NCBI RefSeq assembly: GCF_021295395.1
Contig: NZ_JAIWOU010000004.1
Location: 1 to 40,122 of the forward strand
Source of the DNA: Komagataeibacter sp. FNDCR2
Lineage (GTDB): Bacteria > Pseudomonadota > Alphaproteobacteria > Acetobacterales > Acetobacteraceae
Length of the DNA: 40,122 nt
Direction: 5' to 3'
The number at the start of each line of letters is the position of its first letter. The first letter of the stretch is position 1. Positions 1-40,122 of the stretch are shown here, in pieces. The notes under the pieces were generated by a model. That model had not been told where the DNA came from. It was given only the letters and a program-made list of their open reading frames with translations, and did not search any database. A program made the position numbers and the translations under genes.

Positions 1-169
1 CACCCGGATCGGGCTTGCGGCCCTTCTGGTGGGCGCTGTGGGGCCGAGAATGAACCCATCCAATGCACAGCATATCGCGGATGCGCTGGCACTTCTGTGT
101 TCCGGCACGCTGGTGCTTATGAAGGAAGACGATGACAATGACGACCACCAACACCCAGCTCCCGCCTGA
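1..169 (+). CDS. Holin-like membrane protein, C-terminal part (gene continues from the window's end)
   Basis: The frame is open from base 2 and stops at 167-169. Read across the ends of the window it joins the frame that starts at 40025, giving an 88-residue protein. The part here holds two hydrophobic stretches (LAALLVGAVG and ADALALLCSGTLVLM), followed by a charged tail with KEDDDNDDHQ. Short phage holins often combine a WxxARLxEKST-like entry, hydrophobic segments and a charged end, and the gene follows a spanin pair, so pore formation in the inner membrane is the likely role. The family call is by pattern only. The 3' end overlaps the next gene. Confidence 0.6.
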   Translation, partial: TRIGLAALLVGAVGPRMNPSNAQHIADALALLCSGTLVLMKEDDDNDDHQHPAPA

Positions 170-353
170 GCAGAAACCTGAAGGCAAGACGACTTCGAGC
201 AAAGACCGGACGTTCATGTTCCGAGCTGAAGTTAGGGGCCTCTCGGCAATCTTTCCGGTGCGCGGAACGTCCGTTGAGGCTGCGACGAACGAAGCCGTGT
301 CATACTGCGAACGGGCCGGATGGGAATATGTCGGTCGATACCTAACCGACTGA
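132..353 (+). CDS. Small hypothetical protein (73 aa)
   Basis: No family is recognised. The ATG at 132 follows GGAAGACG and lies inside the end of the holin-like frame. A second ATG at 138 is equally possible and would shorten the protein by two residues. The N-terminus is rich in Thr, Gln and Lys and probably disordered. The rest (MFRAEVRGLSAIF to GWEYVGRYLTD) looks like a small folded alpha/beta domain. It is the last gene before a strong terminator at 358-403, so it probably closes the replication/lysis transcript. Confidence 0.6.
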   Translation: MTMTTTNTQLPPEQKPEGKTTSSKDRTFMFRAEVRGLSAIFPVRGTSVEAATNEAVSYCERAGWEYVGRYLTD

Positions 354-357
354 GAAC

Positions 358-403
358 AAGGGCGTACGGATGGCTTAACGGCTGTTCTGCGCCCTTTGTT
401 TTT
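358..403 (+). terminator. Rho-independent terminator after the lysis cassette
   Basis: AAGGGCG at 358-364 pairs with CGCCCTT at 390-396, and a T-rich run follows to 403. It lies a few bases after the stop of the 73-aa gene and would end rightward transcription of the spanin/holin block. Confidence 0.75.
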
Positions 404-519
404 CGCCTGTTCGCTTTTGCGATTGACGGCTCCGTTTTCCCATCCTATGAATCCTGCACGAATCGTTAAGGACTCGAACGGGTTATGGGAGGACATCTTT
501 CTGCAATTTTGTAAATGAA

Positions 520-552
520 AAGGGCGCGAGGTCTGCACACCTACGCGCCCTT
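520..552. terminator. Strong hairpin, possible second terminator
   Basis: AAGGGCGCG at 520-528 pairs perfectly with CGCGCCCTT at 544-552 around a 15-nt loop. No T-run follows on the plus strand. On the minus strand the hairpin is followed by TTTCATTT, so it may stop leftward transcription. The stem sequence resembles that of the terminator at 358-403. Confidence 0.45.
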
Positions 553-721
553 GAGGAAGTGTTCGCCACTACTTTGCACACAATGGCGAGCTAGTCACAC
601 ACACAACACACGAGTTCGACGAGTTTTCACTGCCAGACAAATGGTTGCCCCGACGTTGTAAACTAGGTCGGAGTTAAAAGGCAAGCGGTGTTCTCGACGC
701 TCGTGTCGGAGAAAAATCGAC

Positions 722-1243
722 GTGTCAGTTCGGAAAAGCCGTGCCCAGATCATCAAGTCTCTGATCTGGAAACATCACGACATGAAAAATATCACTCGCG
801 GAGAGTTCATGGTTCTCACCGCGCTCGCCAATTTTCCCGAGAAAAATGGAGTGCGTTTCCCGTCTTTCGAGACTCTGGCGCGAGCTGCCCGAGTGTCGTT
901 GAGAACCGCGAAGTATGCCATCAAGGCGGCAGTCGCTCTCGGGATCGTCTCGCGCACTCAGCGGAGTGTCCGCAATGGCTGGCGATGGGTAAGGACAAGC
1001 AACGCCTATCGGTTCATCGTCGGAAAAGTCGAGCGAGCTGACCCGTCTCTCAAACGACCTTGGGCGTCCGTTTCTTCCAAGTGCAAAGATTGCACAGGAC
1101 CATTTATAGATATTAAAAATACTAGCTCTAATAGGGAGAGCGGACATTCCGTGGGCGACTGGTTGAAGATTTTGGCCGGTATGGATCAGGGGATGTCTCC
1201 GCGTGAAGCAGGGTATCGAGGACCAGCCGAGAATGGCTCATGA
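722..1243 (+). CDS. Helix-turn-helix protein (HTH_36-like, replication-initiator or regulator type)
   Basis: Residues 21-100 have the pattern of the helix-turn-helix domain common in phage and plasmid replication initiators and regulators: a helix (GEFMVLTALANF), then RFPSFETLARAARVS with RTAKYAIKAAVALGIV as the recognition part. The GTG start at 722 has GGAG ten bases upstream. ATG at 782 is an in-frame alternative that would remove 20 basic residues. The C-terminal 70 residues are not recognised and look poorly structured. An AT-rich island at 1103-1133 interrupts the otherwise GC-rich frame and contains a T7-promoter-like string. It could act in replication initiation or early control; the sequence does not decide. 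Confidence 0.75.
   Translation: MSVRKSRAQIIKSLIWKHHDMKNITRGEFMVLTALANFPEKNGVRFPSFETLARAARVSLRTAKYAIKAAVALGIVSRTQRSVRNGWRWVRTSNAYRFIVGKVERADPSLKRPWASVSSKCKDCTGPFIDIKNTSSNRESGHSVGDWLKILAGMDQGMSPREAGYRGPAENGS
1081..1139 (+). promoter_or_regulatory. AT-rich island with T7-promoter-like sequence
   Basis: The 23 bases at 1117-1139 match the T7 class III promoter consensus at 16 positions, including AATAC and ATAGGGAGA at the proper spacing. The initiating G would be 1134. Immediately upstream is an inverted repeat GTGCAA-AGA-TTGCAC (1081-1095), whose second arm could also serve as a -35 (TTGCAC). The site lies in the 3' part of the helix-turn-helix gene and would serve the two rightward genes at 1233 and 1342. 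This is only one copy and the genome's polymerase is not T7's own, so it is tentative. Confidence 0.35.
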
Positions 1244-1325
1244 AGCATGGAGAATGTTGCTCTACGGGTTCGCAGCCTTCGGGCTGACAGCGGCCATGGG
1301 CAGCCTTTTCCAGTCTCGGAAATGA
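1233..1325 (+). CDS. Membrane microprotein (30 aa)
   Basis: The ATG at 1233 opens a 30-codon frame that overlaps the end of the helix-turn-helix gene and stops at 1323-1325. GAGGA lies about ten bases upstream. The peptide has a short polar N-terminus (MAHEAWR), one hydrophobic segment (MLLYGFAAFGLTAAMG) and a basic end (QSRK), as expected for a single-pass inner-membrane peptide. It sits directly before the secreted protein gene. Several other peptides of this kind occur in the window. Confidence 0.4.
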   Translation: MAHEAWRMLLYGFAAFGLTAAMGSLFQSRK

Positions 1326-1341
1326 TGGCGAGGACAAGAGA

Positions 1342-1953
1342 ATGTTGCGAAGGACTATGCTAGCGGCTGGCATCATCGGGCTGACAATGGGAGCTGTAGC
1401 AAGCAGCGCGTATCCGCATCCTGTCACGCCCGCAGAGGATCGGGAGATACAGGAGCTTTCCATCGAGGCGGCGAACGACTACCGCGCGAAGCATCCACAG
1501 AAGGCCGAGAAAACATCGTCCTATGATTTCTGTGGGAAGATGGGATTTTGTCCTGGCGGTGACTTCGGTTCAAAGCCCGCTGTCCAGACCACCAAGCTGT
1601 CACGCGGACCGGATGATGCCCAGAGGCAGGCGGCAGCATACCGCAGCATGACCCCGAGACAGCGAGCAATTCTGGACCGACTGGACAATCAGGAAGCGTC
1701 TGTGTTCTCGCAGCCTGCTCCGACAGTGCAGACCTACCCCGTCGCCGTTCCTGTGGTGATACCATCCCCCGTTACGCGGTATGCGCCCGCATATGTCGAT
1801 CAGCCTGTTCAACCTGTCGTGCCCGTCGAGGGACTGCCTCACCAGATCACAGCGGTTCGGAATGGGCCTGTCACGTCCGTAACGGATGCAATGGGGGGAT
1901 CGGCAACCTGCATGAACGCTGGGATCACGACAAGCTGCACTGTGATGCCCTGA
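1342..1953 (+). CDS. Secreted or periplasmic hypothetical protein (203 aa)
   Basis: The ATG at 1342 follows GAGGACAAGAGA. Residues 1-23 form a signal peptide: basic MLRR, hydrophobic core, and an Ala-rich end (AVASSAYP) with a plausible signal peptidase I site. The mature part starts with a charged helical region, has a Cys pair (FCGKMGFC), and continues with a Pro/Val-rich segment near residues 120-165 (QTYPVAVPVVIPSP) and two more Cys near the end. No family is recognised. An exported protein among early-type genes of a T7-like phage is unusual, and a role at the cell surface, such as blocking superinfection, is only a guess. A terminator follows at 1956-1997. Confidence 0.65.
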   Translation: MLRRTMLAAGIIGLTMGAVASSAYPHPVTPAEDREIQELSIEAANDYRAKHPQKAEKTSSYDFCGKMGFCPGGDFGSKPAVQTTKLSRGPDDAQRQAAAYRSMTPRQRAILDRLDNQEASVFSQPAPTVQTYPVAVPVVIPSPVTRYAPAYVDQPVQPVVPVEGLPHQITAVRNGPVTSVTDAMGGSATCMNAGITTSCTVMP

Positions 1954-2206
1954 AAAGGCTCCCTGAAATAAAGGGAGGGTGGCTGATTTTTTTTTTTAAA
2001 TTGGATGGGGAGGGGGGGCGGTATTTTTTTTTAATCGGCGGCCGAGCGCCTGGACCCGCTCGATGGCCGCTCGGGCGCAGGCGCGTGGGGTCAGAAACCT
2101 TCCCGGTAATGCCTCTAGGGTTCCCGCGATAGATGGGAGAGGGCATCCGCACGGCAACGGGCCGGTTGAATTGATAGGCGGCCTGTTGAGTCGTCGTTGT
2201 GTGCAT
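1925..2206 (-). CDS. Possible small protein from leftward promoter P1 (93 aa)
   Basis: The ATG at 2206 lies about 20 bases downstream of the -10 of a near-consensus sigma70 promoter (2227-2255), with GGGG close to the start. The first 60 residues, rich in Thr, Gln, Pro and Arg, look protein-like. The end runs through long A and C runs and into the opposite terminator, and is unlikely to be meaningful. An overlapping frame (1996-2271) also reads well near LTPRACARAAIERVQALGRR, so a frameshift or an RNA product is possible. No function can be given. Confidence 0.25.
   Translation of the reverse strand: MHTTTTQQAAYQFNRPVAVRMPSPIYRGNPRGITGKVSDPTRLRPSGHRAGPGARPPIKKKYRPPSPSNLKKKISHPPFISGSLFRASQCSLS
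1956..1997 (+). terminator. Rho-independent terminator with CCCTGAAATAAAGGG stem-loop
   Basis: CTCCCT (1959-1964) pairs with AGGGAG (1972-1977) around GAAATAA, and a run of eleven T follows at 1987-1997. The same 15-bp stem-loop sequence recurs after the capsid gene (22494) and after the nucleotide kinase gene (35854). It ends the rightward transcript of the secreted protein gene. Confidence 0.7.
1984..2035. repeat. Homopolymer cluster (T11, G7, T9)
   Basis: Three long single-base runs lie within about 45 bases: T at 1987-1997, G at 2012-2018 and T at 2024-2032. The cluster lies where rightward transcription from 1342 and leftward transcription from 2220 would meet. Runs of this length are prone to slippage and sequencing error. 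Confidence 0.8.
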
Positions 2207-2226
2207 GTCCCCGTTGTCTGTCTTAG

Positions 2227-2255
2227 TGTATAGTTCCCTTTTGCGAACCCGTCAA
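2227..2255 (-). promoter_or_regulatory. Leftward promoter P1 with operator in its spacer
   Basis: On the minus strand the order is TTGACG (2255-2250), a 17-base spacer GGTTCGCAAAAGGGAAC, then TATACA (2232-2227). This is a near-consensus sigma70 promoter. The spacer holds an imperfect inverted repeat, GTTCnC-4-GnGAAC, found in five places in the window. Such placement is typical of repressor operators. The transcript would start near 2220. Confidence 0.7.
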
Positions 2256-2523
2256 CAGGTATATGCCACAAAATTGCACTTTCCGCGTCAGAAAATGCAC
2301 TGTGCCGTTTAAGGCCGTAGGATTACCGCACAGTGCCCTTTGTCGATTTCCGGTATGATAGGGTATAGACGGGCGGCAATCGACCTGTGCGGGCATCCTG
2401 CGGCGTGTCTTGGCGGTGTGACGGCGTTGTGGTGGTGGTGGTGGTGGTGGTGTGCGGGCGGCCTTATCCGGTGGGTTGCTGGATACTGCTACCAGGGCAA
2501 AACCTGCCAGCGGCCAAGAACGC
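2249..2523. other. Intergenic region with inverted repeat and GTG microsatellite
   Basis: No gene is supported here. GCACTGTGC (2297-2305) and GCACAGTGC (2328-2336) form a perfect 9-bp inverted repeat around a 22-base loop. A run of GTG units lies at about 2427-2450. Frames crossing the microsatellite give Trp or Val runs and are rejected as genes. Confidence 0.5.
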
Positions 2524-2550
2524 AAAAGGCCACCCCAAAGGATGGCCTTT
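2524..2550 (-). terminator. Terminator of the leftward small-gene operon
   Basis: Read leftward, AAAGGCCATCC pairs with GGGTGGCCTTT around a short loop and is followed by TTTTGCGTTCTT. It lies just beyond the last of a series of leftward genes (4380 to 2571), so it marks the end of that transcript. Confidence 0.7.
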
Positions 2551-2570
2551 CCTGACGCGCTGGCGTGGTG

Positions 2571-2660
2571 TCAGCGGTTGTCTATATAGCGATACCAGAG
2601 CGCCAGAACGAACCCGTAAAGCCCGACCAGCGCGAAACAGTCCTTTATCATCCCATACAT
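2571..2660 (-). CDS. Membrane microprotein (26-29 aa)
   Basis: A frame of 29 codons opens with ATG at 2660, or 26 codons with the ATG at 2651. The latter overlaps the preceding frame's stop as ATGA. The peptide is hydrophobic in the middle (CFALVGLYGFVLALWY) and ends in a basic, polar tail (RYIDNR), so one membrane span is expected. It is the last frame before the leftward terminator. Its short length keeps confidence moderate. Confidence 0.4.
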   Translation of the reverse strand: MYGMIKDCFALVGLYGFVLALWYRYIDNR

Positions 2661-2758
2661 GCTTGCGGCCCCCCGTGACGCGAACCGCAAGCATGATGGA
2701 CTGTATGGACCGTATCTAATGCACGGGCGCAGGTGGGGATTGTGAGAGGCTTCCTCAT
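2648..2758 (-). CDS. Possible small protein (36 aa)
   Basis: ATG at 2758 follows TAGGA with about eight bases between. The frame overlaps the end of the 60-aa gene and its stop overlaps the next start, which is how the neighbouring leftward genes are arranged. The peptide is rich in His and Cys (TVHTVHHACGSRHGG), perhaps metal-binding. Composition gives little support and it could be a spacer frame. Confidence 0.25.
   Translation of the reverse strand: MRKPLTIPTCARALDTVHTVHHACGSRHGGPQACMG
2658..2695. repeat. Perfect 11-bp inverted repeat
   Basis: CATGCTTGCGG at 2658-2668 and CCGCAAGCATG at 2685-2695 can form an 11-bp stem with a 16-base loop. There is no T-run on either side, so it is not a classical terminator. 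It lies inside the leftward operon and may be an RNA processing site or protein-binding site. Confidence 0.6.
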
Positions 2759-2760
2759 GA

Positions 2761-2943
2761 TCAATATCCTAGCCATGCGCGGATTGCCGGAACGGTGCAG
2801 GAAACCCATTCCCACGAATGTCCCACGTGTCCTGTCCGGTCTGTCCATACGGCCCGCGCTAGCACCTTGTCGCTTGCATCGGTCTGGCAGGCCATATGCC
2901 CGTGTTCGTGAATGATGCGGATGGCGCGGTCTGGCGTAATCAT
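2761..2943 (-). CDS. Small hypothetical protein (60 aa)
   Basis: ATG at 2943 is preceded by GGGAG nine bases upstream and overlaps the stop of the 79-aa gene as ATGA, which favours it over an upstream in-frame ATG at 2994. The protein (starting MITPDRAIRIIHEHGHMAC) has several His and Trp residues and an amphipathic pattern, but no recognised domain. It is the fourth gene of the leftward series. The overlaps imply translational coupling. Confidence 0.55.
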   Translation of the reverse strand: MITPDRAIRIIHEHGHMACQTDASDKVLARAVWTDRTGHVGHSWEWVSCTVPAIRAWLGY

Positions 2944-3179
2944 GCCGCAATTCTCCCGTGATCGTCGTTGTGTGCTGGTTTGGGGATGGACCATGCCTGT
3001 TCGGCTATTTCGTCTAGGGTATCTGCCTGTATCGTGCGGACGAATGCGCGGCCCGTGCGTGGGTCAACAGCCGGTGGCGCGTCGAAACGCCACCCGTAGC
3101 CGTGATCATGCTGGACCTTATGACCGTTTATCGTGGTGAATAGTGCCGCCAGTCCGGTGCGTGTGGTGTGCTGTGCCAT
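2940..3179 (-). CDS. Small hypothetical protein (79 aa)
   Basis: ATG at 3179 has GGAGGG about eight bases upstream, within the end of the 197-aa gene. The protein has a predicted beta-rich middle (INGHKVQHDHGYGWRFDAPP) and a helical end (ADTLDEIAEQAWSIP). The layout resembles small phage proteins that modify or report on nucleic acids, but no family is recognised. It is coupled to both neighbours by overlap or close spacing. Confidence 0.6.
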   Translation of the reverse strand: MAQHTTRTGLAALFTTINGHKVQHDHGYGWRFDAPPAVDPRTGRAFVRTIQADTLDEIAEQAWSIPKPAHNDDHGRIAA

Positions 3180-3182
3180 GTG

Positions 3183-3776
3183 TCAGCCCTCCACCCGCTC
3201 GCTGTTTTCCGGCGTGCCGGTCCAGCTCACATAAAGCCAGATGCGCCCGCACTGGACCGCCATCCCATTGCCGCCATCAAGCTGACCTGACTTCCACACC
3301 ATTACGGATGATTTCCCGTCGCTGGTATCGTTCTCGTAATCATGGGCTGCCCATCCGTAAGGGCATTCCGCTCCAGATACACGGATGTCACAGTCCTCCA
3401 GGCAATCCGCGTCCGGATACAGCCGCTCCCATTCGTCGCCTAGACTTTCCCGCGCTGTTTCAATATCGCTCTCAATGTCCGCTATTTCAGAGCATAGGAC
3501 AGCTGTTGCCACCCCATAGGCGTATGCCGTCATGGCTTGCAGGTATTCGCTTGCCTTAAAGGACTGTCCGAAGTCCTCGACTTCTCCCACCTCGCGCTCG
3601 TAACGGTCAATAATGCTTTCCGCGTTTGCGTAGCTGCTAGACACCAGATCGTCGGCCGTCTGGTGCGCAAGGTCTATGGCCGCATCTCGCATCGCGTCGA
3701 TGTCGTAAAGGTCATGGCCCGTCGCGTCGGGTGTGAACAGATCAAGAGCGTAATTGTGCAGGTCAATGTTAGCCAT
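3183..3776 (-). CDS. Acidic hypothetical protein (197 aa)
   Basis: ATG at 3776 follows AAGGACACGAAACA. The protein is strongly acidic: long helical stretches such as DIESDIETARESLGDEWERL, then a Cys- and Asp-rich part (DADCLEDCDIRVSGAECP) and a beta-rich end with Trp residues. Many acidic early phage proteins mimic DNA or bind host enzymes. That is only a possibility here, since no family is recognised. It is the first gene behind promoter P2 (3866-3894). Confidence 0.65.
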   Translation of the reverse strand: MANIDLHNYALDLFTPDATGHDLYDIDAMRDAAIDLAHQTADDLVSSSYANAESIIDRYEREVGEVEDFGQSFKASEYLQAMTAYAYGVATAVLCSEIADIESDIETARESLGDEWERLYPDADCLEDCDIRVSGAECPYGWAAHDYENDTSDGKSSVMVWKSGQLDGGNGMAVQCGRIWLYVSWTGTPENSERVEG

Positions 3777-3781
3777 TGTTT

Positions 3782-3812
3782 CGTGTCCTTGTGTGTGTGT
3801 GTGTGTGCGTTG
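3782..3812. repeat. GT dinucleotide run
   Basis: A TG microsatellite of about eight units follows TGTCCTTG just upstream (leftward sense) of the 197-aa gene. It lies in the leader between P2 and the start codon, where length changes could alter translation. Confidence 0.6.
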
Positions 3813-3865
3813 GTCTGCCTGTGCAGGGCAGTGGTGACGGGCGTGTGCAGTGCCTGTCTGAGTCT

Positions 3866-3894
3866 TACCTAGTTCCCTTTTGCGAACTGGTCAA
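3866..3894 (-). promoter_or_regulatory. Leftward promoter P2 with operator in its spacer
   Basis: Read leftward: TTGACC (3894-3889), a 17-base spacer AGTTCGCAAAAGGGAAC, then TAGGTA (3871-3866). The -35 is near consensus; the -10 is weaker. The spacer has the same operator-like repeat as P1, here with perfect AGTTC/GAACT arms. It would transcribe the 197-aa gene and the small genes beyond it. Confidence 0.65.
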
Positions 3895-3901
3895 CCTGTT
3901 T

Positions 3902-4240
3902 TTAGGCAGCAAGCCAGCGCAAAGCCGATGCAAGCCCCTCGGCTGTGTCCGTGTCCACAGACAGGACGCCAAAGGCTGCCGCCACTTCCCGGCCTTCCTC
4001 TAGGGTCAGATTCCCACATTCCAGATTATACGCGAGAATGGATAGGCCCTTGGCTTTGCACTTCTCTGGGTTTGCAGCGTGCCATCCTGGTTCCTCACTG
4101 TCCCAGTTAGCCTGCACAGCGGGGGACAGGTCCGACCATTCAACCCGTGGGATCATGCGGCCGATGTTGTAATACGGCCAAGCCTTAACATCGGCTTCAT
4201 AGTTCAGCTGTCCGCGTGTCTTTGTCGTGATCTTCATCAT
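3902..4240 (-). CDS. Hypothetical protein (112 aa)
   Basis: ATG at 4240 follows ACAGGACAAACAAC; a second ATG is the next codon. The sequence has Trp-rich patches (KAWPYYNIGR, PRVEWSDLSP, EEPGWHA) and a regular helical C-terminus (EEGREVAAAFGVLSVDTDTAEGLASALRWLAA). It looks like a folded soluble protein without recognised domain. It lies between P3/P4 and P2 and ends right against P2's -35. Confidence 0.65.
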   Translation of the reverse strand: MMKITTKTRGQLNYEADVKAWPYYNIGRMIPRVEWSDLSPAVQANWDSEEPGWHAANPEKCKAKGLSILAYNLECGNLTLEEGREVAAAFGVLSVDTDTAEGLASALRWLAA

Positions 4241-4293
4241 GTTGTTTGTCCTGTATGTGTGTGTAGTTAAGGGAGGGTTTCAGGGAGGGTCGA

Positions 4294-4380
4294 TCAGTCA
4301 AACCGCTTGCCAAAGAACGGCATCCCGACCAGCAGAACACCAAGCATTGCGATGCCAAAATCCGTAAAAAGTGCGTCCAT
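4294..4380 (-). CDS. Membrane microprotein (28 aa)
   Basis: ATG at 4380 has GGAG nine bases upstream (CGGAGATCACCACA), a better ribosome site than any longer version of this frame. The peptide has one hydrophobic segment (FGIAMLGVLLVGMPFF) and a basic end (GKRFD). It is the first gene behind the paired P4/P3 promoter-operator sites. Single-span peptides of this size in phages often act on the membrane or its proteins; the target is unknown. Confidence 0.5.
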   Translation of the reverse strand: MDALFTDFGIAMLGVLLVGMPFFGKRFD

Positions 4381-4433
4381 TGTGGTGATCTCCGATTGGT
4401 CATGCTGTGCAGGCATGTCCGTGTGTGACTGTC

Positions 4434-4462
4434 TCGCCAGTTCCCTTTTGCGAACCGGTAAG
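4434..4462 (-). promoter_or_regulatory. Operator repeat P3 (weak promoter)
   Basis: The spacer-type repeat GGTTCGCAAAAGGGAAC (4456-4440) is intact, but the flanking hexamers (CTTACC and TGGCGA) are poor promoter elements. It lies 33 bases downstream of P4. It may be a second operator for P4 rather than a promoter. Confidence 0.55.
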
Positions 4463-4466
4463 CCTG

Positions 4467-4495
4467 TATCTAGTTCCCTTTTGCGAACCATGCAA
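4467..4495 (-). promoter_or_regulatory. Leftward promoter P4 with operator in its spacer
   Basis: Read leftward: TTGCAT (4495-4490), a 17-base spacer GGTTCGCAAAAGGGAAC, then TAGATA (4472-4467). It is a reasonable sigma70 promoter for the leftward genes beginning at 4380, with the operator-like repeat in the spacer as in P1 and P2. Confidence 0.6.
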
Positions 4496-4624
4496 CCCAT
4501 AAAATGCGATCTGGTGCATTTTTCTTCGCCCTGGCACTGATCAGCCAGAAATACACACGCATAATGCAGGCGCACGAATGGACGGCCACAGAAGGGCAGG
4601 GGAGGGCCTAAGAAGGTCTCTGGT

Positions 4625-4822
4625 ATGATCGTATGCGATGAAGTCCAGAAGGCATCCACGGGGCGAATATGGGCCGCTTTGGACATGCTTAGGACGTGCG
4701 TGGCCGTGATGGGTCTGTTTGGGTGCGTGATGGGCGTTGTGGGTGTGCGTTATGATCGGTTTTTTCGATCAAAAGACCATCCATTGATCGGTCAGAACGA
4801 TTGTGGATATTATCACACGTAA
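4625..4822 (+). CDS. Doubtful small protein with a hydrophobic segment (65 aa)
   Basis: ATG at 4625 has AGAAGG about eight bases upstream. The frame has one hydrophobic stretch (CVAVMGLFGCVMGVVGV) and a charged end. It stands alone between leftward and rightward units, its composition is unusual for this window and it overlaps repeats near 4754-4820. It may be chance. Confidence 0.2.
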   Translation: MIVCDEVQKASTGRIWAALDMLRTCVAVMGLFGCVMGVVGVRYDRFFRSKDHPLIGQNDCGYYHT

Positions 4823-5124
4823 TCGGTCAGTCATGTGCGATAACACCGCGCTCGACACGATCCACAGCGCATTTTGTTGGCATAAGATTTCTTATCACAC
4901 ATTTCATGGAGTCCCGCACGGTCCACTAGAACGCCCTGCCCTACTCCGAATCCGTTTCAAAATCGGCGGCTAAAACCGCGCGAATGTTGTTGTTCGACGG
5001 AACCGAGCGGTGTGACCGCCTGGAGATTTTTGGGACTCCGGGCCGGTCCCTCAAGTGACCCTGAAAGGGAGCCTTTGAACTGCCTATAACACACTGATTT
5101 CAAACAACAAACAGGCACTTGGCG

Positions 5125-5149
5125 GCATATAGAGCTGATATTTGCACAA
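5125..5149 (+). promoter_or_regulatory. Repeat A: candidate phage-polymerase promoter
   Basis: The 25 bases here are identical to those at 15854-15878 and differ at two positions from 27308-27332; the core is TAGAGCTGATATTTGCA. This copy lies 50 bases before the tail fibre gene. All three copies face the same way, ahead of rightward gene blocks, as promoters for a single-subunit polymerase would. The start point cannot be assigned from the sequence. Confidence 0.6.
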
Positions 5150-5198
5150 AGCCGCGAGAAGGCTTCCCTATACACCTAACCATGAAGAAAGGAAATGA

Positions 5199-6428
5199 AT
5201 GGGATTAGAGACAGGCACCTACATATCGGACCTGCTACCACAGAACCCTCCCGCCACAGACCCTCGAAGCCAAGGGGCTGATCATCTTCGCTTGATCAAG
5301 ACTGTCCTGAAAAACACCTTTCCGAGCCTAAAGGGTGCTGTGACGTTGGATCAGGACACCCTGAATGCTCTCCCCACATCGAAGCAGGACACACTTGGCT
5401 TCACCCCCGTGCAGCAGGGCGGCGGGTTCGATCAGGGTGCGGGCAAGATTTACCTCGGTCGCGACACGACCTATCCGGGCCTGCGCTATTCATATCTAGC
5501 GCCTGATGGGGAGACGGTCACCGGGGGTGGTTATCTGATTTCAAGCTATGGGCCTGAATCCGGTGGTGCCGCAGGATACGGGCAGATAGGAGACATTTCC
5601 ACAGATCCGAACGGGCGGATGGCGTGGCGATTGCCTGCGCTGGGAGCAGCCTATATCACCGGGGCGCTTTATAGTGATGTTACTGCCGAAACGATCAGGG
5701 CCACGAACGCCGAAGCCCAGTTACTGCCGTTGCAGAATACCGGACCGGCAAATATCGACTATGGTGGTCCGTCACTTCCTTACAGCCTGCGCCTGCAGAC
5801 TGATGGAAATCTTGTTGTCTATTATGGCAACTCTCCGATATTCTCGGTAAATAATGAGATAATTAACCTCTCTGTTTCCACTTTGGTCGGGGAAGCCACC
5901 CTTTCATACAATCCGGTGCCCCTTTCGCAGGCCAATTCACTCGTGTCTGCTGAAGCTGTGGCCCGCGCCGATGCCGATGCGACCCTTGTATCCGGGACTA
6001 TTGGCGTAACTGCCGCCAATAGCGATACGAACGGGGTCTCCCTTTACCGTAACGGTGGGAGCGGGCGTCCGACGTTCGTCTACTCTTCTGGCACCGGCAC
6101 GCTGGCGGGAGATATTGCATGGGCGGGTGATCTTCCGTTCAGTGATTCCTCATTAAAAATGCAGGCGTTTTCCGTTACAGTTGTGGACGGCGCATCAGTT
6201 GCATTCCCAACTGCATTTTCCGAGCGCCCGTATCTATTCCTCACGCCACAACACAACCCCGAGTCCGACCCAAACAAAGCGTCAAATATTGCCAATTATT
6301 ATCAGGACACGCTGACGGCATCAGGGTTTGTTATGGACCTGCGCGCCCTATGGACGGGCGGCGGCGCCACCAACGGAGAGACAAACGCAATAGAAGTCAT
6401 GGTGCTGGCAATAGGAACAATGGGATGA
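5199..6428 (+). CDS. Tail fibre / receptor-binding protein
   Basis: The 409-residue protein starts with the pattern usual at the N-terminus of phage tail fibres that attach to the virion: TGTYISDLLPQNPPAT, then GADHLRLIKTVLKNTFPSLKGAVT (residues 27-50). The middle is Gly-, Ser- and Thr-rich beta-structure, with a short helical segment near residues 255-268. The end (from about 325) looks like a compact globular tip. ATG at 5199 follows AAAGGAAATGA. It is the first gene after repeat A, and the following gene starts within its stop. Fibres of this class recognise surface polysaccharide or protein; the receptor is not visible here. Confidence 0.8.
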   Translation: MGLETGTYISDLLPQNPPATDPRSQGADHLRLIKTVLKNTFPSLKGAVTLDQDTLNALPTSKQDTLGFTPVQQGGGFDQGAGKIYLGRDTTYPGLRYSYLAPDGETVTGGGYLISSYGPESGGAAGYGQIGDISTDPNGRMAWRLPALGAAYITGALYSDVTAETIRATNAEAQLLPLQNTGPANIDYGGPSLPYSLRLQTDGNLVVYYGNSPIFSVNNEIINLSVSTLVGEATLSYNPVPLSQANSLVSAEAVARADADATLVSGTIGVTAANSDTNGVSLYRNGGSGRPTFVYSSGTGTLAGDIAWAGDLPFSDSSLKMQAFSVTVVDGASVAFPTAFSERPYLFLTPQHNPESDPNKASNIANYYQDTLTASGFVMDLRALWTGGGATNGETNAIEVMVLAIGTMG

Positions 6429-6862
6429 CAGACGTTAAAACGGCCTACCCGGCGCGGTATTACGCTGCATACGATGTGGCTGCGGCACAGCCAACGCCTG
6501 TGACAGGCTGGTATGATGCATGGAATATGTCCGATACCTCTGGCGTCCCCTCCGCTGGCAGCATGGTTGCCCTGACGGCAGCACAATGGGCTACCCGCCA
6601 GCCAACGGGGCAAGGTGTGCAGAATGGGGCGGTTGTCGCCTATACGCCTGTTGTTACCGCAGTGCCGTTGAAAATGCAGGCGGCCACCGCGCAGACGTGG
6701 ATCAATCAGCAGATCGCCACGTCTTTTGCCATGGGCACGCCATTTACGGCCGACATGAAGGCTTACGTCCTGGCCATTAACGCGATCGCCAACGGCACGG
6801 ATACCGCCAGCACCACGCTGCCCGCCCGGCCCACGGATGTAATGACCACCGCCACGGCCTGA
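6425..6862 (+). CDS. Tail fibre-associated protein (possible chaperone or tip), 145 aa
   Basis: ATG at 6425 overlaps the fibre gene's stop as ATGA. The N-terminal half has a Trp- and Pro-rich pattern seen in fibre-assembly proteins (PTPVTGWYDAWNMSD, ALTAAQWATRQ), and the C-terminal half is helical (AATAQTWINQQIATSF to AINAIANG). The order fibre gene then small gene, and this sequence pattern, suggest a fibre assembly or tip protein. A longer frame from 6350 has no better start. The family assignment is by pattern only. Confidence 0.55.
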   Translation: MTDVKTAYPARYYAAYDVAAAQPTPVTGWYDAWNMSDTSGVPSAGSMVALTAAQWATRQPTGQGVQNGAVVAYTPVVTAVPLKMQAATAQTWINQQIATSFAMGTPFTADMKAYVLAINAIANGTDTASTTLPARPTDVMTTATA

Positions 6863-6891
6863 TCTGCCCATAATATCCGGAGATATTGACC

Positions 6892-7137
6892 ATGACCGAT
6901 ACGACTTCCTCAACGACCACCGCAACCAACCAGACGGCCACACCGGCCGCATCCGCCCCCCAGAACTATGTTCTCTATCGCACGACTCAGCTTGGCTGGC
7001 AGCAGGTGGGTTACGTCATTATGGCGATGATACTGCCCGATGCGGGTGCCTTTACGCCCCCTGCTGGCATGGCAATCGGGCTGGATGCCGACAGGAAATA
7101 CCCGGTGGGCAGCATCTACACGCCCACAACTGCATGA
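6892..7137 (+). CDS. Small virion-region protein (81 aa)
   Basis: ATG at 6892 has GGAG nine bases upstream, better than a TTG six bases earlier. The first 25 residues are Thr/Ala-rich and probably unstructured. The rest (YVLYRTTQLGWQQVGYVIMAM) is followed by a Pro/Gly-rich part. No family is recognised. It lies between fibre-related genes and the nozzle-like gene, whose ATG overlaps its stop, so it is likely another tail or fibre component. Confidence 0.5.
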   Translation: MTDTTSSTTTATNQTATPAASAPQNYVLYRTTQLGWQQVGYVIMAMILPDAGAFTPPAGMAIGLDADRKYPVGSIYTPTTA

Positions 7138-8807
7138 CAAACGTCCCTTTACGGGGCCTCGGTTCTTCCGGTGTAATACCTGACCAAGACCCATTTGATC
7201 TTGATCTGACAGCATGGTCCGATTGCCGGAATGTCCGCTTCGTCGAGAACAAAGCAATGCGGGCCGGTGTCTGGCGCAACATGGTCTCACTCGGATCGCA
7301 GGGGCAGGTAAATCCAGTCGTTTGCCTTACGTCCATGACCATGAGCGCAGAGGCCATTGACCGTGTGTTCTCTGTCACGGCCACAGGCAACGCATTCCAG
7401 CTGATCGCAGGTTCTGATCCGGTTCCTGTTGACGAGAGCGGGTTCAAGCCCCTTACTCCGACCCTTCGCCAGTTTACGGCGGCTTACCTTGGTGATGTCA
7501 TTTACATCAACCGCGAGGATATGGGGGTGCGCTACTACGCCACCACGAGCCAGACGTTCGCCCCTCTACCGAACACAGATGGGACGTGGACCTGCGCTGT
7601 CCTGCGTCCGTATCAGGATTTTCTAGTCGCCCTTAACGTCACAAAAACAGATGCCTCCACAGGGGTCCAGACCATTTATCCCAAAATGGTGAAGTGGTCT
7701 GACGTTACGCTAGACGGGCAGGTGCCGGGGAATTGGGACGCAACTCAGACGATCAACCCAAGCACGCTGGCGGGCGAGAACATCATGGCCGAGATGGACG
7801 GCCCGATTGTGGACGGAATGAGCCTGAAGTCGAACTTCATCATCTACGGCCGCAATGAGGCGTGGGCGATGGCCTTCACCGGCGAAGGGACGTATCCGTT
7901 TACCTTCGAGCGCATTCTAGGGTCTGGTGGCGCTATAGGCCGCAACTGCGTGGTTGAGGTGGAGAGCCTGCACTACGTTTTCGGGACCACGGACATCTAC
8001 TGCCATGACGGCATCACCAGCAAGTCTCTGGCACAGGACCGCATTCGTAATTTTGTGTATTCCGACATGGACCAGTCCGCACTGGAGACGTTTTTCGTTA
8101 CCCACGTCGAGAACACAAAGGAAATCCTGTTCTGCTACAGATCCTCAACGTCCAGCATCGCTGGCGCATATTGCAATCGGGCGGTATCGTATAACTACGT
8201 CGAGGATACGTGGAGTATTATCGACCTGCCCAACGTCACATGCGGATATTCCATGCACTACATGGGATTCACGATCTGGGGAACGGACGCCACGACCCCC
8301 TGGACTGACGACCCGGCCGGGACGTGGGAAAATGATGCAGGTGCGTACGCGCCGCTGTCTTTGTTCGGTTCGTGTGAGGCCCCTTCGGCTGGCCCCACGC
8401 AGGACAGGGTTCTGGCGTATGATGCCATAATCAATCCTGTCTTGAACCTGTCTATGCCCAGCGATGCCAACTACCCTGCATATCTGGAGCGGAAGGGGAT
8501 CACACTGGACATCAAGCAGGCGTGGATGGACAACGCCCCGCTGGCGTCCTGCAAGCAGCTGCGCCGGGTGCTTCCGCTGACAGACATGGCAACTGGAGAC
8601 GGTATCAGCATTTCCGTGGGCGGTTCCATGACACCTGCCCTAGATGTGACCTACGGCGCGTCCGTGCTGTTTAACCCGGTGACACAGTATCAATTCAACA
8701 CTCGTGTGAATGGCCGCTTCCTCGCTATTCGCGTGGATGCGTCTGCCACCACGGATTTCAATGTCACAGGCTTTGACCTGGACCTAACAGGATGGGGGAC
8801 ACGATAA
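7134..8807 (+). CDS. Tail nozzle / tubular protein B-like structural protein
   Basis: The 557-residue protein begins with LRGLGSSGVIPDQDPFDLDLTAWSDCRNVRF, a pattern of podoviral tail nozzle proteins (T7 gp12-like), with the early phrase on supplied values and repeated beta-propeller-like strands (GRNEAWAMAFTGEG, VESLHYVFGTTDIYCHDG). No helical or transmembrane region is seen. ATG at 7134 overlaps the previous stop. In T7 the nozzle gene directly follows the tube A gene; here the tube A-like gene lies 14 kb away (23145). The assignment to the nozzle family is inferred from pattern and location, and a stabilisation protein is an alternative. Confidence 0.6.
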   Translation: MTNVPLRGLGSSGVIPDQDPFDLDLTAWSDCRNVRFVENKAMRAGVWRNMVSLGSQGQVNPVVCLTSMTMSAEAIDRVFSVTATGNAFQLIAGSDPVPVDESGFKPLTPTLRQFTAAYLGDVIYINREDMGVRYYATTSQTFAPLPNTDGTWTCAVLRPYQDFLVALNVTKTDASTGVQTIYPKMVKWSDVTLDGQVPGNWDATQTINPSTLAGENIMAEMDGPIVDGMSLKSNFIIYGRNEAWAMAFTGEGTYPFTFERILGSGGAIGRNCVVEVESLHYVFGTTDIYCHDGITSKSLAQDRIRNFVYSDMDQSALETFFVTHVENTKEILFCYRSSTSSIAGAYCNRAVSYNYVEDTWSIIDLPNVTCGYSMHYMGFTIWGTDATTPWTDDPAGTWENDAGAYAPLSLFGSCEAPSAGPTQDRVLAYDAIINPVLNLSMPSDANYPAYLERKGITLDIKQAWMDNAPLASCKQLRRVLPLTDMATGDGISISVGGSMTPALDVTYGASVLFNPVTQYQFNTRVNGRFLAIRVDASATTDFNVTGFDLDLTGWGTR

Positions 8808-9019
8808 CAGAACTACAATGCGAGGGGCGCACCCTCGCCTATCATTCCGACCGTAAGCAGCCCACACAGGAACAGCAGGATCAGAAGGCCCTGCTCGACT
8901 GGTTTTGCTCGCGTGTGGAAGCAAGGTATGCGGAATGTCCGTATTCGGACGGTCTGGCCGCCTATCGGCACAAGCTGAATGCCGATCTACTCCAGAAGCG
9001 GCTGGCCTTGAATGTCTAA
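8792..9019 (+). CDS. Small virion-region protein (75 aa)
   Basis: ATG at 8792 lies inside the end of the nozzle-like gene. The ribosome site is only AGG, so translational coupling is likely. The protein is helical and charged (EEQQDQKALLDWFCSRVEARY-like segment) with a second helix near the end. No family is recognised. It belongs to a run of three small overlapping genes before the internal virion protein genes. Confidence 0.5.
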   Translation: MGDTITELQCEGRTLAYHSDRKQPTQEQQDQKALLDWFCSRVEARYAECPYSDGLAAYRHKLNADLLQKRLALNV

Positions 9020-9200
9020 GGTGGCGCAGGAAGTCGCGGTCCAAGGCTACACGCGGGCACCGTTTCCATCTGACCCCGCCAGCCTTAGCCTGCACGTCTC
9101 GCGCGAGCTGCAAAAGATCGAGGCAGCGTTCGGCCGCCTGAATGCAGCGATGGCTGCGCAGCAGAAGGCTGTCCAGTCGCTACAGGCGGGCGCAAAATGA
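9012..9200 (+). CDS. Small helical protein (62 aa)
   Basis: ATG at 9012 overlaps the previous gene by eight bases. The C-terminal half (SRELQKIEAAFGRLNAAMAA) is a regular amphipathic helix likely to form a coiled coil. The short N-terminal part is Pro/Ser-rich. Similar tiny coiled-coil proteins occur in podoviral tail and internal-protein clusters, but the function is unknown. Its stop overlaps the next ATG. Confidence 0.5.
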   Translation: MSKVAQEVAVQGYTRAPFPSDPASLSLHVSRELQKIEAAFGRLNAAMAAQQKAVQSLQAGAK

Positions 9201-9502
9201 CACCGCTGGCCAGCTCCCCCGATTACCACGCATGGTTGGATCGCGGGTCGAGTGGGCGTTTGTGGGTCCATTTCCTTGTGTTCCGCTATTCCCCGCGCGT
9301 CCGGCGTGAAATCGTCAGCGAGTTTGAGCGCATATTCCCGCAGCTAGGCGAGGACTTGTGGTGTTCCGGCCCACTGTTCGGAAGCGAGGCGAAGCACGCC
9401 AAGTTCGTAACGATACTGGGCTTCGATTATGTCGGGAAAGAACTATTCGACGGAAACAAAGAACTGAATGTATATGTAAGGAGACTTAGTGGGCGGAAGT
9501 AA
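9197..9502 (+). CDS. T7 gp13-like virion assembly protein (acetyltransferase-like fold)
   Basis: The 101-residue protein matches the general layout of T7 gp13 in its second half: a basic helix (SPRVRREIVSEFERIF), LWCSGPLFG in place of gp13's LWNYVWVG, an H-x-KF step, a LGF step, and a final hydrophobic strand (ELNVYVRR). gp13 is needed for internal virion protein assembly and has a GNAT-like fold. The position directly before the first internal virion protein gene is as in T7. ATG at 9197 overlaps the upstream stop. The resemblance is by eye and weak in the N-terminal half. Confidence 0.5.
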   Translation: MTPLASSPDYHAWLDRGSSGRLWVHFLVFRYSPRVRREIVSEFERIFPQLGEDLWCSGPLFGSEAKHAKFVTILGFDYVGKELFDGNKELNVYVRRLSGRK

Positions 9503-10799
9503 AGAAACCACAAACACGTCAAGCCAACAGAACACCAATTATAGCAGCACTTCAAGCCCGCTTGATTGGCAGTCAAGTGCGCTACAGAATGCTTTTGGCG
9601 AAGCCAACGCGCTCAATGGCTACGACGCAACCAGTTCCCAGCCGGACTTCAACACTTATACCGGCCTGAACAACACCGAGAAAAGCGCATTCAACCAGAT
9701 GGCCTCAACGGGCCAGAATAACGTCAACACAGGCACGTCCCTGCTGGGCCAGTCATATACCGGCGCAAATGCCCTAGACCAAGCTCTAGGGGCATCCTCG
9801 GCGGGCGCAAGCGGTAATTACGACAAGGGCACGTCAGCAGTCAGTCGGGCGCTTATGGGAAATGCCTCCACGGCCCTGTCCAGCGGGAACACGGCCCTGT
9901 CCAACGCAATCGCCTCGGCGGGGACAGATTCCACCGCCCAGAACATTGCTGACGCGAACAGCTACATGAACAGCTCAGGAGTCCAGAACGCGGTCAATTC
10001 GGCTATCAAGTCGTCTGACGATCTTTACAATTCCACGACTGCACCGTCCCTGAACGCCCAGGCGGAAGCAGGGGGCAATATCAACAGCTCCCGTGCGGGT
10101 GCGGCCTCTGCGTTGTCCCAGGCCCTTCAGGCCGACAATGACCAGAACACGGCATCGAGCATGTTGGCGAGTGCATGGCAGAATGGGCTTGATCTGGCAG
10201 AGCAGGCCCGCCAGAGCAACCTGTCCGGCAATCTGTCGGCAGCGAGCGATGCGAACAGCGCAGCCAATACGGCCCTTGACGGGCAGACAGCGGCCAACAG
10301 CCTGTCACAGCAGAACAATGCCACAGGCATCGACTGGTCGCAGCTGTTGGGTGAGCAGGGCGATAACGCGGTCAATCAGGCCAGCACCGGGCAGGCGCTC
10401 CAGAGCGCGGGCATAGACAGCATCTTGAACAGCGGTTCCGATCAGCAGAAGGCCGCCACGGACCAGAATCAGGCCAACCTGACAGCAGCCGAGCAGGCCG
10501 AGCAGTACCCGTGGACCGAGCTTGAGCAGTATATGAACGTCATTGGCTCGAATAATTGGGGCCAGCAGACTTCCGGCAACCAGAACAGCACAGGGAAGTC
10601 CACACAGACCACCACGACATCGAGCAGCCCGCTTTCGACCGCTTTGGGGGCGCTTGGGGCTGTTGGCGGCCTCGGAGCGAGCCTCATGACAGGTGGCTCC
10701 ACGTCCCTTCTGGGCAGCTTGCTGGGCGGCGCTACGTCAAGAGCATCTTCCAATCCCTTCGCTGGGGCCGGGACGATGTATGCAGGGACGACAGCCTGA
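9489..10799 (+). CDS. Internal virion protein (Asn/Ser/Ala-rich, gp14-like position)
   Basis: GTG at 9489 follows a perfect AAGGAG. The 436-residue protein is rich in Ser, Asn, Ala, Gln and Thr, with a start (GGSKETTNTSSQQNTNYSS) typical of ejected podoviral proteins, long helical repeats in the middle (residues 90-330), and a Gly/Leu-rich hydrophobic segment near 380-415 (ALGALGAVGGLGASLMTGG). Such proteins leave the head before the DNA and form a channel through the host membranes. In T7 the first of the set (gp14) enters the outer membrane. Identity is inferred from composition and gene order. Confidence 0.65.
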   Translation: MGGSKETTNTSSQQNTNYSSTSSPLDWQSSALQNAFGEANALNGYDATSSQPDFNTYTGLNNTEKSAFNQMASTGQNNVNTGTSLLGQSYTGANALDQALGASSAGASGNYDKGTSAVSRALMGNASTALSSGNTALSNAIASAGTDSTAQNIADANSYMNSSGVQNAVNSAIKSSDDLYNSTTAPSLNAQAEAGGNINSSRAGAASALSQALQADNDQNTASSMLASAWQNGLDLAEQARQSNLSGNLSAASDANSAANTALDGQTAANSLSQQNNATGIDWSQLLGEQGDNAVNQASTGQALQSAGIDSILNSGSDQQKAATDQNQANLTAAEQAEQYPWTELEQYMNVIGSNNWGQQTSGNQNSTGKSTQTTTTSSSPLSTALGALGAVGGLGASLMTGGSTSLLGSLLGGATSRASSNPFAGAGTMYAGTTA

Positions 10800-11257
10800 T
10801 GGGCGTCAATCTTCAGCAGGTCCGGGCATTGTGGGTCCGGCCAGCACTGGCGGTCTTAGGGGAGGAAAATCTAGCCGCTGAGAACCTTGTGCTGGGCACG
10901 GGGAACGCAGAGAGCGGATACGAATACATGGCCCAGCTGGGAGGCGGCCCCGCACGGGGTTTCTGGCAGATGGAGCAGGCAACACATGATGATATTTGGC
11001 TGAATTACCTGCGTTTTCGGCCACGCCTAGCGTCCCTTTTAGGCTCCCTTGGCGGTCATTTTGACTATCTGGTGACGCGCCCAGTTTACGCCGCTGCGAT
11101 GTGCCGTGTGGATTACATGCGGGCGTCAGCTCCCCTGCCCTCGGCAGACGATGCCGCCGCCCAGGCGGAGTATCACAAGAATCACTACAATACCGCGCTC
11201 GGCGCGGCAGACCCTATGAGAAATAGGGCAATCTTTCAGGAGGCAATCAACGCCTGA
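10799..11257 (+). CDS. Virion-associated muralytic / lysozyme-like protein (152 aa)
   Basis: ATG at 10799 overlaps the previous stop as TGATG; longer versions of the frame run into the internal virion protein gene. Residues 36-66 have a transglycosylase-like pattern: NAESGYEY with a candidate catalytic Glu, then GGGPARGFWQME and a THDDIWLNYL segment, seen in phage structural proteins with peptidoglycan-cutting domains. The rest is helical. It lies between two internal virion proteins, which favours local cell-wall opening at infection over lysis. It could still be the missing endolysin, since no other is seen. Confidence 0.55.
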   Translation: MGVNLQQVRALWVRPALAVLGEENLAAENLVLGTGNAESGYEYMAQLGGGPARGFWQMEQATHDDIWLNYLRFRPRLASLLGSLGGHFDYLVTRPVYAAAMCRVDYMRASAPLPSADDAAAQAEYHKNHYNTALGAADPMRNRAIFQEAINA

Positions 11258-13107
11258 TGGCAAACGAACCTAGCGGTGATATTGTCGAGGATATGCTCCC
11301 CATCGTGGCGTCAGCTGAAAGTTCCGGGGATGCAGACGCATCCAACCCGAACAGCTCCGCTACTGGGCTGCTGCAATTCACCGACCCCACATGGAATAGG
11401 CTGCTCCAGAATTACCCGAACCAAGGGCTGACAGCGGAAGGAAAGAACGACCCGGAGCAGCAGAAACAGGCTTTCAGGCTGCTCGCCAAGAACGAGTATA
11501 TTCCTGCCCTGACCAAGATGGGGCAGTCCGTAAGTGCGCCCAACATCTATGCCATGCACGTTCTGGGGCAGCCTTCCGCCACGGCACTGATGCAGGCTTC
11601 ACCGGACACGCCTGCGTCCGAGGCCGTGGGGGCTGACAACTGGAGGAATATTCAACAGAACAACCCTTCCCTTTTCGGGGAGGATGGCAATATAACTTCG
11701 GGGCAGGCTCTTGCGGCTGTAGGCAGCCATTTGATTGGGGCCACCGGGCCAGAGCCTGCACCGTCCGGCCCTGATGGTGACATCAACGACGGCCGCAATA
11801 TCTTCATGTCACAAGGGCTTGATCAGGCCGATAACACGGGCGGAAACGCTGCTGTCCCAACGCCGACCCTCAGCCCGCATATCGTGGACCCGAACGCTAA
11901 CCTGTCACCGCTTGCCCGGTTCTTCCGATGGGCAGCTTCAATGGGTTCTGGCGCTGATGCAAAGACCGATGGCGGGGCGCTAGGAACAGGCGGCGCGGCC
12001 GCACTTCAGGATGTCCTGAACCGCCAGCAGCAGACCATTGGCATCCAGCAGGCGAACGACCAGATCGACCAGCAGAACTATGGGCGGCAGATGCAGGCGG
12101 CCGACTTGCAGGCACGCAATGCCCAGGTCGGTGCCATGCGGGGCCGAGCTGCTGCGCAGCTGGTTGCTGCTGGAATGTCCCCCCTTGCAGCTGTGGCACT
12201 GATGTCCGGTCGATCACTCCCACCGGGAGCTATGACAGGGGGTGCGAACGGGATGCGTCCGGGCGGCAAGATCGGCACACAGCAATATCTCGAAGCGCCT
12301 GATCCCAACGGCGGAGCGCCGCATAGGCTCATGGTTTCGGCCTACAAGAACGGCACGGGTGCGCTCATTCAGGACTTGACCACGGGAAAGCAGCTGAATG
12401 CGCTTCCGGCAGGTGCCTATGATCCCAAGACAGCCAATGTCGCGGGCGCTGCGAAGGCGGACCAGGCCGCGCTGGATGCCGACCGGGAGAGTGCGGCCAA
12501 GATGTCCACGACTGCCCAGCAGGGCAATGCCCTGATCGCAGACCTTCCGCATATTCCCGCAGGCCCCGGTATCGGAGCGAAGGTGTCCCGTGCAATCCTG
12601 AATGCCACCGGCGTCAACAGCTCATCCCTTGGGGATGCTGATGCACTTCAGCGGGCGAATATGTGGGGAACGAACCTGCGCACGGCAGCCCTGTCCAATT
12701 ATCGCGGCCTCGGACGCCTTGACCTTCCCGAAATCCAGAATGCCTACAAGTCGGTCCCGGCCATCGACGCCACCAATCCGTCCGGGCTGTATTACTGGAT
12801 CAAGGAATACGGAAATCAGGCGAAATACAAGCAGGACATGCAGGACGCATGGACAGCCAAGAACGGCAACGCTGACACGGCGCAGGGCTACAAGAATTTC
12901 GTCGAGAACTACACGAAAGCCCACAAATATGAGCCGCTGAACTATGACGACATGAAGCAGGTCGATCCGCAGCTCAGGGCTTTGCTGGGCATCAAGTCGG
13001 CACCTGCGCAGACCATTCAGGGAGCCTCGCAGGGACCGTCACAGCAGCAGCCAGCGGGGCTTTCCGGCAAGAGCAGCACAGGCGTGGGCTGGTCCCTATC
13101 ACCGTAA
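11257..13107 (+). CDS. Internal virion protein with N-terminal lytic transglycosylase domain
   Basis: The 616-residue protein begins with an SLT-type domain: IVASAESSGDADASNPNSS with Glu at about residue 21, followed by ATGLLQFTDPTW and a helical part up to about residue 150, as in T7 gp16's N-terminus. The remainder is helical with a Gly/Ala-rich section (residues 235-330) and a Trp/Tyr-rich helical part near 490-560. The C-terminus carries the peptide QGASQGPS, which also occurs in the next protein. ATG at 11257 overlaps the upstream stop. The domain should cleave glycan strands while the DNA channel forms. Length is about half that of T7 gp16. Confidence 0.7.
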   Translation: MANEPSGDIVEDMLPIVASAESSGDADASNPNSSATGLLQFTDPTWNRLLQNYPNQGLTAEGKNDPEQQKQAFRLLAKNEYIPALTKMGQSVSAPNIYAMHVLGQPSATALMQASPDTPASEAVGADNWRNIQQNNPSLFGEDGNITSGQALAAVGSHLIGATGPEPAPSGPDGDINDGRNIFMSQGLDQADNTGGNAAVPTPTLSPHIVDPNANLSPLARFFRWAASMGSGADAKTDGGALGTGGAAALQDVLNRQQQTIGIQQANDQIDQQNYGRQMQAADLQARNAQVGAMRGRAAAQLVAAGMSPLAAVALMSGRSLPPGAMTGGANGMRPGGKIGTQQYLEAPDPNGGAPHRLMVSAYKNGTGALIQDLTTGKQLNALPAGAYDPKTANVAGAAKADQAALDADRESAAKMSTTAQQGNALIADLPHIPAGPGIGAKVSRAILNATGVNSSSLGDADALQRANMWGTNLRTAALSNYRGLGRLDLPEIQNAYKSVPAIDATNPSGLYYWIKEYGNQAKYKQDMQDAWTAKNGNADTAQGYKNFVENYTKAHKYEPLNYDDMKQVDPQLRALLGIKSAPAQTIQGASQGPSQQQPAGLSGKSSTGVGWSLSP

Positions 13108-13123
13108 GACAAAAGGAGCATAA

Positions 13124-15802
13124 TTGCCCACACTGAACATCGACGGGGTGGGGCGCGTGACTGTTGACGACAGTTTCACGCACCTATCCCCGGAAGATCA
13201 GCAGAAAACGGTCGATGACATCATAGCGACCGTTAAAAGCCCGGATGGGACTGCTGTGGACCCGGAAAACCCCGGACCAGACCCATCCGAAGCTCCCTCA
13301 AATTCAGGGAGCCTTCAGGCCAATACGTCCCCCGGCTTCCTGTCGCGCCTTGGCAGCAGCCTGTCGGGCATGGGGCACGCAGCCGCCCAGAGCATCATCC
13401 ACGGACTGCCAGCAGCCCTTGCGGGTGGCTCATCGGCACTGATCAGAACAGCCGAGAATAAGGCCGGTCATGTCGGTCTGGTGGATGATGCGGCCAACGC
13501 GCTCCAGTCCCTTTCGGACGATCAGCGGGCCGACCTGGCCCAGAACTATCAGCACCCTGCCGATGTGGACCCCTCACCTGTCCATGCCCTGAAAACGCAG
13601 GGTGTGGGGGGCTTTCTAAAGTCTCTCGGCTACTCGACAGCAGAAGGTGCAGGCCCCCTCGGAGCCACACTGGCGCTTGGCGCAGCTGCTCCGGTTACTG
13701 GTGGTGCGTCTCTGATCCCCATGTTGGGTATGCAGGGGATGCTCGCGGCGGATAACGTCCAGCAGAGCAAGAAGGCAGCGGGGCTGGAAACAGGCAACGG
13801 CCTGACGAACACAGACCTGGCCAATGCGGCCGGACAGACTGCCCTCTACTCCCTTGGCGGCCCAGAGGCGAACATCCTGAAGGGTATGATCAACACGGGT
13901 GCCAAAGGCTCGATCGCATCCCTCATGGACAGTGCATCGAACGCCTATCAAGGCTCTCCCACCGAGAACGTTGGAGGTGCCTATCAGAAGGCTGCCGACG
14001 CCTTCCTGACGGGGGCATTGACACATGCGGGCGTGACGGGTGCGAAAGCCACGGCTGGAGTGACCGCACAGACTGCGCAGCGTGCTGTCGATCCTGCACG
14101 GGCTGGGAAGGAGTTTGTCCAGTCTTTGCCGGAAGTGAAGCAGTATGTAGCCGACCGGAACAAGTGGATCGCTGCGAACAATGAGGCATTTGCCCGGATC
14201 AAGCAGGCGAACCCGGATATGAACACGGGGGAAGCTCTGGATGCGGCCCGCAGCTACGTCCAGCGGCAGGGTATCAGCGCACCCGAAAGCCTGTCCCCAG
14301 AAGGATCACGCTCGCTGGGTGCGCTCAACTTTGCGTCTTTCTTTGGCCCGCTCCGGGCCGCAGGAAGCAAGGATAACCCGGAAACGGAACTGTCCGACAC
14401 TGTGAAGGGTGATCTGGATAATGGCAAAGCCAACATGGTCCAGCTGTTCAAGAGCCTTCGGCAGCTGGGGCCTGAGAACGGCGGCGTGGACAAGGATCAG
14501 CACACCACGCTGATGAATGCGCTCAAAGAGGCGACCAACCATAACCGCAATCAGGCCGACAATGGCGAGGACAACGGCTATCTGGATACCTTCCGCGACC
14601 AGATCAACGACATGGTGATGCCCGAGCAGACGAAGGCCGCAATCCTTGATCGTCTCCAGACACTCAACATCGGGGCCTATAACGGCAAGAAGATGAACGC
14701 CGGGGGCACAACAGGTCGGGCGCTCCGGGCAATCATGACTGCCGCCGTTCCAGCCCTGTCTGGAACTGCTGTCGGCCACTTTGCGGGTGCAGAAGGTGGG
14801 ATTGGTGCTGCCACGGGAATGGCAGCCGGACTGAACTACCTGCGTGGTCGCACCCTGGCAAATGCGGCCACATCCGTAGGGGGGCGAGTGGATAGCCTTC
14901 TGGGTTTGGGCACTCCGCCGGTTTTGAAGGCCATCGCATCGAAGCAGAGGGTGGCCGCGCGGGCGGGTGTCGGAACGTCTGTTGATCCCTCTCTCATGCA
15001 GGGACTTGCAGATGATGCAGCCGTAAAAGCCGCACTGTCGGGGCGGGCGAAGCAGGCCATGGCCGCCCGTGTTATGGGTTCTCGACCGGACCCGCGCCCA
15101 GCAACGCAAGCAGCCCAAGCCGCTCAAGCTACCCCCACGCAGCCCGGACAGGGAGCATCGCAGGGACCGTCCACATCTGGGGCTGGACCAGCCGAAGGCC
15201 CGGATAAGGGACCGTCAAAGGGACCGTCCGCACCCCCTCGCCCGACTTCATTGGTCAAGGCCACTATAGGCGGTTATCCGGGCTGGTTGACGCATGTGGC
15301 AAGCACGTCCGGGGATGCTGGTGGGGTGAATCCGGCCGATGTGAAGCACTTCATTATGAACATGCACGAGAGCCGTGGCGGGGCACTTACGGATGCAGAC
15401 ATCAACAGCCTGTTGTCACCGAACGCGGTTGTGGACCCGTCCGTAATGAATGGCCTGCGTGAGCAGATAAGCGAGCATGTCCGCAACGGGACGTGGGCCA
15501 AGGCTACGGGCCGAGCCACGCCATCACAGGGAGCCTCTCAGGGAGCCTCTCAGGGACCGTCCGTGGTCCGTAATCCGCAGTCCTATCAGGCCGCGATTGA
15601 TCAGGCTGTCCTGCATCGGGACCAGATTATCAAGCAATACCCGCACCTTCGGGACGCAGCCATGGCTGTGGCCACAGGGAAAAGCCCGGATGAACGTGGG
15701 GCGCTGCTGGCAGCCGAGCTTCAGAAGATTGCCGATCCAACGGCCCAAAGGGAGGCGCTGATAGCTCTCGCCCCACTCACCCAATACGGCAAGAAAGGAT
15801 AA
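13124..15802 (+). CDS. Large internal virion (ejection) protein, 892 aa
   Basis: TTG at 13124 has GGAG seven bases upstream (AAAAGGAGCATAA). The N-terminus (TLNIDGVGRVTVDDSFTHL) followed by SPEDQQKTVDDI is a short module often found at the start of phage internal proteins. Ala/Gly-rich hydrophobic stretches follow (residues 180-220 and 525-570), and long helical regions make up most of the rest. Residues about 655-705 and 800-815 contain QGASQGPS and KGPS repeats. It should be one of the ejected channel proteins. No enzymatic motif was found. It is the last gene of the tail block. Confidence 0.65.
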   Translation: MPTLNIDGVGRVTVDDSFTHLSPEDQQKTVDDIIATVKSPDGTAVDPENPGPDPSEAPSNSGSLQANTSPGFLSRLGSSLSGMGHAAAQSIIHGLPAALAGGSSALIRTAENKAGHVGLVDDAANALQSLSDDQRADLAQNYQHPADVDPSPVHALKTQGVGGFLKSLGYSTAEGAGPLGATLALGAAAPVTGGASLIPMLGMQGMLAADNVQQSKKAAGLETGNGLTNTDLANAAGQTALYSLGGPEANILKGMINTGAKGSIASLMDSASNAYQGSPTENVGGAYQKAADAFLTGALTHAGVTGAKATAGVTAQTAQRAVDPARAGKEFVQSLPEVKQYVADRNKWIAANNEAFARIKQANPDMNTGEALDAARSYVQRQGISAPESLSPEGSRSLGALNFASFFGPLRAAGSKDNPETELSDTVKGDLDNGKANMVQLFKSLRQLGPENGGVDKDQHTTLMNALKEATNHNRNQADNGEDNGYLDTFRDQINDMVMPEQTKAAILDRLQTLNIGAYNGKKMNAGGTTGRALRAIMTAAVPALSGTAVGHFAGAEGGIGAATGMAAGLNYLRGRTLANAATSVGGRVDSLLGLGTPPVLKAIASKQRVAARAGVGTSVDPSLMQGLADDAAVKAALSGRAKQAMAARVMGSRPDPRPATQAAQAAQATPTQPGQGASQGPSTSGAGPAEGPDKGPSKGPSAPPRPTSLVKATIGGYPGWLTHVASTSGDAGGVNPADVKHFIMNMHESRGGALTDADINSLLSPNAVVDPSVMNGLREQISEHVRNGTWAKATGRATPSQGASQGASQGPSVVRNPQSYQAAIDQAVLHRDQIIKQYPHLRDAAMAVATGKSPDERGALLAAELQKIADPTAQREALIALAPLTQYGKKG

Positions 15803-15805
15803 GCT

Positions 15806-16123
15806 GTGAGTATCGAAAAACTGAACGAAATCAGCGAGTTATGCGATTTTCTCGCATATAGAGCTGATATTTGCACAACAAATCGCGTCGCAGCTCTAAA
15901 AGAGGTCGAGAATAACACGCCATGGGCATCCATGTCAATCTCCCTCCCTGCAAGCTGCCACGCCGTAAGGGAACACATAAAGGAATTGATCAGTGGATGT
16001 GAGCAAGGAAGCGACGACGAACGAAGCGCCGAAACGGAAATGGCAGGGAAGCCCCGAAAATCTGGAAGCACTGCGAAAAGCACGGGAAAAGAGCCTCGCT
16101 CTAAACCGCGCCGGAGCGGTTAA
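15806..16123 (+). CDS. Small hypothetical protein overlapping the small terminase gene (105 aa)
   Basis: GTG at 15806 follows AAAGGATAAGCT and comes four bases after the previous stop. The first 60 residues are well formed (a helical MSIEKLNEISELCDFLAYRA and a second helix HAVREHIKELI). The last 40 overlap the terminase frame and are Ser/Lys-rich. Repeat B lies inside codons 17-25. If repeat B is a promoter, the gene would be split between two transcripts. Function unknown. Confidence 0.5.
   Translation: MSIEKLNEISELCDFLAYRADICTTNRVAALKEVENNTPWASMSISLPASCHAVREHIKELISGCEQGSDDERSAETEMAGKPRKSGSTAKSTGKEPRSKPRRSG
15854..15878 (+). promoter_or_regulatory. Repeat B: candidate phage-polymerase promoter
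   Basis: All 25 bases are identical to repeat A at 5125-5149, although the flanks differ. It lies about 115 bases before the small terminase gene and would drive the head genes from 15993 on. Confidence 0.6.
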
Positions 16124-16493
16124 GTCCGGCCGAAAGAAGGGTGGACGCCTCGGCTATCGAGGCCCAGCCGGTCGTCGTCGTCTTGCCCACTTCCGCTCTG
16201 AAGCCAGAAAGGAGGCAGAGGGAATGGTTGAAAAGATGCTGGATAACGGCATCGTCAAGAAGGATATAGCGGGCAATGAGGCCCTGATCGAGCTGGTGTC
16301 CATCGTGGTCGCGCGTGATGCTGAAGGCAAGCCGCTGGAGTCTACAAAGGACCGAATTTCGGCTGCCAGCAAGGTGCTGGACTTCACGATGGCCAAGCCC
16401 GAGACGAAGCAGTCCGTTGTCGTCCAGACGGCCGAGGACTTCCTGCGTGGTCTGGCAGACGAAGATGCCGGTTCGGATAATCCAGACGATTGA
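15993..16493 (+). CDS. terS: Terminase small subunit (probable)
   Basis: GTG at 15993 has AAAGGA eight bases upstream. The 166-residue protein begins with a basic segment (KRKWQGSPENLEALRKARE, then GRKKGGRLGYRGP) suited to DNA binding. It continues with helices typical of small terminase oligomerisation (EALIELVSIVVARDAEGKP, DRISAASKVLDFTM), and ends in an acidic tail (DEDAGSDNPDD). Its place immediately before the large terminase supports the call. It would recognise the packaging site and pass DNA to the large subunit. Family identity is inferred from these features. Confidence 0.7.
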   Translation: MDVSKEATTNEAPKRKWQGSPENLEALRKAREKSLALNRAGAVKSGRKKGGRLGYRGPAGRRRLAHFRSEARKEAEGMVEKMLDNGIVKKDIAGNEALIELVSIVVARDAEGKPLESTKDRISAASKVLDFTMAKPETKQSVVVQTAEDFLRGLADEDAGSDNPDD

Positions 16494-18095
16494 TTGATTG
16501 ATCCGACCGTTGCGCGGGTGCTGAAGCGCCTGAAAAACGACTTCAGGTATTATGCCCCGCGCATCCTAAAGATCAGGACCAAGGACGCAGAGATCAAGCC
16601 TCTGGTCCTGAACCGCGCTCAGGCGATCTTTCTGGATCACGTCGAGAGGCAGCGGAGAGAGCTGGGGTATGTCCGTATCATCGTCCTGAAGGGGCGACAG
16701 CAGGGCATATCCACGGTGATCAATGGGTGCCTTTACCAGCAGACCTCCATGAATGAGGCCACGAAAAGCCTGGTGGTCGCGCATAAGGCGGAGTCAACGT
16801 CCGCCCTGTTCGACATGACCAAGCGGTTCTATGACAGCACACCGGCAGCCATCCGGCCCGCGAGGAAATACAAGAGCAAGCGTGAGCTGTCCTTTTCAGA
16901 ACTGGACAGTTCATATCTGGTCGTTACCGCAGGCGGCGATGATATTGCCCGAGGCGAGACGCTCCAGAACGCCCATCTTTCCGAGGTCGCTTTCTGGCCC
17001 AAGACATCGGCACAGGCAAACTTCAACGGTCTGATGAAGGCGGTCCCGCCTCGCCCCGGTTCGCATGTGTTCGTCGAGAGTACGGCCAATGGCATGTCGG
17101 GTGTGTTCGCAGACCTGTGGCGTGGTGCTGTGGCGGGCACCAACGGGTTCCGCCCGGTGTTCATCCCGTGGTTTGTTACCGACGAATACCGTGTGCCGGT
17201 GCCGGAAGGATTTAAGCGGACCCCGCAGGAAGATGAACTGGTCGCCCGGTATGGCCTAGACGACGAGCAAATCATGTTCCGCAGGCGAGAAATTGCCCAG
17301 AGCGGGGAGGACTTGTTCAAGCAGGAATATCCTTGCTGTGCAGAGGAAGCCTTTCTGACGACTGGCAGCCCAGTGTTCCACACTGAGGCAGTCGAGTGGA
17401 TGCGCGAGACGCACATGAGCCGGGATTTCACGGCATATGGTTGGGTTCCCGGTGTCGGCTTCCGTGAGAACAGCAGGGGTGATCTGGCGGTATGGTCAGA
17501 GCCGAAGGATAAGGCCAGCTACTTCATCGGCGCAGACGTTGCCATGGGCATCAAGGGCCGCGACTATAGCGTGGCTGTGGTGCTGGATGACGAACGTCGC
17601 GTTGTTGCCAGATACCGCGCCCACATCAATCCAGAAGCGTACGCTGACGTTCTGGAGGCGCTCGGGAAAAAGTATAACACCGCCCGTATAGTAGTTGAAA
17701 GCAATAACCACGGGCTTCTTACCTGCACCCGCTTGGGCAGAGACCTGGCTTATCCGAACTTCTTCCTTGAGGAAACGGTTGACGAAATAACGCAGGAATA
17801 CAAGACAAAGCTCGGGTTTGCTACTACAGCAAAGACCAAGCCGATGATTATAGACGAGCTGAGAACGGAAGTATATGCGCGATCAATAATCATACCTGAT
17901 CCCGTTATACTCTCAGAAATGCGGACGTATATTGTCGATGAAAACGGCAGAATGACCGCAGAAAACGGCAAGGACATCAACGGCGAGCCATTTCACGACG
18001 ATGCTGTCATGGCCCTCGCGTTAGCCAATCACATTTATGAAGAAAAATGGAGTCCGATCACGGTTACTGACGACTTTTACGTTGAGAATTGCTGA
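16494..18095 (+). CDS. terL: Terminase large subunit (packaging ATPase and nuclease)
   Basis: The 533-residue protein has a Walker A-like KGRQQGIST (residues 66-74), Walker B in LSEVAFW (about residues 163-169) with catalytic Glu, and a coupling motif VESTANG (about 192-198). The C-terminal nuclease has GADVAMGIKGRDYS (about 345-358), VVESNNHG and FHDDAVMA as metal-binding segments. TTG at 16494 follows the small subunit stop without a gap, so coupled translation is likely. It pumps DNA into the prohead and cuts concatemers. Length fits the T7-like/P22-like range. Confidence 0.9.
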   Translation: MIDPTVARVLKRLKNDFRYYAPRILKIRTKDAEIKPLVLNRAQAIFLDHVERQRRELGYVRIIVLKGRQQGISTVINGCLYQQTSMNEATKSLVVAHKAESTSALFDMTKRFYDSTPAAIRPARKYKSKRELSFSELDSSYLVVTAGGDDIARGETLQNAHLSEVAFWPKTSAQANFNGLMKAVPPRPGSHVFVESTANGMSGVFADLWRGAVAGTNGFRPVFIPWFVTDEYRVPVPEGFKRTPQEDELVARYGLDDEQIMFRRREIAQSGEDLFKQEYPCCAEEAFLTTGSPVFHTEAVEWMRETHMSRDFTAYGWVPGVGFRENSRGDLAVWSEPKDKASYFIGADVAMGIKGRDYSVAVVLDDERRVVARYRAHINPEAYADVLEALGKKYNTARIVVESNNHGLLTCTRLGRDLAYPNFFLEETVDEITQEYKTKLGFATTAKTKPMIIDELRTEVYARSIIIPDPVILSEMRTYIVDENGRMTAENGKDINGEPFHDDAVMALALANHIYEEKWSPITVTDDFYVENC

Positions 18096-20146
18096 TGGCC
18101 AAGTCAAGCGCCCTCAGTAAAGAGGATGTCGCCACCCTAATAAGGCAGCGAATAGACGCCTCAATCATCGGGACGGATAGTATGCTGGCAAAAGGGCGGT
18201 TACATGCCGCGCGGTATTACGCCGGTCAAGAGCCGCGCCCGATGCACAACGGTAATAATTCATTCGTGTCGCGCGATGTTTTTGACGCTGTTGAATCCCG
18301 AAAAGCTGCCCTTCTGGAGACCTTCACGGGCAACGTACGGCCCATTCGGTTCGCGCCACAGAACGACGCGGATGTGCAGGAAGCCACTCAGGCAACCCTT
18401 TACACAGATTACGCCGTTTTCCGGCAAAACAAGGGTTTCCAGATCATGCACGATGTTATCCATGATGGTCTTATGGCTCGCGTGGGGCTTGTGCAGGTGT
18501 GGTGGCAAAAGGATGTCCAGACTGTCCCGTATGTCCTGCGTGATCTTGATCCAAACGCGGCTGGCCTGAAGATACAGGAACTAAGCCGGACGGCGAATAT
18601 ATCGGATGCCGAGGTTAAGACAGACCCCGATACAGAACTGGTAACGGTATCGTATAACCAGCAGGAGGATAATTCCCGCGCGAGTATAGAGCCGGTTCCA
18701 CCGGAAGAATTCGGAATATCAAGCCGAGCCATTTCAATGGATACGGCGGACATCGTTTACCGTCGGCAGATGAAAACGAAGGCCGATCTTCTGGAGGATG
18801 GTTACGACAAGGAAGCTCTGGACGAAATACAAGAGTTCACGGATGATTTCCTTGCCTATGATCCTGAAGTGTCTGAGCGGTTCTTCTCTGTCGAGACAGG
18901 GATTGCGGACCAGACATCTCAGGATCAGGGATTGAAGAAAATCTCTGTGTTCGACTGTTACGGTCGTTTCGACGGTGACGGTAATGGCCAGCAAGACTTG
19001 TGGCATGTCGTCCTCGCGGGGACCGCCACAGTCCTGAAGATGGAAAAGGTGTCAAGGCATCCGTTCCACGCATACGTTCCCATGCGTGTGCCGCACCGCT
19101 TCTATGGTGACTGCTTTGCCAGTCATGTTGCGCCAATCCAGATGGTGAAAACCCTGCTGACGCGGACGGTCGTGGATCACAGCCTGATCACGAACAACCC
19201 ACGGTATCAGGTGATGCGGGGCGCTTTGGTGAACCCGCGCGAGCTGATCGAGAACCGGATAGGCGGCATTGTGAATGTGACCCGGCCGGACGCCCTTGCG
19301 CCTCTGCCGCAGCCTTCGCTGAACCCCTACGTGTTCCAGACGATCAATGCGATGGATGCCAACAAAGAGGCGATCACCGGCACCACTGATCTGTCCCAGG
19401 GCATCAATAAGGACGTGATCAGCAGCCAGAACAGCAGCGATCTTGTCTCTCAGATGGCCAGCATGGGTCAGACCCGCGCCAAGATGATGGCCCGCAACTT
19501 CTCGGACTTCCTGAGTGAGCTGTTTGTGGCTGTCTATCAGCTGATCATTGAGAACGAACAGCAGCAGAAGGTGATCGACGTGTGCGGCACCTACGTGTCT
19601 GTCGATCCGAGCAGCTGGAAGTCTCGGCGCGATGTCTCCGTAACGTTGGCGATTGGTTATGGCGAACGCGACAAAGAAACCCAGCAGCTATTCCAGATGG
19701 ATCAGTTCCTATCTTCACAGCCGGGAATGTCACCGATCTACACAGTCACCGAGCGGTTCAATGCTTGGAAACGGATGTTGGAAAATCAGGGTGTCTATGA
19801 TGTCTCTAACTATCTGAAGAACCCCGCAACCATTCCGCCCCCGCAGCCTAGCGCCGAACAGCAGCAGCAGGCCGATCTGGCGGAACGTGAAATGCAGGTT
19901 AAGGAACAGCTGGCGGAGAATCAGGCCCTCAAGGTCAACAGCGATGCTCAGATCAAAGCTGCCCAGACGCAGGGCAAGATGCAGACCGTTCAGGCCGGAC
20001 AGGCATTGAAAGAGCAGCAGGCGAACCTTCGCGTCCTCCAGTTCCAGCACCAGGTCGGTCTGGATGCAGCTGAAGTCGCCCTACAGCACCGCGCACACGA
20101 CATAGCAGCTCAGGCCAAGCCTGTGGCTGTCCAGCCGAAAGACTGA
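18095..20146 (+). CDS. Portal protein
   Basis: ATG at 18095 overlaps the terminase stop as TGATG; a TTG two codons earlier is less likely. The 683-residue protein has the entry AARYYAGQEPRP and SFVSRDVFDAVESRKAALLE of large podoviral portals (P22/T7-like). A crown and wing region with Pro/Gln stretches follows, then a long helical, Gln-rich C-terminus (from about residue 590), suited to a portal barrel. It forms the dodecameric ring at one vertex and binds terminase and the tail adaptor. It directly follows the large terminase and precedes the scaffold gene. Confidence 0.88.
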   Translation: MAKSSALSKEDVATLIRQRIDASIIGTDSMLAKGRLHAARYYAGQEPRPMHNGNNSFVSRDVFDAVESRKAALLETFTGNVRPIRFAPQNDADVQEATQATLYTDYAVFRQNKGFQIMHDVIHDGLMARVGLVQVWWQKDVQTVPYVLRDLDPNAAGLKIQELSRTANISDAEVKTDPDTELVTVSYNQQEDNSRASIEPVPPEEFGISSRAISMDTADIVYRRQMKTKADLLEDGYDKEALDEIQEFTDDFLAYDPEVSERFFSVETGIADQTSQDQGLKKISVFDCYGRFDGDGNGQQDLWHVVLAGTATVLKMEKVSRHPFHAYVPMRVPHRFYGDCFASHVAPIQMVKTLLTRTVVDHSLITNNPRYQVMRGALVNPRELIENRIGGIVNVTRPDALAPLPQPSLNPYVFQTINAMDANKEAITGTTDLSQGINKDVISSQNSSDLVSQMASMGQTRAKMMARNFSDFLSELFVAVYQLIIENEQQQKVIDVCGTYVSVDPSSWKSRRDVSVTLAIGYGERDKETQQLFQMDQFLSSQPGMSPIYTVTERFNAWKRMLENQGVYDVSNYLKNPATIPPPQPSAEQQQQADLAEREMQVKEQLAENQALKVNSDAQIKAAQTQGKMQTVQAGQALKEQQANLRVLQFQHQVGLDAAEVALQHRAHDIAAQAKPVAVQPKD

Positions 20147-20469
20147 TGCACACACACGACAATGAAGCCCACCTACTCCAGCGCGGTCTGAACGCAAAAG
20201 CCGCGCTGGATAGCGGCCCGATTGCGGCCGCCTTCGATGAATTGGGGCTGTCCTACTCCCAGCAACTATTCGCCACTGAACCGGGCGACCACGAAGCCCG
20301 CGAAGCCCTCTACCGCAAGGTAGCGGCCATCCGTGAGGTGTTCGGAGTGCTGCGCGAGTGGGCAGCCGTCGCAGATCAAATCCAAGCCGCAGAGGCGCAG
20401 CAGGAAGAACTGGCGAAGGCCGGACAACTGCTGAACGACGAGGAAATCAACCAACTTTATGCCCGCTGA
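20146..20469 (+). CDS. Small helical protein between portal and scaffold (107 aa)
   Basis: ATG at 20146 overlaps the portal stop as TGATG. The protein is almost wholly helical (REALYRKVAAIREVFGVLRE, ADQIQAAEAQQEELAKAG) with a His-containing N-terminus. Small proteins at this place are usual in portal-scaffold gene clusters and may act in assembly, but no family is recognised. Its 3' end overlaps the scaffold start. Confidence 0.6.
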   Translation: MHTHDNEAHLLQRGLNAKAALDSGPIAAAFDELGLSYSQQLFATEPGDHEAREALYRKVAAIREVFGVLREWAAVADQIQAAEAQQEELAKAGQLLNDEEINQLYAR

Positions 20470-21493
20470 AAACATGGGAGACGCTGGTGAAAACACCAGC
20501 CTTGATATTGACGGTGGCGCTGATGCGCTGCTCGCCAAATGGGGAGTTACTGAAGATGAGCCGGAAGCCGGAAATGCACCTGATGCTGGACGAGACGCTG
20601 GAGCTGAGGGGGAAGGCACCCCGCAGGAAGGCGAAGGAACGGACGGATCGGGAGGCGATGGAGACGCGCCTGAAGGCTCAGAAGGATCGCAGGAAGGCGC
20701 GGAGAAACCGGCAGATGGGCAGGATGGAAATGCTGACCATGTAGCCGACGATATACCCGATGACCGAAAGGTAAAGGTCGGGGATACCGAAATGACCATG
20801 GGCGATCTTCGGGCCATTGCGGGCCGGTCGAACGCCCTTGATCAGCGTGCTGCCGCACTTCAGCAGGATGCCGTCAAGCTCCAGCAGGTGGCGCAGCGCC
20901 ATGTCGATGGCCTGAAGTCCATGGCGCAGGCCGCTGAAGCTCGCTGGAACCAGTTTGCCACGGCAGATGTGGCTTCCATCAAGGCCAATTCCACACCAGA
21001 GGAATGGGCGCAGTTCGGCGCAATGGCCGATCAGGCGTTCAAAGACATGCAAAAGGCGAAGGAAGCCCTCAATTTCGAGGCTCCCCAGCTGACGCAGCAG
21101 CAGCATCAGGCCAAGCTCGCGGCTGCGCAGGCATGTGCAAAGGCACTCACGGACCCTGCCACCGGCATTCCGGGCTTCAACCAGCAGCGCCATGCGGACC
21201 TGATCAAATGGGGCACCAGCATGGGGCTGGACCAGTCCGCGCTGAATGACCTGACAGACCCGGCACAGTTCCGCATTCTGGATATGGCCATGCGCTACTC
21301 GCAGGGTGCCAAGGCCGCCCAACAGGCAACACCCAAGCCCGCAACTGCGAGCGCAAAGCCAGCCATGCGGACACAGGCAACCAGCCAGTCCGGCAAAAGC
21401 ACAAAGACAGACGCCATGAAGCGCCTGCGCAACACCGGCGATCTGGATGATGCAGCAGACGCACTCATGAGCCGCTGGGGCGCAGCGGAATAA
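20459..21493 (+). CDS. Capsid scaffolding protein
   Basis: The 344-residue protein has the usual scaffold composition. It has an acidic, Gly/Glu/Asp-rich N-terminal 90 residues without Cys, helical coiled-coil segments (SNALDQRAAALQQDAVKLQQ, AKEALNFEAPQLTQQQH), and a basic C-terminus (TSQSGKSTKTDAMKRLRN) that should bind the capsid. The motif ADALLAKWG near the N-terminus returns as AADALMSRWG at the C-terminus, an internal duplication. ATG at 20459 is 14 bases after GAGGAA; ATG at 20474 is an alternative. It lies directly before the capsid gene and is expected to leave the prohead during maturation. Confidence 0.8.
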   Translation: MPAENMGDAGENTSLDIDGGADALLAKWGVTEDEPEAGNAPDAGRDAGAEGEGTPQEGEGTDGSGGDGDAPEGSEGSQEGAEKPADGQDGNADHVADDIPDDRKVKVGDTEMTMGDLRAIAGRSNALDQRAAALQQDAVKLQQVAQRHVDGLKSMAQAAEARWNQFATADVASIKANSTPEEWAQFGAMADQAFKDMQKAKEALNFEAPQLTQQQHQAKLAAAQACAKALTDPATGIPGFNQQRHADLIKWGTSMGLDQSALNDLTDPAQFRILDMAMRYSQGAKAAQQATPKPATASAKPAMRTQATSQSGKSTKTDAMKRLRNTGDLDDAADALMSRWGAAE

Positions 21494-21545
21494 AAACCGC
21501 GCCTTTTCGATAACAAACATTACGTCAGTATAAAGGAGAACCTAT

Positions 21546-22475
21546 TTGCCCCAGATGGATACCTACGATCAGGTCGGTAAGCGCGAGGATGTGTCGGATG
21601 TTATCTCGAACATTGACCCCTATAACACGCCTTTCCAGTCCAGCGTAGGCGGTAAGACTGTAAAGAACACCCTTTACCAGTGGCAGGAAGATCACCTTGA
21701 ACCGGCCGGTGTGAACGCGCAGGTGGAAGGTGCAGACCCCGACGACATCACCCTGACGCCCACGGAAATGCGTTCCAACACCACGCAGATTCTTGTGAAG
21801 TCCTTCAAGGTGTCGCGCTCTGCCAACAAGATGTCCACCTACGGACGCGCCAAGGAGCTGGCCTATCAGGCTGTCCGCGCCATGCGTGCGATCAAGACTG
21901 ATCTGGAATACTCACTGGTCGGAACCGCGCAGACCATGGTGGCCGGTTCGGACACGGTTGCCCGTCAGTTCGCGGGTGTGCAGGCCCAGATTGACCCGTC
22001 CATGGTGGTCACGGCTGGCACCCCGGCTGAAGGCAGCACGGCGGCCGTTGCTGGCCCGCTGAATGAAGACCTGATCCTGTCCGCCAATGAGCTGCTCTAC
22101 AACAGCGGTGGCGAGGCCACGGTCCTGTCTGTGAAGCCCTCGGATGCCCGCAAGGTGGCCGATATGGCTTACACCACCCCTTCGGGGATCGACACCGGCC
22201 GCCTGCGTGATACCGGCCAGGGCACGTCCCTGACGAACGTTGTGGACGTTTACCGCTCCCCCTACGGCACCCAGAAGGTGACGCTGAACCGCTGGCAGCG
22301 GGCGCAGGATGCTTTCCTGTTCGATCCGAAGATGTGGAAGCTGGCTGTCTATGACAACTGGCAGCGCGTCCCGCTGGCCAAGACAGGCGACAGCGAGCGC
22401 CAGATGATTGTGGGCGAGTTCGGCCTTCAGCACGCGAACTACAAGGCTTCGGCCCTGATCACCAACCTGGCCTAA
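21546..22475 (+). CDS. Major capsid protein (DUF5309-like)
   Basis: TTG at 21546 follows AAAGGAGAACCTA. The N-terminus (MDTYDQVGKREDVSDVISNIDPYNTPF) closely follows the pattern of DUF5309/SU10-type capsid proteins (a TYDxxGxREDxSDxIxNIDP entry with a following YxWxxD). The body has a long helix (KELAYQAVRAMRAIKTDLEY) and the end carries FxLDP-like KMWKLAVYDNWQRVPLAKTGDSE segments. The HK97-type fold is expected. A strong terminator follows within 15 bases, as after the capsid gene of T7. The TTG start keeps the ribosome site as strong as in other high-output genes. Confidence 0.85.
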   Translation: MPQMDTYDQVGKREDVSDVISNIDPYNTPFQSSVGGKTVKNTLYQWQEDHLEPAGVNAQVEGADPDDITLTPTEMRSNTTQILVKSFKVSRSANKMSTYGRAKELAYQAVRAMRAIKTDLEYSLVGTAQTMVAGSDTVARQFAGVQAQIDPSMVVTAGTPAEGSTAAVAGPLNEDLILSANELLYNSGGEATVLSVKPSDARKVADMAYTTPSGIDTGRLRDTGQGTSLTNVVDVYRSPYGTQKVTLNRWQRAQDAFLFDPKMWKLAVYDNWQRVPLAKTGDSERQMIVGEFGLQHANYKASALITNLA

Positions 22476-22487
22476 TCCGCCAACCAG

Positions 22488-22521
22488 AAGGCTCCCTGAA
22501 ATAAAGGGGGCCTTCTTTTTT
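22488..22521 (+). terminator. Post-capsid terminator
   Basis: AAGGCTCCCT (22488-22497) pairs with AGGGGGCCTT (22505-22514) around GAAATAA, followed by T-rich bases to 22521. It shares CCCTGAAATAAAGGG with sites at 1961 and 35854. The position after the capsid gene matches T7's T-phi. Confidence 0.85.
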
Positions 22522-22539
22522 GAGAGGAAACCAACAAAA

Positions 22540-22800
22540 ATGATCCCATTCCGACCAATCGCAACGGTGAACGTGGCCACATCCGCATCCGCCCCGACCA
22601 CAGTGCAGGCTCCGGTCCCATCTTCGCGGGTCGTGCGTATTGTGTGCAGCGTTGCAAGCACAGTCGCCATCGGGAAGCTGGGCGAAATGCTTATGCCTGC
22701 GAACGTGCCCGAATATTTCCTGTGCAGCACCAGTGACGTGGTGGCCATTCAGGCCAGCTCAGGGACAGGAACGGCCAACGTGACGTTTATGAGCCGATGA
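22540..22800 (+). CDS. Small virion protein after capsid, possible decoration protein (86 aa)
   Basis: ATG at 22540 follows GAGAGGAAACCAACAAAA. The sequence is beta-rich (FRPIATVNVATSASAPTT, VRIVCSVASTVAI, VPEYFLCSTSDVVAI) with no charged helix, as in small capsid-decorating or head-closure proteins. No family is recognised. The place just downstream of the capsid terminator suggests lower expression than the capsid. Confidence 0.55.
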   Translation: MIPFRPIATVNVATSASAPTTVQAPVPSSRVVRIVCSVASTVAIGKLGEMLMPANVPEYFLCSTSDVVAIQASSGTGTANVTFMSR

Positions 22801-22848
22801 GGCCATATCCATTTCCCGGCCCACCGCCCACAGAGTAAGGAGAGAACG

Positions 22849-23145
22849 ATAAAGCAGAACACGGGCGCGGTTGCGCTCGACATCCAAGAAAACGCGGATG
22901 GACTGCTGTTCCGGCAGTATCAGGACATCCCGCAGCAGTTCCTAGACGAACTGAAAGAATACCGCATCGGATCGTCTGCGCAGCGATGCGGCGAACTACA
23001 GCGCGTAGCGTCCATCCCGGCGATTTTCGTCACCAAATGGCTGAAAGAGGGCTTCAATATCTGGATGGAGGACGAGAAGGCTATCGTCCGTAAGCTGAAG
23101 CATGATGGCCTTGAGGCATTCCTCGCCACGGAAAAGGCGGTATAA
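22849..23145 (+). CDS. Probable head/tail-region protein starting with ATA (98 aa)
   Basis: A 98-codon frame follows a perfect AAGGAG (22837-22842) and runs to TAA at 23143-23145, where the next gene's ATG overlaps. Between the previous in-frame stop (22798-22800) and codon 17 there is no ATG, GTG, TTG or CTG. The first plausible start codon is ATA at 22849, six bases after AAGGAG. The protein is clearly coding-like: QNTGAVALDIQENADGLLF, then helices (IPQQFLDELKEYR, AIVRKLKHDGLEAFLATEKAV). Codon use fits its neighbours. It is not found by ordinary start rules. Function unknown; location suggests a head-tail joining or virion role. Confidence 0.7.
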   Translation: MKQNTGAVALDIQENADGLLFRQYQDIPQQFLDELKEYRIGSSAQRCGELQRVASIPAIFVTKWLKEGFNIWMEDEKAIVRKLKHDGLEAFLATEKAV

Positions 23146-23786
23146 TGCCTGATCTTATGCCCATTCCCGATAGCGACTTCACGCTGGGAACCTTCCGCGA
23201 CTTCATGACGGACTGGCTGAACCGCACTGATATTTCCACACAGCAGGCAAACATGATCATTAAGCGCGGCCTCGCCCGCTGTCAGCGTGATCTGCGCCTT
23301 GCACAGATGGAGCGCGATCTGACAGTGCAGGCCACCGCAGGCACCCCCATCCAGTCCATTCCAATCCCCGCTGACTTCCTGATCATGCGCCAGGTGGAAG
23401 CCGACAACACCAGCTGCCAGCCGGTAAGCTACGCCCACCTTCTGCGCCTGCCAAAGCAGCCCGGACGTGGGGCTGTGTTTGCCCGTAATGAGGGAGACAT
23501 TCTGTTCCGGCCCTATCCGCAGTCCTATGCGCGGCTTGTGTATTACGCGAAGTTCCAGCCCCTTAATGCCGATACGGACAGCAACGAACTGCTGGCGCTG
23601 TCCCCTGAATGCCTGCTGTTCGCCTGCCTGAGCTATGCAGCCAACTTCTTTGCAATGGATCAGGAAGCCAACTTCGAGCAGCGTTACCAGCAGGAAGTGA
23701 CGACGCTGAACAACGTCAATCAGGAAATGGATACGCTTGGCGGCCCCACGGCTGTCCAGCCTGCGACCGGGTATTTCTGGGCATGA
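23145..23786 (+). CDS. Tail tubular protein A-like adaptor (213 aa)
   Basis: ATG at 23145 overlaps the previous stop as TAATG. The protein has the T7 gp11-like layout: helical N-terminus (RDFMTDWLNRTDIS, QQANMIIKRGLARCQRDLRL), a strand-rich centre (DLTVQATAGTPIQSIPIPADFL), and a helical end with QRYQQEVTTLNNVNQEM. Such adaptors bind the portal and start the tail tube. The region after the capsid agrees with T7's order. The nozzle-like gene, normally next, lies at 7134 in this window. Confidence 0.75.
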   Translation: MPDLMPIPDSDFTLGTFRDFMTDWLNRTDISTQQANMIIKRGLARCQRDLRLAQMERDLTVQATAGTPIQSIPIPADFLIMRQVEADNTSCQPVSYAHLLRLPKQPGRGAVFARNEGDILFRPYPQSYARLVYYAKFQPLNADTDSNELLALSPECLLFACLSYAANFFAMDQEANFEQRYQQEVTTLNNVNQEMDTLGGPTAVQPATGYFWA

Positions 23787-24019
23787 GCGTGGGACAGAAC
23801 ACCTTTGAAACTGAAGTCCTGCTGGGGCTGGCGGATATTCGTGAACGCATTGCCAGCGTGGAACAGCGCATCGAGGTCGTGCCGGAACTGGAAGATCGTG
23901 TCGTGTCCCTGGAAAGGAGCCGGGACCGTGCAACCGCGAAAATGGCCACGGTTGCAGCAATGTTCGCCTTTATTGAGCCAATCCTGAAAACCAAGATGGG
24001 CTGGACATTTTTGCCCTAG
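23783..24019 (+). CDS. Coiled-coil protein with hydrophobic C-terminus (78 aa)
   Basis: ATG at 23783 overlaps the tube A stop as ATGA; a longer frame upstream runs inside that gene. Residues 8-50 form a coiled coil (DIRERIASVEQRIEVVPELE to DRVVSLERSRDR), and a hydrophobic or amphipathic helix follows (MATVAAMFAFIEPILKTKMGW). This layout occurs in short phage proteins that sit on membranes, including some holin-region proteins. It is placed after the tail adaptor, so a virion role is also possible. The family is not recognised. Confidence 0.5.
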   Translation: MSVGQNTFETEVLLGLADIRERIASVEQRIEVVPELEDRVVSLERSRDRATAKMATVAAMFAFIEPILKTKMGWTFLP

Positions 24020-24039
24020 ACGCCTGCGCCCATATTCCC

Positions 24040-24057
24040 TATACGCAAAAGGGAACT
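24040..24057 (+). promoter_or_regulatory. Operator repeat P5 upstream of the winged-helix gene
   Basis: TATACGCAAAAGGGAACT carries the same 14-base core (CGCAAAAGGGAACT) as the four leftward promoters. Here it faces rightward, and its left arm (ATACG for GTTCG) is altered. Flanking hexamers (ATTCCC and TGAACG) are poor promoter elements, so it is better read as an operator. It lies 18 bases upstream of the regulator's start codon. Confidence 0.6.
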
Positions 24058-24074
24058 GAACGGGAGCATTCACC

Positions 24075-24413
24075 ATGGTCGATGAAGAACACAAAAAGGC
24101 CCGCGTCCAGCGCGTGCTGGCGTTCTTTACCAAGAACCGTGAGGAATTAGGACTAAGCCCCATTCAGGTGTCAGTGCTGATGGCCACGTATGTTTACCCC
24201 GGCTTGTTGGAGCAGAACGTGGCCCCCATGCTCGGTTGTGGAAAAACAACAGTTTACGATGCGTGTATCAGCCTGATGGGACCAAAAGCGCCCCCAGCGG
24301 CAAAGCAGAATCTAATAACACCTATTCAGTATCTTGATAGGGTAAGGACCGATGCGGGGATATTGCTGCGATTAACCCCACCGGGGCAGGGTTTAGTGGA
24401 GATGCTGGTATAA
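24075..24413 (+). CDS. Winged-helix DNA-binding regulator (possible repressor), 112 aa
   Basis: ATG at 24075 follows CGGGAGCATTCACC. The protein has a MarR-like layout: a helical N-terminus (HKKARVQRVLAFFTKNREEL), a helix-turn-helix (SPIQVSVLMATYVYPG, then APMLGCGKTTVYDACISLMG), and a wing and closing helix (DAGILLRLTPPGQGLVEML). The LTPPGQ phrase resembles the LTxxG turn of winged-helix regulators. It is preceded by operator repeat P5 and followed by the RNA polymerase gene, so self-regulation and control of the early promoters that carry the same repeat are likely. The binding link is inference from placement. Confidence 0.55.
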   Translation: MVDEEHKKARVQRVLAFFTKNREELGLSPIQVSVLMATYVYPGLLEQNVAPMLGCGKTTVYDACISLMGPKAPPAAKQNLITPIQYLDRVRTDAGILLRLTPPGQGLVEMLV

Positions 24414-24651
24414 AATTGCCGCACTCACTAACACTTTCTATCACGGACAGGGTTGCGCCAATGCTCATGCTCTGAAACATATCTGGGAGGGCACTTTTTG
24501 GTTCCCAACCCTGATGCGAATGCGCTAAGGGTTGCCATGGCTTGTTCTCGTTCTGTTCCTGCACAGAATGGGATGAGGGCATTCCGGTCGCACACACATA
24601 CGCCGGGGCTAGGCTGCACACCTACCCCGGCACACATACGAGGATTGTCAG
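24414..24651. promoter_or_regulatory. Leader of the RNA polymerase gene with two hairpins
   Basis: These 238 bases hold no supported gene. CAACCCT (24506-24512) and AGGGTTG (24528-24534) can pair around a 15-base loop with a TGCG repeat. Just before the start codon, GCCGGGGCTAGG (24602-24613) pairs with CCTACCCCGGC (24621-24631) with one bulged base, and the direct repeat CACACATACG flanks it at 24593 and 24631. The hairpin ends about 20 bases before the ATG, so it may affect translation or RNA processing. Confidence 0.5.
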
Positions 24652-27261
24652 ATGGCAACTACTCTTGAGGCCGCGCAGATAGAGCGCGAGCATAACGCGC
24701 TTCTTGTGGGGCGCGAACGGGCGTCCATACGCGATGCACGGGCAGCCATTAACGGGCTGGCCACGCGGGCAGAAAAGCTGACCATGCCGGTAATGGTCGC
24801 GCTGGTGGCAGGCTTTTTGCAGGCCCAGCTGGATCACTATGATACGGGCAAGGTCGGTAAGCGTCCTGCGTGGTATTCTGTCCTGAAACGGGTTGATCTG
24901 CCTACCGTTGCGTCCGCAGCCCTGCAATGCGTGTGGAATGCAGCTTATTCTCGCGCCACGCTGACCTACACCTTGCTCCAGCTGGGCGGGATACTGGATG
25001 CCATTCAGGCGAATGCACCCCTGAAGCGGGGCCGCAGCGGTTTGCGGGCCAAGAAATCCGACATAGGGGAATCTGCGTGGGACGACAGCACGCGCGTGCT
25101 GATGGGCGCACCTTTGTGGAATGCGGCCAGCGTCACCTGCCTGTTCCGCCTGACAGAAACGGAAGGAAAGCTGAAGAAATACCGCGCCGGGTTTTCCAAG
25201 GAAGCGAATGAGCTGCTGAACGATGTCGAAGGCAGTAACCTGATGGTTTCGCCACCGTTCCGACCTATGCTTGTCCGGCCGCTTCCGTGGAAGAACCGAC
25301 GCAGCGGGGCCTATCTGACCAGCCAGATGCAGCAGTTTCTACCGCTGGTCCGTAAGCAATGCCCTGAATCGCGCACAGCCATCAATAAGGCCATTCGTGC
25401 GGGCACCATGAAGCCCGTGCTTCGGGCCGTGAACAGCCTCCAGTCTGTACGCCTGTCCGTTAATCCTGATGCGCTCGCGTTGCGCAAGCACGTGTGGGAT
25501 GCGGGCATTCACATACCGGACGTTACCCCCTTGCGCACGCCGCTGCACGTTGACGCGCGTGTGCCTGGGTGCATTTCGCTTTGGACCAAGAGGGACCGTG
25601 CCCGGTATATGCAGCGCAGGCACAAGGCGTTGTCCATCAATGGGGGAATACCCGCAGGCATAGCACAGTGGGAGCGGGACACCTATGAGGCTGACCTGCT
25701 GCTGACCTTTGGTATGCCCTTTTACCAGCCGCATATGCTGGACTTTCGAGGCCGTGTGTATCCTGCACCGGCCTTTTCCCATCATCGGGGCGATGCCACG
25801 AAGGCTTTGATCCAGTTTTATGACGCTAAACCGTTAGGCGAGCATGGGCTGTTCTGGCTGAAAGTTCATGTGGCCAACACCGGGGACTTTGAGAAGGTCA
25901 GCAAGGAGCCGTTCGAGGTCCGCGTCCGGTGGGTGGACGATAATCTGCACCTGATCCGTGCAATGGTTGCGGCCCCTTCAGCCTCCCGCATGTGGCAGGA
26001 AGCCGACGCCCCTTTCAGTTTCTATGCGGCCTGCTGTGACCTGATCCGTGCGCTGGACGACCCTGATCCGGCCAAGTATGAATCACGCATACCCGTGGCG
26101 CTGGACGGGTCTAATTCGGGCGTCCAGCACTATAGCGCGGCGACGCGGGCACCTGAAGGTGTCCATGTGTGTCTGGTTGACCCTGACCGGCCCCACGATC
26201 TTTATGCTGAGGTCGCCAAGGAATGCCAGAGCATTTGCGAGGCGGACGCCAAGGGGCTTCAGGCAGCTGACCCGTCTGACTACCTGGACCAGATCAGCCA
26301 CCAGATCGACACGATCAATGAAGCGGCCAGGACGCGGGCTGGAGACGCCAAGATTGTCATGACGGATGCCGAGAAAGCGGAACTGGACCGCCTCAGCGCC
26401 GAAAAAATGAAGGCAGCCGCCGCACAGTGGATGGGGGTGGGCATCACCCGTTCCATCGTAAAACGCCCGGTCATGACCTTCGGCTATTCAGCCGTGGCTT
26501 ATGGCTTTAGCCAGCAGATACGGGACGATTACATGAGCGGCCTGTCCCTGCGCGTCATGGCCGGAGAGGACGACCAGCACGCATTCGGGGCAGATGAAGG
26601 GGCAGCGGCGTCCACCTATCTGGGCAAGGCTATATACCAAGCGACGAAGGCTGTTCTGCCGAACGTCAGCGCGGCAATGAGCTGGCTTCAACATGCCGCA
26701 TCGGTTCTGGCGGGCGAGAGCAAGGGCGTTGAAATGGTGACGCCCACGGGCTTTCCCATGATACAGCGTACGACAGAGGAAGTGGCCACGCCTGTGCGGG
26801 CCATGCTGGCACCGGCAGGCATCAAGTGGGATGGCTGGATGGGTCGTTCGGAAATGGTCGGCAGCACCTTCTTGGCCCAGCTGCAACTTCTTACCTACGC
26901 GCCAGACCCTAAGCGCGTGAACAAGTCTGCCCAGAAGTCCGCAATCAGTCCGAACGTGATCCATGCCTGCGATGCGGCCCATCTGACCATGACCGTTAAT
27001 GCCATGGCTGACGCAGGCCATCTGGATATGCTGGTGATCCACGACTCATTCGCCAGCCATGCAGGCAATGCCAACGATCTGTCCCACATCACACGGGAGC
27101 AGATGGTGGCCCTGTATGAGAACTGGAGTCCGCTGGCGGACATATATGAGAGGGCAATGGCCGTCCTGAGCGATGAAGGGAAGGCTAAATTGCAGCCACC
27201 GCCCCCTCAAGGAGACCTTGATCTTCGCGTGCTGCTGAAAGCTAAATACGCCTTCGCGTGA
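24652..27261 (+). CDS. Single-subunit DNA-dependent RNA polymerase (T7 type)
   Basis: The 869-residue protein carries all catalytic features of T7 RNA polymerase: DFRGRVYPA (residue 364 on), VALDGSNSGVQHYS with catalytic Asp at about 485, RSIVKRPVMTFGY with Lys 604 and Tyr 612 spaced exactly as T7 Lys631/Tyr639, and IHDSF with the second catalytic Asp near 798. It ends in KYAFA, like T7's FAFA. ATG at 24652 follows AGGATTGTCAG. It should transcribe the phage's own genes from dedicated promoters, with the 25-bp repeats as candidates. It lies after the structural genes, unlike T7 where it is in the early region. A terminator follows. Confidence 0.95.
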   Translation: MATTLEAAQIEREHNALLVGRERASIRDARAAINGLATRAEKLTMPVMVALVAGFLQAQLDHYDTGKVGKRPAWYSVLKRVDLPTVASAALQCVWNAAYSRATLTYTLLQLGGILDAIQANAPLKRGRSGLRAKKSDIGESAWDDSTRVLMGAPLWNAASVTCLFRLTETEGKLKKYRAGFSKEANELLNDVEGSNLMVSPPFRPMLVRPLPWKNRRSGAYLTSQMQQFLPLVRKQCPESRTAINKAIRAGTMKPVLRAVNSLQSVRLSVNPDALALRKHVWDAGIHIPDVTPLRTPLHVDARVPGCISLWTKRDRARYMQRRHKALSINGGIPAGIAQWERDTYEADLLLTFGMPFYQPHMLDFRGRVYPAPAFSHHRGDATKALIQFYDAKPLGEHGLFWLKVHVANTGDFEKVSKEPFEVRVRWVDDNLHLIRAMVAAPSASRMWQEADAPFSFYAACCDLIRALDDPDPAKYESRIPVALDGSNSGVQHYSAATRAPEGVHVCLVDPDRPHDLYAEVAKECQSICEADAKGLQAADPSDYLDQISHQIDTINEAARTRAGDAKIVMTDAEKAELDRLSAEKMKAAAAQWMGVGITRSIVKRPVMTFGYSAVAYGFSQQIRDDYMSGLSLRVMAGEDDQHAFGADEGAAASTYLGKAIYQATKAVLPNVSAAMSWLQHAASVLAGESKGVEMVTPTGFPMIQRTTEEVATPVRAMLAPAGIKWDGWMGRSEMVGSTFLAQLQLLTYAPDPKRVNKSAQKSAISPNVIHACDAAHLTMTVNAMADAGHLDMLVIHDSFASHAGNANDLSHITREQMVALYENWSPLADIYERAMAVLSDEGKAKLQPPPPQGDLDLRVLLKAKYAFA

Positions 27262-27267
27262 TATTAC

Positions 27268-27305
27268 AAAAACCCCTGATAATCCAATAGGTTATCGGGG
27301 GTTTT
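27268..27305 (+). terminator. Terminator after the RNA polymerase gene
   Basis: AAAACCCCTGATAA (27269-27282) pairs with TTATCGGGGGTTTT (27292-27305) with one G-T pair, with T-rich bases after it. It separates polymerase transcription from the next unit, which begins at repeat C. Confidence 0.85.
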
Positions 27306-27307
27306 CT

Positions 27308-27332
27308 GCATTTAGAGCTGATATTTGCATAA
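27308..27332 (+). promoter_or_regulatory. Repeat C: candidate phage-polymerase promoter
   Basis: The 25 bases match repeats A and B except for two changes (T for A at the fifth base, T for C near the end). It lies directly behind the RNA polymerase terminator and ahead of the replication genes, a typical promoter position. Confidence 0.6.
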
Positions 27333-27428
27333 CATGCGTTGGACAGAACGCTGGCAGGAAACTGCACTGTTCCTTGCCGGTGTCCGGCGCGTGTTTCCGC
27401 AATCCACACACAATGCAGGACATTAGAA

Positions 27429-28184
27429 ATGCCCGAACACGATCTTACACCCGAATACATGGCAATGGTCCAGCGCGACATTGCCGCCAATCTTCCCGCA
27501 ATGCAGTCACGCTACCCCGGCCTTCAGGACATCATCCTTGAGTTCGAGGGAGGCAATGCAGCAAGCGGCCGTGAAGGGCACATTCTCATGGACCACGACG
27601 ATGCCGACCCCGATGCTCCGGCCGATGAAGCTGCTGGCGAACCGGAGCCGGAAGTGGAGACAGGGCTTACCGTGGAAGAAGGCCGCGCCGACATCATCCG
27701 CTTTCCCGCCGAATGCGATGTGGCAGAAACCGATGATGGTTTCCTGATCGGGGTTCACCTGGAGGAAGCTGAAGCACTCACGAAGGTGCTTGCAGTTCCC
27801 AGTTTTGTGTTCTGGGCAGCCCGTTCCGCGCTGGCTCAGACATTCCACCGGCTGGTGACGCGCCTTGGAAGCGCAGCTCTAACCGCTCGCGCCCTTGAGG
27901 CAGATACCTTCGCGGTGATCGTGAGTGGCGATGAGCTGGGCGCTCTGGCGCGGTTCGGGAATTTCGTGGCTGCGCCGACCACCCGCGACAACACCATGGA
28001 CCCTCTTGTGGCCCTCAATCTGGTGAAGTGTGGGCCGCTGCTGGCTCGTGCAGTTCTGGCAATGCGTGCGCTTGCCCTGCACACGGGTGATGCCGAAATC
28101 GCGGCTATGTGCGCGGCCGCATTGACCCGCCTGCCCGCCATTCAGACGGTTCCGGCCAGTGAGGGCAACAATGCCGAAGCATAA
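27429..28184 (+). CDS. Hypothetical protein at the head of the replication block (251 aa)
   Basis: ATG at 27429 follows AGGACATTAGAA; the 30 codons upstream are rejected because they cross the leader. The N-terminal third is acidic with an EPEPEVE segment (residues 70-85); the rest is Ala/Leu-rich helices (FVFWAARSALAQTFHRLVTR, GPLLARAVLAMRALALHTGD). No family is recognised. It is the first gene behind repeat C and overlaps the next gene, so it should be expressed with SSB and endonuclease. Confidence 0.6.
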   Translation: MPEHDLTPEYMAMVQRDIAANLPAMQSRYPGLQDIILEFEGGNAASGREGHILMDHDDADPDAPADEAAGEPEPEVETGLTVEEGRADIIRFPAECDVAETDDGFLIGVHLEEAEALTKVLAVPSFVFWAARSALAQTFHRLVTRLGSAALTARALEADTFAVIVSGDELGALARFGNFVAAPTTRDNTMDPLVALNLVKCGPLLARAVLAMRALALHTGDAEIAAMCAAALTRLPAIQTVPASEGNNAEA

Positions 28185-28476
28185 CATCATCGTTCGTCGT
28201 GGGGCCTCTGGCCTCACGGTGGCAACGGCTGACGGGACCGTTTCAGACCTGAGCGATATGCCGAAGGAACACATTCACACCCTGTCAAACGCACTGGCGG
28301 CCGAGGTCGGCATCACGGGTGAACCTGCAAAAGCGTGGAGACGCAAACCGATGAAACACTTCAACAAGCACAAAAACGGACGGCGCAAACCGGACAAGAA
28401 AGGAGCAAATGGCAAGCGACAAGCTGAAAGTCACCACCCCGAAGGGTCTGGCCCGGTTCATCACGCTGGGGCGTGA
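28171..28476 (+). CDS. Basic small protein overlapping SSB (101 aa)
   Basis: ATG at 28171 has GAGG six bases upstream; a GTG-type start at 28159 is less favoured. The protein starts KHNIIVRRGASGLTVATADG and becomes very basic in the middle (WRRKPMKHFNKHKNGRRKPDKK), suggesting nucleic-acid binding. The last 20 residues overlap the SSB frame and may be unimportant. Function unknown. Confidence 0.45.
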   Translation: MPKHNIIVRRGASGLTVATADGTVSDLSDMPKEHIHTLSNALAAEVGITGEPAKAWRRKPMKHFNKHKNGRRKPDKKGANGKRQAESHHPEGSGPVHHAGA

Positions 28477-28999
28477 GACCACCTTTAACGGCCAGGGCAC
28501 GGGTAAACAGGAAGCCAGTATCATCCTCGATGGGGAAGGTCTGGCCGAACTGACCAAGATCGTCGAGGACTTCAAGGCCGAGACGTTCACGCCCAAGCAG
28601 ATCAAGGCGGGCATCAACGGTCCGTTCAAGGAAAAGGACGGCAAGGTCTTCATCACGGCCAAGGCTTACGCAACCCGTAAGACTGGCGAGAAGGTGGTGA
28701 TCCCTGTCGTGGATGCCCGCAGCAAACCCATCAAGAACCCCCCTGACATTGGTAATGGTTCCACCATTCGTCTGCGCATTGCTCTGAAGCCAACCGAGTT
28801 TCAGGGCAAGAATTACATTGGCGTCGATCTGATCGCGGTAAAGCTGATCAAGCTGGTCGAATACTCCAGCACGGGCTTCACACCTGACGATGATTCCGAC
28901 GACGAGGAAGGGGCATATTACGCCAACGAGTTCTCCGGGTCCGATGGGGGCGCGTCCGGTGGGTCCGGTGATGATCTGGACGACGAGGTGCCCTTCTAA
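28409..28999 (+). CDS. Single-stranded DNA-binding protein (T7 gp2.5-like)
   Basis: The 196-residue protein follows the gp2.5 layout: an OB-fold region (residues 5-150, with EASIILDGEGLAELTKIVED, GPFKEKDGKVFITAKAY and YIGVDLIAVKLIKL) and a strongly acidic tail (DDDSDDEEG to GDDLDDEVPF) with a terminal Phe, which in T7 contacts the polymerase and helicase. ATG at 28409 follows AAAGGAGCAA. It protects ssDNA and coordinates replication. The Gly-rich insert in the tail is longer than usual. Confidence 0.85.
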   Translation: MASDKLKVTTPKGLARFITLGRETTFNGQGTGKQEASIILDGEGLAELTKIVEDFKAETFTPKQIKAGINGPFKEKDGKVFITAKAYATRKTGEKVVIPVVDARSKPIKNPPDIGNGSTIRLRIALKPTEFQGKNYIGVDLIAVKLIKLVEYSSTGFTPDDDSDDEEGAYYANEFSGSDGGASGGSGDDLDDEVPF

Positions 29000-29001
29000 C
29001 C

Positions 29002-29433
29002 GTGGCAACACGGCGCAGCGTCTATGGACTGATGCGGGCGAAGGGACAGCTCAAGTCGAAAGGGGAGTTCGACAGCGGCTTTGAGAGGGACGTTCTGGCA
29101 CACCTTGAGGAAGCCGGAGCGCAGGTATCAAAGAACCCTGTCAGTAATGCTGGGAAGCATTTTTCATACCAACGGCCACCGCAGAAGTATTACCCCGACT
29201 ATGTTCTGGGTAACGGCGTCTGTCTCGAAATAAAAGGCTTCTGGGATGATGAGGACCGGATGAAATTGAAATGCGTCAAGGCTGCATACCCTGACGCAGA
29301 CATCCGCATCCTGTTCAACAACCCGAGGTCAAAGATCAGAAAGGGCGCAAAGACCACGTATGGGGAATGGTGCGAAAAGCACGGCATTCCCTACGCGAAA
29401 GGTCCGACCGTCCCGCCTGAATGGCTGGAATAG
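29002..29433 (+). CDS. Endonuclease I (Holliday junction resolvase, T7 gp3-like)
   Basis: The 143-residue protein carries the catalytic set of T7 endonuclease I: Glu in FDSGFERDVL (about residue 28), PDYVL (Asp 66), and CLEIKG with Glu 76 and Lys 78. It ends in a Trp-containing basic segment. GTG at 29002 starts two bases after the SSB stop, with GAGG 14 bases upstream; coupled translation is likely. It resolves branched DNA and breaks host DNA. Length matches T7 gp3 (149). Confidence 0.9.
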   Translation: MATRRSVYGLMRAKGQLKSKGEFDSGFERDVLAHLEEAGAQVSKNPVSNAGKHFSYQRPPQKYYPDYVLGNGVCLEIKGFWDDEDRMKLKCVKAAYPDADIRILFNNPRSKIRKGAKTTYGEWCEKHGIPYAKGPTVPPEWLE

Positions 29434-29498
29434 TTCCGGCCAACCCGCAGCGGCCTGCATAGCCGCTCAAACACACACAGCGAGAAAAGCAGTCAATC

Positions 29499-30434
29499 AT
29501 GACCAGCAACAACAGCAACCAATCCCTTCTGATCGTCGGCGCGAAAGTCCGTGTGAAGCGCGACAACCGCTTGTTCGAAACGGAATATGAAGGACAGGTC
29601 GGGGAAGTCACCGGGCGGGAGCGGGGCTTCGTGGATGTCCGTTTCGAAAACGGCGGAACCGACTATGGCTACCCCGACGATGTTGAGGTTATCGGCCTGC
29701 CGGAAGGAACCCGTGTCCATCTCGAGGTGGCTGGTGGCGCGTGGCTTCCGCGTTTCGAGGGAATGACGGGTGTCGTGCGTATGCGCGGCCGGGGCATGGT
29801 GTTTGTGCGCTTCGATAATGGCATCACCGATTATGGTCCGGCCCGCTATCTTGAAGTCGTGCCGGAAGCGCGGAAGCCCGCTTTTGAGCGCCTGAGCGTT
29901 GGGGATCGCATCCGCGTGATCTCCGCATGGCACCGCTTCATGAGCAGCCAGATAGGCAAGACGGGCATTGTGGGGCGCGTTCACGGTATCGGCGGCTCGC
30001 GTGGTCGTGTCGTGGAGGTCCGCTTCGACGATGGATCAACTGATGACGGGCTTGAGGCCGAGTGCGAAAAGCTGGCTCCGATCACCGTCTCCAGCAACAC
30101 GGCGACGGCCGCCGGAAGCCTGGTGAAGGTGTCCCGCATCACAGCCGCTCGCGGCATGAAGCAGGCTGATCGCCCCCTGACGGTCGCGCAAATCTACTGG
30201 AAGGGTCGGCATAAGCTGACCCCTCTGGCGCGGTCCATCTATGCCCTGATCGACGGGATGGGTTCAATCACCGCCCTGGACGCTATGCGTGCCAAGGGCG
30301 TGTCGTCTGGCTCCCTAACCCGCCGCATCACGGAACTGCGTGACATCGGCCTTCCGGTTGTCCGTGAAACCCACAAAGACCCGCTTACAGGCCGTCGATA
30401 CGGCAAGTGGCGCTTCGCAGGAACAAGCAAGTAA
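29499..30434 (+). CDS. SH3-like repeat protein with C-terminal winged helix (311 aa)
   Basis: Three tandem SH3/KOW-like repeats occupy about residues 12-64, 69-121 and 131-192. Each ends in a V-x-VRF-(D/E)-(N/D)-G-x-TD-x-G phrase (VDVRFENGGTDYG, VFVRFDNGITDYG, VEVRFDDGSTDDG). A linker is followed by a winged-helix-like region at about 240-308 (SIYALIDGMGSITALDAMRA, then RRITELRDIG). The combination suggests a nucleic-acid or transcription-linked role, for example binding RNA polymerase or DNA, but no known phage family is recalled. ATG at 29499 has a weak ribosome site. It lies between endonuclease I and a membrane protein. Confidence 0.6.
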   Translation: MTSNNSNQSLLIVGAKVRVKRDNRLFETEYEGQVGEVTGRERGFVDVRFENGGTDYGYPDDVEVIGLPEGTRVHLEVAGGAWLPRFEGMTGVVRMRGRGMVFVRFDNGITDYGPARYLEVVPEARKPAFERLSVGDRIRVISAWHRFMSSQIGKTGIVGRVHGIGGSRGRVVEVRFDDGSTDDGLEAECEKLAPITVSSNTATAAGSLVKVSRITAARGMKQADRPLTVAQIYWKGRHKLTPLARSIYALIDGMGSITALDAMRAKGVSSGSLTRRITELRDIGLPVVRETHKDPLTGRRYGKWRFAGTSK

Positions 30435-30664
30435 TGCTCGATTTTTTCGCACCCCTTTTCCGCATACTCAGCGTCGCCACAGGGCTGCTGGCGCTGCTCC
30501 ACTATATGGGTGCGCCCATCCCGATCTGGGGGGCTCTGACCGCACCTGTGGCAGCCTCTTTCTGGGCCGTTCTGGTGCTGCTGGTGCTGGGCATCATCAC
30601 CACGCTGTTTGAGATTGCCCTCGAATGGGCGGTCCGCCGCTTTTTTCGGGCGGCGAAAACCTGA
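30434..30664 (+). CDS. Small two-span membrane protein (76 aa)
   Basis: ATG at 30434 overlaps the previous stop as TAATG. Two hydrophobic segments are visible (LFRILSVATGLLALLHYMG and ASFWAVLVLLVLGIITTLF), then a basic amphipathic end (EWAVRRFFRAAKT). This is the size and layout of a small phage membrane protein, possibly holin-like, but it sits within the replication region. No family is recognised. Confidence 0.55.
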   Translation: MLDFFAPLFRILSVATGLLALLHYMGAPIPIWGALTAPVAASFWAVLVLLVLGIITTLFEIALEWAVRRFFRAAKT

Positions 30665-30689
30665 AATCCAAAACAACAAAGGAGAACAA

Positions 30690-30956
30690 ATGAACGAAGG
30701 TATCCTCGGTTCCATCTGCACCTTCATTGAAGGCCGCGTCACGAATGCAACCGCAAAGGTTGCTCTGGAGGTCTGCGCATCCGTTGCGAACGCGCTGGAC
30801 CCGGAACTGGCGTCCGTTCTGACCAAGAAGGGCATCAATGCCACCACGCTGGGCACGGTTGTTACGGGCATCCTGTCCCTTGTGGATGAGGCCATTCCCG
30901 TGAAGGCCGCAGCGGCCACGACCGCAGCTCCCGCAGCTGCACCGGCAGCAGCCTAA
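30690..30956 (+). CDS. Small helical protein with Ala/Pro-rich tail (88 aa)
   Basis: ATG at 30690 follows AAAGGAGAACAA, the strongest ribosome site of the block. The protein has helices (GSICTFIEGRVTNATAKVAL) and ends in a repetitive Ala/Pro tail (AAAATTAAPAAAPAAA). High expression is implied by the ribosome site and by the terminator immediately after. Function unknown. Confidence 0.55.
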   Translation: MNEGILGSICTFIEGRVTNATAKVALEVCASVANALDPELASVLTKKGINATTLGTVVTGILSLVDEAIPVKAAAATTAAPAAAPAAA

Positions 30957-30965
30957 AAGAACCGA

Positions 30966-30999
30966 GAAGGGCACGTCTAACAGCGTGCCCTTTTCTTTT
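30966..30999 (+). terminator. Terminator before the primase-helicase gene
   Basis: AAGGGCACG (30967-30975) pairs with CGTGCCCTT (30984-30992), followed by TTCTTTT. It ends the SSB/endonuclease transcript, perhaps partially, because no promoter is seen before the primase gene. Confidence 0.75.
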
Positions 31000-31013
31000 A
31001 CCGATCCAAGACT

Positions 31014-32711
31014 TTGGCGGAATCTCAAGGGTTCATCGCCACGCACATGCCCTGCCCAGATTGCGGATCAAGTGATGCACTGAGCGTAAACGATGCAGGG
31101 TGGTCGCATTGCTTCAACTGTGGGCAGCGCAGGCGCGTGGGGGCCGACGAAGGCCAGACACAGCAAACACAACAGAAATCGAAAGGGAGGCCCGATAAAG
31201 GCTTGATCGAGGACTTAGAGTTCTCTGGTATTCCCGCACGCGGCTTAACGGCCGAGACGTGCCAGAAGTGGGGATATGGGACTGGCAAAAACAAGCATGG
31301 CGATACCGTCCATGTGGCACAGGAATACAATTCATCCGGGCGCGTGGTAGCTCAGAAGCTCCGCACCCGAGACAAAAAGTTTACATGGCTGGGCGATAAG
31401 AAGGATGCGGAGCCGCTTTACGGAATGCACCTGTGGCCCAGCTCCGGCAAGCGCATCATCATCACGGAAGGCGAGATTGACGCCCTGAGCGTGTCCCAGG
31501 CGCAGCAGAACCGCTGGCCGGTCGTCTCCCTGGTGGATGGTGCCCAGAGCGCAAAGAAGGCCCTGTCTGAAGCCTATGAATGGCTCGACGGATACGAGCG
31601 CATCATCCTTATGTTCGATAACGACGAACCGGGACAGAAGGCGATTGAGGAAGCCGCCAGCGTGCTTCCACCCGGCAAGGCGTTCATCGCCAAGCTGCCC
31701 CTTAAGGATGCGAATGAGTGCCTGAAGGCCGGGAAGGTGCAGGCAATCATTCAGGCCAATTTTGACGCCCACCCGTGGCGGCCCGACAGCGTTCTGTCTG
31801 GTGGCGAACTGTGGGAACGCCTGACCAACTACAAAGGCCCAGAAGGCCAGGTTGTTCCGTGGGACATGATGAAGGGGCACATCCCCCTTCTGCCGATTCC
31901 GTCCGTTGTCACGCTGCTGGCTGGAACTGGATCAGGGAAAAGCACCACCTGCCGCGCGATTGAGCATCATCTGATCAAGTGTGGCGAGAACATCGGGGCA
32001 ATTCACCTAGAGGAAGGCCCGGATCGAACTGCCCTCGGCATCGTCGGATATGAGGTAGGTGAGCGTCTGGACGTGTCCATGAAGGGCGTGGACCGGACCG
32101 CAATGAAGGCCGCCTATGACCGCACAGCGGGCCGTGAGGGGGTCTATTTCTATGACAGTTTCGGGTCCGTCGATCCTGATGTGATCCTCGCCAAGATCAG
32201 ATACCTGGCACTCGCCGGTGGCTGCCGATACATCATTCTGGACCACCTGAGCATCATGTTATCAGGCATCGTCACGATGGACGAACGCAAGGCCATCGAC
32301 GTGACCATGACCAAGCTGCGTTCTCTGGTCCAAGAGCTGAAGATATGCGTGATCCTTGTCAGCCACCTGACGAAAGGCAGCGATAAGGGCGGAAAGTCGC
32401 ACGAGGAAGGCGGCCAAATCTCGCTCAGGGATGCCCGTGGCTCGCATTCTATCGTCCAGCTATCGGACATCGTTGTGGCGCTGGAGCGGAATCAGCAGGC
32501 AGAGGATGCCCACGACCGAAATCTGATCACACTTCGCGTCCTGAAGAACCGCCAATTCAGCACCACAGGCGTGGCCTGCAAGCTGTTCTATGACACAAAG
32601 ACGGGGCGGCTGCTCGACTATCCGGCCGATTATCGAGACAACCCTGTGGACGAGTTTTCGCGGGATGAAAGTGAGCCTGCCAGTGACCCTCAGAGGGAGC
32701 CTGCATATTGA
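31014..32711 (+). CDS. DNA primase-helicase (T7 gp4-like)
   Basis: The 565-residue protein has a zinc finger at the N-terminus (CPDCG, then HCFNCG), a TOPRIM primase core (TEGEIDALS at about residue 158; FDNDEPGQKA near 202) and a RecA-like helicase with Walker A GTGSGKST (about 304-311), Walker B ILDHLS and LVSHLTK. It ends in an acidic tail closing with Tyr, comparable to T7's Phe that binds the polymerase. TTG at 31014 is the likely start, with a weak ribosome site. ATG at 31047 would cut just before the first zinc cysteines. It makes primers and unwinds the fork. Confidence 0.93.
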   Translation: MAESQGFIATHMPCPDCGSSDALSVNDAGWSHCFNCGQRRRVGADEGQTQQTQQKSKGRPDKGLIEDLEFSGIPARGLTAETCQKWGYGTGKNKHGDTVHVAQEYNSSGRVVAQKLRTRDKKFTWLGDKKDAEPLYGMHLWPSSGKRIIITEGEIDALSVSQAQQNRWPVVSLVDGAQSAKKALSEAYEWLDGYERIILMFDNDEPGQKAIEEAASVLPPGKAFIAKLPLKDANECLKAGKVQAIIQANFDAHPWRPDSVLSGGELWERLTNYKGPEGQVVPWDMMKGHIPLLPIPSVVTLLAGTGSGKSTTCRAIEHHLIKCGENIGAIHLEEGPDRTALGIVGYEVGERLDVSMKGVDRTAMKAAYDRTAGREGVYFYDSFGSVDPDVILAKIRYLALAGGCRYIILDHLSIMLSGIVTMDERKAIDVTMTKLRSLVQELKICVILVSHLTKGSDKGGKSHEEGGQISLRDARGSHSIVQLSDIVVALERNQQAEDAHDRNLITLRVLKNRQFSTTGVACKLFYDTKTGRLLDYPADYRDNPVDEFSRDESEPASDPQREPAY

Positions 32712-34576
32712 GCGGGCGCAGGTTTCTATTCGATATTGAGACCAACGGACTGCTCGACGAAGTTTCCATAATCCACTCCATCGTCCTGTATGACCCAGAC
32801 CGAAAGGAGTGGATCAGCTGCGCGGACCAACCGGGCTACGTGCCCATTTCAGAGGGTCTGAAGCTGCTGCATGAGGCTGATCGTCTCTATGGGCACAACA
32901 TCCTGCTCTATGACATCCCCGCGCTGGAGAAGATCACAGGGCTTAAGTGGGACAGGTCAAAGATCGTTGATACCCTGCTGCTGGCCCGTATTCTGTGGCC
33001 GGAAATCAAGCAGGGTGACATGTTCCGCTGGAAGCAAGGGACGCTTCCAGGGAGGCTTATCGGTTCCCACAGCCTGAAGGCTTGGGGCTACCGGCTCGGC
33101 GTCCTGAAGGGTGACTTCAGCGAAGATGCCGACTGGTCCACTTGGACCAAGGCCATGCAGACCTACTGTGAGCAGGACGTACGGGTAACGTTGGCCCTGT
33201 ATCGGCAGATCGGCAAGAAGTTTGCTGACGGCACGATCACGCCTCGTGTCTATGAGCTGGAGCGCCGGGTTGCGGACCTGTGCTTCAGAATGACCGTGGA
33301 AGGCTTCACGTTCGATGTGAAAGCCGCAGGCATGCTTTACGCCGATCTTGCGGCCCGCAGCAATGAGCTGTTCGAGCAGATACAGCGGGCTTTCCCACCG
33401 ATCGAGCGCATCACGACGATCATACCCAAGGTGAACAACAAAGTCCGTGGGTATGTGAAGGGCGTCCCGTTCCAGAAGCGCAAGATGGAAGCTCTGAAGC
33501 CGAAAGGCCGGGAGCAGCTGGCCGAGCGCCTGAAGCTGAGATACGGCTGGGATGCCCCGCGTGACGGCCGGACAGGGCGCGTCAATCTCGACGATGCTGT
33601 TCTGGCAAAGCTCGACTTCCCAGAAATCCCGATCATTCGGGAGTATTACGCCATCGAGAAGGCGTTGGGGATGCTTGCCATAGGCAAGAACGCTTGGCTC
33701 AAGCTGGAGCGAAACGGGCGCATTCACGGCGAATATGAGACAGCCGGAGCGGTAACGGGCAGAGCAACCCACAAGCGGCCAAACATCGCTCAGGTGATGA
33801 AGGTTGCCCATGATGGAGATGGGAACGTCCTGAAGGGGCTTGCGGGCGGCTTCGGGTTCGAGTGCCGGAGCCTGTTCACGGTCCCACCCGGATGGACCCT
33901 TGTGGGGGCCGATATGTCCGGGCTGGAGCTGCGCTGTCTCGGGCATTACCTGTCGATTTACGACGACGGGGCCTATGTGTCTGTCGTGCTGGACGGGGAC
34001 GTCCACACGGTCAACATGAAGGCAGCGGGCCTACCCACCCGCGATAAGGCCAAGACGTTCATCTACGCCTATCTCTATGGGGCCGGTGATGAACTGATCG
34101 GCGCTATCGTGCTGCCCAACGCATCCGCAGCTGAACAGAAAAAGGCAGGCAAGCGCATCAAGGCGCAGTTCCTCAAAGGAATGCCTGCGCTGGCCAAGCT
34201 GCGCGACAAGGTGCGGGAAGCAGCCGAGCGCGGATGGATCGAAGGTATCGACGGCCGAAGGCTGACAATCAGAAAGCCTCACGCGGCCCTCAACACCTTG
34301 CTTCAGTCGGCCGGTGCCATCGTCTGCAAGCAGTGGATTGTCATGATCTATGACGAACTGCTCCGGCGCGGCCTCAAGTGGGGCTTGAGCGGAGACTTTT
34401 CGTTCTGCGCGTGGGTCCACGATGAAGTGCAGATCGCCTGCCGGACACCGGAGATTGCTGAGACAGTCGCACAGGTCTGCAAGGACATGGCAACAGCCGC
34501 AGGCGAGGCTCTCGGCTTTGACTGTCGCCTAAACGGGGATGCGAAGATCGGCCGCACATGGGCCGAGACGCACTAA
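32708..34576 (+). CDS. DNA polymerase, family A (T7 gp5-like)
   Basis: The 622-residue protein starts with the 3'-5' exonuclease motif FDIETNGL (Asp 9, Glu 11). It has the polymerase motif A DMSGLELRC (about residue 402), the O-helix phrase RDKAKTFIYAYLYGAG and motif C HDEV (Asp about 572). The closest pattern is T7 gp5, which is about 80 residues longer. TTG at 32708 overlaps the primase stop (TTGA), so translation is coupled. The thioredoxin-binding insert of T7 cannot be confirmed by eye. Confidence 0.93.
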   Translation: MSGRRFLFDIETNGLLDEVSIIHSIVLYDPDRKEWISCADQPGYVPISEGLKLLHEADRLYGHNILLYDIPALEKITGLKWDRSKIVDTLLLARILWPEIKQGDMFRWKQGTLPGRLIGSHSLKAWGYRLGVLKGDFSEDADWSTWTKAMQTYCEQDVRVTLALYRQIGKKFADGTITPRVYELERRVADLCFRMTVEGFTFDVKAAGMLYADLAARSNELFEQIQRAFPPIERITTIIPKVNNKVRGYVKGVPFQKRKMEALKPKGREQLAERLKLRYGWDAPRDGRTGRVNLDDAVLAKLDFPEIPIIREYYAIEKALGMLAIGKNAWLKLERNGRIHGEYETAGAVTGRATHKRPNIAQVMKVAHDGDGNVLKGLAGGFGFECRSLFTVPPGWTLVGADMSGLELRCLGHYLSIYDDGAYVSVVLDGDVHTVNMKAAGLPTRDKAKTFIYAYLYGAGDELIGAIVLPNASAAEQKKAGKRIKAQFLKGMPALAKLRDKVREAAERGWIEGIDGRRLTIRKPHAALNTLLQSAGAIVCKQWIVMIYDELLRRGLKWGLSGDFSFCAWVHDEVQIACRTPEIAETVAQVCKDMATAAGEALGFDCRLNGDAKIGRTWAETH

Positions 34577-34848
34577 TCCCGCCCGAAGTCCTGCCGATCT
34601 TATGGGAGGCATGGGACAGCCCATTCACCACGAAATCCAATTTGGCGAAGGAAAGCGCCGATGAGGTTGCCATAGCCGCATCCGAGGGACTGATCAGCGT
34701 CCGTCTGGGATGTGGCCATGGCCGCGTCTGGCACATCACACCCGCAGGTCTGCATTGCCTGTGGGGTGCCATCCACTCAACCACCAAACAAGAAGAACAC
34801 ACGCACAATGCCGTTCAAACGCTACCCAGAAAACCCGAAGCGGGATGA
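34558..34848 (+). CDS. Small winged-helix-like protein (96 aa)
   Basis: ATG at 34558 lies inside the end of the polymerase gene. Residues 10-75 have a compact helical pattern that ends in RVWHITPAGLHCLWGA, like the wing and last helix of winged-helix regulators. Upstream helices (LPILWEAWDSPFTTKSNLAK, DEVAIAASEGLISV) would form the DNA-binding part. The Thr/Glu-rich end overlaps the next gene. Regulator or DNA-processing partner; no clear family. Confidence 0.45.
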   Translation: MGRDALIPPEVLPILWEAWDSPFTTKSNLAKESADEVAIAASEGLISVRLGCGHGRVWHITPAGLHCLWGAIHSTTKQEEHTHNAVQTLPRKPEAG

Positions 34849-35113
34849 TAGCCTGTCCTTTGACGCAGGATTGACCGCAAAGCCTGCAAGTCGTCGTGGG
34901 ACGATCACCGTCACCAGTGGACCGGCAGGGAAAGCCACCCTCCACATCCCCACGGGTGGGATGGAAGGCAATCAGACGGCCGATCTCGCACTTCCGGCAG
35001 GCCGCTTGACTCTGGAGGACATCCTCCACCTGGCACGCGACATGCACCTGACTGCCGATGAACTGATGGAAGCTGTGAGGGAGAACATTGAACATGCTTA
35101 CCTGCGCACCTGA
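34808..35113 (+). CDS. Small hypothetical protein (101 aa)
   Basis: ATG at 34808 is preferred to an upstream one because the preceding part overlaps the winged-helix gene and reads poorly. Residues 30-65 are beta-rich (GTITVTSGPAGKATLHIP), and the end is helical and acidic (EDILHLARDMHLTADELMEA). No family is recognised. The next gene starts 20 bases before its end. Confidence 0.5.
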   Translation: MPFKRYPENPKRDDSLSFDAGLTAKPASRRGTITVTSGPAGKATLHIPTGGMEGNQTADLALPAGRLTLEDILHLARDMHLTADELMEAVRENIEHAYLRT

Positions 35114-35849
35114 TCCCCACACAATCCACGCGGTTATGAATGGGGAAATCCAGCCGTCCCCATACGCCACGCTGGAAGCAGCCAAGGAGGACCGATACGG
35201 CTTCAATGAGCCGCCCCTGTCCCCTGCTGTCGAGCAGGAGCGGGAAGGCCCGGTCATTATCGGGCTGTATTCGCCCATGTCGCATATGGGGAAGTCTACC
35301 CTTGCCAAGCTGGTAGCCGACAAGATCAGCTGTTCTGAGGGGGTCATGTCCACGGACATCCGCCCCTTTGCGGGGCCTCTCCGCGCCATTTGTTCTCTGG
35401 CTCTATCTCGTGTTGGCGTCAGAAACCCTCACAAGGCCATGACGGAAGGCAAGGATCGTCCCCTTGACGTTCTGGACGGAAAAACCCCCCGCCAGCTCAT
35501 GATCGACATTGGCACGCATGGGCTTCGGGCGGTGTCGAACAACTACTTCATCAAGGCACTCGCACACGATATCGCCTTTAACCCGTTCCCGTTCATCATC
35601 GTGGATGATGTCCGCTTTGCGAATGAGGCGTGGTGGGTAGTGTCGCGCCGGGGCATCCTTGTCCGTGTCGAGCGCGAGGTTGATCAGGCCGATGGCCGGA
35701 CGAAGCAATATGAGGGACAGCTGGAGCAGATGCGCGGCCTCTTTCAGTTCGACATCGTAAATCCGACGATGGCCGATCTGGACATATGGGCGCGGCGCAT
35801 CGCGGCCGAGGCAATAAGCCGCAGATATGGCGGACAACCGCGCCATTAA
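35094..35849 (+). CDS. Deoxynucleoside monophosphate kinase-like protein
   Basis: ATG at 35094 has GGGAG ten bases upstream; a TTG two codons earlier is less well spaced. The 251-residue protein has a P-loop variant in IIGLYSPMSHMGKSTLAKL (residues 54-72), then TPRQLMIDIGTHGLRAVSNN and VDDVRFANEAWWV, the phrases typical of T4 gp1-like dNMP kinases. It would phosphorylate dNMPs from degraded host DNA for phage synthesis. The first 50 residues are an extra segment of unknown role. Confidence 0.75.
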   Translation: MLTCAPDPHTIHAVMNGEIQPSPYATLEAAKEDRYGFNEPPLSPAVEQEREGPVIIGLYSPMSHMGKSTLAKLVADKISCSEGVMSTDIRPFAGPLRAICSLALSRVGVRNPHKAMTEGKDRPLDVLDGKTPRQLMIDIGTHGLRAVSNNYFIKALAHDIAFNPFPFIIVDDVRFANEAWWVVSRRGILVRVEREVDQADGRTKQYEGQLEQMRGLFQFDIVNPTMADLDIWARRIAAEAISRRYGGQPRH

Positions 35850-35853
35850 CCGC

Positions 35854-35868
35854 CCCTGAAATAAAGGG
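35854..35868 (+). repeat. Third CCCTGAAATAAAGGG copy, degenerate terminator
   Basis: The 15-bp element of the terminators at 1961 and 22494 recurs five bases after the kinase gene, but no T-run follows. Two AGGGAGCCT copies come next (35881 and 35893). It may be a weak terminator or RNA end. Confidence 0.5.
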
Positions 35869-35945
35869 AGGGTTGCGTAAAGGGAGCCTTGCAGGGAGCC
35901 TTTCAGACATGCAATAGTCCGCTCTGCACACAATGGAGAGTAACA

Positions 35946-36767
35946 ATGACCGAGCATGTTGAGGCTTCCCTCACTCCAATCTTTCACGACTTCCCGGTAA
36001 CATCGAAGGACATGGTAAAGGTCCGCACAGTGGACATTGAGGGCCGCCTCATGTTCGTGCTGACGGACGTTTGCAGCATCCTCGGGAACCGGCCGGACAA
36101 TCTGAAGTCTATCTTCGCGGATGGCGAGCGCCAGACGCACAAAGTCCTGACTTCACGCGGGCCGCAGAACGCAGTCATGGTCACTGAATCCGGGCTGTAT
36201 AAGGCGATCCTGCGAGCGCACCGGAACACTGAAGTGGCCACCCGGTTTCAGGATTGGGTGACGCAATCCGTCCTGCCGACCGTTCGCAGTCGTGGGGCGT
36301 ATGTGAAGGGCGAGGAAATCATCAATGACCCCACGGTTCCAGACAGCGTACGCGCCGAGGTCGCCTTGCAGACGGTTGAGACGCTTCAGCAGCGTGTGGC
36401 CGAGCTGACGCAGGCGGCTGAGACCTTCAAGGCGAAGGCCGAGGCTTTTGACCAGATCATGAATCGGGCATCAAAGAACCTGTCCGTCCGACAGGTTGCC
36501 AGACGGCTGTCTGGTGTGAACCTGCGTCTGGTGATGGGCACTCTGGTGGAGCTTGGATACCTTCGGAAAGCGGCAGCCGGATATTCCGTGCCCTCACAAT
36601 ATCGCGGCCGGTATTTCGACGAAACGTGGTCGCAGTTCCACGGCGCAAACACAATCAACGTGCTGCCTGAAGGGGTCGCCCTTATGGAGCGACTTTACCA
36701 GCGTGGGAAGTTCCAGCTGGTAAAACGCGCTGTCGTTAGGAAGGTGGCGAAAACAAAGAAGGAATGA
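35946..36767 (+). CDS. BRO-N family antirepressor-like protein (273 aa)
   Basis: ATG at 35946 follows GGAGAGTAACA. The N-terminal region (residues 20-115) has the BRO-N/antirepressor pattern: VRTVDIEGRLMFVLTDVCSILGNRP, KVLTSRGPQNAVMVTESGLYKAILR and FQDWVTQSVLPTVR. The C-terminal region (about 165-260) resembles the KilA-C/ANT part (AFDQIMNRASKNLSVRQVAR, LVELGYLRK). Such proteins counter a phage repressor. One in a T7-like genome is notable, given the operator repeats and winged-helix protein here. Promoter for it was not seen. Confidence 0.8.
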   Translation: MTEHVEASLTPIFHDFPVTSKDMVKVRTVDIEGRLMFVLTDVCSILGNRPDNLKSIFADGERQTHKVLTSRGPQNAVMVTESGLYKAILRAHRNTEVATRFQDWVTQSVLPTVRSRGAYVKGEEIINDPTVPDSVRAEVALQTVETLQQRVAELTQAAETFKAKAEAFDQIMNRASKNLSVRQVARRLSGVNLRLVMGTLVELGYLRKAAAGYSVPSQYRGRYFDETWSQFHGANTINVLPEGVALMERLYQRGKFQLVKRAVVRKVAKTKKE

Positions 36768-36773
36768 TCAAAC

Positions 36774-37565
36774 ATACCACAGGATGATACGGGCGCGGCA
36801 ACGCTACTGATCGACGGCGATATTGTCGCTTTCAGCGCGGTTTCCGCGTCCCTTGAAGATTTTGAATGGTCGCCCGGTTCCGACATTTGGACGACCTTCA
36901 CCCGAATGGGTGACGCAAAGGCCAAGTTTCGGGCCGACATCGAGAAAATTGAGGCCGCGCTAGAGCGGCTTGGCGTTCCCCGTAAGCAGACAATCCTCTG
37001 CATCACCGGCAAAGACAACTTCCGCAAAGAGGTTTTGCCCACCTACAAAGGGCACCGGAAGCGCAAGCCCCCCGGATACAGCCAGTTTCAAGAGTGGGTG
37101 CTGGAGGAAAGCGGTTACACCGTGTTCCTACGCCCGCGTCTGGAAGCCGACGATTGCCTGGGCATTCTCGGCACAGGGCCGACCATTAAAGGCCCGAAAG
37201 TAATCTGGTCCGAGGATAAAGACCTTCGCCAGATACCCGGCACACACCTTGATATGAAAAACCGCCAGCTGGTCGAGGTTTCCGAACTGGACGGCGAGCT
37301 TCTGCACGTCAAGCAGACCCTCACAGGGGACGTGACGGACGGATATACGGGCCTGAAGGGCTTTGGCCCGGTTTCCGTGAACAAGCTGATCGACAAGCAC
37401 GCGAAGGATGGCCTGCCAGCACTCTGGGCAGCCGTGCAAGAGCAATTCGAGAAGAAAGGCATGACCCGCGAGGACATGCTGGTGCAGGCCCGCGTGGCCC
37501 GCATCCTTCGGGCTTCCGACTATAACTTCAAGAATAAGGATGTGATCCTGTGGCAACCAAGGTGA
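36774..37565 (+). CDS. 5'-3' exonuclease (T7 gp6-like), probable ATA start
   Basis: The frame from ATG 36906 lacks the conserved first metal-binding motif. In the same frame upstream is TLLIDGDIVAFSAVSA with the DGD motif (residues 14-16), as in T7 gp6. From the in-frame TGA at 36765 to this motif there is no ATG, GTG or TTG. The first plausible start is ATA at 36774, about ten bases after AAGGA (CTG at 36807 lacks a ribosome site). The full protein is 263 residues, with EADDCLG, SEDKDL and GDVTDGYTGLKGFG as later FEN-type motifs. It removes primers and degrades DNA. Confidence 0.8.
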   Translation: MPQDDTGAATLLIDGDIVAFSAVSASLEDFEWSPGSDIWTTFTRMGDAKAKFRADIEKIEAALERLGVPRKQTILCITGKDNFRKEVLPTYKGHRKRKPPGYSQFQEWVLEESGYTVFLRPRLEADDCLGILGTGPTIKGPKVIWSEDKDLRQIPGTHLDMKNRQLVEVSELDGELLHVKQTLTGDVTDGYTGLKGFGPVSVNKLIDKHAKDGLPALWAAVQEQFEKKGMTREDMLVQARVARILRASDYNFKNKDVILWQPR

Positions 37566-37621
37566 AATGGGCGCTATCGGACTTCGCCTTGTTCTTGGCG
37601 GTTCTTGGATATTACTTCTAA
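37550..37621 (+). CDS. Membrane microprotein (23 aa)
   Basis: GTG at 37550 has AAGGA nine bases upstream and lies in the end of the exonuclease gene. The 23-residue peptide is basic at the start (MATKVKW) and hydrophobic after (ALSDFALFLAVLGYYF), a single-span pattern. It fills the gap before the methylase gene. Its size keeps confidence modest, but other such peptides occur in the window. Confidence 0.35.
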   Translation: MATKVKWALSDFALFLAVLGYYF

Positions 37622-37683
37622 CCGATAGGTAAAATAATGTATTACGATAAACAGATGGAGACAGAGGTTTCCTACTCAACACT

Positions 37684-38316
37684 ATGCGTGTTCTAGTCGC
37701 ATGTGAATACAGCGGTCGGGTTCGGGATGCATTTTTGGCGAAGGGGCATGATGCGCTGTCATGTGACCTTTTGCCCACAGACCGGCCCGGACCGCACCAC
37801 CAAGGAGACGTAAGGGATATTCTAGGCAGGGGATGGGATTTACTCATAGCCCACCCCCCATGCACATATCTCTCCGTATCTGGGCTGCACTGGAACAAGA
37901 GAAATCCAGAGCGTGCCAAGCTGACTGAGGAAGCCTTGAGGTTTGTTCAGTTCCTGATGGACGCGCCGGTGGCGAAAATTGCCATTGAGAACCCTGTGAG
38001 CTGCATATCATCAAGGATAAGGAAGCCTGACCAAGTCATTCAGCCTTACTGGTTCGGGGCAGATGCATCCAAAAAGACGTGCCTGTGGCTGAAAGGTCTT
38101 CCCAACTTGGCCGTCCCCGACAAATCCCTTTGGTTTCCGGCAAGGACAGTCTGCGACCCAAGAAACGGGAAAGAAGTCTCCCGCTGGGCGAACCAGACTG
38201 ACAGCGGGCAGAACCGGCTTGGGCCGTCTGAGGACAGGTGGAAAGTAAGATCAGAAACATTCGAAGTAATTGCACGGGCATTTGCCGAAAATTGGGGTAA
38301 AAATAATGGACTATGA
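37684..38316 (+). CDS. DNA methylase-like protein (cytosine-5 type pattern)
   Basis: The 210-residue protein starts with RVLVACEYSGRVRDAF (SAM-binding strand-helix), SCDLLPTDRPG, DVRDIL and WDLLIAHPPCTYLSVSG, with the PPC motif of cytosine-5 methylases, then IENP further on. It matches a family of short phage-encoded methylases. The target-recognition part is short. The likely job is to modify phage DNA against host restriction. ATG at 37684 follows no strong ribosome site (the nearest GGAGACAGAGG is far upstream). Confidence 0.7.
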   Translation: MRVLVACEYSGRVRDAFLAKGHDALSCDLLPTDRPGPHHQGDVRDILGRGWDLLIAHPPCTYLSVSGLHWNKRNPERAKLTEEALRFVQFLMDAPVAKIAIENPVSCISSRIRKPDQVIQPYWFGADASKKTCLWLKGLPNLAVPDKSLWFPARTVCDPRNGKEVSRWANQTDSGQNRLGPSEDRWKVRSETFEVIARAFAENWGKNNGL

Positions 38317-38533
38317 GGACTTTTGGTACTGCATATGGCGCATGATCTGCGCCAGTGTGGTGGCGCTCGCCATCGTGATCGCGGGAGGCACCGACATGGC
38401 GACGAAGTATGACGACGCGGTTATCAAGGCCGCGATTGAGCATGGTTATGGTCCAGCTGAAGCTCGCTGTGCCGTCATGGACCGGGACCATTCCTGCGTC
38501 CAGGCAGTGAAGATCGTGGAGAAAGCCGAGTGA
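38306..38533 (+). CDS. Small protein with N-terminal membrane segment (75 aa)
   Basis: ATG at 38306 overlaps the methylase end. A hydrophobic segment (CIWRMICASVVALAIVIAGG) follows an acidic start; the rest (TDMATKYDDAVIKAAIEHGY to VQAVKIVEKAE) is helical and soluble. An N-terminal anchor is likely. No family is recognised. Its end overlaps the ligase start as GTGA. Confidence 0.5.
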   Translation: MDYEDFWYCIWRMICASVVALAIVIAGGTDMATKYDDAVIKAAIEHGYGPAEARCAVMDRDHSCVQAVKIVEKAE

Positions 38534-39489
38534 GCCTGCCTGAAGGCTTCAAACCAATGAAGGGCGACGTTGGGGAGTGGTCGGACTTCACATTTCCCTG
38601 CTACGCCTCGCCCAAGATTGACGGCTACCGCTGCATTGCTTCTGGCGGTCAAGCCCTGTCCGCGAAGCTAGTCCCTCACGGAAACCAATTCATCCAGCAG
38701 TTCTTCAAAGAGCACGCTGAAGCTCTTGAGGGGCTGGACGGGGAGCTGGTGGTTGGAGCTGCGAATGACCCGGAAATCTTCAACAAGTCTGGCGGTGCGA
38801 TCCGCCGCACCTCTGGGGAGCCGCACTTCACCTTCTGGGTGTTCGACTACGTGGACGCCGATATGGAGTTCCGCGCTCGCTTTGGGCTTCTCAGTGATCT
38901 ACTAGCACGCGAGGGTAGTCTTGCGCAGCGTGTGCGTGTCGTTCCCACGACATACATTCGTTCCTTGGCTGAGCTGAAGGGTTACTACGCCGACCGGGTT
39001 GCACAGGGGTATGAGGGTATCATGGTCCGCTCCCTGAACGGCCCCTACAAGTTTGGCAGATCAACCCGTAGAGAGGGTTATCTGCTGAAGCTGAAGCCCT
39101 TCCGCGATGATGAGGCTGTCCTGCTTGAGGTGATCGAAGAGCAGGCCAACACCAACGCTGCGCAGAAGGATGCGACGGGCCGGACCAAACGCAGTTCAGC
39201 AAAGGCCGGAAAGGTCGGCAAAGGGACTGCCGGGAAGCTCCGTGTGCGGTTCATCAATGGTCCGTTCAAGGACCAGGAACATATCATCGGCACCGGAAAG
39301 CTGACGAAGGAGCAGAAGCAGACGCTATGGGATGAACGCTTCGGTCTGCATGATGACGCTCGACAGGGAAATTACCAGCTTATGACGGTTCACCACATGG
39401 ACCACCTTGGCGGCTACACACGGCCCCGTCATGCTGGTTTCCTGCGTTGGCGGGACTGGTCGGACATCGACCTACCTGAAGCCGCTTAA
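38530..39489 (+). CDS. ATP-dependent DNA ligase (T7 gp1.3-like)
   Basis: The 319-residue protein has the nucleotidyltransferase motifs in order: SPKIDGYR (Lys 29 receives AMP), LDGELVV, FWVFDY, GYEGIMVR and YLLKLKP. An OB-fold with a long basic linker (KRSSAKAGKVGKGTAGKLR) follows. GTG at 38530 overlaps the previous stop. It seals nicks, probably between Okazaki fragments. T7 ligase is 359 residues, so this is a short version. Confidence 0.92.
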   Translation: MSLPEGFKPMKGDVGEWSDFTFPCYASPKIDGYRCIASGGQALSAKLVPHGNQFIQQFFKEHAEALEGLDGELVVGAANDPEIFNKSGGAIRRTSGEPHFTFWVFDYVDADMEFRARFGLLSDLLAREGSLAQRVRVVPTTYIRSLAELKGYYADRVAQGYEGIMVRSLNGPYKFGRSTRREGYLLKLKPFRDDEAVLLEVIEEQANTNAAQKDATGRTKRSSAKAGKVGKGTAGKLRVRFINGPFKDQEHIIGTGKLTKEQKQTLWDERFGLHDDARQGNYQLMTVHHMDHLGGYTRPRHAGFLRWRDWSDIDLPEAA

Positions 39490-39550
39490 CCGCGCCTGCA
39501 CAGCGCGAATACAAACCACACACCACACACAACAAACTGAAAGGAGATAA

Positions 39551-39793
39551 ATGGTCATTTACATCTGCGCGGCAGTCATTGTCGCGCTTTGCGTAGGCTT
39601 TGTCGTCTGGCTCTATATCGTGGGCCAGAAGGCAGGCACCGCAGCAGGGACAGCCGAGGTCGCTCAGGCGTCCGAAGCACAGGCCACCGAAGTGGCGACT
39701 GTCACTCAGGATGAGGCGGCTGCTCTCGCAGCAGGCCCGTCGAACGAGAGCGAGCTGCTTGCGGACCTGAAGAACCCCAAGGAGGCGTTCTGA
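39551..39793 (+). CDS. i-spanin-like (Rz-type) protein, 80 aa
   Basis: ATG at 39551 follows AAAGGAGATAA. One N-terminal membrane segment (YICAAVIVALCVGFVVWLYIV) is followed by an Ala/Glu-rich helical tail (AEVAQASEAQATEVATVTQD). The gene pairs with the lipoprotein gene that starts at its last base. In Gram-negative phages an anchored inner-membrane protein and an outer-membrane lipoprotein form the spanin that joins the membranes at lysis. The periplasmic part is shorter than in lambda Rz. Confidence 0.6.
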   Translation: MVIYICAAVIVALCVGFVVWLYIVGQKAGTAAGTAEVAQASEAQATEVATVTQDEAAALAAGPSNESELLADLKNPKEAF

Positions 39794-40059
39794 TGCGTAG
39801 GATCGCCTCTATTGCTCTGCTCGCGCTGCTTTCTGCCTGCGCCGACAAGCCGGGTTATGTTACCGGCCCGTGTCCGACTGTCCGTGAGTTCACGATGGAC
39901 GAACGCATTCAGGCAGCTGGCGAGCTGACGATGGCGCAGACCAAGGGCGTCCCGATGGATGAAGTCTCCAGCATGTTGATCGAGCTGGACGATCAGGACC
40001 GGGCCGCGCGGGCCTGCCAGTCCGATGCCGCGAAGCGGGCAACCGTTGCCACGAAATAA
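39793..40059 (+). CDS. Outer-membrane lipoprotein, o-spanin-like (Rz1-type), 88 aa
   Basis: ATG at 39793 overlaps the i-spanin stop as TGATG. The first 17 residues (RRIASIALLALLSAC) are a lipoprotein signal with lipobox LSAC; Cys 16 would be lipidated. The mature part has a second Cys pair region (CPTVREF) and helical segments (DEVSSMLIELDDQDRAARAC). It lies between the i-spanin and the holin gene, as in lysis cassettes. It lacks the Pro-rich run of typical Rz1. Confidence 0.6.
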   Translation: MRRIASIALLALLSACADKPGYVTGPCPTVREFTMDERIQAAGELTMAQTKGVPMDEVSSMLIELDDQDRAARACQSDAAKRATVATK

Positions 40060-40122
40060 CCCCCTCAAAAGAACCGCGAGGATCGGCGCTGAGTGGATTC
40101 TGGCTCGCCTGAGCGAGAAGTC
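40025..40122 (+). CDS. Holin-like membrane protein, N-terminal part (continues at base 1)
   Basis: ATG at 40025, inside the end of the lipoprotein gene, opens a frame that runs without stop to the window's last base and joins the frame at base 2. The N-terminus is basic (MPRSGQPLPRNNPLKRTAR). It leads into IGAEWILARLSEKS, then STRIGLAALLVG across the join. The phrase WxLARLSEKST resembles the start of short phage holins. The whole protein would have 88 residues. The start is chosen as the first ATG. Confidence 0.55.
   Translation, partial: MPRSGQPLPRNNPLKRTARIGAEWILARLSEK

What the first reader, a model, noticed from the sequence alone, without database searches (positions are those of the whole stretch)
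3866..4495. Operator-like repeat placed exactly in the spacer of leftward early promoters
GTTCGCAAAAGGGAAC occupies the same position in the 17-nt spacer of P1 (TTGACG/TATACA, 2227-2255), P2 (TTGACC/TAGGTA) and P4 (TTGCAT/TAGATA). It recurs at P3 (4434-4462) with weak promoter hexamers. A fifth, altered copy lies at 24040. A 14-base core repeated five times is far above chance. It has imperfect dyad symmetry (GTTCnC-4-GnGAAC). Repressor-controlled leftward promoters are expected for temperate phages, not for T7-like phages.
Basis: partly seen in the sequence, partly recalled or inferred. Interest (0 to 1): 0.75.

Follow-up and report, generated by a model that had tools for sequence, protein, structure and literature searches.

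The report
Shared operator-like site in phage-plasmid promoters
A T7-like virus that seems to live as a plasmid in acetic acid bacteria carries the same 16-letter DNA site in front of several small leftward genes and, slightly altered, in front of its own RNA polymerase operon; it is probably the docking site of a repressor that keeps the virus quiet, but no repressor is proven.

Summary
The repeat is real. GTTCGCAAAAGGGAAC occurs four times exactly on the minus strand (2233, 3872, 4440, 4473); a fifth copy with two mismatches lies on the plus strand at 24041. All five share CGCAAAAGGGAACT and recur unchanged in the one close relative found (Acetobacter sp. UBA5411).

The window is a whole 40,122-bp contig, circular or permuted by comparison with its relative. 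It has a T7-type RNA polymerase (24652-27261), SU10-like head genes, a plasmid-type Rep and a dif-like site: probably a phage-plasmid.

The main rival, that the 16-mer is the phage polymerase's own promoter, became less likely. A different 25-bp repeat (5125, 15854, 27308; all rightward) sits just after the polymerase gene and before late gene blocks; its start, GCA(C/T)AA, recurs in repeats beside the polymerase of another genome of the same family.

The sigma-70-like frame around the leftward copies is the best of 360 tested, but only P1 is a good promoter match; P3 and P5 are poor.

Best reading: an operator of a phage-encoded repressor coupling leftward promoters to the polymerase operon. 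The 112-aa protein after P5 is only a candidate; homology tests for a MarR-type regulator failed.

The parts
2227..2255 (-). P1: TTGACG - 17 nt holding the 16-mer (2233-2248) - TATACA; upstream of a short leftward reading frame starting at 2206
3866..3894 (-). P2: TTGACC - 16-mer (3872-3887) - TAGGTA; upstream of the leftward 197-aa frame 3776-3183
4434..4462 (-). P3: 16-mer (4440-4455) with poor hexamers CTTACC/TGGCGA; 33 bp from P4
4467..4495 (-). P4: TTGCAT - 16-mer (4473-4488) - TAGATA; upstream of a presumed 28-codon gene (internal ATG at 4380, end 4294) and the 112-aa frame 4240-3902. P3 and P4 also lie inside a 130-codon frame 4686-4294 that I judged non-coding
   Evidence: two substitutions in the first hexamer in the relative
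24041..24056 (+). [quoted passage not shown]
24075..24413 (+). 112-aa protein, candidate DNA-binding regulator (unproven)
   Evidence: position after P5; weak resemblance to MarR-family proteins; negative
24652..27261 (+). T7-type single-subunit RNA polymerase, 869 aa
   Evidence: PF00940 2.1e-77, phrog_414 7.9e-153
27308..27332 (+). phi motif copy 3, probable phage-polymerase promoter, starts 47 bp after the polymerase stop
15854..15878 (+). phi motif copy 2, before the terminase/portal/capsid block
5125..5149 (+). phi motif copy 1, before the tail gene block
722..1243 (+). Rep-like replication initiator, related to proteins of small plasmids of acetic acid bacteria
   Evidence: phrog_391, HTH_36, tblastn 30-40% identity in the 12 of 36 plasmid records listed
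4874..4898 (.). dif-like site, 3 mismatches to one place on the host chromosome
   Evidence: the name dif is recalled

Best explanation
The 16-mer is a binding site (operator) for a phage-encoded transcription repressor. It is built into the spacer of host-type promoters for the leftward genes (P1, P2, P4, with P3 as a neighbouring auxiliary site 33 bp from P4). A weaker copy, P5, controls the operon that begins with the 112-aa gene and leads to the T7-type RNA polymerase. While the element persists as a plasmid, the bound repressor would keep the leftward early genes and the polymerase off. When repression is lifted, host RNA polymerase would make the phage polymerase, which then reads the late genes from the phi promoters (27308, 5125, 15854). 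Shown: the sites, their positions, their identity in one relative, the polymerase, the phi repeats. Inferred: that a protein binds, that it represses, that it may be the 112-aa protein (about one in three), that phi is the polymerase's promoter, and that the element is temperate.
For: Five copies, intergenic in my hand-made gene model (9.5% of the window intergenic; P3/P4 are a judgement), each upstream of genes it faces. The best sigma-70 frame of 360 puts the 16-mer exactly in the 17-nt spacer. The 16-mer is letter-identical in four copies whose hexamers differ, and the core is kept at P5, so the element itself is what is conserved. All five copies are unchanged in the UBA5411 relative, while the aligned stretches around P1-P4 differ at 29 of 672 sites. 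No sign of a host regulon: exact only on this contig in the host genome, and found in 1 of 397 genomes of the same family, this one, so the binder is probably phage-encoded. A different repeat has the positions of the phage-polymerase promoter. Precedent: in temperate T7-like phages a repressor acting at the polymerase promoter is proposed (PMC10134795 section 12).
Against: No binding protein is identified; a MarR profile gave the 112-aa protein E = 11, no better than its shuffles, and it shows no relation to the MarR-like regulators of Pasto and HTVC019P. The dyad is imperfect and weaker still at P5, odd for a dimeric repressor. Only P1 is a good sigma-70 match, and the standard scan flagged none of P1-P4. 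P5 has no good host promoter around it. No integrase or partition gene was found among the 48 reading frames searched (of 215 listed). Zero changes in the 64 bp of P1-P4 against the relative is weak evidence (about 2.8 expected from 29/672), and the whole 201-bp P5 region is unchanged.
Confidence: 0.55

Rival explanations
1. The 16-mer is the promoter of the phage's own T7-type RNA polymerase, with start at GGGAAC, and the resemblance to sigma-70 hexamers is incidental.
For: The core TCGCAAAAGGGA looks like the promoters of T7 (for instance TCACTAAAGGGA in phi3.8) and like the Pasto repeats. All five copies face the genes they precede. The core common to all five is asymmetric. One copy precedes the polymerase operon. 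A few best matches at other offsets are nominally significant (P1 14 of 23, p 0.004; P3 and P4 13, p 0.027; P5 to the Pasto consensus 13, p 0.024).
Against: Aligned on the 16-mer over 23 bp, the match to the T7 promoter consensus (10-12 positions) lies within the range of random window segments (mean of maxima 10.3, 95% at 12). The phi repeat has the canonical positions and precedes three blocks. No plus-strand copy precedes any structural gene.
Confidence: 0.17
2. The 16-mer binds a phage-encoded activator that helps host RNA polymerase at poor promoters (middle-promoter style), rather than a repressor.
For: P2, P3 and P4 have weak hexamers, and P5 poor ones too, around a conserved element.
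Against: The element fills the spacer between the hexamers, where repressors are more usual (established knowledge, not tested here); P1 should need little help. No activator gene identified.
Confidence: 0.13
3. Four copies arose by recent duplication of one leftward promoter, and the identical spacer has no separate function.
For: P1-P3 also share flanking bases.
Against: Flanks and hexamers have diverged between copies while the 16-mer has not; P5 faces the other way, 20 kb off, and shares mainly the core.
Confidence: 0.08
4. The sites are centromere- or Rep-binding sites of the plasmid state, dispersed as in some phage-plasmids.
For: The element has a plasmid-type Rep and a dif-like site; four of five copies lie in a 2.3-kb stretch near it.
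Against: No ParA/ParB-type gene was found among the 48 frames searched (of 215); spacing is irregular (33, 568 and 1639 bp), unlike iterons; the copies sit before gene starts.
Confidence: 0.04

Closest known systems
Temperate T7-like phages with a proposed MarR-like switch (LUZ100, Pasto, HTVC019P)
   Same: T7-type polymerase; a small gene upstream of it; a proposed repressor acting at sites by the polymerase promoter (PMC10134795, section 12); annotations of Pasto and HTVC019P show regulator, integrase, polymerase in that order.
   Different: No integrase found here among the frames searched; the 112-aa protein is not detectably related to the regulators of Pasto and HTVC019P; the element carries a plasmid-type Rep; the sites also precede a leftward gene block.
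T7-family phage promoters
   Same: Directional, core resembling CACTAAAGGGA.
   Different: Aligned whole-length match is at chance level, and another repeat holds the expected positions.
Phage-plasmids
   Same: Virion genes plus plasmid-type Rep on a separate, circular or permuted contig.
   Different: No listed paper in my searches combined this with a T7-type polymerase (open-access library only, judged from listings).
Plasmids of Acetobacter, Gluconobacter, Komagataeibacter
   Same: Homologous Rep, 30-40% identity in the rows listed; a 24-base dif-like stretch shared exactly with two large Komagataeibacter plasmids.
   Different: Their gene content was not examined here.

Membership tests
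Repressor operator in host-type promoters | Repeated site overlapping sigma-70 promoter elements | tested here: inconclusive
   Best of 360 frames, but only P1 is a good match, P3 and P5 are poor, and the standard scan flagged none
Repressor operator in host-type promoters | Dyad symmetry | tested here: inconclusive
   10/16 in P1-P4 (2.7% of the window's 16-mers), 6/16 in P5
Repressor operator in host-type promoters | A cognate protein binds and represses | not testable with these tools
   Needs gel shift and reporter assay
Promoter of the cognate T7-type RNA polymerase | Copies in front of middle and late gene blocks | tested here: not met
   The only plus-strand copy is upstream of the polymerase operon; the phi repeat fills those positions
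Promoter of the cognate T7-type RNA polymerase | Resemblance to the T7-family consensus over 23 bp | tested here: inconclusive
   Aligned matches 10-12 of 23, within the null range; some single-site best matches at other offsets have p 0.004-0.03
Temperate T7-like phages with MarR-like switch | Regulator of phrog_9665 / MarR type | tested here: not met
   for the 112-aa protein
Temperate T7-like phages with MarR-like switch | Tyrosine integrase | tested here: not met
   No integrase hit among 48 frames (of 215 listed) searched
Phage-plasmid | Virion genes and a plasmid replication gene on one extrachromosomal molecule | tested here: met
   by sequence only
Phage-plasmid | Autonomous, stable replication in the host | not testable with these tools
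   An infection caught in the assembly would look the same
Alphaproteobacterial LexA box (GTTC-N7-GTTC, recalled) | Direct GTTC repeat with 7 nt between | tested here: not met
   The 16-mer is GTTC-N8-GAAC; the LexA pattern occurs twice in the window (mean 1.0 in shuffles), not at these sites

The most novel reading that the evidence does not exclude
A T7-like phage that persists as a plasmid rather than by integration, held quiet by a repressor of a so far undescribed protein family (the 112-aa protein) that acts on one operator regulon joining the leftward promoters to the phage polymerase operon, so that lifting one repressor releases both host-read early genes and the single-subunit polymerase.
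Probability: 0.3. Interest if true: 0.65.

Novelty: new variant of a known kind. Interest (0 to 1): 0.5.

Why it matters
How T7-like phages, long taken as strictly lytic, hold their polymerase silent in a lasting state is open; the LUZ100 authors present their MarR model as a hypothesis (PMC10134795). This element offers a compact, testable set: five near-identical sites, one polymerase, three probable phage promoters and one candidate regulator. The pairing of a plasmid-type Rep with a T7-type polymerase would add another way of living to this phage group, and the polymerase-promoter pair might serve as an expression tool in acetic acid bacteria.

Tried and rejected
Phage-polymerase promoter was my own lead hypothesis until one search showed the phi repeat; it is now a rival. 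MarR membership of the 112-aa protein: suggested by eye and by weak hits (best foreign E 0.0013, per genome). Of ten such loci looked at, five look like MarR proteins by eye and one of these, L184, was confirmed by Pfam; others look like a transporter part, an ABC ATPase or noise. A MarR profile from 26 proteins chosen without reference to it scored it no better than its shuffles, and Pfam, NCBIfam and PHROGs gave no HTH hit. Its single-sequence model has pLDDT 49.8; Foldseek gave 29 matches, none significant (best E 4.1; a transcriptional regulator, PcaV, ranks second at E 4.6, which is no evidence). Host regulon: not supported (six one-mismatch hits in the genome, as many as the reversed control gives in all). 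LexA box: rejected. Relatives in viral contigs: the 16-mer gave 6 stretches with one copy each; the 14-mer gave 118 stretches, of which the 80 listed each have one copy; polymerase, portal and 112-aa queries gave none. Within the genus the polymerase was found in 1 of 19 genomes, this one, and the capsid protein in 1 of 60 relatives, this one. Window 1-25000 has no near match in the phage or plasmid collections; 25001-40122 was not searched that way. Pasto repeats first looked like operators but look rather like its own GGG-type phage promoters. The polymerase tree leaves the window's polymerase on a very long branch, so kinship does not decide which promoter type to expect. The gap before the polymerase gene folds only slightly better than shuffles (z -1.73, 9 of 200 at least as good). 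No Rfam family. The comparison with UBA5411 is too close to be decisive. PMC9379143 (prophages of Acetobacter): passages only; the words Autographiviridae and RNA polymerase do not occur in its held text.

Full report
OBSERVATION. The 16-mer GTTCGCAAAAGGGAAC is present four times exactly on the minus strand (2233-2248, 3872-3887, 4440-4455, 4473-4488) and once with two mismatches on the plus strand (24041-24056); a further match with three mismatches lies at 409-424. Six matches at up to three mismatches compare with 0.27 expected, and 0 of 100 shuffles reached six. All five main copies share CGCAAAAGGGAACT. In the whole 3.29-Mb, five-contig host genome the exact 13-mer is found only at these five places; there are six further one-mismatch hits, and the reversed control pattern gives six in all. 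All five copies are intergenic in my hand-made gene model, in which 9.5% of the window is intergenic. For P3 and P4 this rests on judging a 130-codon minus-strand frame (4294-4686) non-coding; in the relative that frame is broken by a stop near its start, but a later start is not excluded. Shorter or opposite-strand frames overlap the other sites too.

THE REPLICON. The window is the whole of a 40,122-bp contig. It encodes a T7-type RNA polymerase (PF00940 2.1e-77; phrog_414 7.9e-153), T7-like ssDNA-binding protein, primase-helicase, family A DNA polymerase, exonuclease and ligase, an endonuclease, and SU10-like portal and capsid, terminase and tail genes. A close relative lies in the MAG Acetobacter sp. 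UBA5411 (polymerase 98% identical in the best segment). One of its contigs runs without a break across the window's two ends (window 1 and 40122 adjoin), so the molecule is circular or circularly permuted. The Rep-like protein at 722-1243 is related to proteins of plasmids of Acetobacter, Komagataeibacter and Gluconobacter (30-40% identity in the 12 rows listed of 36 matching records). A site at 4874-4898 matches, with three mismatches, one place on the host chromosome; related short matches were found in 6 of the 18 other genomes of the genus, and 24 bases occur exactly in two Komagataeibacter plasmids. I recall such sites as dif; the name comes from no call. Together this suggests a phage-plasmid; an infection caught in the assembly is not excluded.

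CONSERVATION. All five copies are present in UBA5411, four on one contig and one on another, with the same relative placing, and all five 16-mer places are unchanged. The aligned stretches around P1-P4 differ at 29 of 672 positions and the P5 region at 0 of 201, so this is weak evidence. P4's first hexamer has two changes. The 16-mer was found in 1 of 397 genomes of the same family, this one.

HOST-TYPE PROMOTER FRAME. Summed over P1-P4, the frame with the 16-mer exactly in a 17-nt spacer is the best of 360 (26 matches to TTGACA/TATAAT; next 23). Random quadruplets given the same freedom reach 26 in 0.1-0.2% of 2000 draws, with the caveat that the four copies are probably related. Singly, P1 has 9 of 12 (reached at 7.5e-5 of places in the window), P2 7 (0.7%), P4 6 (3.3%), P3 4 (27%). 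The standard scan did not flag them. P5 has 4 of 12 in that frame; the best pair near it is TAGACG-17-TATACG, 8 of 12, overlapping the site.

PHAGE-POLYMERASE PROMOTER OR NOT. The core resembles T7-type promoters, and this was my first reading. Two results changed it. First, a different repeat, GCATATAGAGCTGATATTTGCACAA, occurs at 5125 and 15854 (exact) and 27308 (two mismatches), all rightward and intergenic in my model. One copy starts 47 bp after the polymerase stop; T7 has phi1.1A 26 bp after its polymerase stop by annotation. The other two precede the terminase-portal-capsid and tail blocks. All three are in UBA5411, one of them with one further change. Second, in G367 of the same family, which has a 916-aa polymerase frame, a repeat of at least 15 bp occurs four times, all in the polymerase's direction: upstream of the region of polymerase similarity, just after the polymerase stop, and twice more. 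In three of the four it runs on into GCACAA or GCATAA. G115 has two copies of a 22-bp repeat with TTTGCACA, one at the polymerase's end. Against this: G115, G377 and G046 have short polymerase frames (540-591 aa) of another branch, G377's repeat lacks this start, and G046 shows no repeat of 15 bp beside its polymerase in the one stretch scanned (L163; L164 was not scanned). Aligned on the 16-mer over 23 bp, the sites match the T7 consensus at 10-12 positions, within the null; some best matches at other offsets are nominally significant, for instance P1 with 14 of 23 (p 0.004). I give the promoter reading 0.17.

WHO BINDS. The 112-aa protein begins 18 bp after P5. It had hits with E up to 0.1 in 21 of 249 genomes, its own included; some of the best are MarR-like. 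But a MarR profile built from 26 independently chosen proteins gave E = 11, among its own shuffles. Comparison with the regulators of Pasto and HTVC019P is at chance level (59 and 250 of 500 shuffles as good), whereas those two match each other (0 of 500). Pfam, NCBIfam and PHROGs give no HTH. AlphaFold2 without an alignment gives pLDDT 49.8 with helices that could fit an HTH, and Foldseek found nothing significant. It is a candidate by position.

MECHANISM. Best reading: an operator regulon. P1, P2 and P4 would be host-read promoters for the leftward genes with a repressor site in the spacer; P3, 33 bp from P4 (about three helical turns), an auxiliary site; P5 the control of the 112-aa/polymerase operon. 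The LUZ100 paper reports the proposal, for some temperate T7-like phages, that a MarR-like protein represses the polymerase through sites at its promoter (PMC10134795: section 12 read in full, passages of other sections seen); it cites Boeckman 2022, which I did not see. The idea of such a switch is therefore not new; the plasmid-type replicon, the leftward block under the same site and the unrelated candidate regulator would be.

LITERATURE LIMITS. Three searches combining phage-plasmid, T7-like or Autographiviridae, polymerase, replication or Acetobacter terms listed 0, 5 and 2 papers, none of which looks like such a system from its listing; nor does the listing of 10 of 35 papers for phages of acetic acid bacteria. 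The library is open-access only.

Noticed in passing
window 5125-5149, 15854-15878, 27308-27332 (+): A 25-bp repeat, probably the promoter of the phage's T7-type RNA polymerase; present in UBA5411.
   Followed up: yes
L178 (G367), L165 (G115), L179 (G377): Other genomes of the family with phage-type polymerases have repeats at or just after the polymerase end; G367 and G115 share a GCACA start with the window's repeat, G377 does not.
   Followed up: partly
window 4874-4898: dif-like site resembling chromosomal sites in the genus and two Komagataeibacter plasmids; possible dimer-resolution or Xer integration site.
   Followed up: partly
window 722-1243: Plasmid-type Rep on a T7-like phage genome.
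   Followed up: partly
window 409-424 (-): Three-mismatch copy AATCGCAAAAGCGAAC; its 13-mer with one mismatch is also in UBA5411. Function unknown.
   Followed up: no
window 1961, 22494, 35854 (+): CCCTGAAATAAAGG(G) repeated three times; the copy in 22486-22516 forms a terminator-like hairpin with 12 pairs.
   Followed up: no
window 1925-2206 (-): The reading frame after P1 differs between window and UBA5411 by a four-base length difference, so its true extent is unclear.
   Followed up: no
window 4294-4686 (-): 130-codon frame holding P3 and P4 in phase; stopped early in UBA5411.
   Followed up: partly
window 24354-24656: The two UBA5411 contigs reach this gap between the 112-aa gene's end and the polymerase gene and stop; could be an assembly break or a physical genome end.
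   Followed up: no
window 35889-36767 (+): BRO-N domain protein, a type often found as phage antirepressor (recalled).
   Followed up: no
L225 (Pasto) 552, 698, 1301, 3533, 8868, 11856, 12370: Repeats TAGTCACTCAAGGG..., probably Pasto's phage promoters, before and after its polymerase gene.
   Followed up: partly
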